From Thermotomaculum hydrothermale (lineage in GTDB: Bacteria; Acidobacteriota; Holophagae; Thermotomaculales; Thermotomaculaceae), in the NCBI RefSeq assembly GCF_016592575.1, contig NZ_AP017470.1, forward strand, positions 1,262,501-1,326,500: DNA of 64,000 bases, read 5' to 3'. Shown here one piece after another: positions 1 to 64,000 of this stretch (position 1 is its first letter; each line of letters opens with the position of its first letter). The notes beneath the pieces were generated by a model. That model was not told where the DNA came from. It searched no databases and saw only the letters and a program-made list of their open reading frames with translations. Both the position numbers and the translations under genes were made by a program.

Positions 1-650
1 GTAAAAAAGTGTATTGTTTTATCAAGCACATCTTTGACAAAATTAAACAAACCTGTTTTTCTATAGGCGCCTCTTTCTTCAGGGTAACTCCACCACACAA
101 CCACTGCTCTTCCCCTTATGTACTCCCGTGGGACAAACCCCCAGAATCTGCTATCATCACTATTATCTCTATTATCCCCCATAGCAAAGTAATACCCTTT
201 TGGTATTCTAACAGGCCCAAAATTATCCCTGACTTTTAAAGGTCCGTCTCTATAAATATTGTATTTATCTTTAAAAACAACATAAGGCTCGTCGAGTTTT
301 TCCCCGTTAATATAAACCTGCTTATCTTTTATTTCTAAAATGTCTCCAGGCAACCCTATAGCCCTTTTTATAAAATCTATATCTGTGTTTTCAGGAGACC
401 TGAATACTATCACATCTCCCCTTTTAATATCCCTTTGGGGAAAAACCTTCTTTTCCCATGCAAAACTAACCGGACCAAATATAAATTTATTTACTGCTAA
501 ATGATCTCCTATCAATAAAGTATCTTCCATAGAAGAAGTTGGAATTTTAAAATTTTGAAATACAAATGTTTTAGCAAAGGTAACCGCAAGAATTCCTATT
601 AGTATAGTCTCAAAATAATCCCTTAATTCACTTTTCTTAAATTGAAGCAT
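1..650 (-). CDS. lepB: Signal peptidase I, partial (C-terminus beyond window)
   Basis: Type I signal peptidase, the membrane-anchored serine protease that removes Sec/Tat signal peptides on the outer face of the inner membrane. Reading leftward from ATG 650-648, 216 codons stay open to the window edge. One N-terminal membrane segment spans residues ~14-31. The catalytic Ser40 lies in PTSSMEDTL, the general-base Lys95 in FIKRAIGLPGD, and the box E motif GDNRDNSDDSRFWG is intact, so the enzyme looks functional. An AAGGA ribosome site precedes the ATG. Its start lies 14 bp downstream of the STAS gene stop, suggesting one transcript. The C-terminus is not visible. Confidence 0.95.
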   Translation of the reverse strand, partial: MLQFKKSELRDYFETILIGILAVTFAKTFVFQNFKIPTSSMEDTLLIGDHLAVNKFIFGPVSFAWEKKVFPQRDIKRGDVIVFRSPENTDIDFIKRAIGLPGDILEIKDKQVYINGEKLDEPYVVFKDKYNIYRDGPLKVRDNFGPVRIPKGYYFAMGDNRDNSDDSRFWGFVPREYIRGRAVVVWWSYPEERGAYRKTGLFNFVKDVLDKTIHFF

Positions 651-664
651 AAATTAAATTATCC

Positions 665-979
665 TTATTCTATATTAAAATAGTTATAGAGGTTTGTTAT
701 TTTAAAAATACTTTCCACATTTTTATGCAACTCAGTAAAAATTATCTTTTTCCCCAACTCTTCCGCTCTTTTATGAAGAGCAACAAGTGCTCCCAATCCA
801 ACAGATGTGATAAAATCACAATCCTTTAAATTTATTTCTATTGTTTTAAAATTAGGGTCTTCAAGGAAAGGCTCAACTTTATTCTTTAGTATGTCATTAC
901 CTATCGTGTCTATTTTACCTTTTACTAAAACAGTGACATACCCTTTTAAACTGTCGGCATTTTCTTCTACATATAACAT
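665..979 (-). CDS. STAS-domain anti-sigma factor antagonist-like protein
   Basis: A 104-residue single STAS domain, the family of SpoIIAA/RsbV anti-anti-sigma factors that are switched by serine phosphorylation. The signature region reads FITSVGLGALVAL. By alignment with SpoIIAA (FMDSSGLG) the phosphorylatable serine is kept (Ser59), but the preceding Asp is Thr and the following Ser is Val. A cognate kinase or phosphatase is not in the window, so the partner is unknown. It lies upstream of lepB on the same strand and diverges from pilB. Cytoplasmic. The family is certain; the regulatory role is inferred. Confidence 0.85.
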   Translation of the reverse strand: MLYVEENADSLKGYVTVLVKGKIDTIGNDILKNKVEPFLEDPNFKTIEINLKDCDFITSVGLGALVALHKRAEELGKKIIFTELHKNVESIFKITNLYNYFNIE

Positions 980-1023
980 ACTACCTCTCCTAATTTCTTT
1001 ATTCTTAAAATATTATACAATAC

Positions 1024-1040
1024 TTTTGTTGACAACAAAA
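1024..1040. repeat. 17-bp perfect palindrome in the divergent STAS/pilB promoter region
   Basis: TTTTGTTGACAACAAAA has two perfect 8-bp arms around a single central A. It covers the -35 hexamer of the pilB promoter (1029-1034) and lies beside a TATAAT (minus strand, 1017-1012) that could serve the STAS gene. Its position suits an operator for a dimeric repressor or activator. It does not match the Rex consensus TTGTGAAnnnnTTCACAA. Function is inferred from position only. Confidence 0.5.
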
Positions 1041-1058
1041 TTTATTTTACATTATACT
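1029..1058 (+). promoter_or_regulatory. Sigma70-like promoter of the pilB operon
   Basis: TTGACA (1029-1034), an 18-bp spacer and TATACT (1053-1058); TTATAC one base earlier gives a 17-bp spacer. The start site would lie about 20 nt before the pilB ATG, which has an AAGGTG-type ribosome site. Confidence 0.65.
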
Positions 1059-1084
1059 TAAATATATCAAAAAAAGGTGTATAT

Positions 1085-2734
1085 ATGGCAAAAGAACGAA
1101 AAAAAATAGGTCAAATATTAATTGAAGCTGGATTAATAACTCAAAAACAACTTGAAGAAGCCTTAACTTACTCAAAAAAACACAATTTAAGGCTGGGAGA
1201 GGCATTAATTCAATTAAATTTTGTAAGTGAAGAGGATATTTTAAAGGCTATTAGCCAGCAATTAAATATCCCCTATCTTGAAGTGGGCAATATGCTTTTT
1301 GACCCAGAGGTGGTAGGAATTCTCCCTGAAAACTTCTGTAAACGAAACAAAGTAATCCCACTTTTTCTTGTTGATGATACCCTGACTGTTGCAGTTGCAG
1401 ACCCTTTAAACATTTATTTAATTGATGATATTGCATCAATGACCGGGAAAAAGGTTAATGTAGTGGTAAGCAGTGAAAGAGAAATTGAACAGGCGTTAGA
1501 GCATCTTTATGCAAAAACAGAACTGGAAGTTTTAAATCAGGAAGTAGAGGGGGCAGAAAGTGATTTGCTGGACAAACCAGTTATCAAACTGGTCAACAAT
1601 ATTTTAATGCAAGCATCTCAAAAGGAAGCCAGTGACATACATATAGAGCCAGGGAAAGCAAGATTAAGGGTAAGATACAGGATTGATGGAGTTTTAAGAG
1701 AACAGGATTTCAACATTCCCTCGTCACTTGCATCTGCAGTAATATCAAGGATAAAGATACTTTCCAATATGGATATAGCAGAAAAAAGAACACCTCAGGA
1801 TGGAAGAATCCAGCTAAAATTAGGGACAAAAGATTACGATATCAGGGTATCTACCCTTCCCACCATATATGGTGAAAAAATAGTTATGAGATTGCTTGAT
1901 AAATCATCTGCATCAGTTGACTTGCATTCTTTAGGCTTAAATAAACAGCATTTAGAGATAATTAAAAAATTATTAAAGCAACCTAACGGCATTATTCTGG
2001 TAACCGGACCAACAGGAAGCGGGAAAACAACAACCCTGTATTCTTGTTTAAAAGAGTTAAATTCAGAAGATAAAAACATAATTACTGTTGAAGACCCTGT
2101 AGAATATCAATTTGACAATATTAACCAGGTGCAGGTTAATCCACAGGCTGGTATTACTTTTGCAAACGGATTGAGGGCTATCCTCAGACAGGACCCGGAT
2201 ATTATTATGGTTGGAGAGATCAGGGATAGGGAAACTGCAGAGATTGCAGTTCAAGCAGCACTAACAGGACACCTTGTATTATCAACTATTCATACTAATG
2301 ACGCATCTTCCACAATTTCAAGACTGGTTGAAATGGAAATAGAACCCTTTTTGTTAGCATCATCAATAAGAGCAATTATCGGGCAAAGACTTGTAAGAAA
2401 GATTTGCCCCAATTGCCAAACAAAATACAATGCAAGAGACGATGAAAAAATAGTTTTAGGCTATCCCCTTGATAAACCATTAGTATTAAAAAAAGGTAAA
2501 GGATGCTCCTTTTGTTCAAATACCGGGTATAAAGGAAGAACGGGTATTTATGAGATTTTAGTTATAAATAGTGAAATAAGAAAAATGATTGTAGAGAAAA
2601 AAACACCAGATGAGATTATTCAAAAAGCAAAATTATCCGGATACAAGACAATGCAACAGGATGGATTCCAGAAAGTTTTGGATGGAATTACAACTTTGGA
2701 AGAAGTTTTGAGAGTAACAAGGATAACAGAGTAA
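1085..2734 (+). CDS. pilB: Type IV pilus assembly ATPase PilB
   Basis: GspE/PulE/PilB family hexameric ATPase that powers pilus extension from the cytoplasmic face of the inner membrane. An N-terminal T2SSE_N (MshEN-like) domain is at residues ~5-150. The ATPase core has Walker A GPTGSGKT near residue 308, an Asp box, Walker B DPDIIMVGEIRD and a His box (STIHTND). The C-terminal zinc tetracysteine CPNC...CSFC, followed by NTGYKGRTGIYE, distinguishes PilB/GspE from the retraction ATPase PilT. At 549 residues it is close to the normal PilB length. pilC follows after a single base. No pilT is present in the window. Confidence 0.95.
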   Translation: MAKERKKIGQILIEAGLITQKQLEEALTYSKKHNLRLGEALIQLNFVSEEDILKAISQQLNIPYLEVGNMLFDPEVVGILPENFCKRNKVIPLFLVDDTLTVAVADPLNIYLIDDIASMTGKKVNVVVSSEREIEQALEHLYAKTELEVLNQEVEGAESDLLDKPVIKLVNNILMQASQKEASDIHIEPGKARLRVRYRIDGVLREQDFNIPSSLASAVISRIKILSNMDIAEKRTPQDGRIQLKLGTKDYDIRVSTLPTIYGEKIVMRLLDKSSASVDLHSLGLNKQHLEIIKKLLKQPNGIILVTGPTGSGKTTTLYSCLKELNSEDKNIITVEDPVEYQFDNINQVQVNPQAGITFANGLRAILRQDPDIIMVGEIRDRETAEIAVQAALTGHLVLSTIHTNDASSTISRLVEMEIEPFLLASSIRAIIGQRLVRKICPNCQTKYNARDDEKIVLGYPLDKPLVLKKGKGCSFCSNTGYKGRTGIYEILVINSEIRKMIVEKKTPDEIIQKAKLSGYKTMQQDGFQKVLDGITTLEEVLRVTRITE

Positions 2735-2735
2735 A

Positions 2736-3944
2736 ATGGCTAAATTCTTTGTAAAAGCAAGGGATGAATTTGGGAATCTTATAGAAAACACCTATGAAGC
2801 CGAAACAGAAAAACAACTTTATGAAAAATTAAATTCATTAAATTACATTCCTATTAAAATTCAGGAAATTAAAAAAAGTGGGATTTTAAGTCTACACATT
2901 TTCCCGGAAAAAATAACCATTACCGAGCAAATACTTTTCTTCCGGCAATTGGCAACATTGATTGATGCGGGAGTCCCTCTAATTCAATCTTTAGAAATTA
3001 TTAGAAAACAATTGACAAATGAAAAATTTGAAAAAGCCATTGCAAATGTAAAAGAAAAAATTGAAGAAGGCCTATCTCTGTCTGAAGCAATGAGCCTATA
3101 CCCTGATATTTTTACGAGAATGCAAATTAATATGGTTTTAGTGGCTGAAGAAGGAGGTGTTTTACCTGAGATTTTAGACAGAATAGCACTAATCTTAGAA
3201 AATGAAAAAGAAACAAAAGAAAAAATAAAAACAGCAACAAGGTATCCAAAATTAGTCATTACAGCCTTATCGATTGCATTTTTAATTTTAATGTGGTTTG
3301 TGGTTCCACAATTTCAAAAAGTGTACGGGAAATTCGGGAAAAAATTGCCATTACCTACGAGAATGCTTTTTGGAATCTATATGTTTTTGAAAAATTACTG
3401 GTGGCTTTTAATTCTAATTATTCTTTTACTCTACCTGCTTTTTAGAAAATGGGTTAATACAGAAAAAGGGAGGCGGAAGTTTGATAAGTTTAAACTAAAA
3501 ATATATATTTTTGGCCCTTTGTTTTTAAAGATATATTTAGAGAGATTTACAAGAGTGCTTTCTTTAATGATTCAATCCGGAGTGCCTATTGTTCAGGCTC
3601 TTGATATCGTTGCAGGTGTTACCAACAATGTTGTTATTGAAAATGCTATAATCCAGGTAAAAAATGCTATCCTTGAGGGCAAAACCCTTGCCGAACCAAT
3701 GGAAGCAAGTAAATACTTCACAGATATGGTTGTCCAGATGGTTACAATAGGGGAAAACACAGGAAAACTTGATTATATGCTAATGAAAGTGGCAAACTAC
3801 TACGAAAAAGAAGTGGATTATACAATAAAAAATTTATCAACATTAATTGAACCTATCCTCATTGCAGGACTGGCTGTAATTGTGCTATTCTTTGCTCTGG
3901 CAATTTATTTGCCTATGTGGAATATGATGAGTTTGTTTAAGTAG
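2736..3944 (+). CDS. pilC: Type IV pilus inner-membrane platform protein PilC
   Basis: GspF/PilC family polytopic membrane protein that couples the PilB ATPase to pilin insertion. It contains two T2SSF domains: one starts near residue 70 (RQLATLIDAGVPLIQSLEII) and the other near residue 275 (TRVLSLMIQSGVPIVQALDI). Hydrophobic membrane segments follow at ~175-195, ~220-240 and ~375-398. Length 402 is typical. It starts one base after the pilB stop, so the two are surely co-transcribed. Confidence 0.95.
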   Translation: MAKFFVKARDEFGNLIENTYEAETEKQLYEKLNSLNYIPIKIQEIKKSGILSLHIFPEKITITEQILFFRQLATLIDAGVPLIQSLEIIRKQLTNEKFEKAIANVKEKIEEGLSLSEAMSLYPDIFTRMQINMVLVAEEGGVLPEILDRIALILENEKETKEKIKTATRYPKLVITALSIAFLILMWFVVPQFQKVYGKFGKKLPLPTRMLFGIYMFLKNYWWLLILIILLLYLLFRKWVNTEKGRRKFDKFKLKIYIFGPLFLKIYLERFTRVLSLMIQSGVPIVQALDIVAGVTNNVVIENAIIQVKNAILEGKTLAEPMEASKYFTDMVVQMVTIGENTGKLDYMLMKVANYYEKEVDYTIKNLSTLIEPILIAGLAVIVLFFALAIYLPMWNMMSLFK

Positions 3945-3956
3945 AGGAAAATATAA

Positions 3957-5948
3957 ATGAATAAAAAATTAAATATTTATATAAATTATCTTATTTTTTT
4001 AGTTGCAATAATAATTTGTTATTTCAATGTCATAAAAAATCCTCAAATATACTATGACGATTTTATTAATGTTTTTAACTATAATTTATTAGGAAATGGA
4101 TTTAACATTCATTCATTGATTAACGCAATAACCTTTCACCAGGGTGGATACAGGCCTCTCTCATATTTAAGTTTCTATTTAAACCATTACATTTTTAACG
4201 GACAACTTCACTCATTTATTATAATTAATGTGCTTATTCATTTTTTTAACACCATGATTTTTTACCATATTGCCCTCAAATTAACTAAAAATAAAGAAAT
4301 CTCTTTTTTTTCTGCACTCTTTTGGGCAGTATCCCCAGTTAATCTTTTTGGTGTAACTTATATTGTTCAGAGAATGACTTCTTTAATGGCTTTCTTTGGG
4401 GGGATAGGCACTCTCTATTATTTAAAATGGGAAGAAAACAGGGAATTTAAAAACTTAGTTTTAGCAATTTTTTTTGTAATTCTGTCTACTCTTTCAAAAG
4501 AAAGTGGAATACTTTTTATAGGCTTTTTTTTACTCCATTATTATCTGAAAAACGGAAGCAAAAAAGACATAATCGTGGTTTATATAACAGGTGGTTTATT
4601 TTTAATCTTCCTGTACTTTTTTAGCAAGAATTTTTTTGCAGTTACATTTATAAGGAGAGGATTTTCCCCTTTTGAAAGATTCTTCACAGAATTAAGGATA
4701 TTAATTTTATACATTCAAAATATTTTCTTGCCTCTTCAAAATAAAATTTACTTATTTGCCGATATTATTCATTCAAAAAGTTTATTTACTCCTATTTCAA
4801 CTTTGTTTTCTTTAATTTTATTATTAGCATTAGTTTTGATCTCATATTTAGCAATAAATAAAGACAAAATTATTGCACTTGGAATATTGAGTTTTTTCCT
4901 TTTCCACAGTATTGAATCCACCTTTTTACCTTTATACTTTATGTTTTTTCATAGAAATTACATTGCATCTTTTTTCATAATACTTGCTTTTATCAAATTA
5001 TTATCATATTTAAAACCAAAATTTAGAAATGTAATTGTAATTATTTTAATTGTAAATGCAATGTGGGTAACAGTTGTTCACAATATGAAATGGACATTCA
5101 AGCCATACTATACTAAAAAGAATTATGAAAGCTATAAAAATAGTATCGTTGCAAAAACAAACTATGCTCTTGAATTAGAAAAAGAGGGGAAGCTGAAAGA
5201 TGCTTTAAATTTGTATCTAAAACTTTTAAAAACGCCTAATAGAACTGTCCCCTTTCTTGGGACTGTACGTATTTTAAAAAAACTTGGATTTAATAAAGAG
5301 GTTATAGCAATTGGAAAGCTATATCCTCATAAGGAATTTGCATTGTTGAAGCTAATGGCTCAAGCTTACGCTGATATAAACAACATATCTAAAGCTAAAA
5401 AATATTTCCAAAAATCCCTTTCAGACTATTTCACACCAAAGAATTTTCTAACCTATATTGCTTTTCTCTATGAAAATAGATTGTATGATGAGGTAATATT
5501 TGAGACAGAAAAATTTCTTCCACAATTAGAAAAATTTACAACAAATAATATTTTATTTGACAAAATTTACAATAATAAGAATATTAATACCAAAATATTT
5601 CTATTAAATATTGATTGCAAAATCAGGCTTAATCTTCCAATAAACAAAGACATAACCCTATTAAAAAAATCTGGAATTTATAATAAAAAAATTGAAAATT
5701 TAATAAACGCAATAAAAGATATAAAAAATCAAAATTATATCAAAGCGTTAAAGGAGCTAAATTCCATAAAAATTGCAAATATTTATAATGATTTAGAATT
5801 TTTTATTTTTGTAAAAAAAATTGCTTTAACCCTATGCATTTATGACAGAACAGGAGAGGATTACAAATTCAAACAACTGATTAAAAAATACTCAAAAAAT
5901 AATGTGATTTATAACAATTTATGGAAAGAACTCGACAATTGTTATTGA
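3957..5948 (+). CDS. GT-C fold membrane glycosyltransferase-like protein with C-terminal TPR repeats
   Basis: A 663-residue protein with about ten membrane helices in residues ~8-380 and a soluble TPR-like helical tail (~385-560 and beyond). The first extracytoplasmic loop carries an acidic pair (Asp34-Asp35 in YYDDF), followed by YRPLSYLSFYLNHYIF and a conserved HxxNxxIHFFNT-like region. This architecture is that of the Tmtc/PMT-related GT-C family, which transfers sugars from lipid-linked donors on the outer membrane face. It lies 12 bp after pilC and directly before pilA, so glycosylation of pilin or of another exported protein is a reasonable inference. The substrate and sugar are unknown, and it could instead be a non-enzymatic assembly factor. 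Confidence 0.6.
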   Translation: MNKKLNIYINYLIFLVAIIICYFNVIKNPQIYYDDFINVFNYNLLGNGFNIHSLINAITFHQGGYRPLSYLSFYLNHYIFNGQLHSFIIINVLIHFFNTMIFYHIALKLTKNKEISFFSALFWAVSPVNLFGVTYIVQRMTSLMAFFGGIGTLYYLKWEENREFKNLVLAIFFVILSTLSKESGILFIGFFLLHYYLKNGSKKDIIVVYITGGLFLIFLYFFSKNFFAVTFIRRGFSPFERFFTELRILILYIQNIFLPLQNKIYLFADIIHSKSLFTPISTLFSLILLLALVLISYLAINKDKIIALGILSFFLFHSIESTFLPLYFMFFHRNYIASFFIILAFIKLLSYLKPKFRNVIVIILIVNAMWVTVVHNMKWTFKPYYTKKNYESYKNSIVAKTNYALELEKEGKLKDALNLYLKLLKTPNRTVPFLGTVRILKKLGFNKEVIAIGKLYPHKEFALLKLMAQAYADINNISKAKKYFQKSLSDYFTPKNFLTYIAFLYENRLYDEVIFETEKFLPQLEKFTTNNILFDKIYNNKNINTKIFLLNIDCKIRLNLPINKDITLLKKSGIYNKKIENLINAIKDIKNQNYIKALKELNSIKIANIYNDLEFFIFVKKIALTLCIYDRTGEDYKFKQLIKKYSKNNVIYNNLWKELDNCY

Positions 5949-5972
5949 CAAAATTGAGAAAAATGTTATATT
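5945..5972 (+). promoter_or_regulatory. Strong sigma70-like promoter of pilA
   Basis: TTGACA (5945-5950), a 16-bp spacer and TATATT (5967-5972). The -35 box overlaps the stop codon of the preceding gene. A near-consensus AGGAGGG ribosome site (5993-5999) follows, as expected for separate high-level expression of the major pilin relative to its assembly genes. Confidence 0.75.
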
Positions 5973-6003
5973 TTCTAACAGAATTTTAATTTAGGAGGGA
6001 AAA

Positions 6004-6438
6004 ATGAAGAAAAACAAAGGTTTTACACTTATTGAACTGGTTATGGTTATTGTTATCCTTGGTATATTAGCAGCTGTTGCTATGCCTAAATATCAGGATA
6101 TGAGAGAGGAAGCATTAAGAGCTTCTGCAAAGGCAACTATAAGCAATATTAGATCCGCAATTGCGATCTTTTATGCTAAAAGTGCTTTAAACGGAACACC
6201 AGTATTTCCAACTACTGCTGAATTAACTGCTACTGGTCAACAGTCACTTTTTGTTGAAAGAGAACTTCCAAAATCACCTATCGACAACTCAAATTCTGTA
6301 ACTGAAGTCAATTCAGATCCTGTCACATGCAGTGATGTTACTGCAGCTGATGGATATTTATACAATCCAAGCACAGGTGAAATAAGATACAATAATAGTG
6401 ATGACGATGGCGCTGGCACTCAATGGTGTGCATACTAA
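6004..6438 (+). CDS. pilA: Type IV pilin / pseudopilin, probably the major pilin
   Basis: Class III signal sequence: a short basic leader MKKNKG, then the mature N-terminus FTLIELVMVIVILGILAAVA. Prepilin peptidase would cut after Gly6 and methylate Phe7; the conserved Glu5 of the mature protein is Glu11. After the hydrophobic spine comes a globular domain with two cysteines, one near residue 109 (VTCSDV) and one near the C-terminus (WCAY). They are spaced to form a disulfide-bonded region. At 144 residues it is a compact type IVa pilin. It has its own promoter and ribosome site. A minor pilin or GspG-type pseudopilin is the alternative, but the isolated strong promoter favours the main subunit. 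Confidence 0.9.
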   Translation: MKKNKGFTLIELVMVIVILGILAAVAMPKYQDMREEALRASAKATISNIRSAIAIFYAKSALNGTPVFPTTAELTATGQQSLFVERELPKSPIDNSNSVTEVNSDPVTCSDVTAADGYLYNPSTGEIRYNNSDDDGAGTQWCAY

Positions 6439-6455
6439 TTTTTAATGGAGCATAG

Positions 6456-7679
6456 TTGGTACAAATAAATACTCAAACAAGAGAAGTTCTATTAAAAATA
6501 GTTTATTACGGTCCTGGATTATCCGGGAAAACTACAAATCTTCAAAAGCTTCACGAATTAGTTAATCAAATACAATATACGGAACTGTTCTCCATCAACA
6601 CGATGGAGGACAGGACCCTTTTTTTTGACTTAATGCCTTTTGAAATAGAGGCATTAAACAGAAAGATAAAGTTTCAGGTGTACACTGTCCCTGGACAGGT
6701 ACACTATGACTCAACAAGGAGAATAATACTCGCCGGAGCAGACGGTGTTGTTTTTGTCGCAGACTCACAAAAATCAAAACTTCAAGAAAATGTCCAGAGT
6801 TTAAACAATCTACATGTAAATTTAAGAGCAAATAGACTTGACATAAAAACAATACCCCTTGTTTTACAGTACAATAAGCGGGATTTAGTTGATATATCAA
6901 GTGTTGAGGAACTTGAAAACAAACTAAATTTCAGAAAAGTTCCAAGTTTTAAAGCAATTGCAATAGAAGGGACAGGGGTGCTTGAAACCTTTGAAGCAAT
7001 AGCAATTGAAACCTTCAAAAACTTTGCTGAAAAACACAAGGTTGTCTCTGAAAAAGAGTTGCCTGAAATTATTCTAAAAATAAAAAATGAGGTTTCAAAA
7101 CTAAAATCTTATGTTAAACCAAAAAATAAAAAAATAGACCCCACTGATAGGCTTCTTAAAATGATTTACCAAAATAAAGGGGGAAAAATTAAAGACGAAG
7201 AAGATATTCTTAAATCAGCCCTTAATACCACAACAAAAACCGCTGAAAAATTAGCAGAAGTTAACATACTAAAAAATAAGCTTGAAAACAAGAATAAGCA
7301 ATTAGAAAGGCTACTTAAAGAAAACGAGTACATGAAAAAATTTCTTGAATCTCTTTTCCAGAATGCTGGCGTACCTATTTTAACCTTTAATTTAAAAGGG
7401 AAAATTACAAACTGGAATAACTCAGCCGAAAAACATTTTAAATACACGGTAAAAGAAGCAAAAAGTATGTCTTTTATTGAATTAATACCAAAAGAAAATC
7501 TTTTGCAAATACAAAATATCCTGAAAAAAGTTGTATCTGAAAAACAAACCCAAAATATAAAAACAACTCTAAAAGACAGAGAAAATAAAGTTTTGCCTGC
7601 TAATGTAGTCTTTTCGCCAATAACAATTGATGACAATAAAAAAACAGTCGCAATAACAATGATAATTTTCCCTGAATAA
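6456..7679 (+). CDS. MglA-type small GTPase fused to a C-terminal PAS domain
   Basis: Residues 1-~195 form an MglA-family Ras-like GTPase: P-loop GPGLSGKT (19-26), the MglA-specific switch TVPGQVHYDSTRR in place of DxxG, VFVADSQ, and the base-specificity motif NKRD near 140. Normal MglA proteins end about here. This one continues through a charged helical linker (~215-290) into a PAS domain (~294-405; FNLKGKITNWNNSAEKHFKYT). MglA sets cell polarity and type IV pilus or gliding motility, and the position right after pilA supports that role. A fused PAS would allow direct sensing of a ligand or redox state. The start is TTG 6456 with GGAG upstream; there is no better ATG. Confidence 0.85.
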   Translation: MVQINTQTREVLLKIVYYGPGLSGKTTNLQKLHELVNQIQYTELFSINTMEDRTLFFDLMPFEIEALNRKIKFQVYTVPGQVHYDSTRRIILAGADGVVFVADSQKSKLQENVQSLNNLHVNLRANRLDIKTIPLVLQYNKRDLVDISSVEELENKLNFRKVPSFKAIAIEGTGVLETFEAIAIETFKNFAEKHKVVSEKELPEIILKIKNEVSKLKSYVKPKNKKIDPTDRLLKMIYQNKGGKIKDEEDILKSALNTTTKTAEKLAEVNILKNKLENKNKQLERLLKENEYMKKFLESLFQNAGVPILTFNLKGKITNWNNSAEKHFKYTVKEAKSMSFIELIPKENLLQIQNILKKVVSEKQTQNIKTTLKDRENKVLPANVVFSPITIDDNKKTVAITMIIFPE

Positions 7680-7717
7680 AAAGAAAAATCTTTAATATTC
7701 TGATAAAATTAACCTGT

Positions 7718-10264
7718 ATGAATAAAAGTGAATTTAGTAAAAAGTATATAAATTTTGTGTTCAAACATAAGAAAACATTAGCTTTTATTGTCTTATTTTT
7801 TACATTTTTTATGCTTTATCTTTCATCAAAGATTGAATACACAACAAGAATAGTTGACTTGCTTCCTTCTTCAAATAAAAAAGTGAAAAATTACCTTTAC
7901 ACAATTGAAAATATAGGGCTAACTAATAGCATAGTAGTCGCTGTATCAAGAAAAGATGGAGAAAGTGACCCTGAAAATATTGAACTTTATTCAGAAATAT
8001 TTATTGATAATCTTAAATCAAATCCAGAATTTAAAACTTACTTCAATGGAATTGATGCAAATATTGAAACTAAACTAAACATGGTGTTTACTCCATTTTT
8101 CCTGAAAAATCTCTGGGTTATTATTCCAAACAACAAGTTAAGTAACTTTATAAACATTTTTAAATACCAAAAGATGAAAGAAATAATTGAAAAGGATAAA
8201 ATGCTTATACAAACAGGAAGCGGATTAGAGACATTTATAAAAAAAGACCCGCTGAATATTCTGTCTTTTCTCAAATCTTATTCAAAAGAAATGACAGGTA
8301 AGCTAAAAATTTCCCTTGTAGATGGCTATTACTTTTCTAAAGACAAATCACTCCAAATATTTTTTGTAAAAACAAAAGGACATGCTGACAACATTAAATA
8401 CACAACAGGGGCGATGAACCTGCTTTTCAAAACTATAAAAAAAACCAACAAAGACTTTCAGGATGAAGTTGAAAACCCTTCTTTAAAGATAAGTGTTAAC
8501 TTTACAGGCCCTCATGCAATTACCTTTTACGACAAAGATGTTGCACAGAATGATATGTTCTCATCTTTATATCTTTCATTCATTCTTGTACTTTTAATAT
8601 TTATTTTAGGATTTAAAAACCCATTTTCAATTTTTTACGCTGCAGTACCATTAATTGTAGGAGAAGTATGGACTTTTGGACTCACCTATCTTTTAATAGG
8701 GAAACTCAATATTCTTACCTCAATTGTTGGTGCAATTCTTGTTGGATTGGGAATAGATTTTTCAATACACATTTACTCAAGGTTTTTAGAAGAAGAATTA
8801 AAAAACAAGGATTTACGCAGTTCTCTTGTAAAAACAATTGAGGAAACAGGCTTTGCCACAATTGCAGGGGGGCTAACAACAGCTGCAGCATTCTCATCAA
8901 TGTTTTTCTCAAATTTCAAAGGGTTAAGAGAATTTGGAATTGTGGCTTCTTTAGGGATAGTATCCACTTTATTTGCATGCCTGTTAATTATCCCTTTAAC
9001 CCTCTCTTTCAGGAAAAATGTTTACAAGCCCAAAAAAATATCAGGATTTGGAACAAAATTCTTTCACAAAATAGTGGATGAGCATCCAAAAAAAATAGTA
9101 ATTTTATCAATTCTATTTGTTATATTTTTCCTTATTTTTGCTTTAAGGCTTGAATTTGCCACAAGTTTAAGAGATTTAAGAAGCAGAACAAACCCTGCCT
9201 TACAAACCCAGACTTTTCTAACAAAAAAATTAGGTGGTTCATTGAGACCCCTCATTGTGGTGTTAAAAGGCAAAAATCAAAATGAGATTGAAAATCAGTT
9301 TGAAGTTTTAACAAAGTCATTAAAAAACAAAAAAATCTCAAAGATTGAATCAATATTTTCATTTATCCCCCCATTAAACGAGCAAATGAAAAATATTGAA
9401 TACCTCAACAATACAGAAAAACCCAAAAACATTTCTGAAAACTTCTTAAAACTCCTTGATAAAGAAGGATTTGCAATTACCGATTACCATAAAAAATACA
9501 TAAATTCTATTGAATCAGGGCTTGACAACCTCAGCCCTCTTACATTTAACAAGCTGGTCAATTCAAAAATTTATCCCCTTCTTAAAAACTACATAAGGTA
9601 TTCAAAAGAAAAAAAAGAGTATGAAATTATAGTGAAAATATACCCTGAGTTAGGATTATGGCACAAAAAATTTACTTCCGACATTGTTAAGACAGTTGAA
9701 AAAGTGTTTAAAGAAACAGGAAATAACCAGGACTTTATTACAGGAATTGATGTTGTAATCAACGAGATTAGAAAACTTGTAAAAGAGAACTTTGTGTTTT
9801 CAAGTTTGCTTTCTTTATTTCTTGTATTCCTTATTGTCTATCTCCATTTCAGAAATATATATCATTCTCTACTTTCATTTATTCCCCTTTTATCAGGAAT
9901 TATTGTAATGCTTGGAGCATTGAAACTTTCAGGAGACAACATATCAATGTACAACTTTATTGCAACCCCTATGATTATAGGAATTGGAATTGACAGTGGA
10001 ATACACATACTAAGCAGGGTTTTAAACTCAAAAGACTACAACATTGCAGAAGCTGTAATTCACACAGGAAAGGCTATTACCTTCACCTCTTTAACAACTA
10101 TAATTGGCTTTGGTTCACTTTTTATAAGCCACTTTGAAGGATTTAAAAGTTTAGGCCTTTCAACTATTTTTGGTGTTACAGCTTGCTGGATAGCATCAAT
10201 TATTTTCTTCCCTGCAATGCTGAAACTGATTTTTAAGGGGAAAAATAATGATTTGCACAGATAA
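7718..10264 (+). CDS. MMPL/RND-superfamily transporter
   Basis: An 848-residue inner-membrane protein with two homologous halves. Each half has one isolated membrane helix, a large periplasmic domain and a five-helix bundle. The bundle segments around residues ~285-440 and ~690-845 carry the family pattern GLGIDFSIHIYSR and GIGIDSGIHILSR. This is the MMPL/HpnN-like branch of RND proteins, which export lipids or hydrophobic molecules and are usually driven by proton flow. The substrate cannot be read from sequence. The gene ends inside the start of mpl (17-bp overlap), so the two are translationally coupled. Confidence 0.85.
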   Translation: MNKSEFSKKYINFVFKHKKTLAFIVLFFTFFMLYLSSKIEYTTRIVDLLPSSNKKVKNYLYTIENIGLTNSIVVAVSRKDGESDPENIELYSEIFIDNLKSNPEFKTYFNGIDANIETKLNMVFTPFFLKNLWVIIPNNKLSNFINIFKYQKMKEIIEKDKMLIQTGSGLETFIKKDPLNILSFLKSYSKEMTGKLKISLVDGYYFSKDKSLQIFFVKTKGHADNIKYTTGAMNLLFKTIKKTNKDFQDEVENPSLKISVNFTGPHAITFYDKDVAQNDMFSSLYLSFILVLLIFILGFKNPFSIFYAAVPLIVGEVWTFGLTYLLIGKLNILTSIVGAILVGLGIDFSIHIYSRFLEEELKNKDLRSSLVKTIEETGFATIAGGLTTAAAFSSMFFSNFKGLREFGIVASLGIVSTLFACLLIIPLTLSFRKNVYKPKKISGFGTKFFHKIVDEHPKKIVILSILFVIFFLIFALRLEFATSLRDLRSRTNPALQTQTFLTKKLGGSLRPLIVVLKGKNQNEIENQFEVLTKSLKNKKISKIESIFSFIPPLNEQMKNIEYLNNTEKPKNISENFLKLLDKEGFAITDYHKKYINSIESGLDNLSPLTFNKLVNSKIYPLLKNYIRYSKEKKEYEIIVKIYPELGLWHKKFTSDIVKTVEKVFKETGNNQDFITGIDVVINEIRKLVKENFVFSSLLSLFLVFLIVYLHFRNIYHSLLSFIPLLSGIIVMLGALKLSGDNISMYNFIATPMIIGIGIDSGIHILSRVLNSKDYNIAEAVIHTGKAITFTSLTTIIGFGSLFISHFEGFKSLGLSTIFGVTACWIASIIFFPAMLKLIFKGKNNDLHR

Positions 10265-11639
10265 AATCAAAAAGATTCATCTTACAGGAATCTGTGGAAC
10301 AGCAATGGGAAACATAGCAGTTGGCTTAAAGAATTCAGGTTACGAAATTACAGGTTCAGACAGCGGAGTTTATCCACCTATGAGTGACTTTTTAAAAGAA
10401 AACGGGATTGAAATTTTTGAATACTCTGAAGAAAATGTAAAAAACAAAGATTTAGTAATTATCGGTAACGCTATTCCAAGGGGGAATGTTGAAGTTGAGT
10501 TTGTGCTTGATAACAAAATTCCTTTTACTTCACTTCCAGAAGCTGTTAATTCCTTTTTTGTAAAAAACAAGAAATTAATTATGGTAACTGGAACCCACGG
10601 CAAAACAACCACAACATCTCTAATTGCATTCATACTTGAATACTGTGGATTAAACCCTTCATTTTTAATTGGAGGAATAGTTCCTCAGTTGAAAAGCGGA
10701 TTTAAGTATTCTGAAGAATCAAAGTACTTTGTACTTGAAGGAGACGAATACGATACAGCCTTTTTTGACAAAACAAGCAAATTTTTAAAATTCACACCAG
10801 ACTTTCTTGTTATAAATTATCTTGAATTTGACCACGGGGATATATTTGACAGTTTAAAGGATATAAAGAAATCGTTTATTCACCTTTTAAAAAAATGTCC
10901 TAAAAACTCGACTGTGTTTTTAAATAACGACCATAAAACAACACTTTCATTAAAGGATTACTCCTTTTCAAAGATAAAACTCTTTGGCTTCAAAAAAAAC
11001 TCAGACTTTAAAGTAAAATACGCTGGATTTAAAAACGGAAAATCAATTTACAAAATTAAAACAGAATCAAATGAATATACACTATCCTCTTACCTTCACG
11101 GCAAACACAATGCAAGAAATTTAACAGCGGCATTTTCCGTGTGTTACAGTTTAGGGTTACAGCCTGAAAAGATAATTGAAGCAATTGAAAGCTTTTACGG
11201 GGTAAGCAGAAGGTTTGAAACTTATTATGAAAATGAAAAAAAGGGAATTACTGTTATTCAGGATTTTGCGCATCACCCAACCGCATTTGAATACACAATA
11301 AAAACAGCGAAAAAACTTTACCCGAACAAAAAAATAATCGCAATAATTGAACCTGCAACAAATACAATGAGAAGCGGTAAATTTGGAAAAAAACTAAAAA
11401 ATTCTGTTAAACAGGCGGATTTAACTATTTTTCTTCCTGTACCGTCAAAAAAAAGGCATTCTGTCAAAGACAATTTTACTCCACCTGAAGGAGAAAATAT
11501 CGTAAACTTAAATAACAAAAAGGATTTTGAGGAATTTTTAGGAAAGGGAAATTTTGAAAATTCTGTTTTTCTTTTTATGTCAAACGGTGCACCGTGGGGT
11601 TATATGAAAATGGTTAAGAAATTTTATCAAGGTGAATAA
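10248..11639 (+). CDS. mpl: UDP-N-acetylmuramate:L-alanyl-gamma-D-glutamyl-meso-diaminopimelate ligase
   Basis: Mur-ligase family enzyme of peptidoglycan recycling that joins recovered murein tripeptide to UDP-MurNAc in one ATP-dependent step. The N-terminal nucleotide-binding motif HLTGICGTAMGNIAVGLKNSG and the central P-loop GTHGKTTTT (~residue 115) are clear. The segment GGIVPQLKSGF and the acidic EGDEYDTAFFDKTSKF are typical of Mpl rather than MurC. Length 463 is normal. Its presence implies meso-DAP murein and a periplasm. It overlaps the transporter upstream by 17 bp and abuts the next gene. Confidence 0.9.
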   Translation: MICTDKIKKIHLTGICGTAMGNIAVGLKNSGYEITGSDSGVYPPMSDFLKENGIEIFEYSEENVKNKDLVIIGNAIPRGNVEVEFVLDNKIPFTSLPEAVNSFFVKNKKLIMVTGTHGKTTTTSLIAFILEYCGLNPSFLIGGIVPQLKSGFKYSEESKYFVLEGDEYDTAFFDKTSKFLKFTPDFLVINYLEFDHGDIFDSLKDIKKSFIHLLKKCPKNSTVFLNNDHKTTLSLKDYSFSKIKLFGFKKNSDFKVKYAGFKNGKSIYKIKTESNEYTLSSYLHGKHNARNLTAAFSVCYSLGLQPEKIIEAIESFYGVSRRFETYYENEKKGITVIQDFAHHPTAFEYTIKTAKKLYPNKKIIAIIEPATNTMRSGKFGKKLKNSVKQADLTIFLPVPSKKRHSVKDNFTPPEGENIVNLNNKKDFEEFLGKGNFENSVFLFMSNGAPWGYMKMVKKFYQGE

Positions 11640-11954
11640 ATGGCTGAGTATAGTTTTGTTTTAAAAAAATACTTTGTTGCTTCACACATACATAATGGAG
11701 AGGATATACACGGACACAATTTTTACTGCATAGGGGAGTTTGAGTTAGACAAGGTTGAAAAGGTAAAAAAGGAATTTGATAAAACCTTAAAACTTTTAGA
11801 TTACAGAATTCTAAACGAAATTGATTTCTTCAAAGAAAAAACTCCTTCAACAGAAAACATAGCCCTTTTTATTTACCAAAACCTTAAAGACAAAATAAAA
11901 GTAAAAAAGATTGAAGTATTTGAGACTGTTAACTTTAGCGGAGGGGTTAAGTAA
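11640..11954 (+). CDS. 6-pyruvoyl-tetrahydropterin synthase / QueD-like protein lacking the catalytic Cys
   Basis: A 104-residue T-fold protein of the PTPS/QueD family. The zinc-binding histidines are present (ASH, then HGHNF), as are the later family features LDYRILNEI, the PSTENIALFIYQNL motif and a final VFET. However, the stretch between the first His and HGH is shortened (ASHIHNGEDIHGHNF), and the catalytic cysteine that QueD carries before HGH (CGRLHGH in E. coli) is absent. It may be a divergent enzyme or one with another chemistry. It begins directly after the mpl stop and its own stop shares a base with the next ATG. No other queuosine or folate genes are nearby. Confidence 0.75.
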   Translation: MAEYSFVLKKYFVASHIHNGEDIHGHNFYCIGEFELDKVEKVKKEFDKTLKLLDYRILNEIDFFKEKTPSTENIALFIYQNLKDKIKVKKIEVFETVNFSGGVK

Positions 11955-12916
11955 TGGCAATTCTCCTTTTAAAATTTCTTATAATTTCCATAATTATCAC
12001 ATTTGCAGGCTACAAACTAACAGTATCTGGAGACAGAATTGGAGATGAAACTGGATTTGGCTCAAACATGGTTGGCTTTATTTTGCTTGCGTCAATAACA
12101 TCCTTACCTGAATTGGTAACTGCAATTTCAGCTGCACATTTAAAAAGCGCAAACCTTGTCTTCGGTAATATGATAGGCTCAAATATATTCAATATGGTTG
12201 TAATAGCAATCGTTGTGGTGCTTGGCTCAAGAAAAATGCATGAAGCAAAAAGTGAAAACATCTTCAACGCATCAATGGGGCTTTTCATAGTTGCCCTTGC
12301 AGGGATTTTAACCTTTTTAAAGCTTAAAATTTCAGGAGTAATACTGGGAATTTTTTACATTGCCATTATTTATCTTTCCTTCAAATTTGAAAACAAGCAT
12401 AATAAAAAAGAAGAAAAAACAAGCCTGAAAATTAAAGAATTATGGAAGGAGTATCTGCTATTTCTATTTCTGTCTGCAATTATCGTTATTTCAGGATACT
12501 ATTTAACTATAATCTGTGACAAAATGGCAACAACACCATTTAACATAAACTCCAAAACAATTGTTTTAGGCTCAACCTTTGTTGGGCAACTATTTTTAGC
12601 AATATCAACCTCCCTTCCAGAGTTAATTGTTTCAATAAGTGCAGTAAAAATAGGAAAGATTGATATGGCTTATGCCAATGTCTTTGGAAGCAATATATTC
12701 AACATATTTATTTTAGGGATATCCTCTTTTTTCTATCCGGGAAATATGTTTGCAAGCGTCTCCCCGTCAATTCTCTTTTCAATCCTTATCTTCTTTATCC
12801 TTGTTTCAATAACAATAGGTTCGTTAAAGTATAGAATTAAGTCAAAATTTAGAATAGACGCATACCTTCTTATTCTCTTTTACCTATTAAACCTTTACTA
12901 TATTTTCAGTAAGTGA
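11954..12916 (+). CDS. Sodium/calcium exchanger-family (CaCA, YrbG-like) antiporter
   Basis: A 320-residue polytopic membrane protein with the two inverted alpha-repeats of the CaCA superfamily: ASITSLPELVTAISA...GNMIGSNIFNM (~30-75) and AISTSLPELIVSISA...ANVFGSNIFNI (~220-255). These glutamate- and asparagine-containing motifs form the ion site. It probably exchanges Ca2+ or a related cation for Na+ or H+. It overlaps the previous stop by one base (TAATG). Its own stop lies one base from the stop of mutS2 on the other strand. Confidence 0.88.
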   Translation: MAILLLKFLIISIIITFAGYKLTVSGDRIGDETGFGSNMVGFILLASITSLPELVTAISAAHLKSANLVFGNMIGSNIFNMVVIAIVVVLGSRKMHEAKSENIFNASMGLFIVALAGILTFLKLKISGVILGIFYIAIIYLSFKFENKHNKKEEKTSLKIKELWKEYLLFLFLSAIIVISGYYLTIICDKMATTPFNINSKTIVLGSTFVGQLFLAISTSLPELIVSISAVKIGKIDMAYANVFGSNIFNIFILGISSFFYPGNMFASVSPSILFSILIFFILVSITIGSLKYRIKSKFRIDAYLLILFYLLNLYYIFSK

Positions 12917-12917
12917 T

Positions 12918-15215
12918 TTACAAAGAAACAACAGTTGCTGCGTCGTTAGAATCAGATTCAATCTTTTTAACAAATGGAAGCTTTGCAAGATAGCTTCTTA
13001 TCCCGCTTTTTAGCCTTCCAGTTCCATGCCCGTGTACAATTCTTACCTTTTCAAAGCCCTCAAGCATAGCCCTGTCCAATTCCTTTTCAATAATGTCTAT
13101 TGCCTCGTCAACCCTCTTCCCAATCAGGTTTAATTCAAGGGGAAACATCTGCTCTTTTGCCCCAGTTCTTATTTTAACTTGAGAATTCTTTTTAACTTTT
13201 TCCTGAACAACCTCAACATCCCCTTTACTTACCCACATCTTTTTACCTTCACTAACTATCAGCAACTTGTTTCCGCTTACCTCTTCCACAATCCCTTTTA
13301 TTCCAAAAAAAGAGTGTTTAACCATATAGCCTTTTTTAATCTCTTTTTTCTTTTTCTCTTTTTCTTTAACCTCAATCTTTTTCACAAAATCCTGTTTAAA
13401 CCTATCAATAGCCTTATCTTCAAATTGTTCCGCCTTCTTTCTCAACTCACCCTTAATCCCGTGGAGAAGTTTTTCCTTTTCCTTCCTGTAATCAGAAATA
13501 AAATTCTCAAAATCTCTCTTTATCTCTTTTTCAAGCTCAAATTTCAATTTTTCAAGCTTCTTTTCCCTCTCTAAAATCCTCTCTTCTTTCTCCTTAACCT
13601 TTTTGCTTCTGCCTTCAATATCTTTTAACATTTCCTCGTATCTTTTCACCTTTTCAGACAAAACAGAAATCAACTGAGAATAATCCCTGTTTGCCTTTTT
13701 TGAATACTCTTTTGCATTCTCTAAGAAATCTTCAGGAAGGCCTAATTTTACAGCAATATCTATCGCATGGCTTAAACCAGGCACATCGTAAATTAACCTA
13801 TAAGTTGGGGTTAAGGTTTCAACATCAAAGTCAACGCTTGCAAGCCTTACTTTATCAAATTCAAAGGCTAAAGCTGAAACATCCTGATGATGAGTTGTAA
13901 CAATTGCAAATGATTTTCTCTTTATCAACCCTAACACAACAGCCCTTGCAATTGCCGCCCCGTCTGTCGGCTCTGTTCCTGTTCCCAATTCATCAATTAA
14001 AACAAGGCTTGAGTCATTTGCCCTGTTTAAAATAAGCTTAATCCTTGTCAAATGTGAAGAAAAGGTTGATAAAGATTGAGCAATATCCTGCCTGTCTCCA
14101 ATATCAGTTAATATATCTGAAAAGGGAGTAAAATAACTTCCATCTTCAACCGGTACAGGAATTATGCACTGGGACATTAAAATTAAAAGCCCTGCCATTT
14201 TAAGAAAAACAGTTTTACCCCCTGTGTTTGAGCCTGAAACAACTAAAATTCTTTTTTCAGGGGTTAAAATTACATCATTCTTTACAACCTTCTGACCTGA
14301 AAACAAAAGCAAGGGATGTGCAGCCTGCTTAAAAAAAACATCTCCGCTACCCTTAACCACAGGCACAGTCAGGTTATACTGTTTCATAAACCTGTACCTT
14401 GCATTTAAACTGTCAAAATACTCAATAACCTTATCTGCAATTTGAAAGGTATCTTTATTCTCTAAAATTACCTTTGTTAACTCTCTTAAAATCCTGCCTT
14501 TCTCTTCCTCAATCTTTCCTTTTACCTCAATCAGGCTATTGTTTAAGTCAACAACCTCAATAGGTTCAACATAAGCAGTTGCTCCGCTTGAAGAAAAATC
14601 ATGAACAAGGCACTCAAGCCTTCCCTTAAAGTTTCTGTTTATAGGAATAACAAATCTATCGTTTCTTGTGGTTATTATTGGCTCAAAAACATAGTCTTTA
14701 TATTTTTCAAGAATTTTATTAAGCCTCTGCTTTATTGATTTTTCAGCTTTTCTGAAACTTTTATAGAGGGAAGCAAACTCTGGTGTTGCATTTTCCTTGA
14801 AACTGCCGTCCTGCTCAAAGGTTTTTTTCACAGCATTTTTAAACTCGGTTAAAAGAACAAAATCCTTAAAATACTCTTTGAATTCATCATACTGGTAAAA
14901 CCTCTTGTAAAGGGATTCTGCAATTAAATAGTTTTTGTAGAGGGAGATAATTTCTTCTGGTGAAAGTATAAATTGGGGAGAAAAAAAATCTGGCAGGGGA
15001 ATTATTTTTCCGCCTCCCAGATTAACAGCTTTACCTGATTCAATTACAGAACAAAAAAGAAGGAGCTTTTTTTGCTCCTTCTCAATTTCATCTGGGTTTG
15101 TATAAAATTTTAAATTATCAAAAAATTTCAAGCCCTGCTCTGTAAAGCAGTGCTTTTTAACCTGCTTTAAAGCAGATTCAAACTCAAGTTCTTCAAAAAC
15201 AAAATCAATCACCAT
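12918..15215 (-). CDS. mutS2: Endonuclease/ATPase MutS2 (ribosome rescue or anti-recombination)
   Basis: MutS2 family: a MutS-like core with no mismatch-recognition domain, followed by a C-terminal Smr domain. Walker A is GSNTGGKT, Walker [16 protein letters not shown] and the ABC-type His VTTHH; a long charged coiled coil (~505-630) precedes the Smr domain. In other bacteria MutS2 suppresses recombination or splits collided ribosomes. The Smr HGHGTGRL motif is intact, but the usual LDLRG motif reads LNLIG, so nuclease activity is doubtful. I prefer ATG 15215, giving an 11-bp overlap with rpsU; a TTG start at 15230 is possible. Coupling to a ribosomal protein gene fits a ribosome-linked role. 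Confidence 0.92.
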
Positions 15216-15414
15216 TAAGGCGTCTTTCAAGTCTGAGCTTCTTCAACATCTTTTTACGAGCAGCGAGAATCTTTTTCTTCTTTCTTTCACTTGGCTTTTC
15301 GTAATGCTGCCTCTTCTTGATTTCAGAAAGAATCCCCACTTTTTCGCATTTTCTCTTAAATCTCTTCAACGCGTTTTCAAAGCTCTCGCCGTCCCTAACC
15401 TCTACTGTAATCAT
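15205..15414 (-). CDS. rpsU: 30S ribosomal protein S21
   Basis: A 69-residue basic protein with the S21 pattern: [25 protein letters not shown], then [11 protein letters not shown] and a lysine/arginine-rich tail. S21 sits on the 30S platform and helps Shine-Dalgarno pairing at initiation. Length and sequence match the family. It is the first gene of a two-gene transcript with mutS2 and has a promoter candidate at 15475-15503. Confidence 0.96.
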
Positions 15415-15474
15415 TTAGCCTCTCACCCCATTTCCTTTTATATTTAAACAAAAAAAATACACACAGGCTTTATA

Positions 15475-15503
15475 ATTTTAAAACTTTTAAATCATTTTTT
15501 CAA
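15475..15503 (-). promoter_or_regulatory. Candidate rpsU-mutS2 promoter
   Basis: On the minus strand TTGAAA (15503-15498), a 17-bp spacer and TAAAAT (15480-15475), about 60 bp before the rpsU ATG. The surroundings are very AT-rich, so chance matches are likely and confidence is moderate. The rest of the 307-bp gap 15415-15721 holds the opposing oxidoreductase promoter and a small hairpin. Confidence 0.45.
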
Positions 15504-15595
15504 GAAAAAATAAGAGAAATATTACATTTTTAAAATCCTGGTAATTATAATATAAAATTGGAAAAAACACCTATGTCGTTTTTTAGGCTTATCCC

Positions 15596-15625
15596 TTGAC
15601 TTTATTTTAAGCAAAGAGATAGAAT
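15596..15625 (+). promoter_or_regulatory. Promoter of the 2-oxoacid oxidoreductase operon
   Basis: TTGACT (15596-15601), an 18-bp spacer and TAGAAT (15620-15625). It leaves a leader of about 90 nt before the first ATG (15722), which has a strong GAGGAGGAG ribosome site. Confidence 0.6.
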
Positions 15626-15631
15626 TGATTG

Positions 15632-15645
15632 GAGAGGAAACTCTC
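15632..15645 (+). other. 5' leader hairpin with GAAA tetraloop
   Basis: GAGAG-GAAA-CTCTC, a 5-bp stem closed by a GNRA-type tetraloop, starting 7 nt after the -10 box and so at or near the expected 5' end of the transcript. Such 5'-terminal hairpins can protect mRNA from decay. No riboswitch fold is recognised in the remaining leader. Confidence 0.4.
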
Positions 15646-15721
15646 AAAACAAACAATTTCAAAATGGTGCGACATTATAGCCCTGAAGTAAAAAGTAGGT
15701 TGAGATAAAAGAGGAGGAGAT

Positions 15722-17998
15722 ATGTTAGAAATCAGAGGACATGCTCGAGGCGGTCAGGGAATGGTTACCGCTTTCGAAATTCTTGCAAAAATTTTTGGAC
15801 AGATGGAAGGCTACTATGTCCAGGCTTTTCCAGCATTTGGAGTTGAAAGAACCGGTGCTCCAATTCAGGCTTTTTTAAGGGTATCCAGAACCCCAATTCT
15901 AAACAGAAGTAAAATTTACAATCCAGACCTAATTGTTGTTTTTGATGAAACATTGCTTGACCAGGTTCCAATCTTTGACGGACTTGAAAAAAATGGAGCT
16001 GCTCTCTTAAACACAGAGAAACCAATTGACAAATTTAAAGAGTTTACTGAAAACATTTTTACAGTACCGGCAACAAGAATTTCCCTTGAAAAAGGGTTAG
16101 GAAGCAAGGCATTGCCTATTGTTAACTCAGCAATGATAGGGGCAATTTTAAGGGTTTTAGGAGAAAATCTTGACATTGCAAAGGAAATAATTGCCGCAAA
16201 TGTTCCAGTAAAACCTGAAAAGAATGTTGAGGCTGCAGAAGTTGCTTTTAACAGTGTTAATGGCTTAAAAGACGATTACACTTACATTGTTGAAGCATTT
16301 AATTCAACAAAACCAAAGATTTCTGAATTTACTTTAGACGAAAGAAAACACCTTGAGAAAAAACATTATACAGAAATTCCAAAGTACCCTGAGTGGTACG
16401 GCCCAATGTCGAAAAACAAAACCGGCAACTGGAGAGTTCTCACCCCTGAATACCATACAAACGAAGCACCATGCTCTCTTAACTGCCCGGCAGGTACTGC
16501 TGTAAGAGAATTTGTAAAACTTGCAAATGAGAAAAAGTTTGATGAAGGGTTCAGGTTGATTTTGGAACATAATCCATTTCCTGCTATCTGCGGAAGGGTT
16601 TGCCCTCATTACTGCGAACAAAACTGCAATAGAAAAGAGTACGATGAAAGTTTAAATATAGGTTCTATTGAGAGGTTTCTTGGAGATAAAAACAAAGATT
16701 ACTTCCCGGAACCGGTTAAAATAACAAAAAAGGAAAAAATTGCAGTTATTGGAAGTGGCCCTGCTGGATTAACCGCTGCGTTAAGGCTTAGAAACAGAGG
16801 GTACGATGTTACAGTTTTTGAAGCAATGCCAAAACCAGGTGGAATGATGCGCTCAGGTATCCCAAAATTCAGGCTGCCTGATGAAGTGCTTGATAGAGAG
16901 ATAGAGAGAATTGTAAAAAGCGGGGTAAAAATTATCACAAATAAAAAAGCAACTGTTAAAGAGCTTGAAAATGATTTTGACGCTGTAATTGTTGCTGTTG
17001 GTTCCCATAAAGGCTACACAATGGGAATGAAAAATGAAGAGCTTGCCCTTGACGGTATTGACTTTCTAAGAGAGTTTAAACTGAACAACAATACATCAGG
17101 GGTTAAAAAAGGTGATAAAGTTGCAATAATAGGCGGTGGAAACACTGCAATAGATGTATCAAGAACTGCTTTAAGATTAGGTGCAGAGCCAACAGTTTAT
17201 TACAGAAGAACAAGAAATGAAATGCCAGCAATACACATTGAGGTTGAAGAGGCTATTGAAGAAGGCGTAAACTTTGAATTTTTAACTGCTCCCGTTGAAT
17301 TAAACAGAAAAAACGACAATGAAATTGAAGTTAAAATGATTAAAATGAGATTAGGTGAGCCTGATGCATCTGGAAGGAGAAGACCTATTCCAATTGAAGG
17401 CTCAGAGTTTACCGTTACCGTAAACAAACTTATAAAAGCAATAGGACAGGAGTATGACGAGTTTGTCTTTGGTGAAAAGGTTAAACCGAAACAGGGGAAA
17501 ATTGATTATGACTCAAAAGTTCCTGTTTTCTGTGCCGGAGATATGGCATGGGGAGGCACTGTTGTTGAGGCAATAGGAAGCGGAAACCTTGTAGCAAAAG
17601 AGGTTGATGCTTTTCTCAGCAACACATTCTACGATAAAGAAAATGAAGTTTTACACAGGGCAGTAACTCCAAAAGATATTAAGTTTGAATACTACCCCGC
17701 CGTACCGAGAATAAAAAATAAAACACACTTTGATGAAAACCTTTACCTTAACTTTGAAGAGGTTGTGGAAGGGTTAACTGAAGAACAGGTGGTTCAGGAA
17801 AGCGGCAGGTGTTTACACTGCGGAGACTGTTTTGAATGCGGAAACTGCTACAACTTCTGCCCGGACGCAGCAATTGCTCTTGATGAAAATGGCAGGCTTT
17901 ATATTAACTACGACTATTGCAAAGGGTGCGGCATCTGCTTCAATGAATGCCCGTGCTCTGCAATTGACTTTACTTTAGGCGAGGTGAAAAATGACTGA
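15722..17998 (+). CDS. 2-oxoacid:acceptor oxidoreductase gamma subunit fused to GltD-like flavoprotein and ferredoxin domain
   Basis: A 758-residue three-part fusion. Residues 1-~190 are the gamma subunit of pyruvate/2-oxoacid:ferredoxin oxidoreductases (GHARGGQGMVTA; AFPAFGVERTGAP). Residues ~245-660 resemble the GltD/NfnB family: a Cys-rich domain (CSLNCPAG, CGRVCPHYCEQNC), FAD motif GSGPAG (~343) and NAD(P)H motif GGGNTA (~470). The C-terminus (~695-758) is a delta-type ferredoxin with two CxxCxxCxxxC-like clusters (CGNCYNFCP; CKGCGICFNECP). The fusion suggests that electrons from 2-oxoacid cleavage pass directly to NAD(P)+. It overlaps the alpha-subunit gene by 8 bp. Substrate (pyruvate, branched-chain or aromatic oxoacid) is not determinable. 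Confidence 0.88.
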   Translation: MLEIRGHARGGQGMVTAFEILAKIFGQMEGYYVQAFPAFGVERTGAPIQAFLRVSRTPILNRSKIYNPDLIVVFDETLLDQVPIFDGLEKNGAALLNTEKPIDKFKEFTENIFTVPATRISLEKGLGSKALPIVNSAMIGAILRVLGENLDIAKEIIAANVPVKPEKNVEAAEVAFNSVNGLKDDYTYIVEAFNSTKPKISEFTLDERKHLEKKHYTEIPKYPEWYGPMSKNKTGNWRVLTPEYHTNEAPCSLNCPAGTAVREFVKLANEKKFDEGFRLILEHNPFPAICGRVCPHYCEQNCNRKEYDESLNIGSIERFLGDKNKDYFPEPVKITKKEKIAVIGSGPAGLTAALRLRNRGYDVTVFEAMPKPGGMMRSGIPKFRLPDEVLDREIERIVKSGVKIITNKKATVKELENDFDAVIVAVGSHKGYTMGMKNEELALDGIDFLREFKLNNNTSGVKKGDKVAIIGGGNTAIDVSRTALRLGAEPTVYYRRTRNEMPAIHIEVEEAIEEGVNFEFLTAPVELNRKNDNEIEVKMIKMRLGEPDASGRRRPIPIEGSEFTVTVNKLIKAIGQEYDEFVFGEKVKPKQGKIDYDSKVPVFCAGDMAWGGTVVEAIGSGNLVAKEVDAFLSNTFYDKENEVLHRAVTPKDIKFEYYPAVPRIKNKTHFDENLYLNFEEVVEGLTEEQVVQESGRCLHCGDCFECGNCYNFCPDAAIALDENGRLYINYDYCKGCGICFNECPCSAIDFTLGEVKND

Positions 17999-19178
17999 TG
18001 TAAAAAACATGGAAAACGCCGTTGAGTTTAAGAGACATAATCCCAAAATACTTAAAGGTAACTTTGCAGCGGCAGAAGCTGCAAAACTGTGCAAAGCGGG
18101 GTTTATCCCAGCATATCCAATTACACCTCAAACAACAATTGTGGAAGAATTATCAAGAAAAGTTGCAACAGGAGAGATGGATGCAACCTATGTAAATATG
18201 GACAGTGAGCACTCTGTCTTTGCTGCAGCAATGGGAGCTGCAATGGCAGGTGAAAGGGTATTTACTGCAACAAGCGGACAGGGCTTATTCTATGCCCATG
18301 AGGTTTTACACGCAATAGCCCATTTCAGGCTTCCAATGGTTGTTTGCAATGTTGGAAGGCCATCAATCCCGTGGAATATATGGGCAGACCAGACAGACTC
18401 CCTTGCCCAGAGAGATACAGGCTGGATACAGATTTACACTGAAACCTCACAAGAAGTGCTTGACACCATTATTCAGGGATACATAATTACCGAAACCCTT
18501 GACATTCCTGTAATGGTTGTGCTTGATGCATTCTATTTAAGCCATACAAGTGAAAATGTCTGGGTACCAGAACAATCTTTAGTTGATGAATTCCTGCCAC
18601 CTAAGCAGAAAAAGGGAGTTGAGATTGACGGATACCACCCAAAAGCAATAGGCGGCCTTATACCACCAGAAGAGTATGAAACATTTGAATACGCATGGTG
18701 GAAAGATGCTCTAAAGGTTGAAGATTTAGTAAACACTGTGGGTAAACAGTTTGGAGAAAAATTCGGAAGAAACTACCAGGCTGTTGAAGCAATAAACATA
18801 AACGAAAAAACAGAAATGGTATTTGTTACAACCTCAACAATTACTACAACAGTGAGAGGAATACTTAACCTTCACCCTGAAATTGGAATCCTCAAAATAA
18901 GGCTAATGAAACCTTTCCCGAAAAAAAGTGTTCTTGAAGCATTAAAGCCCTTATCCGACAACGCCTTAATAGTAAACATTGAAAGAAACTTTTTAGGTGG
19001 AAAAGAAGGTGCATTAATGCAGGAGATGAAGAGGGCTCTTTACGGAGAAAGGTATTTTAAAATGTACGATATCTATGCGGGTATGGGTGGAAAAGATGTT
19101 TCCCCCATTACAATTGAGAACATGATTGATAAGGTTCGCAGCAATCCAGATGAAATAATCTGGATTGATTTTGAGTAA
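17991..19178 (+). CDS. 2-oxoacid:acceptor oxidoreductase alpha subunit
   Basis: A 395-residue PorA-type subunit with pyrimidine-binding and transketolase C-terminal-like domains. Family features include GNFAAAEAAKLC, YPITPQTTIVEEL, the conserved MDSEHSVFAAAMGAAMAGERVFTATSGQG block and NVGRPSIPWNIWADQTDS. It binds the aminopyrimidine side of thiamine diphosphate with the beta subunit. It overlaps the gamma fusion gene by 8 bp and is followed at once by the beta gene. Pyruvate is the commonest substrate for this subunit layout, but phenylglyoxylate- or 2-oxoisovalerate-type enzymes look alike. Confidence 0.9.
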   Translation: MTDVKNMENAVEFKRHNPKILKGNFAAAEAAKLCKAGFIPAYPITPQTTIVEELSRKVATGEMDATYVNMDSEHSVFAAAMGAAMAGERVFTATSGQGLFYAHEVLHAIAHFRLPMVVCNVGRPSIPWNIWADQTDSLAQRDTGWIQIYTETSQEVLDTIIQGYIITETLDIPVMVVLDAFYLSHTSENVWVPEQSLVDEFLPPKQKKGVEIDGYHPKAIGGLIPPEEYETFEYAWWKDALKVEDLVNTVGKQFGEKFGRNYQAVEAININEKTEMVFVTTSTITTTVRGILNLHPEIGILKIRLMKPFPKKSVLEALKPLSDNALIVNIERNFLGGKEGALMQEMKRALYGERYFKMYDIYAGMGGKDVSPITIENMIDKVRSNPDEIIWIDFE

Positions 19179-19188
19179 GGAGGAGATA

Positions 19189-20100
19189 ATGGCTGATTTA
19201 GTATATAAGTTCCTAATTGGTGAAGAAAAGGTTTACCCCGGGGCATTAAGCTGCAGAGGTTGCGGCTGGGCTCTGCTTGTAAGACACATAGCAAGCATTT
19301 TAGGGGAAAATACTGTTTATGTCGTTCCTGCCTCCTGTTACTCAATTATTGCCGGGCCATACGGATATAACCATGTAAAGGGAAGCACAGTTCACACTGT
19401 GTTTGCAGCAGCACCTGCAACGGCAACTGGCGTAAGGGCTGCTCTTGACAGGCAGGGAAACAAAGATGCAAATGTGGTTGTTCTTGCTGGAGACGGCGGA
19501 ACATTTGACATAGGGCTTCAATCATTATCAGGAGCAGCGTCAAGGGGAGAAAGGATAATATATGTCTGCAACAACAACGGTGCATACATGAACACAGGAA
19601 TCCAGACAAGTACTGCAACCCCTTATGGTGCAGTAACAACAACAAACCCAAATCCAAGCTATAAAAAAACGTGGCCTAAAGACTTAATGGGGATAGTATC
19701 CTCTCACAATATACCCTATGCTGCAACTTGCTCCCTTGCCTTTATCCAGGATTTCAGAAGAAAGGTTGAAAGGGCTAAAAATGCAGATGGCTTCAGCTTT
19801 CTTATGATAGACGGCCCCTGCCCTCCCGGGCACAAAACAGACCCTTCCCAGTCAATTTCAATAGCAAGGCTTGCTGTTGAAACAAAACTTTTCCCTCTCT
19901 TTGAGGTTGAACATCACAGGGTAAAAATCAACTACTACCCTAAAAAGGAAATTCCTGTGGAAGAATGCCTCAAACTTCAGGGAAGGTTCAGACACCTATT
20001 TAAAGAAAATGCAACAGATGCATTGAAAACAATTCAGGAACAGGTTGATTCAAACTGGAAAAGACTTGTCAAATTAGAGGAAATAAGCTACCAATTCTAA
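19189..20100 (+). CDS. 2-oxoacid:acceptor oxidoreductase beta (TPP-binding) subunit
   Basis: A 303-residue PorB-type subunit. An N-terminal CRGCGW motif probably helps bind the proximal [4Fe-4S] cluster. The thiamine-diphosphate motif is GDGGTFDIG, followed about 30 residues on by CNNNGAYMNTG. Then come TPYGAVTTTNP and a VDGPCPPG-like IDGPCPPG segment. I chose ATG 19189, which has AAGGAGGAG just upstream; the longer TTG reading from 19165 runs through that ribosome site. It is the last gene of the operon, with a strong terminator 24 bp downstream. Soluble, cytoplasmic. Confidence 0.92.
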   Translation: MADLVYKFLIGEEKVYPGALSCRGCGWALLVRHIASILGENTVYVVPASCYSIIAGPYGYNHVKGSTVHTVFAAAPATATGVRAALDRQGNKDANVVVLAGDGGTFDIGLQSLSGAASRGERIIYVCNNNGAYMNTGIQTSTATPYGAVTTTNPNPSYKKTWPKDLMGIVSSHNIPYAATCSLAFIQDFRRKVERAKNADGFSFLMIDGPCPPGHKTDPSQSISIARLAVETKLFPLFEVEHHRVKINYYPKKEIPVEECLKLQGRFRHLFKENATDALKTIQEQVDSNWKRLVKLEEISYQF

Positions 20101-20123
20101 ACAAAAACCATAATAAAGATAAC

Positions 20124-20156
20124 AAAACCCGGGAAAAATTCCCGGGTTTTTTATTT
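20124..20156 (+). terminator. Rho-independent terminator of the oxidoreductase operon
   Basis: AAAACCCGGG...CCCGGGTTTT, a 10-bp perfect stem extendable by two A-T pairs in the AAAAATT loop, followed by a T-rich run. It marks the left edge of the accessory island. The following 160 bases to the next promoter show nothing I can support. Confidence 0.92.
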
Positions 20157-20315
20157 TTAAGCTATATTCTACGCCAAACTCTTCTAACAATAAAAAAAAG
20201 ATTTGCCATATTCCCTACCCCATCCTATCAAAGTTGATTTAGAAAAAAAACTAATCTTCTTAAAAATCAGTGTCAAGTTTTTTTAAGATTAAAGAGGATT
20301 AAGCTTTAATTTATG

Positions 20316-20344
20316 TTGTAGTTAGTGTATTATGGTGATATAAA
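20316..20344 (+). promoter_or_regulatory. Candidate promoter of the orphan hsdM gene
   Basis: TTGTAG (20316-20321), a 17-bp spacer and TATAAA (20339-20344), followed by an AAAGGTG ribosome site and the ATG at 20377. The -35 match is imperfect. Confidence 0.45.
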
Positions 20345-20376
20345 TTTTGTTAATAAATTTTAAAAAGGTGAATCAT

Positions 20377-21915
20377 ATGGTAAAGAAAAAAGAAAATTTA
20401 GAATCATTTGAGCAAAGCCTGTGGAAGGCAGCAGACAAGCTTAGAAAAAACATTGATGCTGCAGAGTATAAACATGTTGTTTTAGGGCTTATCTTTTTAA
20501 GGTATATATCAGAAGCTTTTGAGGATTTATACGAAAAACTCAAAAAAGGTGAAGGAGAATACGCAGGAGCAGACCCGGAAGACATAGACGAATACAAAGC
20601 TGAAAATGTGTTTTTTATCCCACCTGAGGCAAGATGGAGCTATCTAAAAGCTCACGCAAAAAACCCTGAAATAGGGAAACTAATTGACAATGCAATGGAG
20701 CTTATAGAAAAAATAAACACATCACTCAAAGGGGTTTTGCCAAAGGTATACGCAAGGGGAAACATTGACCCTATAAACCTCGGTGGGCTAATTGACCTGT
20801 TCAGCAATATTGCCATTAATGAAGCAAAAGAACAAACATCGGATATTTTAGGGCATGTGTTTGAGTATTTTCTGGGACAGTTTGCGTTAGCCGAAGGTAA
20901 AAAAGGTGGCCAATTCTATACCCCAAGAAGCGTTGTTGAACTTTTAGTTGAAATGCTTGAACCATACAAAGGAAGGGTATTTGACCCATGCTGTGGAAGT
21001 GGCGGAATGTTTGTTCAATCAGAAAAGTTTGTAAAAGAGCATCAAGGAAAGATTAACGACATTTCTATTTACGGACAGGAAAGCAACCAGACAACCTGGA
21101 GACTCTGCAAAATGAATCTTGCAATAAGAGGAATTGATAGCTCACAGGTAAAGTGGAATCCTGAAGGCTCATTTTTAAACGACGCTCACAAAGATTTAAA
21201 AGCAGATTTTGTAATAGCCAACCCGCCCTTTAACGACAGTGATTGGAGCGGTGAACTACTCAGAAACGATGTTAGATGGAAGTACGGTGTGCCACCTGTT
21301 GGTAATGCAAATTATGCGTGGATTCAGCATTTTATTTTTCACCTTGCACCTTATGGAAAAGCAGGTTTTGTTTTAGCAAAAGGCGCTCTTACCACAAAAC
21401 AAACTGCCGAGTATGAAATTAGAAAAAATATGATTGAAGATGACATTATAGACTGTATTGTCAATCTTCCTGCAAAACTCTTCTTAAACACACAGATACC
21501 GGCTTCTTTATGGTTTATTAGAAAAAATAAAACAACAAGAAAAGGGCAAATCCTCTTTATTGACGCAAGGGATATGGGAAAACTTATCAGCAGAAGGACA
21601 AGAATTTTAACTGAAGAAGATATTAAAAAAATTGCAAACACATACCACAAATGGCAAAAAGAAGATGAAAGTTATGAGGACATAAAGGGATTCTGCAAAT
21701 CAGTAATTATTAAAGATGTTAAAGAACTCGATTATGTATTAACCCCCGGCCGTTATGTGGGGCTTGCTGAAGAAGAAGATGACTTTGATTTTGAAGAAAG
21801 GTTTAATAAATTAAAAGGCGAGTTTTTGGAACAGTTAAAAGAAGAGGAAAGGTTAAACAAACTTATACTTGAGAATTTAGAGAAAATAGATGTTAAGGGG
21901 AAAGACGAAAGATGA
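20377..21915 (+). CDS. hsdM: Type I restriction-modification DNA N6-adenine methyltransferase (orphan HsdM)
   Basis: HsdM family: an N-terminal HsdM_N helical domain (ESFEQSLWKAADKLRKNIDAAEY) and an N6_Mtase domain with SAM motif FDPCCGSGGMF (~residue 203) and catalytic NPPF (~282). It methylates adenine only together with an HsdS specificity subunit. The 512-residue length is typical. No hsdS of its own follows; instead an AlbA_2 gene and debris occupy the space, while a C-terminal relic of a DUF3387-type HsdR lies 9 kb away. I infer it is the survivor of an older locus. I start at ATG 20377 (AAAGGTG site) rather than TTG 20347. Confidence 0.9.
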   Translation: MVKKKENLESFEQSLWKAADKLRKNIDAAEYKHVVLGLIFLRYISEAFEDLYEKLKKGEGEYAGADPEDIDEYKAENVFFIPPEARWSYLKAHAKNPEIGKLIDNAMELIEKINTSLKGVLPKVYARGNIDPINLGGLIDLFSNIAINEAKEQTSDILGHVFEYFLGQFALAEGKKGGQFYTPRSVVELLVEMLEPYKGRVFDPCCGSGGMFVQSEKFVKEHQGKINDISIYGQESNQTTWRLCKMNLAIRGIDSSQVKWNPEGSFLNDAHKDLKADFVIANPPFNDSDWSGELLRNDVRWKYGVPPVGNANYAWIQHFIFHLAPYGKAGFVLAKGALTTKQTAEYEIRKNMIEDDIIDCIVNLPAKLFLNTQIPASLWFIRKNKTTRKGQILFIDARDMGKLISRRTRILTEEDIKKIANTYHKWQKEDESYEDIKGFCKSVIIKDVKELDYVLTPGRYVGLAEEEDDFDFEERFNKLKGEFLEQLKEEERLNKLILENLEKIDVKGKDER

Positions 21916-21926
21916 AGAATGAAGGG
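21911..21926 (+). repeat. Purine-rich direct repeat, left copy
   Basis: GATGAAGAATGAAGGG, overlapping the hsdM stop codon and followed by further partial copies (AGAATGAAGGG at ~21931). A 14/16 match, GATGAAGCGTGAAGGG, occurs at 23514-23529 on the far side of the AlbA_2 gene, so the two repeat clusters bracket that gene. Confidence 0.55.
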
Positions 21927-21967
21927 AAAAGAATGAAGGGCGAAAATCAGTTGATTAGTTTAACGAT

Positions 21968-22034
21968 ACTGTTTCCATTTTGGAAACAGTTGGAATTTTA
22001 TAAAAATTCAACCTGTGCAATTTTGGAACAGGTT
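21968..22034. repeat. Three consecutive inverted repeats upstream of the AlbA_2 gene
   Basis: First, ACTGTTTCCA and TGGAAACAGT are perfect 10-bp arms around TTT (21968-21990). Second, GAATTTT-ATA-AAAATTC (21993-22009). Third, AACCTGT...ACAGGTT (22010-22034), whose loop ATTTTGGA resembles the first palindrome, so it may be a decayed copy. A 42-codon reading frame (ATG 21933 to TAA 22061) also spans the area but resembles nothing I know. The repeats could be operators or remains of a small palindromic element. Confidence 0.55.
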
Positions 22035-22077
22035 GCTTTAGCTATAAATGAAATAAAATAAGTTAAATAGGGAGATT

Positions 22078-23349
22078 ATGAAGTTAGAAAAGATTTTACA
22101 ACAACCGGAAAACAGAAAACTTGAATTTAAAGAGACTCTGCCAAATAAGTTTGATTTATGTAAAACTGTTGTCTCTTTTGCCAATGATGCCGGTGGTGAA
22201 ATTTATATTGGGATTAAAGATAAGCCAAGAGAAATTGTCGGTGTTCCTGAAGATGATTTATTAAAAATAGAAGAAAAAATTAGTAATATCATACATGATA
22301 ATTGCCATCCACTAATCTTACCCGATATTTTCTTTTTAAATAAAAATGACAAACATATAGTTGTAATTAAAATTTACAAAGGTAATAAACCACCATACTA
22401 TATTAAAAGCAAAGGAAAAGAAAAAGGAACTTATATTAGAGTTGGTTCTTCAAACCGACTGGCTGATAAAGAGATTATTGAAGAATTAGAAAGACAAAAG
22501 CAAGGAATATCATTTGATTCTTTACCTGTATATTCGAAAAGTGTTGATGAGTTGGAATTTTCTCTTTTTGCAAAGCAGTTTGAAGAAATTACAGATGAAA
22601 AATTAACTAAAACCATTTTAAGCAAATTAAATCTAATACTTAAAGAGCAAAACAGGAATTTCCCTACAAATGCCCTGGTACTATTATCAAACGATAAAAT
22701 TAGAAATAAACTTTTCCCATATGCAAAAATTGAATGCGCAAGGTTTAAAGGAACAACTCCAGGAGATTTTATAGACCAAAAGACTATTGATGAGCCTTTA
22801 AGCTTTCAAGCGGAAGAAGCATATAGGTTTGTTTTAAGGCATATTTCTCAAGCTTCAGTTTATGAAGGCGTTTACAGGAAAGATAGGTGGGAATATCCAA
22901 TTATTGCCATTCGTGAAGTTATAAAAAATGCTGTTATTCACAGGGATTATTCATTAAGGGGTAAAGATATAAAAATTGCAATATTTGACGATAAAATTGA
23001 AATTACAAGCCCTGGTAAATTAATGCCTACCATTGATTTTAATGATATGGAATCTGGCCAATCTGATATAAGAAATAAAGTACTTGCGTCAGTATTTAAA
23101 AAACTCGGCATTATCGAACAATGGGGAAACGGGTTAAGGTTAATTGCTGAGGAGTTAAAAAACTATCCAGAAATAAAATTTGAGTGGAGCGAGCCGGAAA
23201 TTTCATTTGGGGTAACACTTAGAAAGATAAACTATAATCTTGAAATTCAAAAGGGTGAGAACATTCAAATCGCGGCCGATTACGGACGATTACGGACGAT
23301 TACGGACAATTGCCTCTGGAAGAAAAAAAGATATTACTTTATCTTTTAG
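22078..23349 (+). CDS. AlbA_2 / HATPase_c_4 putative DNA-binding regulator, C-terminus out of frame
   Basis: The N-terminal AlbA_2 (Schlafen-type) domain is clear (residues ~1-145: RKLEFKETLP, FANDAGGEIYIGIKD, YIRVGSSNRLAD). It is followed by a HATPase_c_4 region (~260-400: IREVIKNAVIHRDYS, EQWGNGLRLI). Members sit next to restriction and defence loci; their role is mostly unknown and I do not assign one. Family proteins normally end in a winged helix. Here the frame runs through three copies of a 10-bp repeat and stops after a short unrelated tail, while the winged helix lies in another frame (23310-23504). The gene is therefore truncated as read, whether by phase variation or decay. Confidence 0.8.
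   Translation: MKLEKILQQPENRKLEFKETLPNKFDLCKTVVSFANDAGGEIYIGIKDKPREIVGVPEDDLLKIEEKISNIIHDNCHPLILPDIFFLNKNDKHIVVIKIYKGNKPPYYIKSKGKEKGTYIRVGSSNRLADKEIIEELERQKQGISFDSLPVYSKSVDELEFSLFAKQFEEITDEKLTKTILSKLNLILKEQNRNFPTNALVLLSNDKIRNKLFPYAKIECARFKGTTPGDFIDQKTIDEPLSFQAEEAYRFVLRHISQASVYEGVYRKDRWEYPIIAIREVIKNAVIHRDYSLRGKDIKIAIFDDKIEITSPGKLMPTIDFNDMESGQSDIRNKVLASVFKKLGIIEQWGNGLRLIAEELKNYPEIKFEWSEPEISFGVTLRKINYNLEIQKGENIQIAADYGRLRTITDNCLWKKKRYYFIF
23278..23307 (+). repeat. 10-bp tandem repeat GATTACGGAC x3 at the frame break
   Basis: Three perfect, adjacent copies of GATTACGGAC. Because 10 is not a multiple of 3, each gain or loss shifts the reading frame. By hand translation, 1 or 4 copies would join the AlbA_2/HATPase part in frame to the winged helix (...ADYG...QLPLEEKK...); the 3 copies present here do not. 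Confidence 0.9.
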
Positions 23350-23504
23350 ATAATGAAAAAATTACAAGGAAAGAAGCAATAAAAATCCTTGATGTTCAAA
23401 AAACCAAAGCACATGAAATATTAAGCTCATTAATTGCAAAAATACTTCAAAAGGCAAGGAAAAGGAAGAAGCACTTATTATGTTTTAAGAAGGATGAAGG
23501 GTGA
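23310..23504 (+). pseudogene. Detached C-terminal winged-helix domain of the AlbA_2 gene
   Basis: LPLEEKKILLYLLDNEKITRK then EAIKILDVQKTKAHEILSSLI is a typical winged helix-turn-helix, as seen at the C-terminus of AlbA_2/HATPase_c_4 proteins. It opens at a TTG directly behind the repeat, in a different frame from the upstream domains, and has no ribosome site of its own. The last 20 residues are lysine-rich and unlike the usual GKGRxTYY ending, so a second small frame error is possible. It is probably translated only when the repeat number changes. Confidence 0.65.
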
Positions 23505-23513
23505 AAAATGAAG

Positions 23514-23529
23514 GATGAAGCGTGAAGGG
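23514..23529 (+). repeat. Purine-rich direct repeat, right copy
   Basis: GATGAAGCGTGAAGGG, the partner of 21911-21926, within a run of related units (GATGAAGGGTGAAAAATGAAG nearby). The spacing of about 1.6 kb covers the whole AlbA_2 gene. Confidence 0.5.
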
Positions 23530-23538
23530 TGAAAAACT

Positions 23539-23911
23539 ATGGATGAAAAAATAATACGAGTTGAAGAAATTGAATCCAAAATTTATACGATAAGAGGTGT
23601 CCAGATAATGCTTGATAGTGACCTCGCAAATCTTTATGGGGTTGAAACAAAAAGATTACTGGAACAGGTTCGAAGAAACAAAGAACGTTTCCCTGAAGAT
23701 TTTATGTTTCAATTAACAAAAGAAGAATTTGAGTCTTTAAGGTCGCAAATTGCGACCTTAAAAAAAGGAAGAGGCAAACACAGAAAATATCTCCCCTATG
23801 CCTTTACAGAGCAGGGAATAGCAATTGCTTTCAGCAGTAAAAGATTTAAGCAAAAAAGTTTTTGCATTTTCAAAAATGGATAGCGAAGGTTTAAAAATTT
23901 TATTAATATAG
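23539..23911 (+). pseudogene. Decayed ORF6N/KilA-N-type DNA-binding protein gene
   Basis: The first 95 codons are a good ORF6N domain: IYTIRGVQIMLDSDLANLYG, RRNKERFPEDFMFQL, YAFTEQGIA. Soon after TEQGIA the frame slips and ends at 23883. In the next frame, from 23825, the family-like continuation LLSAVKDLSKKVFAFSKMDS runs to TAG 23911. Full-length members continue much longer, so there is a frameshift plus an internal deletion. ORF6N proteins occur in phages and next to restriction loci. It is probably no longer functional. Confidence 0.75.
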
Positions 23912-23941
23912 AATGTAAAGTAGCTTTTAGGAGAAAGAAGT

Positions 23942-26911
23942 ATGTTTGTTAAAGAACAAAATATAGAAGAAAAATTGATTAAAAAACTTCGTGAGCTTAA
24001 TTATGTCTATCGTTCAGACATTCGTGATAGGGAATCTTTAGAAAAAAATTTTAGGGAAAAATTTGAATCCTTAAATAGAGTAAAACTTACAGATAATGAA
24101 TTTGAGCGTTTGTTAGAACAGATAACATCACCTGATGTTTTTAGTTGTTCAAAAATACTTCGTCAACAAAATACCTTTGAACGAGAAGACAGAACTCCTC
24201 TGCACTATACACTTGTAAATATCAAGGATTGGTGCAAAAACACTTTTGAAGTGGTAAAACAAATCAGAATAAACACAAAAAACAGTTTTCAAAGATACGA
24301 TGTGATTTTATTGATAAATGGCCTTCCTTTGGTGCAAATTGAGTTGAAATCTTTAAAAATCAGCCCAAGAAGAGCCATTGAACAAATTGTAAAATATAAA
24401 AATGAACCTGGAAACGGATATGGCAATACGCTATTGGCTTTTATGCAGCTATTTATAGTTAGCAATTTTTCAGAGACTTGGTATTTTGTAAACAATAACA
24501 ACGAGCATTTTAAGTTTGATGCTAATGAACAATTTCTGCCTATTTACAAATTTGCAGATCCAGACAATAAAAAAATTACCCAACTTTACGAATTTGCCAA
24601 AAAATTTCTCTCTAAATGTACACTTGCCGAGATGATTGGCCGTTATATGGTGCTTATTGAAAGTGAAAGAAAACTCCTAATGATGCGTCCTTATCAGATT
24701 TATGCAGCTAAAGCTATTGTTGATTGTATTCATCAAAATAGAGGCAATGGCTATATCTGGCACACAACAGGTAGCGGTAAAACTCTCACTTCCTTCAAAG
24801 CTTCAACCCTTTTAAAAGATAACCCAGATGTGGAAAAGGTTTTGTTTGTTGTGGACAGAAAAGACCTTGATAAACAAACCCGTGAAGAATTTAATAAATT
24901 TCAGCCAGGTTGTGTTGAAGAGAACACAAATACAAGAATGCTTGTAAACAGGCTTTTATCTGATGATTATAAAAATAAAGTTATTGTAACAACAATTCAA
25001 AAGTTAGGGCTTGCATTAGATGGAAACAATAAGAAGGAATACAGAAAACAGCTTGAACCTTTAAAAAATAAAAGAGTAGTTTTTATTTTTGATGAATGCC
25101 ATCGTTCCCAATTTGGAGAAAACCATAGGGCTATACGCGAATTTTTCCCAAATGCTCAACTCTTTGGATTTACAGGGACGCCGATTTTTGAAGAAAATGC
25201 CTCATACAAAATAAGAGAGGGGAAAGAATTAAGATTTAAAACCACTGAAGATATTTTTCAAAAATTGTTGCATGCCTATACAATTACTCATGCGATTGAT
25301 GACGGAAATGTACTAAAATTCCGTGTTGAATACTACAAACCAAAGAGTGACACAGACATTGCCCCAAAAGACCTTCCTACTAAAAGGGCAATTATAGAAT
25401 CAATACTTGAAAAACATGACAAACTAACAAATTTCCGTCGTTTTAATGCTTTATTTGCAACTGCTTCAATCAATGATGCCATAGAATACTATGAACTTTT
25501 TCAAAAAATCCAGGAAGAAAAGCAAAAAGAAAATCCTGAGTTTAAACCTTTAAATCTTGCCTGTGTATTTTCTCCTCCAGCAGAAGGCAACAAAGACATA
25601 CTTCAGCTTCAAGAAGATTTGGAACAAGAAAAGGAAGACCTTAAAGTTGAGCCAAATAAAAAGAAAGAGGCACTTAAAAAAATCATTAGTGATTACAATA
25701 AAAAATATAAGACTCATCACGACATATTTAATTTTGACATCTATTATCAGGACATACAAAAAAGAATTAAAGATCAAAAATACCCCAATAATAATTTACC
25801 CCATAGGGAAAAAATAGACATAACCATTGTTGTTGATATGCTTCTTACAGGTTTTGATTCTAAATACTTAAACACTCTATATGTTGATAAAAATCTTAAA
25901 TATCATGGCCTTATTCAGGCATTTTCAAGAACAAACAGAGTGCTTAACAACACAAAACCTTATGGAAATATTATTGATTTTAGAGCGCAAAGAAATAATG
26001 TTGACGAGGCTATTGTTCTATTTTCTGGAGAGAAAAAGAAAGGAGCAAAAGAAATATGGATTGTTGACCCTGCTCCAGTGATTATAGAAAAATATAAAAA
26101 TGCAGTTGAAAATCTAAAAACTTTTATGGAATCACAAAATCTTGAATTTAACCCGTCAGAAGTTGCAAATCTTAAAGGAGATGAAGCCAGAATTGAGTTT
26201 ATAAATACCTTTAAAGAAGTTCAACGGTTGTTTACTCAGATTGACCAGTACACTGATATATCAGATGAGGATAAGAAAAAGATTGAAGAGCTTTTGCCTG
26301 AAGAAAGTTTGACAAGTTTTCGTACGGTTTACCTTGACCTTGCAAGAGACATTAGAGAGCGTCAGGGAAAAACAAAAGACTCTGATGACCCCATTCAGCA
26401 GGTTGATCTGGAATTTGTGCTATTTGATTCCGCTTTGATTGATTATGATTACATAATGAAATTAATTAGTAAATATACATATCAAGAGCCCAAAAAGCAG
26501 GAAGTTACAAGAACCCAACTTATAGAAATGCTTTCGTCAAATGCAAAATTTTTAGATGAAAAAGAAGACCTTATTGAATATATAAACAGCCTTGAAAAAG
26601 AAAAACCTTTAAACGAAGAGGATGTTAGAAAAGGCTATGAGATTTTTAAGGAGAATAAAAGGAAAAATGAGCTAAAGGAGATTGCTAAAAAGCATGGGAT
26701 AGAATTTAGTTCTTTATTTAACTTTGTAAATAATATTCTTGATAGAATGATATTTGATGCAGATGCCTTAACTGAGCTTTTGGCTCCTTTAAATTTAGGC
26801 TGGAAGGCAAGAGCAAAAAAAGAACTTGCATTAATGGATGATTTGATACCTATTCTTAGAAAACTTGCACAAGGGCAAAATATTTCAGGATTAGAGGTTT
26901 ACGATGAGTGA
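23942..26911 (+). CDS. hsdR: Type I restriction enzyme motor/nuclease subunit HsdR
   Basis: A 989-residue HsdR of the EcoR124I-like (type IC) kind. The N-terminal PD-(D/E)xK nuclease shows RYDVILLINGLPLVQIELK (~residues 116-135). The SF2 translocase has Walker A TTGSGKT (~277-283), DECH (FDECHRS), FTGTP and a motif VI-like IQAFSRTNR, followed by a helical C-terminus that binds the methylase. It cleaves unmethylated DNA after ATP-driven translocation, in complex with HsdM2S. AGGAG precedes the ATG. It overlaps hsdS by 8 bp and heads the operon hsdR-hsdS-prrC-hsdM. All motifs are intact. Confidence 0.95.
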   Translation: MFVKEQNIEEKLIKKLRELNYVYRSDIRDRESLEKNFREKFESLNRVKLTDNEFERLLEQITSPDVFSCSKILRQQNTFEREDRTPLHYTLVNIKDWCKNTFEVVKQIRINTKNSFQRYDVILLINGLPLVQIELKSLKISPRRAIEQIVKYKNEPGNGYGNTLLAFMQLFIVSNFSETWYFVNNNNEHFKFDANEQFLPIYKFADPDNKKITQLYEFAKKFLSKCTLAEMIGRYMVLIESERKLLMMRPYQIYAAKAIVDCIHQNRGNGYIWHTTGSGKTLTSFKASTLLKDNPDVEKVLFVVDRKDLDKQTREEFNKFQPGCVEENTNTRMLVNRLLSDDYKNKVIVTTIQKLGLALDGNNKKEYRKQLEPLKNKRVVFIFDECHRSQFGENHRAIREFFPNAQLFGFTGTPIFEENASYKIREGKELRFKTTEDIFQKLLHAYTITHAIDDGNVLKFRVEYYKPKSDTDIAPKDLPTKRAIIESILEKHDKLTNFRRFNALFATASINDAIEYYELFQKIQEEKQKENPEFKPLNLACVFSPPAEGNKDILQLQEDLEQEKEDLKVEPNKKKEALKKIISDYNKKYKTHHDIFNFDIYYQDIQKRIKDQKYPNNNLPHREKIDITIVVDMLLTGFDSKYLNTLYVDKNLKYHGLIQAFSRTNRVLNNTKPYGNIIDFRAQRNNVDEAIVLFSGEKKKGAKEIWIVDPAPVIIEKYKNAVENLKTFMESQNLEFNPSEVANLKGDEARIEFINTFKEVQRLFTQIDQYTDISDEDKKKIEELLPEESLTSFRTVYLDLARDIRERQGKTKDSDDPIQQVDLEFVLFDSALIDYDYIMKLISKYTYQEPKKQEVTRTQLIEMLSSNAKFLDEKEDLIEYINSLEKEKPLNEEDVRKGYEIFKENKRKNELKEIAKKHGIEFSSLFNFVNNILDRMIFDADALTELLAPLNLGWKARAKKELALMDDLIPILRKLAQGQNISGLEVYDE

Positions 26912-28151
26912 AAAAGAGAAGAAAAAACTAATCCCAAAATTTAGGTTCCCCGAGTTTAAGGATTCAGGCGAGTGGAAAAAAATTCCTATTTCAAATGTTC
27001 TTATAGAACATAAAAGTATAAGTACAGGAAGAGAAAAAGTGTATTCTGTATCAGTAAATAAAGGATTAGTAGAACAAATAAAACATCTTGGCAGAAGTTT
27101 TGCTGCAGCTAATACAAAAAACTATAAGTTAGTTTTACCTGGAGATGTCGTATATACTAAAAGTCCTACTGGTGATTTTCCTTTTGGAATTATCAAACAA
27201 AGTAAGTTAAATTTTTCCGTAATAGTATCTCCGTTATATTTGGTTTTTTCTCCCCCAAATTATGCTATTGGAACTATTTTAAATTCATATTTTGAATCAC
27301 CAGAAAGAGCTAAAATTTATCTTGAACCACTTATTCAAAAAGGTCCTAAGAATACAATAAACATTACTCCCCAGAGGTTTCTTTCGGGGAAAATATCATT
27401 GCCACCCGAAGAAAATGAACAGCAAAAGATAGCTGATTGTCTTTCGTCGATTGATGAGGTTATAGAGTTAGAAGAAAAGAAACTTGAAAAATTGCAAAAG
27501 CACAAAAAAGGTCTAATGCAAAATCTCTTTCCAAATGAAGGCGAAAAAGTTCCCCGTTTCCGTTTTCCCGAGTTTAAGGATTCAGGGGAGTGGGAAGAAA
27601 AAAGATTGGGAGAAATTTTTCAAGAAAGAAATGAAAGAAATGGCAATGGAAAATTTGAATTGCTTTCTGTTACTATTTCAAAAGGTGTTGTAAAAACATC
27701 TCAATTAGAACGAAAAAATAATACTACTTCTGATTTCTCAAATTATAAGAAAGTTTATCCTAATGACATTGTCTATAATTCAATGAGAATGTGGCAAGGA
27801 GCCAGTGGTGTTTCAAAATGGAGTGGAATTGTTAGCCCGGCATATACAGTGCTAAAACCTCTAAGTGATCAAAATTCGGTCTTTTGGGCTTATTATTTTA
27901 AGAAATCAACAAGTGTAGAAAATTTTAAACGTTTTTCTCAAGGGTTAACTCCTGACACTTGGAATTTAAAATTCCCTATTTTTTCAAAAATTAAAATGAT
28001 AGTTCCAAAATTAAAAGAAGAACAGCAAAAAATTGCTGACTGTCTTTCATCACTCGATGAGATTATAGAACTTCAGACTAAGAAGATAGAGCTATTAAAA
28101 CAACACAAAAAAGGATTGATGCAAGGATTATTTCCTTCAATTGAGGATTAG
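26904..28151 (+). CDS. hsdS: Type I restriction specificity subunit HsdS
   Basis: A 415-residue HsdS with two target-recognition domains in tandem, each opened by P-x-FRFPEFKDSGEW (near residues 11 and 213) and closed by a conserved helix (EQQKIADCLSSIDEVIELEE; EQQKIADCLSSLDEIIELQT) ending in HKKGLMQ. Each domain recognises one half of a bipartite DNA target; the helices set their spacing. The two halves share long near-identical DNA stretches (20 identical bases at 26949-26968 and 27567-27586). The target sequence cannot be predicted. Confidence 0.95.
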   Translation: MSEKEKKKLIPKFRFPEFKDSGEWKKIPISNVLIEHKSISTGREKVYSVSVNKGLVEQIKHLGRSFAAANTKNYKLVLPGDVVYTKSPTGDFPFGIIKQSKLNFSVIVSPLYLVFSPPNYAIGTILNSYFESPERAKIYLEPLIQKGPKNTINITPQRFLSGKISLPPEENEQQKIADCLSSIDEVIELEEKKLEKLQKHKKGLMQNLFPNEGEKVPRFRFPEFKDSGEWEEKRLGEIFQERNERNGNGKFELLSVTISKGVVKTSQLERKNNTTSDFSNYKKVYPNDIVYNSMRMWQGASGVSKWSGIVSPAYTVLKPLSDQNSVFWAYYFKKSTSVENFKRFSQGLTPDTWNLKFPIFSKIKMIVPKLKEEQQKIADCLSSLDEIIELQTKKIELLKQHKKGLMQGLFPSIED

Positions 28152-28153
28152 AA

Positions 28154-29248
28154 ATGGCAAATAATAATATATCAACTTTTAATACAATTGAAGAGCTTGC
28201 ACAGTATTTAAGGCAACAATTAGAAAATAAGAAAGTTATATTAATATATGCTTATAACGGAACTGGTAAAACCCGTCTTTCAATGGCTTTTAAGGATTTA
28301 GGAAAGCAAGGAGATGAAAGGGACACACTTTATTTTAATGCGTTTACAGAAGATTTATTTGTCTGGGATAATGACCTTGAAAATGATACCTATAGAATGC
28401 TTAAAATGAATACAGCGTCTCGCTTTTTCAAGGGACTTCAAGAGTTTGAGATAGAAAACAGAATCGCATCTTTTTTACATAGATATGCTGATTTTAACTT
28501 TGACATAGATTACAGTGAAGGAACCATCCGTTTTTGGAGAGAAGTGAATAAAGATAATGAACCGATACTAATTAAAATATCTCGTGGTGAAGAAAATATC
28601 TTTATTTGGTGTTTTTTTGTTGCTATTGCTCAACTTGCTATAGATAAACAGGAGGCATACGAATGGGTTAATTACATTTATATCGATGACCCTATTTCCT
28701 CCCTTGATGACAATAATGCAATAGCTGTGGCTGCTACTCTTTCAAAATTGATAAAGGGACAGGACGATATTAAGGTTGTGATTTCTTCTCACCATACATT
28801 GTTTTTTAATGTTCTATGTAATGAAATGGGAAGAGCCTTAAAGTATTTCTTAAGCTATAAAGATGATAAATATGAATTAAGAAGTACCAATGATACACCG
28901 AGATTTTATCACGTTGCTATGTTAAAGGAGCTTTATGAGGTTGCTAAATCAGGAAAGATTTATACTTATCATTTTACAATTCTTAGAAGTATTTTAGAAA
29001 AAACAGCAACTTTTCACGGATTTAACAGTTTTAAAGATGTAGTAAAAAGGTTTGATGATGATGAAGAGGGCATTATTTATACTCGTGTGATTAATCTTTT
29101 GAGTCATGGTAATTATTCTATTTTTGAACCTATTGAAATGCTTGAAGAAAACAAAAAATATTTTAGGGAAATATTAGAAGATTTTATGAAGAATTATAGA
29201 TTTAATCCAGAGTTATTCCCCCAGGAAACTATAGAAGAGGAGGCTTAA
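28154..29248 (+). CDS. prrC: PrrC-type tRNA anticodon nuclease
   Basis: A 364-residue protein that matches E. coli PrrC throughout, as I recall that sequence. The N-terminal ABC-like NTPase has YAYNGTGKTRLS (Walker A, 36-40), NAFTEDLFVWDNDL, ISRGEENIFIW (signature), YIDDPISSLDDN (Walker B, 177-184) and an H-loop ISSHHTLFFNVL. The C-terminal nuclease keeps the catalytic triad R278, E282 (YHFTILRSILEKTATF) and H318 (RVINLLSHGNYS). Known PrrC lies silent in a type I restriction complex and cuts tRNA-Lys at the wobble base when a phage peptide blocks restriction. The gene sits 2 bp after hsdS and 1 bp before hsdM, the expected setting. Its target tRNA here is not known. Confidence 0.93.
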   Translation: MANNNISTFNTIEELAQYLRQQLENKKVILIYAYNGTGKTRLSMAFKDLGKQGDERDTLYFNAFTEDLFVWDNDLENDTYRMLKMNTASRFFKGLQEFEIENRIASFLHRYADFNFDIDYSEGTIRFWREVNKDNEPILIKISRGEENIFIWCFFVAIAQLAIDKQEAYEWVNYIYIDDPISSLDDNNAIAVAATLSKLIKGQDDIKVVISSHHTLFFNVLCNEMGRALKYFLSYKDDKYELRSTNDTPRFYHVAMLKELYEVAKSGKIYTYHFTILRSILEKTATFHGFNSFKDVVKRFDDDEEGIIYTRVINLLSHGNYSIFEPIEMLEENKKYFREILEDFMKNYRFNPELFPQETIEEEA

Positions 29249-29249
29249 A

Positions 29250-30857
29250 GTGACTAACAATGATAACAATAAACTTGGTAAGGTATTATGGAATATTGCA
29301 AATGAACTTCGTGGTTCAATGAATGCCGACGATTTTAGAGATTATATGCTTTCGTTTTTATTTTTACGGTATATATCTGATAATTATGAAGAGGCTGCAA
29401 AAAAGGAATTGGGAAGTGATTGGCCTGAATTAGAAGAAGATGACAGGCGTTCCCCTCTTTCTGTTTGGTATGAAAAAAATAAAGAAGATGTAGAAGAGTT
29501 TGAAAAGCATATGCGTAGAAAAGTGCATTATGTTATAAAACCTGAGTATCTATGGAATAGTATTGCCGAAATGGCCCGCATCCAAAATAATGATTTATTA
29601 AAAACTTTAGAAAGGGGATTTAATTTTATAGAAAATGAATCTTTTTCAAGGAATTATAAAGGCCTTTTCTCAGAGATAAATCTTAACTCGGAAAAACTCG
29701 GCAAAAACTATGAAGAAAGGAATAAAAGACTTTGTGCAATTATTCAAAAAATTTCAGAGGGATTCTCAGAGTTCCCTAAAGATAGAGACCTTCTTGGTGA
29801 CGCATATGAATATTTAATAGGACAGTTTGCAGCAGGCTCAGGGAAAAACGCAGGAGAATTTTACACACCACAGCAAATTTCAAGTATTTTATCTGGTATT
29901 GTCTCTTTAGATAGCCAAGACCCTTCAACAGGACGTAGAGCAAAATTAAATAAAGTACTCGATTTCGCATGCGGTTCAGGTTCATTGCTCCTTAATGTAA
30001 GAAAACATATGGGAAAAAATGTAGGGAAACTTTACGGACAGGAAAAAAATATTACCACGTATAACCTTGCTCGTATGAATATGCTTTTACATGGTGTAAA
30101 AGATACTGAATTTGAAATTTTTCACGGAGATTCATTAACAAATGATTGGGATATTTTAAGAGAAGAAAATCCTGCTAAAAAGATGGAATTTGATGCAGTT
30201 GTCGCAAATCCGCCTTTTAGTTATCGCTGGAATCCCCCAGAATCATTAAAAGACGATTTTAGGTTTAAGGGATATGGACTTGCACCTAAATCTGCGGCTG
30301 ATTTTGCTTTTTTGCTTCACGGTTTTCATTTTTTAGCAAAAGACGGAACAATGGCAATTATTTTACCCCATGGTGTTTTATTTAGAGGAGGCGTTGAGAA
30401 AAAAATTCGTAAAAAATTGCTTTTAGATGGAAATATTGACACTGTTATAGGACTTCCTCCAAAACTTTTTTATTCTACAGGCATTCCCGTTTGTATTCTT
30501 GTTTTAAAGAAATGTAAGAAATTTGATGATGTTCTATTTATTAATGCAAGTGAACATTTTGAAAAGGCTAAAAGGCAAAATGTATTGTTGCCTGAACATG
30601 TTAAAAAGATTGTAGAAACCTATCAGTATCGAAAAGAAGAGAAACGTTTTTCTCGTCGTGTTTCACTGGATGAAATAAAAGAAGAACATGATTTTAATTT
30701 AAATATTTCCCGTTATGTAAGCACTGCTAAGCCAGAGGAACCAGTTGATATTTATAAAGTTAACGAAGAATTGAAGGAAATAGAGAAAAAATTAAAGCAT
30801 GCAAAGGAAAAACACAATAAATTTCTTGAAGAACTAAGACTTAAGTTACTTCCATAA
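29250..30857 (+). CDS. hsdM: Type I restriction-modification DNA methyltransferase HsdM of the prrC operon
   Basis: A 535-residue EcoR124I/EcoprrI-like HsdM. HsdM_N domain at the start (NIANELRGSMNADDFRDYML), N6_Mtase core with SAM motif DFACGSGSLLL (~residue 240) and catalytic ANPPFSYRW (~319-323), and a charged helical C-terminus that contacts HsdS. Start GTG 29250 has a GAGGAGG site six bases upstream; no ATG competes. It closes the operon. It differs clearly from the orphan HsdM at 20377, so the two belong to different systems. With HsdS alone it would protect host DNA. Confidence 0.94.
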   Translation: MTNNDNNKLGKVLWNIANELRGSMNADDFRDYMLSFLFLRYISDNYEEAAKKELGSDWPELEEDDRRSPLSVWYEKNKEDVEEFEKHMRRKVHYVIKPEYLWNSIAEMARIQNNDLLKTLERGFNFIENESFSRNYKGLFSEINLNSEKLGKNYEERNKRLCAIIQKISEGFSEFPKDRDLLGDAYEYLIGQFAAGSGKNAGEFYTPQQISSILSGIVSLDSQDPSTGRRAKLNKVLDFACGSGSLLLNVRKHMGKNVGKLYGQEKNITTYNLARMNMLLHGVKDTEFEIFHGDSLTNDWDILREENPAKKMEFDAVVANPPFSYRWNPPESLKDDFRFKGYGLAPKSAADFAFLLHGFHFLAKDGTMAIILPHGVLFRGGVEKKIRKKLLLDGNIDTVIGLPPKLFYSTGIPVCILVLKKCKKFDDVLFINASEHFEKAKRQNVLLPEHVKKIVETYQYRKEEKRFSRRVSLDEIKEEHDFNLNISRYVSTAKPEEPVDIYKVNEELKEIEKKLKHAKEKHNKFLEELRLKLLP

Positions 30858-30880
30858 TTTTGTGTTATTTGTAAACAAAA

Positions 30881-31045
30881 AATATAATAATTGACTGGAC
30901 AATAAGGGAAAGCGCAAGGGCAAAATTAAGAGTAATTATTAAAAGAACTTTAAGAAAATACGGTTACCCGCCAGATATGCAAAAGCTGGCAACAGAAACT
31001 GTTTTAAAACAGGCTGAGCTTATTGCAAATGATTTGACTACATAA
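30881..31045 (+). pseudogene. C-terminal relic of a second, DUF3387-type hsdR
   Basis: Open from about 30881 to TAA 31043-31045 without a start codon. The reading contains IDWTIRESARAKLRVIIKRT, then LRKYGYPPDMQKLATETVLK and QAELIAND, the characteristic last ~50 residues of DUF3387-containing type I HsdR proteins. The complete HsdR at 23942 has an unrelated C-terminus, so this is not a duplication of it. It is a stump of a deleted gene 23 bp after hsdM. The remaining gap to the tRNA holds nothing else. Confidence 0.85.
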
Positions 31046-31108
31046 AAACTACTAAAACTCAATATTCAAAAAAATTGTTAATGGCTTTAAAAAAAATGTG
31101 GTGGAAAG

Positions 31109-31198
31109 TGGTGCCCGGGGCCGGACTCGAACCGGCACGGAGCCACAAGGTCCGCAGGATTTTAAGTCCTGTGTGTCTGCCAATTCCACCACCCGGGC
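31109..31198 (-). tRNA. tRNA-Leu (UAA anticodon)
   Basis: Acceptor stem GCCCGGG (31198-31192) pairs with CCCGGGC (31119-31113), followed by discriminator A and an encoded CCA (31111-31109). The anticodon stem CAGGA/TCCTG encloses CTTAAAA, giving anticodon TAA (31164-31162), which reads UUA. A long variable arm (class II tRNA) and GGTTCGAGTCC T-loop region are present. The 3' end faces the restriction island. UUA is a common leucine codon in this AT-rich genome. Confidence 0.97.
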
Positions 31199-31208
31199 TC
31201 GCTAAAAA

Positions 31209-31237
31209 ATATTACCAATTAGAGTGAAGAAAGTCAA
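31209..31237 (-). promoter_or_regulatory. Promoter of tRNA-Leu
   Basis: On the minus strand TTGACT (31237-31232), a 17-bp spacer and TAATAT (31214-31209), placing the start a few bases before the mature 5' end at 31198. Confidence 0.75.
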
Positions 31238-31262
31238 CTTTTTTTAATAAATTAGTAAACAA

Positions 31263-31288
31263 AAAAAGCGGGATTTCTCCCGCTTTTT
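31263..31288 (-). terminator. Rho-independent terminator of clpB
   Basis: AAAAAGCGGGA-TTTC-TCCCGCTTTTT: 6-bp GC-rich core plus five A-T pairs; on the minus strand it ends in a T7 run. It lies 14 bp past the clpB stop and separates it from the tRNA promoter. Confidence 0.9.
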
Positions 31289-31301
31289 AAATCTTTTAAT
31301 T

Positions 31302-33878
31302 TTACTGGGTTTTAAATTCCAGCCTATCATTCTGGGCAAAGGCAATTACCTTGCTTCCGGGGAGTATTTCTCCCGCAAGAATCTTTGTAGCAAGCGGGTT
31401 AAGCAGATATTTCTGGATAACCCTCTTTAATGGCCTTGCGCCAAAATTCGGGTCGTATCCCCTGTTAATCAAAAATTCATAAGCGCTTTCCTCAAGTTCA
31501 AGAGAAATATCCTGCTCTTTTAACCTCTGTTCAGCAAGCCTTAACTGTATCTTTACAATTTCTCTCATGTGCTCTTTGCCTAATTTGTTGAATACAACAA
31601 CCTCGTCAACCCTGTTTAAGAATTCAGGCCTGAATGTGCTTCTTAAGAGATTATTCACCTGTTTTAAAATCATCTCTCTGTTTGAGTCGTTCATATCCAG
31701 AATCAAGTCGCTTCCTATGTTTGAAGTCATTATAAGAACCGTGTTTTTGAAGTTAACAGTCCTTCCTTTACCGTCAGTTAACCTTCCATCGTCAAGCACC
31801 TGCAAGAGAACATTTAAAACATCTGGATGTGCTTTTTCTATTTCGTCAAGAAGTATTACAGAGTAAGGTTGCCTTCTCACCTTTTCAGTTAGCACTCCAC
31901 CTTCGTCATAACCAACATATCCTGGAGGCGCTCCTATCAACCTCGCAACTGAGTGTTTTTCCATAAACTCAGACATATCAATTCTTACAAGTGCGTCCTC
32001 AGTATCAAATAGAAATTCCGCAAGAGCCTTTGCAAGCTCAGTTTTACCAACACCTGTTGGCCCCATAAAGATAAAGGAACCTATCGGCTTAGACGGGTCT
32101 TGCAATCCTGCACGAGACCTTCTTATAGTCTCAGCAAGCAATTTAATTGCCTCATCCTGTCCTACTACCCTCTGTTTCAATATATCTTCAAGTTTAAGGA
32201 GTTTCTCCCTTTCGCTTTCAAGCATTTTGGAAACAGGAATTCCCGTCCACTTAGATACAATCTCCGCAATGTCTTCGTCATCAACCTGCTCTTTCAAAAG
32301 CTTTGATTCAGATTGAATCTTTTTCAATTCCTCGTTTGCAAGCTCAAGCTGTCTCTTTGTTTCTGGCAACTCACCGTATTGTATCCTTGCCGCTTCCTCA
32401 AAATCTCCCTTCCTTGTCGCATCTTCAAGCTTTCTCTCAAGCTCTTCTATCTTTTCCTTTAACTGCCTTACCTTCATTATGTGTTCTTTTTCAAGCTGCC
32501 ATCTTGCCAAAAGGGATTTTTCCTGCTCTTTCAATTCGCTTAAATGTTTTTCTATCTCTTCAAGCCTTTTTTTAGATGCAGGGTCAGTTTCCTTCTTTAA
32601 AGCCTGCTTTTCAATCTCAAGCTGCATAATCTGCCTCTGCAACTGGTCAATTTCAGCAGGCACAGAGTCAATCTCTATCTTTAGCTTTGAGCAAGCCTCA
32701 TCAATTAAATCTATTGCCTTATCTGGTAAAAACCTGTCTGTTATGTATCTGTGAGAAAGGGTTGCCGCAGCAACAATTGCACTATCGGCAATCTTTATTC
32801 CGTGGTGAACCTCATACCTTTCCTTCAATCCCCTTAAAATTGAGATTGTATCCTCAACAGTAGGCTCTTTCACAATTACAGGCTGAAACCTTCTTTCAAG
32901 GGCTGCGTCCTTCTCAATGTATTTCTGGTATTCGTTTAATGTTGTTGCACCAATGCACCTTAACATTCCCCTTGCCAGTGCAGGCTTTAATATGTTTGCA
33001 GCATCCATTGAGCCCTCTGATGCCCCTGCTCCCACAAGGGTATGCAGCTCGTCAATAAAGAGGATTATCTGTCCATCAGACTTTTCTATTTCACTTACAA
33101 CAGCTTTCAGCCTTTCCTCAAATTCTCCCCTGAATTTTGCACCTGCAACCAAAGCTGCAAGGTCAAGAGCAACAAGTTTTTTATCTTTCAAGTTTTCAGG
33201 AACATCTCCCTTAACAATTCTCTGGGCAATACCTTCAACAATTGCAGTTTTACCAACTCCTGGTTCACCGATTAAAACAGGGTTATTCTTTGTCCTCCTT
33301 GTTAAAACCTGCATTACCCTTCTAATCTCTTCATCCCTACCGATTACAGGGTCAAGTTTGCCCTCTTCTGCAAGTTTGGTGTAATCAATACAGTATTTTT
33401 CAATAGCCTGATACTTATCCTCAGCACTCTGGTCGGTAACCTTCTGCCCGCCCCTTATGTCTTTTATAGCCTGCAAAAGGGCTCCCTTGGTGATATTGTG
33501 CTGTTTGAAAAAATCTGCCAGGCTTCCAGATTTTTCAATTATTGCAAGAACAAGGTGCTCTGAAGATGTGTATTCATCACCCATGCTGTCGGCAATCTGT
33601 TTGGATTTAACTAATATTGCCTGAAGATTTGGAGAAGGATACCTCTGCACCCCTTCCGCCTTTGGAAGAGATGAAAGCTTCTCTTCAACCTCTTTTTCAA
33701 GCAAATCAACTAAAATACCTGCTTTTTGCAAGAGAGGCTTAACTATTCCTCCCTCCTGCTCAAGCAGGGATTTCATTAAGTGTAATTCAGTGACTTCCGG
33801 GTTTTGATAAAGCTCTGCCTTTTCAAAAGCATCTGCAATAGCATCCCTTGCCTTTATGGTAAATCTGTCAAGATTCAT
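31302..33878 (-). CDS. clpB: Chaperone disaggregase ClpB
   Basis: An 858-residue Hsp100 protein: an N-terminal Clp repeat domain (~1-145), first AAA+ module with GEPGVGKT (~205), a long middle coiled coil (~410-530) that marks ClpB rather than ClpA/C, and a second AAA+ module with GPTGVGKT (~605) and the [13 protein letters not shown] pore loop. It rescues aggregated proteins with DnaK using ATP. AAGGAGG precedes the ATG. It has its own promoter and terminator and is transcribed divergently from htpX. Length and motifs are normal. Confidence 0.97.
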
Positions 33879-33909
33879 AATTACCTCCTTAAAATCTTTT
33901 TCATTACTT

Positions 33910-33937
33910 AATATAATCCCAACTATTTTTTTGTCAA
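33910..33937 (-). promoter_or_regulatory. clpB promoter, sigma70-like
   Basis: Minus strand TTGACA (33937-33932), a 16-bp spacer and TATATT (33915-33910). No CIRCE-type inverted repeat and no sigma32-type CTTGAA/CCCCAT pair is visible, so the heat control, if any, is not evident from sequence. Confidence 0.7.
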
Positions 33938-34001
33938 CACAAATTTATAAAAAATTTATAAGAAAATTTTATAATGATATACTCAACTTTAAAACTTGCG
34001 C

Positions 34002-34030
34002 TTGACTTTAAGGAAATTCAACAATATATT
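34002..34030 (+). promoter_or_regulatory. htpX promoter, sigma70-like
   Basis: TTGACT (34002-34007), a 17-bp spacer and TATATT (34025-34030). The predicted start at ~34037 lies downstream of the ATG at 34036, which supports ATG 34063 as the true start of htpX. Confidence 0.7.
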
Positions 34031-34062
34031 TAAAGATGAAAGAAAAAATTAAGGAGGCAAAT

Positions 34063-34923
34063 ATGCTAAATCAAATAAAAAGCTTTGTTTTTTTAACCGC
34101 TTTAACCCTTTTGTTCGTATGGATTGGTGGAATGATAGGTGGACAAAGCGGAATGATAATTGCCTTTGTTCTCGCATTTTTTATGAACTTCTTCTCTTAC
34201 TGGTACTCTGACAAAATCGTTCTTGCAGCATACAGAGCAAAGCCGGTAACCGAAAATGAGGCTCCTGAACTCTACTCCATTGTAAGAGAATTAGCCACAA
34301 AAGCAGGGATACCAATGCCTAAAATTTACATAATCCCATCTCCCCAACCAAATGCATTTGCAACTGGAAGGAACCCTGAACACGCTGCTGTGGCTGTAAC
34401 AACCGGAATTCTACAACTGTTGAACAGGGATGAATTAAAGGGTGTACTTGGTCACGAATTGGGGCATATAATTCATAGAGACATACTAATACAGTCCATA
34501 GCAGCAACAGTTGCAGGGGCAATTATGGTTCTATCATCAATGGCAAGATGGGCAGCATTCTTCGGTGGCTTTTCAAGAGACGATGACAACGGTGGAATAA
34601 TAGGACTTTTAGTTGTATCAATACTCGCACCCCTTGCTGCAACACTTATACAGCTTGCTATATCCCGTTCAAGGGAATACCTTGCTGATAAAAAGGGAGC
34701 AGAGCTTTCCGGAAATCCATTATTCCTAGCAAACGCTTTGAGAAAGCTTGATTCATACGCAAAGGAATTACCAATGCCTCAGGCAAACCCACAAACTGCT
34801 CATATGTTTATTGTCAACCCACTTTCAGGGAAAGCACTGGCAAAGCTTTTTTCAACCCATCCACCTATTGAGGAGAGAATAAAAAGGCTTGAGGAAATGG
34901 CTTATTCAAATAGAATAAACTAA
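34063..34923 (+). CDS. htpX: Membrane zinc metalloprotease HtpX (M48)
   Basis: A 286-residue inner-membrane M48 protease for membrane-protein quality control. Two N-terminal hydrophobic segments (~5-50), the zinc motif HELGH (residues 131-135) followed by two more membrane segments, and the third ligand in [13 protein letters not shown]. An alternating [18 protein letters not shown] segment is typical of HtpX. ATG 34063 has AAGGAGG upstream; a longer in-frame ATG (34036) is placed at the promoter and is not used here. Pairing with clpB on the other strand suggests a stress-response locus. Confidence 0.95.
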
Positions 34924-34941
34924 ATTTATATGACAAAAATC

Positions 34942-34996
34942 ACCCCCTGATTTTTAAATTGTTGTATAATTTTTATAGAAAAAATCAGGGGGTTTT
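34942..34996 (+). terminator. htpX terminator hairpin whose 3' arm contains the next gene's ribosome site
   Basis: ACCCCCTGATTTTT (34942-34955) pairs over 14 bp with AAAAATCAGGGGGT (34980-34993), then TTT. The 3' arm's GGGGG lies 7 bases before ATG 35000 and appears to be its ribosome site. The loop contains TATAAT (34965-34970); a transcript starting there (~34977) would lack the 5' arm and expose the site. No good -35 box accompanies that TATAAT. Confidence 0.7.
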
Positions 34997-34999
34997 GAA

Positions 35000-36973
35000 A
35001 TGAAAAAACAGTTTTTTTTACTTTTATCTCTAATTATAATCACCTTTTCAGCAGCAGCAAATCCTGTCACAAAATCCTTTTCTGATAGCTACAAATACCA
35101 TTTGTACTTTCCTTTAGCTTTTCATGACAATACATACACTTCTTATATTGGTTTATTAAACTTAAACGACAGCATAGCAAATTATGTAATCCACATCTCT
35201 GACAGCAATGGCAACCTGCTTATTGAAAATGTTACAGGAACTCTTAATGCAGGGGAAAGGATTTACCGTGAAATTTGCGATGAACAGTTAAACTCTCCCT
35301 GCTGGGTTATGGTTAGCAGTGATAAATTTCTTGCAGGCTATATGAATACAATATCAAACGATTTAACAGAATCTTACTTTTACCTTCCAGACACCGGGCT
35401 TTCCAAAAGCATTTATGTACCGCATATCGCTCCTGAAACAAATTACTGGTACACATACACTGCATTAGTCAACGGCGATTTTGAAAATGTATGCTCCCCA
35501 TACTTTGACTATTTTTCTGACCTTGTTACCCTGCCAGCACCTGTTAACCCACTTGAGCAAAGTTACTTTGAATGGGAAACTGATATTTTTAACGGCTCAT
35601 TTCCGGACAATATGAGAGGATGGGGTAAGATTTACACTACCGGCAACGCAACTTTAAGCGGAATGGAAACCTTCAAGGTAAAGGCAGATGGTATTTACAA
35701 CACTGCAGGACTGTCATTACCGTCAGAGCTAACAGACACACTATATTTCCCACATATTCATGTTGAAGGTGGTTACTGGTGGACTGGAATTGCTGTAAAT
35801 AATGCTTCAGAGATAACATTGCCTGTAACCTTTCACGCAATATCGTCAGACGGTACAGAACTTGATTCAGTTACATGGTTTATTGACCCATACTCTAAAC
35901 TGGTAAAGCTTGCCCAAAGCTTATGGACAGACAAAGACAGGGAATTCCCTGAAAACACAGCATGGATTAAGGTAACCTGCACAGAAAAAAAGATTATAGG
36001 ATATGAATTATTTGGAACTCTGGAAAGCCAGGGAAGAAGGCTTCTTGCAGGCCTTAACTCCCCTATTGAAGGATATAAAGAGCTAATCTTCCCTCATATT
36101 GAATCAAACTCAGATTACTGGACAGGAATTGCATTCGTCAATATAGGAGATGAAAATGCAACCGTTCAGGTAACCGCATACAACGATGAGGGAAAAGCAC
36201 TTCAAACAATTACAATCTCAGACTCATTTAAACCCAATGAAAAGTATGTATCAACAGTAAAAGCAATGTTTAACAACAATGTGCCTGAAGGAACAACCTA
36301 TTTAAAGATTAGTTCAAGCCAGGAAATTGTCGGGTTTGAACTCTGGGGCAACCTAATCCCTGAACAGGACTATATTTCAGGAATGCTTGCAACTCCCGCT
36401 ATCCCGGTGGTTTTTAAAGAAGGCTTTGAAAATAGTGATGTTATAGATAGTGGAAGCTGGAAGGTGGTTCAAGCAAAGGATAATGAATACTCAGGAAAAG
36501 GCTGGCAGGTAGCATCAAAGCTTTCTCTCGGAATTGAAACATGGGCTTCACAGTTCCCACAAACCCCACCTGAGGGAAGCGATTATGTTGTAGGCTATTA
36601 CGGAACAAGCTCAGCTTTGAATCATCAGTATTTAGTCTCCCCACAGATAGATTTACCTGCAAACGCTAAATCCCTGACCTATTTTTACCAGTTTGGCTGG
36701 ACTTCAACAGCGGTTGAGTCATGCAATGTTTACATTACAGAAGATTTAAACACAAACGACGGAATTGATTTTAACCAAACAACTTTAATTAAAGAGTATA
36801 CTCCTTCTTATATGGAATCGCTGGACAAATCTACAGAGGTATCAGATTTCACAGTCTGGATGAAAGAAAACCTCGATATTTCTCAATTTGCAGGGAAAAA
36901 GGTTAAAATTATTTTTGAAATAAAATCAAAATATCAACAATCCTTTCATTTAGATAAAATTGAGGTAAGGTAG
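35000..36973 (+). CDS. Secreted protein with four ~100-residue repeats and a C-terminal cleaved-adhesin-like domain
   Basis: A 657-residue exported protein of unknown function. Signal peptide MKKQFFLLLSLIIITFSAAA. Residues ~33-468 form four related beta-rich units. Units 2-4 open with a (L/I)YxPHI or FPHI motif, then W-x-(T/Y)-x-(A/G)-(L/I)xxVN; unit 3 ends with REFPENTAWIK and LFGTL. The C-terminus (~474-657: GFENSDVIDSGSWKVV, then SPQIDLPANAKSLTYFYQFGW) resembles the choice-of-anchor/cleaved-adhesin jelly roll. The next gene carries the same four units. Cell-surface or extracellular binding is likely. Its ribosome site lies in a hairpin. Confidence 0.7.
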   Translation: MKKQFFLLLSLIIITFSAAANPVTKSFSDSYKYHLYFPLAFHDNTYTSYIGLLNLNDSIANYVIHISDSNGNLLIENVTGTLNAGERIYREICDEQLNSPCWVMVSSDKFLAGYMNTISNDLTESYFYLPDTGLSKSIYVPHIAPETNYWYTYTALVNGDFENVCSPYFDYFSDLVTLPAPVNPLEQSYFEWETDIFNGSFPDNMRGWGKIYTTGNATLSGMETFKVKADGIYNTAGLSLPSELTDTLYFPHIHVEGGYWWTGIAVNNASEITLPVTFHAISSDGTELDSVTWFIDPYSKLVKLAQSLWTDKDREFPENTAWIKVTCTEKKIIGYELFGTLESQGRRLLAGLNSPIEGYKELIFPHIESNSDYWTGIAFVNIGDENATVQVTAYNDEGKALQTITISDSFKPNEKYVSTVKAMFNNNVPEGTTYLKISSSQEIVGFELWGNLIPEQDYISGMLATPAIPVVFKEGFENSDVIDSGSWKVVQAKDNEYSGKGWQVASKLSLGIETWASQFPQTPPEGSDYVVGYYGTSSALNHQYLVSPQIDLPANAKSLTYFYQFGWTSTAVESCNVYITEDLNTNDGIDFNQTTLIKEYTPSYMESLDKSTEVSDFTVWMKENLDISQFAGKKVKIIFEIKSKYQQSFHLDKIEVR

Positions 36974-39873
36974 TGAACAAAACAATTGTTTTATTACCTC
37001 TAATATTCTTTTTTCTGATTTCAAAGGCAACACCACCAGAAGTAATGTTTGAAAAAAAGGAAAGGGGTAAACTGAAAGAGATTGTTTATAACCCTGTTTT
37101 TATAAAAAGTTCAAACAAAAAATTAAACCCAGAAGAGGTTTTCAAAAACTTTATTCAATCAAAAAAACTACCCCTTGACTTTAACTCACTTTACCTTACT
37201 CAAAAAATCTCAAACAGGCATACTACAACATTAAGATATAAGCAGAAAGTAAATGGATATCCTGTTTTTAACAGTGAGGTTTTAGGGGTGATTTACAGGG
37301 GAAGTGTTTTAAAATTTGTAAACAACACTTTTGAAAATTTTGAACAACCTGAATTCTGCGACAGTTCAATAATTAAGAACAAATTGTTAAAAGAAAACCC
37401 AGAATTCAAAAGGATAATTAAAATTGAAAAGGGATATTTTGGAAAAAAGCCATGCTATAGGCTGAGAATTACAGCAAAAAAAAACCTTTTAGATGTTTTT
37501 GTTGATTCAAAAAGCGGAAAAATTCTCAAAGAAAAAAGCCTTTTAATTCACTTTGACGCTAAGGGAAATGTATTCTACCCTAACCCTGTTTGTTATTCAG
37601 GAAACACCTCTCTTTACGATAACGAAGATTCAAACTATGAAGATTTAGAAGATAGTTATGTAACAGTAACATTAACTAATATTGACAATTCTGGTGTATT
37701 AAAAAACGGATATGTTGATTTAAGCGGTCATGGATTGCTTCCCCCCAGTACATTTGGAGTTGTCGGAGTCTCTGAATACACACCAGGCAGCGCCCTTCCA
37801 GAAAACGGAAATTACTTTTTTACAAGGGACGATTACAGGTTTGAAGAGGTAAATGCGTATTACTGGATTACAGAGGCAAGAAAGTATATTGAATCTTTAG
37901 GATTCAACATTTTGCCTAACCCAATACCTATAAATGTTCACTTTTTGATTGATGATACTTCCTTTTATTCAGAAGCAGACCACGGGATTCACTTTGGAGA
38001 CGGAGGGGTAGACGATGCAGAGGACGCAGAAATAATACTTCACGAATTTATGCACGCAGTTACCCATTATATAGTCCCCGGGATAGGTGGGGTGTGGGAA
38101 GCGCAGGCTCTGGACGAAGGGCTCAGCGATTACTTTGCAGCAACATTCAGCAGGGATACAAGGTTCAGGGATTATATAGGGGAATGGGATGCAACTTACT
38201 ACCATGCGGGAAATCCTCCCTGGCTCAGGCCAATTAAAACTGACAGGCATTATCCTGAGAATATGAGAGAAAGATATTATCTTACTTGGCAACCAAACTA
38301 TCACTGGGACGGGGTTATATTTTCCTCAACACTTTGGCAGATAAGAAAAGCGGTTGGAAAGGATTTTGACAGGGATGTAATTGAATCCTTGTATCACATT
38401 TCAACTTCAGCAAGTTTCCAATCTGCTGCGATGTCTGTTTACTCCGCAAACTTGCTTAATGGGGGCAATTTTAAAGAGGCAATAGGCTACTTCTTTTTTA
38501 AAAGGGGGATACTCCCTGAAAATTACATAACTTCAGTTCCTGAATTTAATGGTTATAAACTTTTCTTCCCCTATGCAGAAGAAAATTCAAATATGGATAG
38601 TTTTCTGGGATTAATCAACACCTCAAATGAAAGCGAAACAGTGCATCTACTTTTTATTTCACAGGAAGGATTTCTTGTTTTAAAAGAGAAAGACATAAAC
38701 TTAAACCCTGGTGAAAAATACTACGAAAAGGTAAACCCTGATGAAATAGACACAAAATTCTGGATTATGGCGGTTTCAGATAAACCTGTTGATGGATATA
38801 TCTACTTTATTGACAAAGATAAAACGAAAAGTACAATTTTAAAAGGGATAAAAAAACTTTCAAACACTTTATATGTGCCACACATTGCACCAGAAACTGA
38901 TTACTGGAATAGTTATTCGGCAATTGTAAATGGCTCAAATGAGCAGGCAAGTTTAACGGTTAACACCCACGAGGGAGAAAATATTTCTTTAAGCAATCCC
39001 AATGAAAAATACACAATGAATTACCTTGAATGGTACAATGACTTTTACAACCCAAACAATATTACCCCTGAAAAAAACTGGGTAACAATTGAATCAAACG
39101 GAGAATGCCTTGCTGGTTATCAATTTTTCACAAGAAAGGATGTGGCACAATCAGGGGGACTAAGCCTTGACATAACCCCATCAAACACAATTTATTTCCC
39201 CCACATTCATGTTGAGGGGAATTACTGGTGGACAGGAATAGTTTTTGAAAATGTGCTTGATTCAAGCGAAGAAATAACAGTTTTTGCTTATGATTCTGAT
39301 GGTAACCTTTTAGACTCTTTTACAATTGAGCAACAACCTTACCAAAAAACAGTGTGCCTTGCTCAGAATTTATGGACTAATAATGAAAGGGAATTTCCAG
39401 AAAATACAGCGTGGATAAAATTATCCTCTCAATCTCCCTGTCTCATTGGTTATCAGTTATTTGGCACCCTTCCTGAACAGGGGGCAAGGCTTCTTGCAGG
39501 CATAAACGGGATAATAAACCTGTCAACGAAGATTCTGTTCCCACACATTCAAACAGGGGAAAACTTCTGGACAGGGATTGCTATTATCAATTCTTCTGAT
39601 TCTATTTCAGACATCAGTCTTTCTGCATACGATTCAGATGGCAATCTCCTTGAGCAGGTTGATTTTTCTGATATTAATCCCAATCAAAAAAAGGTGTTCC
39701 TTGTTAAAGATATCTTTTCAGAAGATACTATACAGAGTGTTTCATACATAATTGCTCAATCTAATAATTCAATCTGTGGGTTTGAAATAAGCGGAAACCT
39801 TACATCAGAGGAAAACGGTGAGATTATCCACAGGCAGGATTATATTGCTGGAATGGAAGGGATTGTGCAATGA
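36973..39873 (+). CDS. Secreted zinc metalloprotease (thermolysin/fungalysin-like) with C-terminal four-repeat cassette
   Basis: A 966-residue exported protease. A signal peptide (~1-20) leads into an FTP-type propeptide (LRYKQKVNGYPVFNSEVLGV) and a PepSY-like segment. The gluzincin core has HEFMH (357-361) and the third zinc ligand Glu382 in ALDEGLSDYFAATF. Residues ~528-966 repeat the same four-unit cassette seen in the preceding protein, in the same order, so it probably serves as a shared surface-attachment or substrate-binding module. GTG start at 36973 shares one base with the previous TAG stop and has a GAGGTAAGG site. Translational coupling suggests the two act together. Confidence 0.82.
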   Translation: MNKTIVLLPLIFFFLISKATPPEVMFEKKERGKLKEIVYNPVFIKSSNKKLNPEEVFKNFIQSKKLPLDFNSLYLTQKISNRHTTTLRYKQKVNGYPVFNSEVLGVIYRGSVLKFVNNTFENFEQPEFCDSSIIKNKLLKENPEFKRIIKIEKGYFGKKPCYRLRITAKKNLLDVFVDSKSGKILKEKSLLIHFDAKGNVFYPNPVCYSGNTSLYDNEDSNYEDLEDSYVTVTLTNIDNSGVLKNGYVDLSGHGLLPPSTFGVVGVSEYTPGSALPENGNYFFTRDDYRFEEVNAYYWITEARKYIESLGFNILPNPIPINVHFLIDDTSFYSEADHGIHFGDGGVDDAEDAEIILHEFMHAVTHYIVPGIGGVWEAQALDEGLSDYFAATFSRDTRFRDYIGEWDATYYHAGNPPWLRPIKTDRHYPENMRERYYLTWQPNYHWDGVIFSSTLWQIRKAVGKDFDRDVIESLYHISTSASFQSAAMSVYSANLLNGGNFKEAIGYFFFKRGILPENYITSVPEFNGYKLFFPYAEENSNMDSFLGLINTSNESETVHLLFISQEGFLVLKEKDINLNPGEKYYEKVNPDEIDTKFWIMAVSDKPVDGYIYFIDKDKTKSTILKGIKKLSNTLYVPHIAPETDYWNSYSAIVNGSNEQASLTVNTHEGENISLSNPNEKYTMNYLEWYNDFYNPNNITPEKNWVTIESNGECLAGYQFFTRKDVAQSGGLSLDITPSNTIYFPHIHVEGNYWWTGIVFENVLDSSEEITVFAYDSDGNLLDSFTIEQQPYQKTVCLAQNLWTNNEREFPENTAWIKLSSQSPCLIGYQLFGTLPEQGARLLAGINGIINLSTKILFPHIQTGENFWTGIAIINSSDSISDISLSAYDSDGNLLEQVDFSDINPNQKKVFLVKDIFSEDTIQSVSYIIAQSNNSICGFEISGNLTSEENGEIIHRQDYIAGMEGIVQ

Positions 39874-40520
39874 ATAAAGATGATTTGAAAAAACTTACAG
39901 GTATATATCTTATTCTTGATAGAAAGTTAGCAAAGGAGAAAAGTTATATAGAAATAATAGACTCTGTTTCAAAATCTGGTGTAAAAATAGTGCAGTTGAG
40001 GGAAAAGAATATATCAACAAGGGAATACCTTGAAATAGCATTTAAGGTAAAAGAGGCATGTGAAAAAAACGGGATAATTTTCATAGTAAACGACAGGGTT
40101 GACATAGCCTATGCCTCAAATGCAGACGGGGTGCATCTTGGTCAGGATGATTTGCCACCAAAATATGCGAGAGAAATTTTAGGAAAAAACAAAATTATAG
40201 GGATGTCAGCAGGGAATAAAAAAGAGTTAGAATATGCTTTAAATCAGGACATAGACTACATCTCCCCTGGACCTGTATTTTCAACATCAACAAAACCTGA
40301 TGCAGGAAATGCAGTTGGGATTGATTTTGTAAACTATGTCTTATCAAATACAGAAAAGCCTGTAATCCCTATAGGGGGGATAAATTCTGACAATGTAAAA
40401 TACCTCTCAAACATAGGGATAAATAAGGTGGCTGTAATTTCAGCAATACTATCATCAGAAGATTTACAAAAGGCAACTGAAAAACTTTTTCTTGCACTAT
40501 GCAAAAAAAATTGGGCATGA
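39870..40520 (+). CDS. thiE: Thiamine-phosphate synthase
   Basis: A 216-residue TIM-barrel enzyme that joins hydroxymethylpyrimidine diphosphate and thiazole phosphate to thiamine phosphate. Motifs: VQLREKNISTREY, NDRVDIAYASNADGVHLGQDD, SPGPVFSTSTKPDA and IPIGGI, which bind the diphosphate and phosphate groups. It overlaps the protease gene by four bases (ATGA), an odd partner; no other thi genes are close. The thiamine diphosphate product is the cofactor of the oxidoreductase at 15.7-20.1 kb. Confidence 0.93.
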   Translation: MNKDDLKKLTGIYLILDRKLAKEKSYIEIIDSVSKSGVKIVQLREKNISTREYLEIAFKVKEACEKNGIIFIVNDRVDIAYASNADGVHLGQDDLPPKYAREILGKNKIIGMSAGNKKELEYALNQDIDYISPGPVFSTSTKPDAGNAVGIDFVNYVLSNTEKPVIPIGGINSDNVKYLSNIGINKVAVISAILSSEDLQKATEKLFLALCKKNWA

Positions 40521-40620
40521 AAGTTTTATACTTTTGCAAATACTTAATTAAAAAGCCTCTTCCAGAAAATACTTTAATTTTTCTCAAAATCATTTAGAAT
40601 TTAAAGATTGAGGAGTTTTT

Positions 40621-41268
40621 ATGAGGCTTGCTGTTTTAAGCGACATACACGGAAATCTTGAAAAATTAGCAGAAGGCGGGAAAATTTTGAGAGATGCAGA
40701 TGCTATTATTGTATGCGGGGATATTTCAAGGCATGGAGATTTAAAAGAGATAAAAGAGGTAATATCAGAATTGAAAGAGATAAACCCTGCCATTTTTGCC
40801 ATACCTGGAAATATGGATGGGAAAGATTCTATTAATATTCTTGAAGAATTAGGGGTAAATATTCACGGAAAACAAATAGAGGTAAAGGGAATTAAATTTG
40901 CAGGGTGTGGTGGTTCAACAAAAACCCCATTTGGGACACCCTTTGAATTAGATGAAGATTTTATCTATAATTGCCTGAAAAATAACCTGAACGAGCCAGA
41001 AAAAACAGTTGTTGTATGCCACAATCCCCCTTATAAAACAAAAACAGATAGAACAATATTTGGAATGCATGTTGGAAGTAAAAAACTTCGTAATTTAATT
41101 GAAGACAAACAGCCTGTTGCTTTTCTTTGCGGGCATATACACGAATCAGCGAATATAGATTTTTTAGGAAAAACTCTTATCTTAAACCCTGGCCCTTTTA
41201 GAAGAGGGGGCATAGGGATAGTTGAAATAGATGAAGAAAATGTTAGTGGAAGGATTGAAAGGGTTTGA
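40621..41268 (+). CDS. Calcineurin-like phosphoesterase (YfcE/MJ0936-like)
   Basis: A 215-residue metallophosphoesterase with the five family blocks: SDIHGN near the start, CGDISRHGD, GNMD, a VVCHNPPY segment and GHIH. Two metal ions are bound in the cytoplasm; relatives hydrolyse phosphodiesters, but the substrate is unknown. It follows thiE after 100 bp of AT-rich sequence where I see no convincing promoter. Its TGA overlaps the start of ubiE. Confidence 0.85.
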   Translation: MRLAVLSDIHGNLEKLAEGGKILRDADAIIVCGDISRHGDLKEIKEVISELKEINPAIFAIPGNMDGKDSINILEELGVNIHGKQIEVKGIKFAGCGGSTKTPFGTPFELDEDFIYNCLKNNLNEPEKTVVVCHNPPYKTKTDRTIFGMHVGSKKLRNLIEDKQPVAFLCGHIHESANIDFLGKTLILNPGPFRRGGIGIVEIDEENVSGRIERV

Positions 41269-41945
41269 TGGATAAGGAAAGCAAAAAGATACGCTCAATG
41301 TTTAACAATATTTCACATAGATACGATTTTCTCAACCACTTTTTCAGTGCAAATGTTGACAGAATATGGAGAAAGAAAACAGTTCAATCCCTTGAAGGAG
41401 AAAGGGTTGAAAGGATTTTAGATGTAGCATGCGGCACCCTTGATTTAGCCGTTGATTTTGCAAAAAAATTCCCTGATGCAGACATCATTGGAGTTGACTT
41501 TGCCGAAAAAATGCTTGAAAGGGGATTAAAAAAGATTAAAGGGAAAAAGATTTACCCTTTCCACGCTGACGGAAGCAAACTCCCATTTAAAGACAATACC
41601 TTTGATGTTGTATCCATTGCTTTTGGAATTAGAAACTTTGAGGATATGGAAAAGGGGTTACAAGAGTTTAGAAGGGTTTTAAAACCAGGGGGGGTGTTGC
41701 TTGTTTTAGAGTTTACTCCGAATAAAAACCCGTTTTTTAACTTCTATACAGGCTATTTGATGCCTTTTTTAGCAAAAATCTTTATGTCAGACGGCAATTC
41801 TTACAAATACCTTCACAAATCGGTAAAAGAGTTCCCAAACGGAGAAGAATTTAAAAAAATAATAGAAAAACAGGGGTTTAGAGATGTTAAATTTTTCAGA
41901 CTCCCATTTGGAATATCCCTGCTCCACAAGGGATACAAAAAGTAA
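41268..41945 (+). CDS. ubiE: Demethylmenaquinone/ubiquinone methyltransferase UbiE/MenG
   Basis: A 225-residue SAM-dependent class I methyltransferase that carries out the C-methylation step of (mena)quinone synthesis. SAM motif I is DVACGTLDLAVDFA, followed by GVDFAEKML, DGSKLPFKDNTFD and FGIRNFEDMEKGLQEFRRVLKPGG in two parts, which is diagnostic of UbiE/MenG. In an anaerobe menaquinone is the likely product, matching the Nuo complex in this window. I use ATG 41268 (TGATG overlap) rather than the TTG just before. Confidence 0.9.
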   Translation: MDKESKKIRSMFNNISHRYDFLNHFFSANVDRIWRKKTVQSLEGERVERILDVACGTLDLAVDFAKKFPDADIIGVDFAEKMLERGLKKIKGKKIYPFHADGSKLPFKDNTFDVVSIAFGIRNFEDMEKGLQEFRRVLKPGGVLLVLEFTPNKNPFFNFYTGYLMPFLAKIFMSDGNSYKYLHKSVKEFPNGEEFKKIIEKQGFRDVKFFRLPFGISLLHKGYKK

Positions 41946-42642
41946 TAAAAAACAGTTTGAGGTTGTTTTAATCGATGCAGACGATACTTTATGGGAGAAC
42001 TATTTTTACTTTGAGCAGGCAAGAAACACATTTCTTAATTTTATGGAAAAACAGGGCTTTGACAGAGAAAACGTAAACTATTACCTTAACCATTTTGATA
42101 CAAAGAGACTTGAAGAAATAGGATTTGGAAGCAACGGGTTTAAAAAAGCAATGGAATTTACATTAAGTCAATTCTATAACGAATCTAAAAAGGAAATAGG
42201 CACCACAGAGCTTAAGTTACTTGAAAAAATAAAAACCTTTATTTACAACCAGCCTTCAATCCCCTATCCCGGGGTTAAAGAAACACTTGAATACTTAAAA
42301 AGGAAATACAAACTAATACTTTTGACAAAAGGAGAAGAAAAAGAGCAATTAAACAAGGTTGAACGCTCAGGATTATCAAGGTTTTTCAACTCATCAATAG
42401 TTTTAAATGACAAAAAAGAAGAGCATTACAGAGAGTTAATTGTAAGCTTAAAACTTAATCCAGAAAAAACAGTTATGGTTGGAAACTCCCCAAAATCAGA
42501 TATAAACCCGGCTGTAAAGGCCGGAATGTACGGAATTTTAATTCAGAGAGAAACCCAATGGGAATACGAGGAAGAAGAGCTAATAGACTCAGATAGAATT
42601 ATCATTATCCGCTCTTTTAAAGAATTAAAAAATGTTTTATGA
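41884..42642 (+). CDS. HAD-superfamily phosphatase (YjjG-like)
   Basis: A 252-residue haloacid-dehalogenase fold hydrolase. Motif I LIDADDTLWEN holds the nucleophile Asp, motif II Thr is in LLTKG, and motifs III/IV are PEKTVMVGNSPKSDINPAVKAG. The helical cap (~45-120) is of the C1 type, as in nucleotidase YjjG. The start at ATG 41884 (AGGGG upstream) gives a 62-bp overlap with ubiE; a TTG at 41908 is the only nearer in-frame option. The substrate is unknown. Confidence 0.85.
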   Translation: MLNFSDSHLEYPCSTRDTKSNKKQFEVVLIDADDTLWENYFYFEQARNTFLNFMEKQGFDRENVNYYLNHFDTKRLEEIGFGSNGFKKAMEFTLSQFYNESKKEIGTTELKLLEKIKTFIYNQPSIPYPGVKETLEYLKRKYKLILLTKGEEKEQLNKVERSGLSRFFNSSIVLNDKKEEHYRELIVSLKLNPEKTVMVGNSPKSDINPAVKAGMYGILIQRETQWEYEEEELIDSDRIIIIRSFKELKNVL

Positions 42643-43985
42643 ATAAAAAAATTTTCTCTGAAAACATAACAAAAACTATTTTTTCACTCTATATCCCTAT
42701 TTTTGCCACAATGATGCTTCAATCCCTCTACGGGATTATAGACACCATATTTGTAGGGAAATTAGGGGCAAATTCCCTTGCAGCAGTTGGACAGTCAAAC
42801 ACAATTTTAATGTTTGTTTTTGCCTTTATGTCCTCTGTTTCAATAGGCTCAACATCTTTAATTGCAAGGCAATTAGGAGCGAACAAAAAAAATGACGCAA
42901 ATAAAACGGTAAACCAATCTCTAATTTTAGGATCCATGCTCTCTTTAATTTTCTTTTTCCCTTTATTTTTTCTAACAAAACCTCTTTTAACCTCAATTAA
43001 TACAAACATAGAAATTCTTCCTCAGGCGGATATTTATTTAAAAATAAGTGCCTTCTCCCTTATTTTTGTTTTTTTTAACTTTATGATTAACTCCCTTTTA
43101 AGGGGAGCAGGATATGTAAAACCTTCATTTTTTTTAATGGCTGTAAGCAATATAATAAATGTTTTTTTAGACTATGCAATGATTTTCGGGCATTACGGAT
43201 TCCCTTTTTTAGGGGTAAAGGGGGCTGCTTACGCAACCTTAATTGCAAGAGCAATAGGCAGTGTTATGGGAATTTTAATACTGCTATCAAAAAAGTATGG
43301 TATTACCTTTCACAAAAGCTTTCTACCGGATTTCAGGATAATGAGACAGATACTTGAAGTAGGCTTTGTGGCTTCCATAATGGGGATTAGCAGGACGGTT
43401 TCATCATTAATCTTTATTGCACTTGTGGCAACCTTAGGGACAAAGGTTTTAGCCGCATTGCACGCTGGTATGTATGCTGAATCTATCTCACTCTTCTCTT
43501 CATTTGCATATTCAAGTGTAGCAACAACAATTGTCGGGCATTATTTAGGTGCTAAAAGGTTTGAAAAAATAAAAGAGATAAACAGAAAACTGCTAACATA
43601 TGCGTCTATTACTGGATTATTTTTCGGTTTTTTATTCTTTCTCTTTGCTGACAAAATAGCGCTTTTATTTACTAAAGATACTGAAGTTATTCTTTACATG
43701 ACCAAAATGCTTAAAACAATCTCTTTCTCAGAAGTTTTTCTTGCAATGGCATTTGTTTTTGTCGGTATTTACTATGCTGCAGGCTACATGGCTGTGCCTT
43801 TAAAAGCAAATATAATTTCATTCTGGCTTGTACGCCTCGGCTTTGCATACACCTTTATTAAATTCTATCCAGAAAAACCTGAACTAATTTTTGTTACAAT
43901 TGCTTTGTTAAACATTGTTTACTCGCTTATAATGTATGCAAATTATAGAACTGAAAATTACCTAATCTACTATAAAAATGTTTAA
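42639..43985 (+). CDS. MATE-family efflux transporter
   Basis: A 448-residue inner-membrane protein with 12 predicted helices in two MatE halves (~15-175 and ~235-395). The pattern GIIDTIFVGKLGANSLAAVGQS in the first half and a repeat of similar spacing in the second are typical of multidrug/organic-cation antiporters driven by Na+ or H+. It overlaps the HAD gene by four bases and precedes suhB by nine. The substrate is unknown. Confidence 0.9.
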   Translation: MNKKIFSENITKTIFSLYIPIFATMMLQSLYGIIDTIFVGKLGANSLAAVGQSNTILMFVFAFMSSVSIGSTSLIARQLGANKKNDANKTVNQSLILGSMLSLIFFFPLFFLTKPLLTSINTNIEILPQADIYLKISAFSLIFVFFNFMINSLLRGAGYVKPSFFLMAVSNIINVFLDYAMIFGHYGFPFLGVKGAAYATLIARAIGSVMGILILLSKKYGITFHKSFLPDFRIMRQILEVGFVASIMGISRTVSSLIFIALVATLGTKVLAALHAGMYAESISLFSSFAYSSVATTIVGHYLGAKRFEKIKEINRKLLTYASITGLFFGFLFFLFADKIALLFTKDTEVILYMTKMLKTISFSEVFLAMAFVFVGIYYAAGYMAVPLKANIISFWLVRLGFAYTFIKFYPEKPELIFVTIALLNIVYSLIMYANYRTENYLIYYKNV

Positions 43986-43994
43986 GGAGAAAAC

Positions 43995-44771
43995 ATGAAT
44001 GAGAGAATACTACTTTTAAAAGAACTTGGAAGGATTGCGTCACACATTCTTTTAAACTATTACGGAAAGATTGAAGACTACCAATTTAAGGGAAGTGTTG
44101 ATATTTTAACTGAAGCAGACAAAGAATGCGAAAAAACAATTATTGAAACCATATTAAGCAGGTTTCCAAAAGACTCTATTCTTGCCGAAGAATCAGGAGA
44201 AACTGGGAACAAATTGAAATCTGAATTTTTATGGGTTATTGACCCATTGGATGGTACAACAAACTTTGCCCATGGATATCCCTTCTTTGCATTCTCCTGT
44301 GCTTTGCAAAAAGACAATGAAACAATAGCCGCTCTGGTGGAAATCCCCTTTCTCAAAGAAACTTTTTTTGCAAAAAAAGGAGAGGGGGCTTACCTAAACG
44401 AGAAAAAAATCAGGGTCTCAAAGGTAAGCGAATTAAAAAAATCCCTTTTAGTAACAGGTCTTCCCTATTTCAGGGCAAAGGTTGTTGACAATTTGCTTGA
44501 AAAAATGAAAAAGGCTGTTTTAAATGGACAGGGTTTGAGAAGAGGAGGCGCGGCAGCAGTTGACTTATGCTATATTGCCTGCGGAAGGCTTGACGGATAC
44601 TTTGAGATAGGACTAAAACCGTGGGATACTGCGGCAGGAGTTTTAATAGTGGAAGAAGCAGGGGGTAAAGTTACTGATTACTCTGGAAACGAATTTTCTA
44701 TTTACGGGAATGAGATTGTGGCAACAAATTCATTGATACATAATGAGTTGATTGAAAAAGTTCTTAAATAA
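43995..44771 (+). CDS. suhB: Inositol-1-monophosphatase family protein SuhB
   Basis: A 258-residue Mg2+-dependent Li+-sensitive phosphatase family member. Metal ligands: EE of LAEESGE and DPLDGTTNFAHGYPFFA, with the second signature PWDTAAGVLIVEEAGG. It hydrolyses inositol phosphate or related sugar phosphates; SuhB also acts in rRNA transcription in some bacteria. AAGGAG lies before the ATG. It is the last gene of the plus-strand run, with a terminator right after the stop. Confidence 0.92.
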   Translation: MNERILLLKELGRIASHILLNYYGKIEDYQFKGSVDILTEADKECEKTIIETILSRFPKDSILAEESGETGNKLKSEFLWVIDPLDGTTNFAHGYPFFAFSCALQKDNETIAALVEIPFLKETFFAKKGEGAYLNEKKIRVSKVSELKKSLLVTGLPYFRAKVVDNLLEKMKKAVLNGQGLRRGGAAAVDLCYIACGRLDGYFEIGLKPWDTAAGVLIVEEAGGKVTDYSGNEFSIYGNEIVATNSLIHNELIEKVLK

Positions 44772-44773
44772 AA

Positions 44774-44797
44774 AAAGCCCCGAAAATTCGGGGCTTT
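44774..44797. terminator. Bidirectional terminator between suhB and the LivK-like gene
   Basis: AAAGCCCCGAA-AA-TTCGGGGCTTT, an 11-bp perfect stem flanked by A-rich and T-rich runs, so it can stop transcription from both converging genes. Confidence 0.88.
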
Positions 44798-44821
44798 AAA
44801 TTTATTGCTTTCCTATCTATT

Positions 44822-46009
44822 TTACTTCTTATTTAAAATTGAATCTTTAACCTTGTTAATGTCTTCGTCTGTAATTATTGTGCTGAAGATATTTCCATCT
44901 TTGTCTTTTCTTACAACGAAAATTTTCGGGAATTTAACAACATCGCCAAACCTGTCAAATGTTACATCGCCAGCAATACCTTTATACCCTTTTGTCTGCT
45001 GAAGCCTTCTCAAAACATCGTCAGACCTTGGTGATTTTTCATTAGCATATGCTGCAATCTTTAAAGCATCATAAGCGTGTGCAGCATATACATCAGGCTC
45101 ATGTCCACACCTATCAATAAAATCTTTTACAAACCTTTTTACATCTTCCCTTGTGCTTTTCGGGTCAAATTGAGCCTTTGCGTAGACAAGCCCAACTGCG
45201 AAATCGCCCATCTCTTTTATAAAAGATGGCCTTCCAATAGAGGAAGAAGCAAATTTGTACGCTTTAACCTTTTCTTCATCTAATGCCTTCAAAAGCATTT
45301 TCGCATCGTCAGGATATGAGCACATAACGACCGCTTCAGGATCCAATTCTTTTATCTTTTTGGCAATAGCAACAAAGTCATCGTAAATAGCATCAGGTGA
45401 ATACCTGATAACATCTTTAACATCCATATCGGCAGTATTTCTTGCAATTCTTAAAATCTCGTTTGAAACTCCATAGCCGTATTCATTTTTTACTGCAACT
45501 ACAACAATTGACCTGATAAGCATTTTATTAAACATTACATCAGCTAACTTTTTGGCCTCAATTGTATCAGAAGGGTATACCCTGAAAGTATAATCGTTAC
45601 CCTTTTGAGTAAGCCTTGGAGTTGAAGCAGTTGGTGATACAAAAGGAACCTTATACTTTTCAGCGAGAGGAGCAACTGCTAAAGCTACTTCACTTGCACA
45701 TGGTCCTACAACGACACTAACATGATTCTCTTTAACAAGTTTTTTATATGCCTCTTTTCCCTTTTCAGGAATACCCATTGAATCTTCGTAAAATACCTCT
45801 ACTTTTTTACCTTTAATTCCACCTTCCGCATTTAAATGAATCTTTGCTATTTCAATAGCACATTTAATATCTTTACCAATAGGAGCAAGAACACCTGAAA
45901 GAGGAACAATTGCTCCAATTCTTACAACCTTATCCTTTTTACAGGCTGTTGTGGACATTACCGCAATTAACATACCTATTGAAATTATTGCCACAAGTAA
46001 TTTTTTCAT
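44822..46009 (-). CDS. ABC-transporter periplasmic binding lipoprotein (LivK-like)
   Basis: A 395-residue type I periplasmic binding protein of the branched-chain amino-acid (Peripla_BP_6) family. The signal peptide ends in STTAC-KK, a poor but plausible lipobox, so it is likely a lipoprotein. Core motifs: IGAIVPLSGVLAPIGKDI, LNAEGGIKGKKVEVFYEDS, VVVGPCASEVALAVAPLAEKY. It captures an amino acid, amide or aromatic compound for import. No permease or ATPase genes adjoin it; they must lie elsewhere, or it acts as a sensor. It has its own promoter and ribosome site AGGAGG. Confidence 0.9.
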   Translation of the reverse strand: MKKLLVAIISIGMLIAVMSTTACKKDKVVRIGAIVPLSGVLAPIGKDIKCAIEIAKIHLNAEGGIKGKKVEVFYEDSMGIPEKGKEAYKKLVKENHVSVVVGPCASEVALAVAPLAEKYKVPFVSPTASTPRLTQKGNDYTFRVYPSDTIEAKKLADVMFNKMLIRSIVVVAVKNEYGYGVSNEILRIARNTADMDVKDVIRYSPDAIYDDFVAIAKKIKELDPEAVVMCSYPDDAKMLLKALDEEKVKAYKFASSSIGRPSFIKEMGDFAVGLVYAKAQFDPKSTREDVKRFVKDFIDRCGHEPDVYAAHAYDALKIAAYANEKSPRSDDVLRRLQQTKGYKGIAGDVTFDRFGDVVKFPKIFVVRKDKDGNIFSTIITDEDINKVKDSILNKK

Positions 46010-46043
46010 TTTTCCTCCTGAATAATTAATATCTTACAAAAAA

Positions 46044-46072
46044 AACATATCAAAATAAGCAATAACTGTCAA
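46044..46072 (-). promoter_or_regulatory. Promoter of the LivK-like gene
   Basis: Minus strand TTGACA (46072-46067), a 17-bp spacer and TATGTT (46049-46044), about 35 bp before the ATG. It separates this gene from the nuo-nox run upstream. Confidence 0.75.
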
Positions 46073-46088
46073 TGTTAAACAAAGAACA

Positions 46089-47429
46089 CTACTTTAACTT
46101 CCCTGACAAAACATTTGCTGCAACAAGCACTGGATCCCATACAGGTGAAAAAGGCGGCGCATAGGCAAGGTCAAACATAGAAAATTCCTTAACCGTATTT
46201 CCGTTGAAAATTGCTGTTGCAACAATATTTATCCTGTGGGCAACTCCTGTTTTGCCAATCATTTGACAGCCTAATAATTTCCCTGTTTTCTTGTCCCCAA
46301 TCATTGCAACCTGTATAGGGTATTTGTATTTGTATCCATGGGCAGCAGAGGAAGCAGTAATAACAATTTCAACTGGGTCAAATCCTTCATTTAAAGCATC
46401 GTTTAATGTTAATCCACAGCTTGCAACCTCTTTATCAAAGAGTTTAAATTCTGCACTTTTTATTACCCCCGGGAACCTCGCAAGTTCCCTTGCCGCATTT
46501 AAACCAGCAACTCTTCCTTGCTTGTTGGCCACTGTCCCAAGAGGCACATAGGTCTTTCTGTTTGTAATCCTGTGAATACTTTCAGCACAATCACCAGCAG
46601 CAAAAATCCCGGATATTGAGGTTTCCATTTTACTATCAACAGCAATTGCCCCATTTACTCCAAGCTCAATGCCAGCATCTTTAGCAAGCTTACTATTTGG
46701 CTTTACTCCAGTTGCAAGCAAAACAATATCTGCCTCAAATTCACCTGAAGTGGTTATAACCCTGTCATTGTCAATCCTTTCAACAGTTGTATTAAAATAT
46801 GCCTTAACACCGTTTCCCTCAAGGGTTTTTAAAATAGAGTTAATAATCTCTCCATTGTAATTTGGCATTGGTTTTTCAAGCATTTCAACAATTGTAACAT
46901 CAAGCCCTGATTCTTTGAAACTCTCAGCCATTTCAAGCCCTATATATCCAGCGCCTATAATAACCGCTTTTTTAGGCTTTTTTTCCTCTATAAATTTTTT
47001 AATAGCAACCCCATCGTTTAATGTTCTTAAAGAAAAAACATTTTCATTATCAATTCCCGGGATTGGAGGTTTAACAGGTGATGCGCCTGTTGCTATAACA
47101 AGCCTATCGTAGTTAATAGATTTTTCTTTTCCACTTATTAACTCTTTGTAAAAAACTCTTTTTTCATTTGGGGATATCCCTAAAACAAGGTGATTAGTTC
47201 TTACATCAATGCCTCTTTTGTCTCTTGCATCATCAACTGTAAGCACAATTAAGTCTTTGTAATCCCCATCAGGATTTGCAATATAGTATGGCATACTGCA
47301 GGCACCGTAAGAAATGAATTCCCCTTTTTCAAGAACAATTACCTCCGCACCTTTGTCTACCTTTTTAATTCTGCTTGCGGCACTCATTCCCGCCGCAATA
47401 CCACCGATAACAACATACCTATTGCCCAT
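46089..47429 (-). CDS. CoA-disulfide reductase / NADH oxidase-like flavoprotein
   Basis: A 446-residue pyridine nucleotide-disulfide oxidoreductase of the single-cysteine class. FAD motif VIGGIAAGMSAASR at the N-terminus, redox Cys near residue 43 in SYGACSMPYYI, NAD(P)H motif IGAGYIGLEMAE (~157-168), a second FAD motif IFAAGDCAE and a C-terminal dimerisation domain. Relatives reduce CoA disulfide, O2 to water or peroxide, or persulfides. It lies downstream of rex and dinG and overlaps the coiled-coil gene by 11 bp, so it may share Rex control as an NADH-consuming safety valve. No rhodanese domain is attached. Confidence 0.85.
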   Translation of the reverse strand: MGNRYVVIGGIAAGMSAASRIKKVDKGAEVIVLEKGEFISYGACSMPYYIANPDGDYKDLIVLTVDDARDKRGIDVRTNHLVLGISPNEKRVFYKELISGKEKSINYDRLVIATGASPVKPPIPGIDNENVFSLRTLNDGVAIKKFIEEKKPKKAVIIGAGYIGLEMAESFKESGLDVTIVEMLEKPMPNYNGEIINSILKTLEGNGVKAYFNTTVERIDNDRVITTSGEFEADIVLLATGVKPNSKLAKDAGIELGVNGAIAVDSKMETSISGIFAAGDCAESIHRITNRKTYVPLGTVANKQGRVAGLNAARELARFPGVIKSAEFKLFDKEVASCGLTLNDALNEGFDPVEIVITASSAAHGYKYKYPIQVAMIGDKKTGKLLGCQMIGKTGVAHRINIVATAIFNGNTVKEFSMFDLAYAPPFSPVWDPVLVAANVLSGKLK

Positions 47430-48021
47430 CTTTCACCACCTTAGTTTTTATTTTAACTTTATCATTTTCCTCAACCAATCTTATCTGCAATTTAGCATTT
47501 CTATTTTTCTCTTTAATCATCTGAAACCTATCATATATCTTTTTCTTAAAAACTTCATAGGGAACATTTACCTGTTTTTTCTGGCTTTCTAACTTTATTT
47601 TATAATCATTATAAATTTTTTGTAACTTCTGCTCTTCTGACTTAATATCCCCAATTACAACCTTTTCTTCTTGAGGAACAACTGTTCTATTTTCTTCTTT
47701 TGCGTCAACTAATGGAACTGTAATCAATCCTTCCTCTTTTAATTTTTGATACTTTTTCTCCTGAAAATCTTTTAATCTATTGAAGTTTATTTTCTGGACA
47801 TTATACCTTGCAAGTAAATTCTCAAACCTGAATTTATGAATGTATTTTTTAAATGGAATCCTTCTTAATGTTTTTATTAACTCTTTAACCCTTTGCTCGG
47901 CAAACTCAAGATTCACATCAGGCATATGGGCTAATTCCCTGTTGTATTCAATCCTTAATCTCTTTATCTCTTTTTCCAGATTGTCTAACAGTATAGTTAC
48001 ATTGTCTTTTTCTTTGTTCAT
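47419..48021 (-). CDS. Conserved coiled-coil protein of unknown function
   Basis: A 200-residue, highly charged, mostly helical protein without signal peptide or membrane segment. Helices at ~5-30 and ~75-100 and a C-terminal segment FKKKIYDRFQMIKEKNRNAKLQIRLVEENDKVKIKTKVVK. That C-terminal pattern recalls a short domain found in myxobacterial and acidobacterial proteins (MXAN_5187 C-terminal type), but I hold this only loosely. It starts 43 bp after the dinG stop and overlaps the flavoprotein gene by 11 bp. No function is assigned. Confidence 0.6.
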   Translation of the reverse strand: MNKEKDNVTILLDNLEKEIKRLRIEYNRELAHMPDVNLEFAEQRVKELIKTLRRIPFKKYIHKFRFENLLARYNVQKINFNRLKDFQEKKYQKLKEEGLITVPLVDAKEENRTVVPQEEKVVIGDIKSEEQKLQKIYNDYKIKLESQKKQVNVPYEVFKKKIYDRFQMIKEKNRNAKLQIRLVEENDKVKIKTKVVKDGQ

Positions 48022-48064
48022 TCTTCACCACTTAAAGTTATCTCATTAATATTTTAATACATTT

Positions 48065-49909
48065 TTAAAGGTTTATTAGTTTTTTGTCAATAAAATCAAA
48101 AACTCTCTCTTTATCATTTACAACCTCAAAATTAAATAAACTTTTTAAAAAGAATTTTCCGTACCATTTTTTCTGAATTCTTTTGTCTAAAATTATAAAA
48201 ATCCCTTTATCTTTTTCATCCCGTATAAGCCTACCCATACCCTGTTTTAACTGTAAAACTGAAAGAGGTATTGCATAATCCTTAAAAGAATTTTTAATCC
48301 TTGATGATTTTTCACTAAAAACAGGGTCATCAGGTCTGTTAAAGGGGAGTCTATCAATAATAACACAGGATAAATCCTCCCCCTTTATATCAATCCCCTC
48401 CCAGAAAGAAAAGCTACCAATTAAGACTGAGTTTTGACTTTCTCTAAACCTTTCTATTAAAAAAGAATTGCTGTCTTCACCCTGTACAAGTATGTTTAAA
48501 TCAACTTTGTTTCTTAAAGCATTGGCAAATAGTTTTACATTTTTCAAGCTTGTACAAAGCAAAAAGGTTTTTCCCTTTATTCTTTTTAAAATATCATAAA
48601 TTTCTTCAACAGACTTTTCTACAAAATCAGGTTCATCAACAAAGGGAATATCCAATGGAACATATAACAAAGTATTCTCTTTGTAATTAAAGACAGAGGG
48701 TAAAACAAAGCTTTCTGCATACTCAACTCCAACGCTTTTCTTAAAAAAATCAAGGGAATTGTTAACAGCCAGAGTTGCAGAAGTAAAAATTACACAGGGA
48801 TAATAGACACTAAAAAGATTAGAAAGTTTGTCAGATACATTTAAAGGGATATTCTTAAAAACAACGCTTTTATCTTCGTATTCATAGAATGAAACAAAAT
48901 CTGGATTATCTATAAGCTCAACAAAAACTATAAACCTATCTGCCCTTTTTATTAAATTAGTCTTTAAATCAAAATCATCTTCATCTATTAATTTCAAATC
49001 CTCTTTTAAAAAACCCATGGTTTCTTTCAACTTGTAAAAATACTTTTTCTGTTTTTTGTCAATCCTTGCTGTCTGAATATTTTCAAGTTCGAGATTTTCT
49101 TTGTTTTGAAGGTACTCAAAATTCTTAACATACTTTAACCTTAACTCTGATGGAAGCTGATTAAAAAATATAGTAAGCATCCTCAAGGAAAAAGTTTCTC
49201 CAAACTGAATTGAAGCAATAGTTTCAAATTTATGGGCCTCATCTATAACCACAACATCTGCAAGAGGGAGAATGCTTCCAAAATCAGAGGATTTAACTGC
49301 TAAATCTGAAACAAAAAGATGATGGTTAACAAGTACAATATCAGCATCAACAGCCCTTTTTCTTGCTCTATAAAAATAGCATTCTTTGTAATGAGGACAC
49401 TTTCTCCCTGTACAAAAATTTTTATCAGCATTAATCTTTCTAATTGAAATGTCTGAAAGAGAAAGCCCTTCAATTTCAGAAAAATCACCTTTCTCTGTGT
49501 ATTCAATCCAGCTTGAAATTGTGTTGTATAAGTGTTTCTCTCTGTTTGAACCAGGTTTATTTTTTTCGTTGAAAAATCTAAGCAAACAGAGGTAATTCTG
49601 CCTTCCTTTAAGTATTTCAACCTTATAATCCCTGTTAAACAACTGTGCAGTAAATGGAATATCTTTTTCAAATAATTGATGCTGTAAAACAATGGTAGCT
49701 GTTGATATAATCGCTTTCTTCTCTTTTTGAAAAATAGGCAATAGATAGGCAAATGTTTTCCCAACTCCTGTAGGCGCTTCAATAACAAGAGGTTTGCATT
49801 CATCAATGGCATTGGCCACCTTCTCGGCCATTAGAATTTGAGACTCTCTCTCTGAGAATCCATCTAAAAACTTAGCAAGAAGGCCGTTTTGACTGAAAAA
49901 CTCTCTCAT
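48065..49909 (-). CDS. dinG: DinG/XPD-like iron-sulfur DNA helicase
   Basis: A 614-residue SF2 helicase. Walker A EAPTGVGKT (44-52), DEAH box VVIDEAHKF (~221-228), and four cysteines (108, 166, 171, 177) inserted in the first domain that match the [4Fe-4S] cluster of XPD/DinG. The second RecA domain ends with VLQLKQGMGRLIRDEKDKG (motif VI). It unwinds 5'-tailed, forked or R-loop DNA in replication and repair. No exonuclease domain is present. It overlaps rex by four bases. Confidence 0.9.
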   Translation of the reverse strand: MREFFSQNGLLAKFLDGFSERESQILMAEKVANAIDECKPLVIEAPTGVGKTFAYLLPIFQKEKKAIISTATIVLQHQLFEKDIPFTAQLFNRDYKVEILKGRQNYLCLLRFFNEKNKPGSNREKHLYNTISSWIEYTEKGDFSEIEGLSLSDISIRKINADKNFCTGRKCPHYKECYFYRARKRAVDADIVLVNHHLFVSDLAVKSSDFGSILPLADVVVIDEAHKFETIASIQFGETFSLRMLTIFFNQLPSELRLKYVKNFEYLQNKENLELENIQTARIDKKQKKYFYKLKETMGFLKEDLKLIDEDDFDLKTNLIKRADRFIVFVELIDNPDFVSFYEYEDKSVVFKNIPLNVSDKLSNLFSVYYPCVIFTSATLAVNNSLDFFKKSVGVEYAESFVLPSVFNYKENTLLYVPLDIPFVDEPDFVEKSVEEIYDILKRIKGKTFLLCTSLKNVKLFANALRNKVDLNILVQGEDSNSFLIERFRESQNSVLIGSFSFWEGIDIKGEDLSCVIIDRLPFNRPDDPVFSEKSSRIKNSFKDYAIPLSVLQLKQGMGRLIRDEKDKGIFIILDKRIQKKWYGKFFLKSLFNFEVVNDKERVFDFIDKKLINL

Positions 49910-50571
49910 TCACTATCTTTAAGATTTGAGACATAATATGCTAACATTTCAAGCAATGCCCTGAAATCGGCACATACTGTTTTCACATTGTTGGGAACAG
50001 AAATCCTTGCAGGGGCAAAATTCATTAAACCCTTTACCCCTGCTTTTACAAATGCATCTGCAACCTGTTGAGCCGCCCTCGCAGGAACGGCTATAATTCC
50101 CATATCAACCTTTAATTCTTTTACTTTTTCAGGCAATTCTTTAACATGGAAAATAGGGATATTGTTTTCCCCGTAGGTTCTCCCCACCTTCCTTGCGTTG
50201 CTGTCAAACATTGCAACAATCCTGAATGAGCCCTCATTGAATTTTGGGTAATGAGCAAGAGCTTTTCCTAAATTACCAGCTCCAGCAATTGCCACATTAT
50301 AAACCCTCTGAAGGCCTAAAATCATTTTTATCTTTTCAATTATCTCATCAACATTATAGCCAACACCCCTTTTCCCGAATGTGCCAAAGTATGAAAAATC
50401 CTTTCTTATTAAATCAGAATTTAAATTAAACCTCTCTGCCAACTCCTTTGAGGAAACAAATTCGTACCCTTCCTCTTTTAATTGAATAAAGCACCTCAAA
50501 TAAAGTGTTAGCCTTCTTGCAACAACCTCTGAGACACAGGAACAATATTTTTTCAATTCCTTTTCATTCAT
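49906..50571 (-). CDS. rex: Redox-sensing transcriptional repressor Rex
   Basis: A 221-residue Rex protein: an N-terminal winged helix (SSKELAERFNLNSDLIRKDFSYFG; GKRGVGYNV, the DNA-contact wing) and a Rossmann domain with GAGNLG (97-102) that binds NADH/NAD+. High NADH releases it from DNA and induces NADH-oxidising and fermentation genes. It overlaps nuoN by four bases at the end of the nuo run, a fitting place for a regulator of NADH dehydrogenase. I see no clear Rex operator in the window; the nuo promoter lies outside. Confidence 0.95.
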   Translation of the reverse strand: MNEKELKKYCSCVSEVVARRLTLYLRCFIQLKEEGYEFVSSKELAERFNLNSDLIRKDFSYFGTFGKRGVGYNVDEIIEKIKMILGLQRVYNVAIAGAGNLGKALAHYPKFNEGSFRIVAMFDSNARKVGRTYGENNIPIFHVKELPEKVKELKVDMGIIAVPARAAQQVADAFVKAGVKGLMNFAPARISVPNNVKTVCADFRALLEMLAYYVSNLKDSE

Positions 50572-52004
50572 ATAAGCACCTTTGAAGCAAGAATTGCTAA
50601 CTTGTTAATTGCCTGAGGGAACAGTCCAAAATAGATTACCCCTACAGCACAAACAACTAACAATGACAAAGTTAAAAAACTAAATTCAAAATTCCTTTCC
50701 TCCGGATTTTCCTTCATATACATAAAAACAACAACTTTTAAATAGTAATAAACAGAAATAAGTGACCCTAAAATACCGATTAATGCAAGGATATACTGCT
50801 CTTTTACAATAAGGGATTTAAATATATAAAACTTTCCAACAAATCCTATGGTTGCTGGAATTCCAGCAAGAGAAAACATAAAAACACTTAAAAGAACTCC
50901 AAACAGCGGATATTTATAGCCTAATCCCCTTAAATGATTGTATTCAACATAGTCATTATCCCCAATTTTCAAAAGGGAAAGGCTGCCGAAAGCACCTATA
51001 TTTATAAGCAGGTACCCAGCAAGATAAAACAGTATTGCTGAAATCCCCTCAATTGAGAATGCAACAATTGCCATTAAAAGGTATCCAGCATGGGCAATTG
51101 AAGAGTAAGCAAGCATTCTCTTTACAGAATTTTGTACCAGAGCTCCTAAATTACCTATTAAAACAGTTAAAATTGCTATTACAAAAATTGCCTTTTCCCA
51201 CAAAATAAACATATCCGGAAAGGCAATATAAAGGATTTTTACAAGGATAACAATTGCAACAGCCTTTGGTGCAATTGACATAAATGCTGTTACAGGTGTT
51301 GGAGCACCTTCGTAAGCATCTGGAGTCCACATGTGGAATGGCGCTGCCGACGCTTTAAAGCCAATACCAACCATTAAAAATAAAAGCCCCAATTTAAAGA
51401 GTTCATCTCCCTTTTTAACAATCATTATATCTTTTAAAACAACACTTCCAGTTGCACCATAGATTACAGCAATTCCAAAGAGGAAAAAGCCAGAAGCAAT
51501 TGAACCTAAAATAAAATACTTTAAAGCACCCTCAACAGACGGTTCTTTGTATCTAAAATAAGCAACAGTTGCATAGAGTGGAATTGAGGTTAACTCAAGG
51601 CCAACAAAAATGTTTATAAGGTTGTTTGTATTAACCATCACAAGCAAACCGCAAATTGTAGCAAGGGCAATTGCGTAAAATTCTGGATGCTTGAATTCTT
51701 CCTTGTTAAAAAACCCTTCTGCCAGGACAAATGATGCAATCCCGCAGACAAGCACAAGGATTGAGAGGTAAATATTAAAAGCGTTGTAAAAAACCATACC
51801 GTTCATATAATCAAGACTTCTATATGTTAATTGAGGCAATAACTTAACAAAGTAATATAAATCAGCAAACAAAAACAACGATGCAATAACCCCTGAGTAA
51901 TGCTTTATCTTCTCATTTAAAACACCCATAAAAGAGAGAACGATTATCCCCCCTGTAAGAATCAAAAAGGGCATTAGCATATAGTAATTTATGGTTATAT
52001 TCAT
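50568..52004 (-). CDS. nuoN: NADH-quinone oxidoreductase subunit N
   Basis: A 478-residue antiporter-like membrane subunit of complex I with about 14 helices. Proton_antipo_M core with FVGLELTSIPLYATVAYFR (the helix-5 Glu and the following loop) and the VKRMLAYSSIAHAGYLL segment. It forms one of the three proton channels. It follows nuoM with a four-base overlap. Confidence 0.95.
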   Translation of the reverse strand: MNITINYYMLMPFLILTGGIIVLSFMGVLNEKIKHYSGVIASLFLFADLYYFVKLLPQLTYRSLDYMNGMVFYNAFNIYLSILVLVCGIASFVLAEGFFNKEEFKHPEFYAIALATICGLLVMVNTNNLINIFVGLELTSIPLYATVAYFRYKEPSVEGALKYFILGSIASGFFLFGIAVIYGATGSVVLKDIMIVKKGDELFKLGLLFLMVGIGFKASAAPFHMWTPDAYEGAPTPVTAFMSIAPKAVAIVILVKILYIAFPDMFILWEKAIFVIAILTVLIGNLGALVQNSVKRMLAYSSIAHAGYLLMAIVAFSIEGISAILFYLAGYLLINIGAFGSLSLLKIGDNDYVEYNHLRGLGYKYPLFGVLLSVFMFSLAGIPATIGFVGKFYIFKSLIVKEQYILALIGILGSLISVYYYLKVVVFMYMKENPEERNFEFSFLTLSLLVVCAVGVIYFGLFPQAINKLAILASKVLI

Positions 52005-53527
52005 TTTTTACCCCCCTCATTATCAATCACAGTAACAACCTGTTTTGCCTTAAACATATTCAAATAATAATCAACAGATTTCTGCATTCTCTTAAAAAAG
52101 AAGTTTGGATAAAGCCCTATCCAGAAAATCATAATCACAAGGGGTACAAGGTATGCAATCTCTCTTTTAGTTAAATCAGTTAACTTCTTGTTTTCCTCTG
52201 AAGGCTCTGTATTAAAGAATACCCTCTGGTACATCCAGAGCATATAAACAGCCCCTAAAATAACCCCTGAAGCAGCAAAGGCAGTGTAAACCCAGGCATG
52301 CTGCCAGGAAGATTTAAAGGTACCTAAAAGTATTGAAAATTCACCTACAAAACCGTTTGTCAAAGGTAGCCCAATTGAAGAGAGGGTAACAATCATAAAA
52401 AAGGTTGCGTAAACAGGCATAACCTTAGCAATACCACCATATTCTGAAATAAGTCTTGTATGCTTTCTTTCGTAAACCACACCAACCAAGAGGAAGAGTG
52501 CACCTGTAGAAATACCGTGGTTAATCATCTGTAAAATACCGCCCTGCATACCGTAAACTGTCAGGGCAAACAAGCCAAGCATAACATAGCCTAAGTGAGA
52601 AACAGAAGAGTATGCAACAAGTTTCTTAATATCCTTCTGCACCATTGCAACAAGCGCACCGTAAATTATACCGATTATAGCAAGCACAATTACATAAGGT
52701 GCGAATTTTACCATTGCATCTGGAAACATTGGCATTGCAAACCTTAAATAACCGTAGGTACCTAATTTAAGCAAAACACCTGCAAGAATAACTGAGCCTG
52801 CTGTCGGTGCCTCTGTATGAGCATCAGGCAACCATGTGTGAAACGGGAAAATAGGTACTTTAATTGCAAATGCTATTGCAAAAGCAATAAAGAGATAAAT
52901 CTGTTCATTTAAACTAAAATGATAAGAGTAAATCTTAGTTACATCAAATGTTCCTGTTGTTTTGTAAATGTACATAATTCCCAAAAGCATGAGAAGAGAG
53001 CCTGCCATTGTATAGATAAAGAATTTAATTGCTGCGTAAATCCTTCTCTCTCCTCCCCATACTCCAATAATAAAGTACATAGGGATGAGCATAACTTCCC
53101 AGAAAACATAGAATAGAAATAAATCAAGCGCAACAAGTGAACCTAAAATTCCAACCTCAAGCAAAAACATATGGATATAAAATGATTTAACCTTTTTTGT
53201 AATTCCAGAATAGGTTGAAAGAAAGATTATAGGCATAAGAAATGTTGTAAGCAAAACAATAAAAAGGCTTATGCCATCTATCCCTATAAAGTACTGTGAA
53301 TTTAAAAAGTTAGAAACTATCCAGCTTGTCCTTTCAACAAATTGAAGTTTATAGACTGAATAGTCAAAGTTAAGCAATAGTTTTAAAGATATTAAAAAGT
53401 GAATAAGGGAAAAGACAATCCCGAAAACCTTTATCCCCTTTTCCTCTTTTGAGGGGAAAAACAAGAGTATAACAACTGCAAGCAGCGGGAAAAATGTAAT
53501 CAAACTTAAAAAATGATTCTCAAACAT
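52001..53527 (-). CDS. nuoM: NADH-quinone oxidoreductase subunit M
   Basis: A 508-residue antiporter-like proton channel subunit. The essential glutamate of helix 5 is at residue 144 (YVFWEVMLIPMYF), the same number as in E. coli. Later features: KVPIFPFHTWLPDAHTEAPT and DIKKLVAYSSVSHLGYV, with conserved lysines in the half-channels. It begins 13 bp after nuoL. Confidence 0.96.
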   Translation of the reverse strand: MFENHFLSLITFFPLLAVVILLFFPSKEEKGIKVFGIVFSLIHFLISLKLLLNFDYSVYKLQFVERTSWIVSNFLNSQYFIGIDGISLFIVLLTTFLMPIIFLSTYSGITKKVKSFYIHMFLLEVGILGSLVALDLFLFYVFWEVMLIPMYFIIGVWGGERRIYAAIKFFIYTMAGSLLMLLGIMYIYKTTGTFDVTKIYSYHFSLNEQIYLFIAFAIAFAIKVPIFPFHTWLPDAHTEAPTAGSVILAGVLLKLGTYGYLRFAMPMFPDAMVKFAPYVIVLAIIGIIYGALVAMVQKDIKKLVAYSSVSHLGYVMLGLFALTVYGMQGGILQMINHGISTGALFLLVGVVYERKHTRLISEYGGIAKVMPVYATFFMIVTLSSIGLPLTNGFVGEFSILLGTFKSSWQHAWVYTAFAASGVILGAVYMLWMYQRVFFNTEPSEENKKLTDLTKREIAYLVPLVIMIFWIGLYPNFFFKRMQKSVDYYLNMFKAKQVVTVIDNEGGKK

Positions 53528-53540
53528 AACTACCCCTCAC

Positions 53541-55490
53541 CTATAAGAAAATCCAGAATAGTATCAGTATTCCGGCCAGCATTGTTAATGCGTAAACCTT
53601 TACTGCACCGTTCTGGTATAGAGAGTAAATCTTACCAACACACCTTGCAAGGTATGCGGAAAGGTTTACAGCCCCGTCAATTATTACAGTATCTATAAAC
53701 AACCAGCAAAACTCGCCTATCTTTCTAACTGGAGTAACAACTAAAGCAAAGTAAATCTCATCAACATAGTACTTATTTAAGAGAATTTTATAGAAATAAT
53801 TAAAGGTATTTGCAAGTTTTTCAGGAGCATCTGTCTTTCTTCCATACAGGAATTTAGCAAACAACCAGCCTATTATTGCAAGACCTACAGATACAAACAT
53901 TAAAGTCCATTCCATTGATACATTGTGCATAAAGTGTATATGACCTATATTTTCTACCATAGGCTCTAAGTAATGCTCAAGCAAATTGGGAAGGTGGAAT
54001 ATATGAGGAAATCCCAGCCATCCACCAACCACTGAGAGAAAAGCCAACGCCATAAGTGGCACAGTCATTACAGATGGAGACTCGTGTAAAGCCTCTTCTT
54101 CGTTTTTCGTACCTCTGAAATCCCCTAAAAATGTCAGGTAAACAAGTCTGAACATATAGAATGATGTTAGTACTGCTGCAAAAGCACCTATACCCCATAA
54201 AATTTTATGGTTTGAAGCAAATGCCTTCCACAAAATCTCATCCTTTGAAAAGAAACCTGCAAATGGCGGGAATCCAGCAATAGCAAGGGTTGCTATTAAA
54301 AATGTCCAGTATGTTTTAGGCATATACTTTTTCAACCCACCCATATTTCTTATATCCTGCGGGTCTTTATCGTGTATTCCCGCATGGTGAAATGCATGGT
54401 GCATTGCGTGAATTACAGAACCTGAACCAAGGAATAGCAAAGCCTTAAAAAATGCGTGGGTTAAAATGTGGAAGAAGCCTGCAATAAAGGCTCCAACACC
54501 CAACGCCAAAAACATATAGCCTAACTGTGAAACAGTTGAGTAAGCAAGCACCTTCTTTATATCGTTTTGAACCGTACCAATTGTTGCCGCAAACAGTGCG
54601 GTTAAACCGCCAACCCATGCAATTGTAAGCAAGGTAATTGGTGCTAATTGAAAGAGAAAGTTTAGTTTAACTATCATGTAAACACCTGACGTTACCATTG
54701 TTGCAGCGTGGATAAGTGCAGAAACAGGTGTTGGGCCTGCCATTGCATCAGGAAGCCATATATAGAGAGGAATTTGAGCAGATTTACCTGTTGCACCAAC
54801 AAACAATAGAATTGTAGCAAGGGTGATAAGCCCCAATGTATGCTCAGGCTTCAATCCAGCAGAAACAATAGCTTCTCTAATTTTTGTAAATTCAAGGCTT
54901 CCAAAAAGGGTAAAAATCAAAAACATTCCAAGAATAAAACCAAAATCACCTACCCTGTTTACAATAAATGCCTTTTTACCTGCATCTGATGCAACCTTTG
55001 TTGTGTAATAGAAACCAATAAGCAGATAAGAACATAAACCAACACCTTCCCAGCCAACAAACATTAAAAGCAAATTGTCGGCTAAAACAAGTGTTAACAT
55101 CATAAAAACAAAGAGGTTAAGATAGGCAAAGTATCTCCAGTAACCATCCTCTTCTGCCATATAGCCGATTGAGTAAACATGGATTAAGAAACTGACGCCG
55201 GCTACCATTAAAGTCATGGAGCCTGACAATCTATCAAAAAGGTATGCAAAATTTACATTAAAATCTCCGTAAGAAATCCACGGGAAAAGTACATTCCTTA
55301 TGCCGTGTTCAGAGAATTCTGCACTTCCGTTCATCTGAACAAACAGCACACAGGCAAGAAGGAATGATAAAAGAATTGCTCCACTCCCAATAATTCCAAT
55401 AGCCTTTCTTGGCAGCTTCCTGCCAAACAAACCGTTAATTAAAAATCCTATTAACGGAAAAACAGGGATTAACCATACATATCCAGTCAT
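53541..55490 (-). CDS. nuoL: NADH-quinone oxidoreductase subunit L
   Basis: A 649-residue distal proton channel subunit with the long lateral helix expected at the C-terminus (~residues 540-649). Typical segments: FVGWEGVGLCSYLLIGFYY (helix-5 Glu), IPLYIWLPDAMAGPTPVSAL and DIKKVLAYSTVSQLGYMF. NuoL_N and Proton_antipo domains are both present. It begins 4 bp after nuoK. Confidence 0.96.
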   Translation of the reverse strand: MTGYVWLIPVFPLIGFLINGLFGRKLPRKAIGIIGSGAILLSFLLACVLFVQMNGSAEFSEHGIRNVLFPWISYGDFNVNFAYLFDRLSGSMTLMVAGVSFLIHVYSIGYMAEEDGYWRYFAYLNLFVFMMLTLVLADNLLLMFVGWEGVGLCSYLLIGFYYTTKVASDAGKKAFIVNRVGDFGFILGMFLIFTLFGSLEFTKIREAIVSAGLKPEHTLGLITLATILLFVGATGKSAQIPLYIWLPDAMAGPTPVSALIHAATMVTSGVYMIVKLNFLFQLAPITLLTIAWVGGLTALFAATIGTVQNDIKKVLAYSTVSQLGYMFLALGVGAFIAGFFHILTHAFFKALLFLGSGSVIHAMHHAFHHAGIHDKDPQDIRNMGGLKKYMPKTYWTFLIATLAIAGFPPFAGFFSKDEILWKAFASNHKILWGIGAFAAVLTSFYMFRLVYLTFLGDFRGTKNEEEALHESPSVMTVPLMALAFLSVVGGWLGFPHIFHLPNLLEHYLEPMVENIGHIHFMHNVSMEWTLMFVSVGLAIIGWLFAKFLYGRKTDAPEKLANTFNYFYKILLNKYYVDEIYFALVVTPVRKIGEFCWLFIDTVIIDGAVNLSAYLARCVGKIYSLYQNGAVKVYALTMLAGILILFWIFL

Positions 55491-55494
55491 AACA

Positions 55495-55797
55495 TCATCC
55501 CTTCAAAAGTTTTATTTCGTCAACTTCTATTGTTTCCCTCAACTTAAAGTAAGCCACCACCAACGCTAAACCCACTGCCGCCTCTGCAGCCGCAATGGCA
55601 AATATAAAAAACACAAAAACCTGTCCGTCAACATTTCCTATAAAGCGGGAAAATGCAACAAACAAAAGGTTTACTGAGTTTAAAATCAATTCAATACACA
55701 TTAAAATAGTAATAATGTTTCTTCTTATTAAAATTCCAACCACACCAATAGTAAACAATACTGCACTTAAAACTGCGTAATCCACCATAGCAACCAT
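55495..55797 (-). CDS. nuoK: NADH-quinone oxidoreductase subunit K
   Basis: A 100-residue subunit with three membrane helices, including the buried glutamate of [16 protein letters not shown] that lies in the proton path and a second one in [12 protein letters not shown] start at ATG 55797, which has GAGGG seven bases upstream and gives the usual 100-residue length; GTG 55803, overlapping the nuoJ stop, is the alternative. Confidence 0.93.
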
Positions 55798-55799
55798 AA

Positions 55800-56312
55800 T
55801 CACACCCTCTTCTTTGATAAGAATACCGCCGCCACCATTGCGGCAAGCAGTAACAAAGAGATTAACTCAAAGGGAATAAAGTATTTGCCGAACATAACAT
55901 CAGCAATTGTTTCAACATTGTTTTTCATTCCCCCTACCGCACTCATCTTTGTGTAAGATAAAAGAATTTTACTCTTCAAAAAGGAAATGTAAATTAGCAA
56001 ACCTATTAAAATTCCGCCTATAACTGAAACAAAGGTTACAAATTTACTTCTCTTTGAAGGTTCTTCCCTGTGCTGATTAAGAAGCATTAAAACAAAGAGA
56101 AACAGTACTATGATTGCCCCCGCATAAACAACAAGCTGCATAGCAGCAATAAAGGGTGCTGATAGAGTAAGGTAAATACCAGCTACAGCCACAAAAGAAA
56201 GCAATAAATACAATCCACTAACAATTGGCCTATCAGACAAAATTACCATTACCGCGGCAAAAACCGCAATAAAACTTAAAATCCAGAACGCCAGCTGCAT
56301 TTTATTCCCCAC
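55800..56312 (-). CDS. nuoJ: NADH-quinone oxidoreductase subunit J
   Basis: A 170-residue membrane subunit with five helices. The third contains the flexible pi-bulge region ([20 protein letters not shown]) that links quinone chemistry to the proton channels. The start overlaps the end of nuoI by 11 bp. Confidence 0.94.
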
Positions 56313-56805
56313 CTTCTCTTTTAGTTTTTACCAATTCTTCTATACCAATAATTCCGGCTTCCCTTGATGTGTGAACGATCTCATAATGATTTGTCAATAC
56401 AATAGCATCTTTAGGGCAAGCCTCTTCACAGAACCCACAGTAAATACATCTGTGTAAATCAATCTGAAAAACTTTAGGTGCCTTTTCTTTCGGATGCTCT
56501 TTATCAAAATCTTCAAGGTCTTCAGGCTCAATGTAAATAGCATCAGCAGGACATGCAGTTGCACAGCAAAAACAAGCAACACACTTTAATGTGCCGTCAG
56601 GATAGGTATTCAATCTATGTAACCCTCTGTACCATTCTGGAATATCTTCTTTTCTCCTGTCAGGGTACTCAATAGTGTACCTTTTTGAGGGGGGAGTAAA
56701 CAGAGTTTTAAAAAAGTGAGAGATTGTAATCCCCATCCCTTTAATAACAGCGGGAAGGTAAATCTTATCCCAGAATTTCAGTTTAACTTCTTTTTTTATA
56801 GCCAT
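56302..56805 (-). CDS. nuoI: NADH-quinone oxidoreductase subunit I
   Basis: A 167-residue peripheral subunit carrying clusters N6a and N6b: CVACFCCATACP and CIYCGFCEEACP, two complete ferredoxin motifs. It passes electrons from NuoG to NuoB. An amphipathic N-terminal helix (~20-35) touches the membrane. It follows nuoH by three bases. Confidence 0.95.
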   Translation of the reverse strand: MAIKKEVKLKFWDKIYLPAVIKGMGITISHFFKTLFTPPSKRYTIEYPDRRKEDIPEWYRGLHRLNTYPDGTLKCVACFCCATACPADAIYIEPEDLEDFDKEHPKEKAPKVFQIDLHRCIYCGFCEEACPKDAIVLTNHYEIVHTSREAGIIGIEELVKTKREGGE

Positions 56806-56808
56806 TTC

Positions 56809-57840
56809 CTACCCCCCGTATGCGTAAAAAAGAGCAACTATTACAAGGTTAATCAACGACAACGGCAACAGATATTTCCATCCTAAACGCATCAACTGGT
56901 CGTATCTGAATCTTGGTAAAGTCCACCTTATCCAGATAAAAGTCCATAAAACAAACAATAACTTTATAACAAAGGCTATAATTGAGCCAGCAACTGTTGA
57001 ATCAAGGTAAGGAAAGTGCCAGCCGCCAAGGTATAGCACCACAAAAAAGCCTGATGCTGTAATCATATTGGCGTATTCAGCAAGGAAAAACATGGAAAAC
57101 TTCATACTCATGTATTCTGTATGGTAACCAATAATCTCTGATTCACCTTCTGCAAAGTCAAATGGCAATCTATTGGTTTCAGCAAACATTGCGGTGAAAA
57201 ACACTATTGCCCCTAAAATTTGAGGTACAATATTCCACATTCCGGTCTGCGCTTCGATTATTTTGTCAAGCCTTAAACTGCCTGTTGAAAGAATAACACC
57301 AACAACAGCAAGGGTCATGGCAAGCTCATAGGATATAACCTGAGCAGATGCCCTCATTGCTCCCAATATAGACCATTTATTGTTTGAAGCCCATCCTCCA
57401 ATTATTATTCCATAAACCCCCATTCCTGCAAGGGCAAATATGTATAAAACACCTATATTTGTGTCAGGGGGTAAAATACTTAAAAAATACTGGGTTCCAT
57501 TTTTCACAAAAGGCTTTCCAAAGGGAATTGCCGCAAATGTCATAGTTGCCGGGATAAAGGATATTATTGGTGCTATTGTGTAAAGCACCCTGTCAACATG
57601 AAGAGGGAATAAGTCCTCTTTAAAAAACAGCTTTAACCCATCTGCAAGCGGCTGTCCAAGTCCAAGTATCCTAATCTTCCCGAAAAGGGCAACTCTGTTT
57701 GGGCCAACCCTATCCTGGATAAAAGCCGCCCCTCTTCTTTCAGCCCATGTAGCAATGGCAACTATGGTTAAAACAACAATAAAAACAACCACCACCTTAA
57801 ATACCATAAAAACCTGAGGATTCAACAAACCTTCCATCAT
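56809..57840 (-). CDS. nuoH: NADH-quinone oxidoreductase subunit H
   Basis: A 343-residue membrane subunit with eight helices that forms part of the quinone chamber. Diagnostic stretch RVGPNRVALFGKIRILGLGQ and the acidic loop AEGESEIIGYHTEYMSMKF, which interacts with NuoB/D. It overlaps nuoG by four bases (ATGA). Confidence 0.96.
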   Translation of the reverse strand: MMEGLLNPQVFMVFKVVVVFIVVLTIVAIATWAERRGAAFIQDRVGPNRVALFGKIRILGLGQPLADGLKLFFKEDLFPLHVDRVLYTIAPIISFIPATMTFAAIPFGKPFVKNGTQYFLSILPPDTNIGVLYIFALAGMGVYGIIIGGWASNNKWSILGAMRASAQVISYELAMTLAVVGVILSTGSLRLDKIIEAQTGMWNIVPQILGAIVFFTAMFAETNRLPFDFAEGESEIIGYHTEYMSMKFSMFFLAEYANMITASGFFVVLYLGGWHFPYLDSTVAGSIIAFVIKLLFVLWTFIWIRWTLPRFRYDQLMRLGWKYLLPLSLINLVIVALFYAYGG

Positions 57841-59363
57841 AACTCAAACCCTTCTGTCCCTAACTTCTGGTAGTTAAGGTCTTTATCTAATTGTTCTTTA
57901 GCAAAACGAACAAAAATCTCTTCTCCGCTCTTAAAGTCACTTTCAAGAAATTCCCATAACGGCCTTGCGTTAAACATATAATCGCAGGCTTTATGCGAAT
58001 GCTGAACAAGGTTTTTATTATTGATATAACACCCGTCTTCTTCAACAAAGATAGGTGCAGGTAAAACTAAATTAGCACTTTTACCGAAATCTGATAGCAT
58101 TGGTTCAAAAACAACTGAAAATGTTGCTCTCTTTAACACGCTTAAAATTCTTACCTCACTTTTTGAATGGATTTTACCAACATTGTGTAAGAATAAAGCA
58201 AAGTCGTAGTCAATCTCTTCAATTTCAGAAACCTTTGGTAACTTCATCAATTTAAGCATCCTATCATTTGGAGCTTTTTTCTCTTCCATATAAAGGGCAA
58301 TTTCAGGTAATTCTTTTCTAAAAGATGAAGGCCTGAAAACATCGAACCCCTTCTCCCTTGCAAAGAGATAAGCAGCATAGTTTTCCTCAATAGAATGAAG
58401 CGGGGAAAGTATAACAACCCCTTTTCTAACATTTGATTTTTTCCTTATTACCTCTACTGCTTTTTCAAAATTGATTTCTTCTCCTTCAAGGATTGGGGAT
58501 TTTACTCTGTTTTCTTTATCATTGTACAATTTATATGAGTATCTTCCTTCATCACAAATAAAAAATTGTCCCAGCTTTCTATTTTCAGCAGTGTGAATTC
58601 TTACAATCTCGTCGTCATCACCGTCAAGCAGCTGTTTTCTGTTTGATACATCAACATATATATTGCACCCTGCTGCACAACCCTGACAGATCGCCTTTAC
58701 TTTTTTTGTAAACCAAACCCTCTTTTTAAATCTAAATTCGTTCAAACCGAGGGCCCCAACAGGGCAAATATCAGCTATATTTGATGCCCATGGGTTGTTG
58801 TCAAGGCTTTCAGGATCAACGCAAACTATATGAGCGTGTGAGCCTCTTTCAACAGTTGTCAGCTCATAAGTTTTTGTAACCTCTCTTAAAAACCTCACAC
58901 ACCTTGTGCAAAGGACACATCTATTAGGATTCAAATAAATCTTTTTGCTAATTTTTTCAACTTTGTGCCTTTCCTTGGGGAATTCATACCTTGACTTTTG
59001 AGCACTGTGTTCAAAATAGTAATCCTGAAGCTTGCACTCACCAGATTTGTCACATATAGGACAATCAACAGGGTGGTCAAGTAGAATAAATTCCAATACA
59101 CCCTTTCTTGCCTCTTTCACAATTTTAGAATCTGTGTAAATCTCCATCCCATCTGAAACCCTTGTTGAGCAGGCAGTCATAGGTTTTGGCATTCCCTTAA
59201 CCTCAACAAGACACATCCTGCAATTACCTGCAATAGAAAGGGCAGGATGATAACAGTAATGAGGTATTTCAATGCCAATTTCCCTTGCCGCTTCAAGGAT
59301 TGTTTTTCCCTCTTCAACCTGGTATTCTCTGTCGTTTATCTTTATACTTATCATATCCGCCAC
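57837..59363 (-). CDS. nuoG: NADH-quinone oxidoreductase subunit G (short form)
   Basis: A 508-residue subunit with an N-terminal [2Fe-2S] domain (CYHPALSIAGNCRMC...C), the His-Cys3 cluster motif HPVDCPICDKSGECKLQ and the CVLCTRCVRF...CPVGAL cluster. CQGCAAGC with a later FFICDEGRY matches the extra N7 ligands, though the last spacing is about nine residues longer than in E. coli. The molybdopterin-like C-terminal domain is cut to roughly 250 residues, so the protein is clearly shorter than the 700-900 residues of E. coli/Thermus homologues. No frameshift is visible; the next stop is clean. Confidence 0.93.
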   Translation of the reverse strand: MADMISIKINDREYQVEEGKTILEAAREIGIEIPHYCYHPALSIAGNCRMCLVEVKGMPKPMTACSTRVSDGMEIYTDSKIVKEARKGVLEFILLDHPVDCPICDKSGECKLQDYYFEHSAQKSRYEFPKERHKVEKISKKIYLNPNRCVLCTRCVRFLREVTKTYELTTVERGSHAHIVCVDPESLDNNPWASNIADICPVGALGLNEFRFKKRVWFTKKVKAICQGCAAGCNIYVDVSNRKQLLDGDDDEIVRIHTAENRKLGQFFICDEGRYSYKLYNDKENRVKSPILEGEEINFEKAVEVIRKKSNVRKGVVILSPLHSIEENYAAYLFAREKGFDVFRPSSFRKELPEIALYMEEKKAPNDRMLKLMKLPKVSEIEEIDYDFALFLHNVGKIHSKSEVRILSVLKRATFSVVFEPMLSDFGKSANLVLPAPIFVEEDGCYINNKNLVQHSHKACDYMFNARPLWEFLESDFKSGEEIFVRFAKEQLDKDLNYQKLGTEGFEL

Positions 59364-60641
59364 CTAAAATATGGGTATTTTATTTTCTACCATGCACTTT
59401 TTGTGCTCAATGTGATACTCAAACTCATCCCTGAAACGCTCAACTGCCGGTTTAATGCACATTACAGCAGCATCACCTAATGGGCAAATAGTCCTTCCCA
59501 TTATCTTTCCACATATATCAAGGATAAGGTCTATATCACCCTTTTTCCCTTCTCTGTCCTCAATTCTTTTTAGAATTTTGTAAAGCCATGCAGTACCTTC
59601 CCTGCAGGGAGTGCACTGGCCGCAAGATTCGTGTGCATAGAACTTTGCAAGCCTTGTAAATGCTTCAACCATGCAGGTATCTTCACTCATAACGATTATT
59701 GCACCAGAACCTAACATAGAACCCACTTTTTTCAATGAATCAAAATCCATTGGGATGTCAAGGTGTTCGGGGCCTAACACAGGGGCTGAAGAGCCACCTG
59801 GGATAACAGCTTTTAGCTTCTTGCCGCCAACAATTCCCCCTGCATGCTCATAGATTATCTCCCTCAACGGCGTACCCATAGGAAGCTCAAATACACCGGG
59901 ATTGTTAACATGCCCGCTAACTGCATAAATCTTTGTTCCATTGTTTTTTTCTGGGCCTATTGATAGAAACCAATCTGCACCTTTTTTGATAATATCTGGA
60001 ACACAGGCAATTGTTTCAACATTGTTTACCGTAGTTGGTTTTCCAAACACACCGTACTGTGCAGGAAAAGGAGGCTTTAACCTTGGCTGACCTGGCTTCC
60101 CTTCAAGGGAATTGATTAAACCGGTTTCTTCACCGCATACATAAGCCCCTGCCCCTAAATGCACATAGAGGTCAAAATCAAAGCCTGAATTTAAAATATT
60201 CTTTCCTAAAAATCCCTTTTCATAGGCTTCGTCAATAGCTTTCTGGAGGATTTTAGCAACAAACTCAAACTCACCTCTGATGTAAATGTAACCTACTGTT
60301 GCCCCCATAGCATAGCCACCTATCACCATTCCCTCAATCAACTGATGGGGGTTTTCACTCATAATGTATCTGTCTTTAAAGGTTCCAGGCTCTCCTTCAT
60401 CTGCATTGCAAACAAAGTATTTTTGCCCTTCACCCTTAGGCATAAAACTCCACTTTAAACCTGTTGGGAAACCAGCGCCACCTCTACCTCTTAAGTTTGA
60501 ACGCTTTACCTCTTCAATAATGTCATCAGGCTGCATGGTGAAGGCTTTTTTTAATCCCTCGTAACCGCCTAATTTAATGTAATTTTCAATATTGCGCACT
60601 TCCGGGTCAATCAGGTGTTTAAAGAGAACTATCTCAGACAT
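59364..60641 (-). CDS. nuoF: NADH-quinone oxidoreductase subunit F
   Basis: A 425-residue subunit that binds NADH, FMN and cluster N3. NADH/FMN sites: RGRGGAGFPTGLKW and GAGAYVCGEETGLINSLEG; cluster motif ESCGQCTPCREG with the distal Cys in GRTICPLGDAA. This is the electron-entry point, so the complex uses NADH rather than ferredoxin or F420H2. It overlaps nuoE by eight bases. Confidence 0.97.
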   Translation of the reverse strand: MSEIVLFKHLIDPEVRNIENYIKLGGYEGLKKAFTMQPDDIIEEVKRSNLRGRGGAGFPTGLKWSFMPKGEGQKYFVCNADEGEPGTFKDRYIMSENPHQLIEGMVIGGYAMGATVGYIYIRGEFEFVAKILQKAIDEAYEKGFLGKNILNSGFDFDLYVHLGAGAYVCGEETGLINSLEGKPGQPRLKPPFPAQYGVFGKPTTVNNVETIACVPDIIKKGADWFLSIGPEKNNGTKIYAVSGHVNNPGVFELPMGTPLREIIYEHAGGIVGGKKLKAVIPGGSSAPVLGPEHLDIPMDFDSLKKVGSMLGSGAIIVMSEDTCMVEAFTRLAKFYAHESCGQCTPCREGTAWLYKILKRIEDREGKKGDIDLILDICGKIMGRTICPLGDAAVMCIKPAVERFRDEFEYHIEHKKCMVENKIPIF

Positions 60642-61125
60642 CTAATTCCCCCTTTCTGAGGGATTCTATTAATTCCTCAACCTTTTTTTCGTCAAGATTT
60701 TCAAAGTATTTATCATTTACCTGAATAACAGGTGCTGTACCACAGGAACCAAGGCATTCAACCTCTGTCAGGGTAAACATCCCGTCTTCAGTTGTTTCCC
60801 CTGGTTTGATGCCCAATAATTCCTGCAATTTATCAACAAGCCTTCTTGCTCCTAAAAGAGAACAGGATATATTGGTACAAACCTGAAGGTGGTATTTCCC
60901 AACAGGTTTTTTATTGTACATTGTGTAAAATGTTGCAACACTTAAAACATGAGCAACAGGTAAATTCAGTGTCTGGGCAACTAATTTAATTACATCCATA
61001 GAAACATAACCGAATTTATCCTGAGCATAGTGTAAAAAAGGCAATGTGCAGGCCTGATTATTTGGATATTTCGCTCTGATTTCTTCAAGTTTTTTCACAT
61101 CATTTTCGTCAAATCTAAGTGCCAT
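60634..61125 (-). CDS. nuoE: NADH-quinone oxidoreductase subunit E
   Basis: A 163-residue thioredoxin-like subunit with the N1a [2Fe-2S] ligands CTNISC (first pair) and CLGSC (second pair), and the N-terminal helical region LPFLHYAQDKFGYV. It works with NuoF as the NADH-dehydrogenase module. Nine bases separate it from nuoD. Confidence 0.96.
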   Translation of the reverse strand: MALRFDENDVKKLEEIRAKYPNNQACTLPFLHYAQDKFGYVSMDVIKLVAQTLNLPVAHVLSVATFYTMYNKKPVGKYHLQVCTNISCSLLGARRLVDKLQELLGIKPGETTEDGMFTLTEVECLGSCGTAPVIQVNDKYFENLDEKKVEELIESLRKGELDV

Positions 61126-61134
61126 GCTATCCCC

Positions 61135-62331
61135 CTACCTGTCCAATTCGCCTGCAATAATGTTTAAACTACCTAAAATTGCAACCGCATCCGCAATCAT
61201 ATGCCCTTTAACCTGTTCATCAAAGGATGAGAATATAGGAAAGCAAGGTGGCCTTACCCTTATTCTATATGGCCTTGCCTCTCCATCTGAAACTATGTAA
61301 AAACCTAATTCACCATTAGCAGCCTCTGTTGCTGAATAAATTTCTCCAGCAGGAGGCTTAACCCCTTCCATAATCAATTTCATATGGCAAATTAATCCCT
61401 CTATTGTGTTGTAAACCTCTTCCTTAGGTGGCAAAACAATTCTTGGGTCGTCAACTATAATCGGACCTTCTGGGAGGTTTTCAATTGCCTGTTCTAAAAT
61501 TTTTACAGACTGTCTCATCTCTTCAACCCTGACAAGATATCTATCGTAAACATCTCCCCTTGTACCAACCGGTACCTCAAATTCATAGTTTTCATAACCT
61601 AAATATGGTTGAACCTTCCTCAAATCCCATTCAACCCCGCATGCCCTCAAACATGGACCTGTGTACCCATATGAAATTGCATCTTCAGCAGAAAATTCAC
61701 CTATACCTCTTGTTCTGTCATACCAGATTCTGTTTTTTGTTAACAGTGCTTCAAGCTCGTCAACTGCTTTGGGAAATTCTTTTATAAATTGCCTTATTTT
61801 ATCAATGGTAACATCATCTAAATCCCTTTTAACCCCACCAATTCTTGTGTATGAGGTTGTGAGCCTTCCCCCTGTCATTCTCTCAAAAATATCGTAAATA
61901 AATTCCCTGTACTTGAACAGGTAAAGGAAAGCTGAAAAAGCACCTATATCAACAGCATTGATTCCAACACAAACAATATGGTCAGCAATCCTTCCAAGTT
62001 CGCAGGCAATTACCTCAATAACCTGTGCCCTTGGTGGGGACTGAATTCCTAACAGTTTTTCAACTGCCAATGTATAACCTACATTGTTGTTTATTGAAGA
62101 GGTGTAATTCATCCTGTCTGTAAAGGGGATAAATTTCTGATAGGTTCTGTTTTCCCCTAATTTCTCAACACCTCTATGCAAATACCCTATCCTTGTCTCG
62201 CTCCCAACAATGGTTTCCCCCTCTAATTCTAAAATAATGTGCAAAGTACCGTGGGTAATAGGGTGAGAGGGGCCCATGTTAACTATCATTCTGTCAGTTT
62301 TAATATCTAATTCTTTCTTTATATTAGTCAT
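61135..62331 (-). CDS. nuoD: NADH-quinone oxidoreductase subunit D
   Basis: A 398-residue 49-kDa-type subunit that builds the quinone site with NuoB. MGPSHPITHGTLHIILELEG carries the histidines near the quinone headgroup; GYLHRGVEK and the C-terminal ISGSL-like end (AILGSLNIIAGELDR) are typical. It is a separate gene, not fused to nuoC. It overlaps nuoC by eight bases. Confidence 0.96.
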   Translation of the reverse strand: MTNIKKELDIKTDRMIVNMGPSHPITHGTLHIILELEGETIVGSETRIGYLHRGVEKLGENRTYQKFIPFTDRMNYTSSINNNVGYTLAVEKLLGIQSPPRAQVIEVIACELGRIADHIVCVGINAVDIGAFSAFLYLFKYREFIYDIFERMTGGRLTTSYTRIGGVKRDLDDVTIDKIRQFIKEFPKAVDELEALLTKNRIWYDRTRGIGEFSAEDAISYGYTGPCLRACGVEWDLRKVQPYLGYENYEFEVPVGTRGDVYDRYLVRVEEMRQSVKILEQAIENLPEGPIIVDDPRIVLPPKEEVYNTIEGLICHMKLIMEGVKPPAGEIYSATEAANGELGFYIVSDGEARPYRIRVRPPCFPIFSSFDEQVKGHMIADAVAILGSLNIIAGELDR

Positions 62332-62788
62332 GGCAGTGTAAATTATCTCCTTCCAGAGGATACTCTTTTCTCAAAGGATGGCCTTTAAAGCCTTCCCACA
62401 TGAGAATCCTCTTTAAGTTTGGATGGTTCTTAAACCTTACACCGAACATGTCGTAAACCTCACGCTCATACCAGTTTGCTGTTTTATAAAGAGAGGTAAC
62501 CGAATCAATTTCCGGCCAATCCTCCTTCATAGGGACTTTGACTATAAGCCTTAAAAGAGGCTCCATAGACAGCATATTGTAGATTATTTCAAACTTGTAC
62601 TCGCGGTGAGGATAATGCACCGCCGTTAAATCAATAAGCATATTGAACCCATTCTCTTTTAACAACTGTAAAACTTCAACTATCTTTGAAGGGTCTTTAA
62701 GGATTAAAAAGGTGTCTCCCCTTAGCCCTTCCTGAAACTCAATTGAGTCAGCGAAGTATTTCGTCAGCAGGCTCATAATCTGTTTCAT
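62324..62788 (-). CDS. nuoC: NADH-quinone oxidoreductase subunit C
   Basis: A 154-residue 30-kDa-type subunit. The signature WYEREVYDMFGVRFKNHPNL and the C-terminal GHPLRKEYPLEG are present. It stabilises the NuoB/D/I connection. GGAG lies seven bases before the ATG. It overlaps nuoB by 41 bp, a rather long coding overlap. Confidence 0.95.
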   Translation of the reverse strand: MKQIMSLLTKYFADSIEFQEGLRGDTFLILKDPSKIVEVLQLLKENGFNMLIDLTAVHYPHREYKFEIIYNMLSMEPLLRLIVKVPMKEDWPEIDSVTSLYKTANWYEREVYDMFGVRFKNHPNLKRILMWEGFKGHPLRKEYPLEGDNLHCHD

Positions 62789-63305
62789 TGATCTGCTCCA
62801 ATCTTTTATAGAATTCTTCTATTCTTCTTTTTCTATCAATCAAAGATTCACGCTCTACAAGCTTCTGAATTTCCATTAATCCTTTTATAAAGGATTCAGG
62901 CCTTGGCGGACAACCATTAACATAAACATCAACAGGTATTATCCTGTCTATACCCTGCTGAACAGAATAAGAACGGAAAAAGCCGCCTGAACAAACACAG
63001 GAACCAACAGCCATTACCCATTTGGGCTCAGCCATCTGTGCATATATTTTTCTCAAAACAGGCACCATTTTTCTTGTAATAGTACCCATAACCATCATCA
63101 AATCACTCTGCCTGGGGGAAAACCTCATAGCTTCGGCACCAAACCTTGAAAGGTCAAAGTGCGATGCCTGAACAGCCATAAACTCTATGGCACAACATGC
63201 TGTACCAAATGGCATTGGCCACAGAGACCACTTTCTCGCCCAATTAACAGCCTTCGATAGTTGAGTGGTGAATATGGTATCACCTAAAGCCTTTTCTATT
63301 CCCAT
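62748..63305 (-). CDS. nuoB: NADH-quinone oxidoreductase subunit B
   Basis: A 185-residue subunit holding cluster N2, the last carrier before quinone. The adjacent cysteines are in GTACCAIEFMA, with further ligands in GSCVCSGG and NGCPPRPE. I start at ATG 63305 (MGIEKALGDTIFTT matches the family N-terminus and AAGGAG precedes it) rather than TTG 63326. This leaves a 10-bp overlap with nuoA. Confidence 0.96.
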   Translation of the reverse strand: MGIEKALGDTIFTTQLSKAVNWARKWSLWPMPFGTACCAIEFMAVQASHFDLSRFGAEAMRFSPRQSDLMMVMGTITRKMVPVLRKIYAQMAEPKWVMAVGSCVCSGGFFRSYSVQQGIDRIIPVDVYVNGCPPRPESFIKGLMEIQKLVERESLIDRKRRIEEFYKRLEQINETDYEPADEILR

Positions 63306-63670
63306 TCCAGTGCTCCTTTCCACCAAACATAAAGGTAACCGGCAAGTAAAACAATCAAGAAAAATATAATTTCAACAAGAATAAATTTGCCTGTTGTTAT
63401 GTATTTTTTATAAACAACCGCCCAGGGATACATAAACGCAATTTCAACATCAAAAAGTAGAAACAACATTGCAATTACAAAGTATTTAACCGAATACCTT
63501 CTCCTTGCATCCGGCTGCACAAGGGGAGCACCGCACTCGTAGGTATCCAATTTCTTATCGTGAGGCCTTTTAGGACCTAACAGATAGGACAACCCTACCA
63601 TAATTAGGGCTGTAATTACGGATAAACCTAACAAAAGAACAATAGGCTTAAAAAGTACCACTTCCCCCAT
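63296..63670 (-). CDS. nuoA: NADH-quinone oxidoreductase subunit A
   Basis: A 124-residue membrane subunit with three helices and the conserved loop KLDTYECGAPLVQPDARRRYSVKYF, whose Cys lies near the quinone channel. First nuo gene of the run. The gene upstream reads in the same direction with only 14 bp between, so the promoter is probably beyond the window. Confidence 0.95.
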   Translation of the reverse strand: MGEVVLFKPIVLLLGLSVITALIMVGLSYLLGPKRPHDKKLDTYECGAPLVQPDARRRYSVKYFVIAMLFLLFDVEIAFMYPWAVVYKKYITTGKFILVEIIFFLIVLLAGYLYVWWKGALEWE

Positions 63671-63684
63671 TTCTCATTCCTTCC

Positions 63685-63999
63685 TTACTGTCTAAACTTT
63701 CCGTAAAGTTTTTCATAAGTTTTCAATGCTTTTTCTAATTCAGCCTTATCGCTCTCATAACTTGCAGGATACCTTCCAGACTTTCTCTTAATCTCTTCTG
63801 CTTTTCTTATTCTGCCTTTTAGAGTCATAATTCTGTTAGCAAGTTTTCTCTTATTCTCCTGCTCAATTTGTTTATTTTTCTTTTCAATTTCAAGGTTCTT
63901 TTCAAACCTTGCTATGATCTCCTGAGCTTCCTTTTTCTTTTTTAGTAAATTTCTATTTCCAGGAAATTTTCTTAACCCGTCATTAACAGTTTTTAATGC
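63685..63999 (-). CDS. Coiled-coil protein upstream of nuoA, partial
   Basis: The C-terminal 104 residues of an open frame entering from the right edge; the stop is TAA 63687-63685. It begins with a TPR-like phrase (LKTVNDGLRKFPGNRNLLKKK), then a long Lys/Glu-rich coiled coil and a short SGRYPASYESDKAELEKALK tail. I do not recognise the family. It probably shares the nuo transcript. Confidence 0.7.
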   Translation of the reverse strand, partial: ALKTVNDGLRKFPGNRNLLKKKKEAQEIIARFEKNLEIEKKNKQIEQENKRKLANRIMTLKGRIRKAEEIKRKSGRYPASYESDKAELEKALKTYEKLYGKFRQ

Positions 64000-64000
64000 A

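Follow-up and report, generated by a model that had tools for sequence, protein, structure and literature searches.

The 10-bp sequence GATTACGGAC, present in three copies in the AlbA_2/HATPase gene of the Thermotomaculum hydrothermale window (the whole stretch of 64,000 nucleotides that was analysed, with a G+C content of 35%, from a genome that consists of one 2.3 Mb contig), is the window copy of a family-wide linker array whose unit measures 10-12 bp, or about one helical turn of DNA. We regard the full account given below as probable, i.e. that the array is common to the family, that array and winged helix (wHTH) make up a cassette, that the window gene is broken, and that the array is a target of the wHTH.

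According to the ORF list, Pfam and our frame analysis, the AlbA_2/HATPase open reading frame extends from 22078 to 23349 on the forward strand and encodes 423 amino acids. Pfam places an SLFN_AlbA_2 domain at residues 11-129 (PF04326, 9e-26) followed by a HATPase_c_4 domain at residues 295-381 (PF13749, 1e-24), which is the head of an AlbA_2/HATPase_c_4 (COG2865-like) regulator. The C-terminal winged helix, which in such regulators is in frame with the head, is cut off from it here by two frameshifts. An earlier note on this DNA reported a 10-bp unit three times in a row, and this was confirmed: perfect copies of GATTACGGAC lie head-to-tail at 23278, 23288 and 23298 (array 23278 to 23307, forward strand), and the sequence is absent elsewhere in the 64 kb on both strands. 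TRF describes the array with a period of 10, 3.9 copies and a score of 64, and across 400 kb of the same genome it found no period-10 arrays. The array is situated between HATPase_c_4 and the wHTH and its unit falls within the 10-13 bp of the linker-array family described below. The note was also right that the frame leaves the wHTH at the array and that three copies give a truncated product, since array and wHTH are in different frames and the head is followed by a wrong-frame tail that reaches a stop codon at 23347-23349, 13 codons beyond the array. The N-terminal part of a TrmB-like winged helix (LPLEEKKILLYLLDNEKITRKEAIKILDVQKTKAHEILSSLIAK) is found in frame 0 at 23310 to 23446 on the forward strand; the window wHTH scores 21.2 bits against Pfam TrmB, under the cut-off of 25.6.

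When copy numbers were simulated, one or four copies joined the head to the frame-0 wHTH, and zero, two, three, five or six copies failed to do so. The copy number thus alters the reading frame as in a contingency locus, both by this frame arithmetic and by the one-unit difference between the relatives L065 and L086. The earlier note had expected that one or four copies would restore a full-length protein, and of this only the arithmetic holds, as the C-terminus of the family is in another frame. The conserved wHTH end in relatives is KGRSTYYVL, and its counterpart in the window, KRQGKGRSTYYVLRRMKGEK at 23449-23508 (with the stop codon 23449 to 23511, forward strand), is read in frame 1, the frame of the head, while the frame-0 reading given by one or four copies ends in the unrelated residues QKARKRKKHLLCFKKDEG. 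DNA alignment with four relatives revealed a net loss of 2 bp at about 23446 to 23447 on the forward strand, a second lesion that was overlooked in the earlier reading of the gene. Because this deletion brings the C-terminus back into the frame of the head, one or four copies are not in themselves sufficient to restore the protein. The final 230 bases of the window gene therefore hold two independent frameshifts, and the 2-bp deletion in the wHTH means that this is not an otherwise intact gene in which one slippage restores function. With the array out of frame and the wHTH carrying a second frameshift, the window protein would terminate behind the head, and most likely this is a decaying gene rather than a phase-OFF allele. 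In a genome of the same genus (G003) the family gene runs off the contig end before any readable array.

The window gene lies in a type I restriction-modification (R-M) locus with PrrC, in which Pfam and PADLOC give the order hsdM, AlbA_2 gene, ORF6N gene, hsdR, hsdS, PrrC-like gene and second hsdM. On the forward strand these are hsdM at 20347 to 21915 (N6_Mtase 6e-113, HsdM_N), the ORF6N-domain gene next downstream of the AlbA_2 gene at 23539 to 23883 (114 residues with a near-complete domain, ORF6N 5e-36), hsdR at 23942 to 26911 (intact, 989 residues; HSDR_N, SWI2_SNF2, EcoR124_C), hsdS at 26904 to 28151 (415 residues; Methylase_S in two stretches) and the gene for the PrrC-like protein at 28154 to 29248 (364 residues; PADLOC PrrC 8e-137, Pfam AAA_13), after which the second hsdM follows at 29250-30857. 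The ORF6N gene contains a perfect 25-bp palindrome, TTAAGGTCGCAAATTGCGACCTTAA, at 23737-23761, and its homology seems to be lost past 'AFTEQGIAIAFSS', so that this gene may be truncated. Between the AlbA_2 and ORF6N genes TRF reports degenerate 7/14/28-bp GAAGGATGAAGGGTGAAAA repeats at 23489-23547, and GGATGAA repeats resembling these occur in L011 after the upstream AlbA_2-type gene.

The two lesions could be artefacts of assembly or sequencing, with a false copy number or a false 2-bp deletion in a gene that is really intact; short repeats are prone to miscounting, and the Desulfothermus draft that contains the homologue L004 shows many false-looking frameshifts, including one in hsdM. Two independent errors 140 bp apart would be needed, one of them of 10n bases, in a single-contig 2.3 Mb assembly. 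In addition hsdM, hsdR, hsdS, the PrrC-like gene and the second hsdM of the locus all run without interruption, which makes such errors unlikely, and we consider this explanation very improbable.

To place the array in a wider context, ten close homologues (from several phyla by record title) were collected first and the set was then extended to 71 nonredundant homologues. L002, L003, L004, L006 and L011 carry a GATTACGRMC array of 1.9 to 8 units in the corresponding linker; in the ten homologue-bearing genomes tandem GATTACGRMC pairs were confined to the linker, and a reversed control pattern gave none. The wHTH is intact in L002, L003, L006 and other homologues. TRF detected an array no more than 330 bp past the HATPase domain in 44 of the 71 homologues. 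From these L045 was removed, as its array sits just downstream of the gene, and in L073 the top TRF call is a 12-bp array located where the HATPase domain ends, which hides an 11-bp array in the linker. After correction a linker array is present in 43 of the 71 homologues, against about 0.6 expected from background, and no linker array was detectable in the other 28. The unit is 10 bp in 5 of the 43 arrays, 11 bp in 17, 12 bp in 20 and 13 bp in one, and the unit sequences are highly diverse. Three arrays were found elsewhere in the family genes, and at least that of L011 belongs to the linker of a neighbouring paralogue. For the background, 779 kb from the homologue genomes and the genome of the window, there were 21 arrays with units of up to 15 bp, spread over 6-15 bp and with five of 10-12 bp. 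A test of unit period against this background gives p about 5e-10 with relatedness ignored; this and the p-value below are optimistic, because the homologues are not independent. The suggestion in the earlier note that a one-off duplication had killed the gene is hence wrong, the array being a family-wide feature.

The array-bearing proteins are often encoded within type I R-M loci, and in Azotobacter a family gene (L103) belongs to a BREX system, where brxC and pglX flank it, so the family extends beyond type I R-M. In L045 the 11-bp array, GGACGATTAGA in 2.7 copies, lies shortly past the stop codon and outside the coding sequence, and the linker itself is without an array. When E. coli was searched for within-species variation in copy number, neither a homologue nor an array was found, and IMG/VR contained no close protein and no GATTACGRMC array. 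Two candidates were set aside: in M. hyorhinis, where the wHTH is annotated as a separate gene, the cause is a point stop and the array is absent, and L166 and L167, considered as having a different head, proved by Pfam to combine AlbA_2 and HATPase_c_4 with Fic-like_C at the end, which makes their annotation 'Fic family protein' misleading. Among L244-L273, Bacteroidota sequences matching PF21247, many Fic-like_C wHTH domains occur in short headless frames and several of the matching sequences contain internal stops, a pattern that suggests frequent decay or stand-alone wHTH genes.

Of the 24 usable genes whose array has a non-triplet unit (10 or 11 bp), 22 keep the wHTH in frame, where one third would be expected at random (binomial p about 4e-9, relatedness ignored), and therefore selection purges OFF alleles rather than maintaining an ON/OFF mixture. 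The two exceptions are the window gene and L086, both of which have other disabling mutations. L086 is 99.2% identical to L065 over 2 kb and short by exactly one 11-bp unit, and this loss places an otherwise readable wHTH, in frame in L065, out of frame; L086 is further damaged by an insertion (+1) around codon 26 and by a second 11-bp deletion close to the 3' end. The L064 array differs from that of L071 by 21 bp, and the CCAAGTNACCCC unit occurs in 3, 4 or 5 copies among near-identical phage genes. It is clear that between close relatives the copy number changes in steps of whole units and that selection keeps the frame, and the out-of-frame alleles look like dying genes with no maintained OFF state. 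The out-of-frame Desulfothermus gene L004, which has 8 units, was excluded as an OFF allele as the hsdM gene is frameshifted too.

These results bear directly on the slipped-strand switch proposed in the earlier note, where 10-bp slippage would reversibly toggle the wHTH and the genome was caught in the OFF state. Such a contingency locus would account for an array with a non-triplet unit in a gene within a restriction-linked locus, for the differences in copy number between relatives and for the natural one-unit ON/OFF difference in the 11-bp pair L065/L086. It does not agree with the in-frame state of 22 of the 24 usable non-triplet arrays, nor with the +1 insertion and additional 11-bp deletion in the OFF allele L086, the second frameshift in the window wHTH, or the three copies, which are short for frequent slippage. 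What survives of the proposal is that the array is hypervariable in relatives; for the window gene itself switching is unsupported, because its wHTH is broken twice, and we find a working switch here distinctly doubtful.

Unit similarity follows the wHTH: in 51 genes the partial Mantel r was 0.62 with the head partialled out (0 of 2000 permutations), compared with 0.05 (p 0.12) between unit and head given the wHTH. In the Arcobacter-group plasmid genes L106 and L164, identity is about 97% as far as the array, drops to about 60% across array and wHTH, and is 100% immediately after the wHTH, from which it follows that array and wHTH were replaced together. We infer that array and wHTH form one cassette which is exchanged jointly. 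It could be argued that the arrays are handles for recombination, where homologous or slipped pairing in the array drives wHTH exchange as the conserved regions of hsdS do for TRD exchange. Array and wHTH are indeed exchanged as a single block with the array as its 5' border, and tandem paralogues exist (L011 with its upstream gene, and two copies on the G563 contig C122). This would leave the fixed unit length unexplained, and since the arrays of L106 and L164 differ, their crossover took place in the near-identical DNA that precedes the array and not inside the array, which leads us to consider a recombination handle unlikely.

A different aspect of the units is seen in L098, L109 and L168, which have the common unit GAGTCACGGCTA and are assigned to three phyla (L168 as a cyanobacterium per its record, L098 and L109 by the group searched). 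Their array codons are identical in 12 of 12 cases, compared with a match of only 24-42% between their wHTH codons for identical residues. Leucine is rarely encoded by CTA (about 4-5%) in the L098 and L103 loci, yet this codon is present in every unit. In 72,556 plasmids (7.3 Gb) the GAGTCACGGCTA array matches only two family genes, and CCAAGTTACCCC arrays were not found in the plasmid scan, possibly owing to low-complexity masking. A comparison of all units for shared 5-6-mers picked up GTAAATG, a signal that was disregarded because only units translated in one codon frame contributed to it. Part of the unit conservation in the 12-bp PF21247 class could be due to a V-T-x-Q/E peptide that is itself conserved.

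Arrays of family units are also found in apparently intergenic phage DNA (L177, L191, L209, L216, L218, L171, L227) and within phage genes that encode no wHTH; a unit search of phage contigs hit 49 of them, against one for the scrambled unit. On the IMG/VR contigs L178-L225, CCAAGTNACCCC arrays of variable copy number were observed in phage genes and in apparently intergenic DNA. One group of intergenic CCAAGTNACCCC arrays is bordered by GTCACA...TGTGAC repeats, and the arrays so flanked are possibly an origin or operator.

Taken together, the covariation of unit and wHTH, the synonymous conservation and the intergenic phage copies point to a constraint on the DNA itself. If the array were a spacer of the protein only, its length, set by slippage, would fix the distance between head and wHTH and its DNA sequence would be irrelevant, as for the TAEL repeat of EcoR124I/II. 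The position between domains, the preserved reading frame, the in-frame differences in copy number (including those among the near-identical phage genes, with 3, 4 and 5 copies) and the EcoR124 precedent (PMC3874165) are all in line with a spacer. It would not explain why 10- and 11-bp units are read in three frames and 9- and 15-bp units are absent, why three genes assigned to different phyla have identical synonymous codons, why the unit is tied to the type of wHTH, or why there are intergenic copies in phages. For these reasons we think it rather unlikely that the array acts in the protein alone.

We tentatively propose, with slightly less than even confidence if the rest of the account holds, that the array is kept as DNA because it is the predicted cognate target of its own wHTH. 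The array would then be an in-gene operator or iteron of the encoded wHTH, and a swapped wHTH would bring its own site along, for instance for autoregulation. The array would be needed as DNA and translated as a linker, and slippage would sometimes kill the gene, as in the window. The gene flanks contained no extra unit copies above shuffled controls, so no second operator is visible there. The arrays in phage genes without a wHTH weaken the predicted binding between array and wHTH. A bolder version, which we find possible but would not favour, is that each wHTH carries its own target array as a joint specificity cassette and that the intergenic phage arrays are competing or targeted sites.

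If each wHTH does carry its own target, the arrays would amount to a ready-made table of wHTH recognition sequences. The specificity of the R-M- and BREX-linked regulators, a large and poorly understood group, would be readable from their genes if the array is the cognate site, and there would be a second swappable specificity module beside the target-recognition domains of HsdS. Whether or not the arrays are bound, the result cautions against taking a tandem repeat of non-triplet unit in an R-M gene, on its own, as evidence of phase variation.

In the literature, our search with the terms tried found no description of these linker arrays or their function. In HsdS of EcoR124I and EcoR124II the repeat unit is a single in-frame 12-bp sequence (TAEL) with a known effect of length on specificity (PMC3874165). 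The family arrays resemble this case in that a short tandem repeat separates two functional domains of a protein from an R-M locus, that a 12-bp unit occurs, and that changes are by whole units with the frame kept. They differ in that the unit may be 10, 11 or 12 bp long, varies widely in sequence and is tied to the type of wHTH, and in that the protein is not HsdS. Slipped-strand contingency loci such as mod and hsdS likewise have non-triplet repeats in the coding sequence whose copy number sets the downstream frame, but the family units are longer, the arrays are short, the alleles are nearly always in frame and those out of frame carry other lesions. The COG2865-like proteins, annotated as 'RecG-like', 'RNA-binding domain-containing' or sometimes 'Fic family', have both domains and the array position of the window gene, and unlike these relatives the window copy is without a readable wHTH. 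A passage of PMC6022878 describes the replication origin of phage lambda as lying inside gene O. The likeness to gene O is that of a repeated DNA element within the gene of its binder, in our family a predicted one. In lambda the iterons are repeated protein-binding DNA inside the gene of the binding protein, for which binding is proven, and they are longer than the family units and part of a replication origin.
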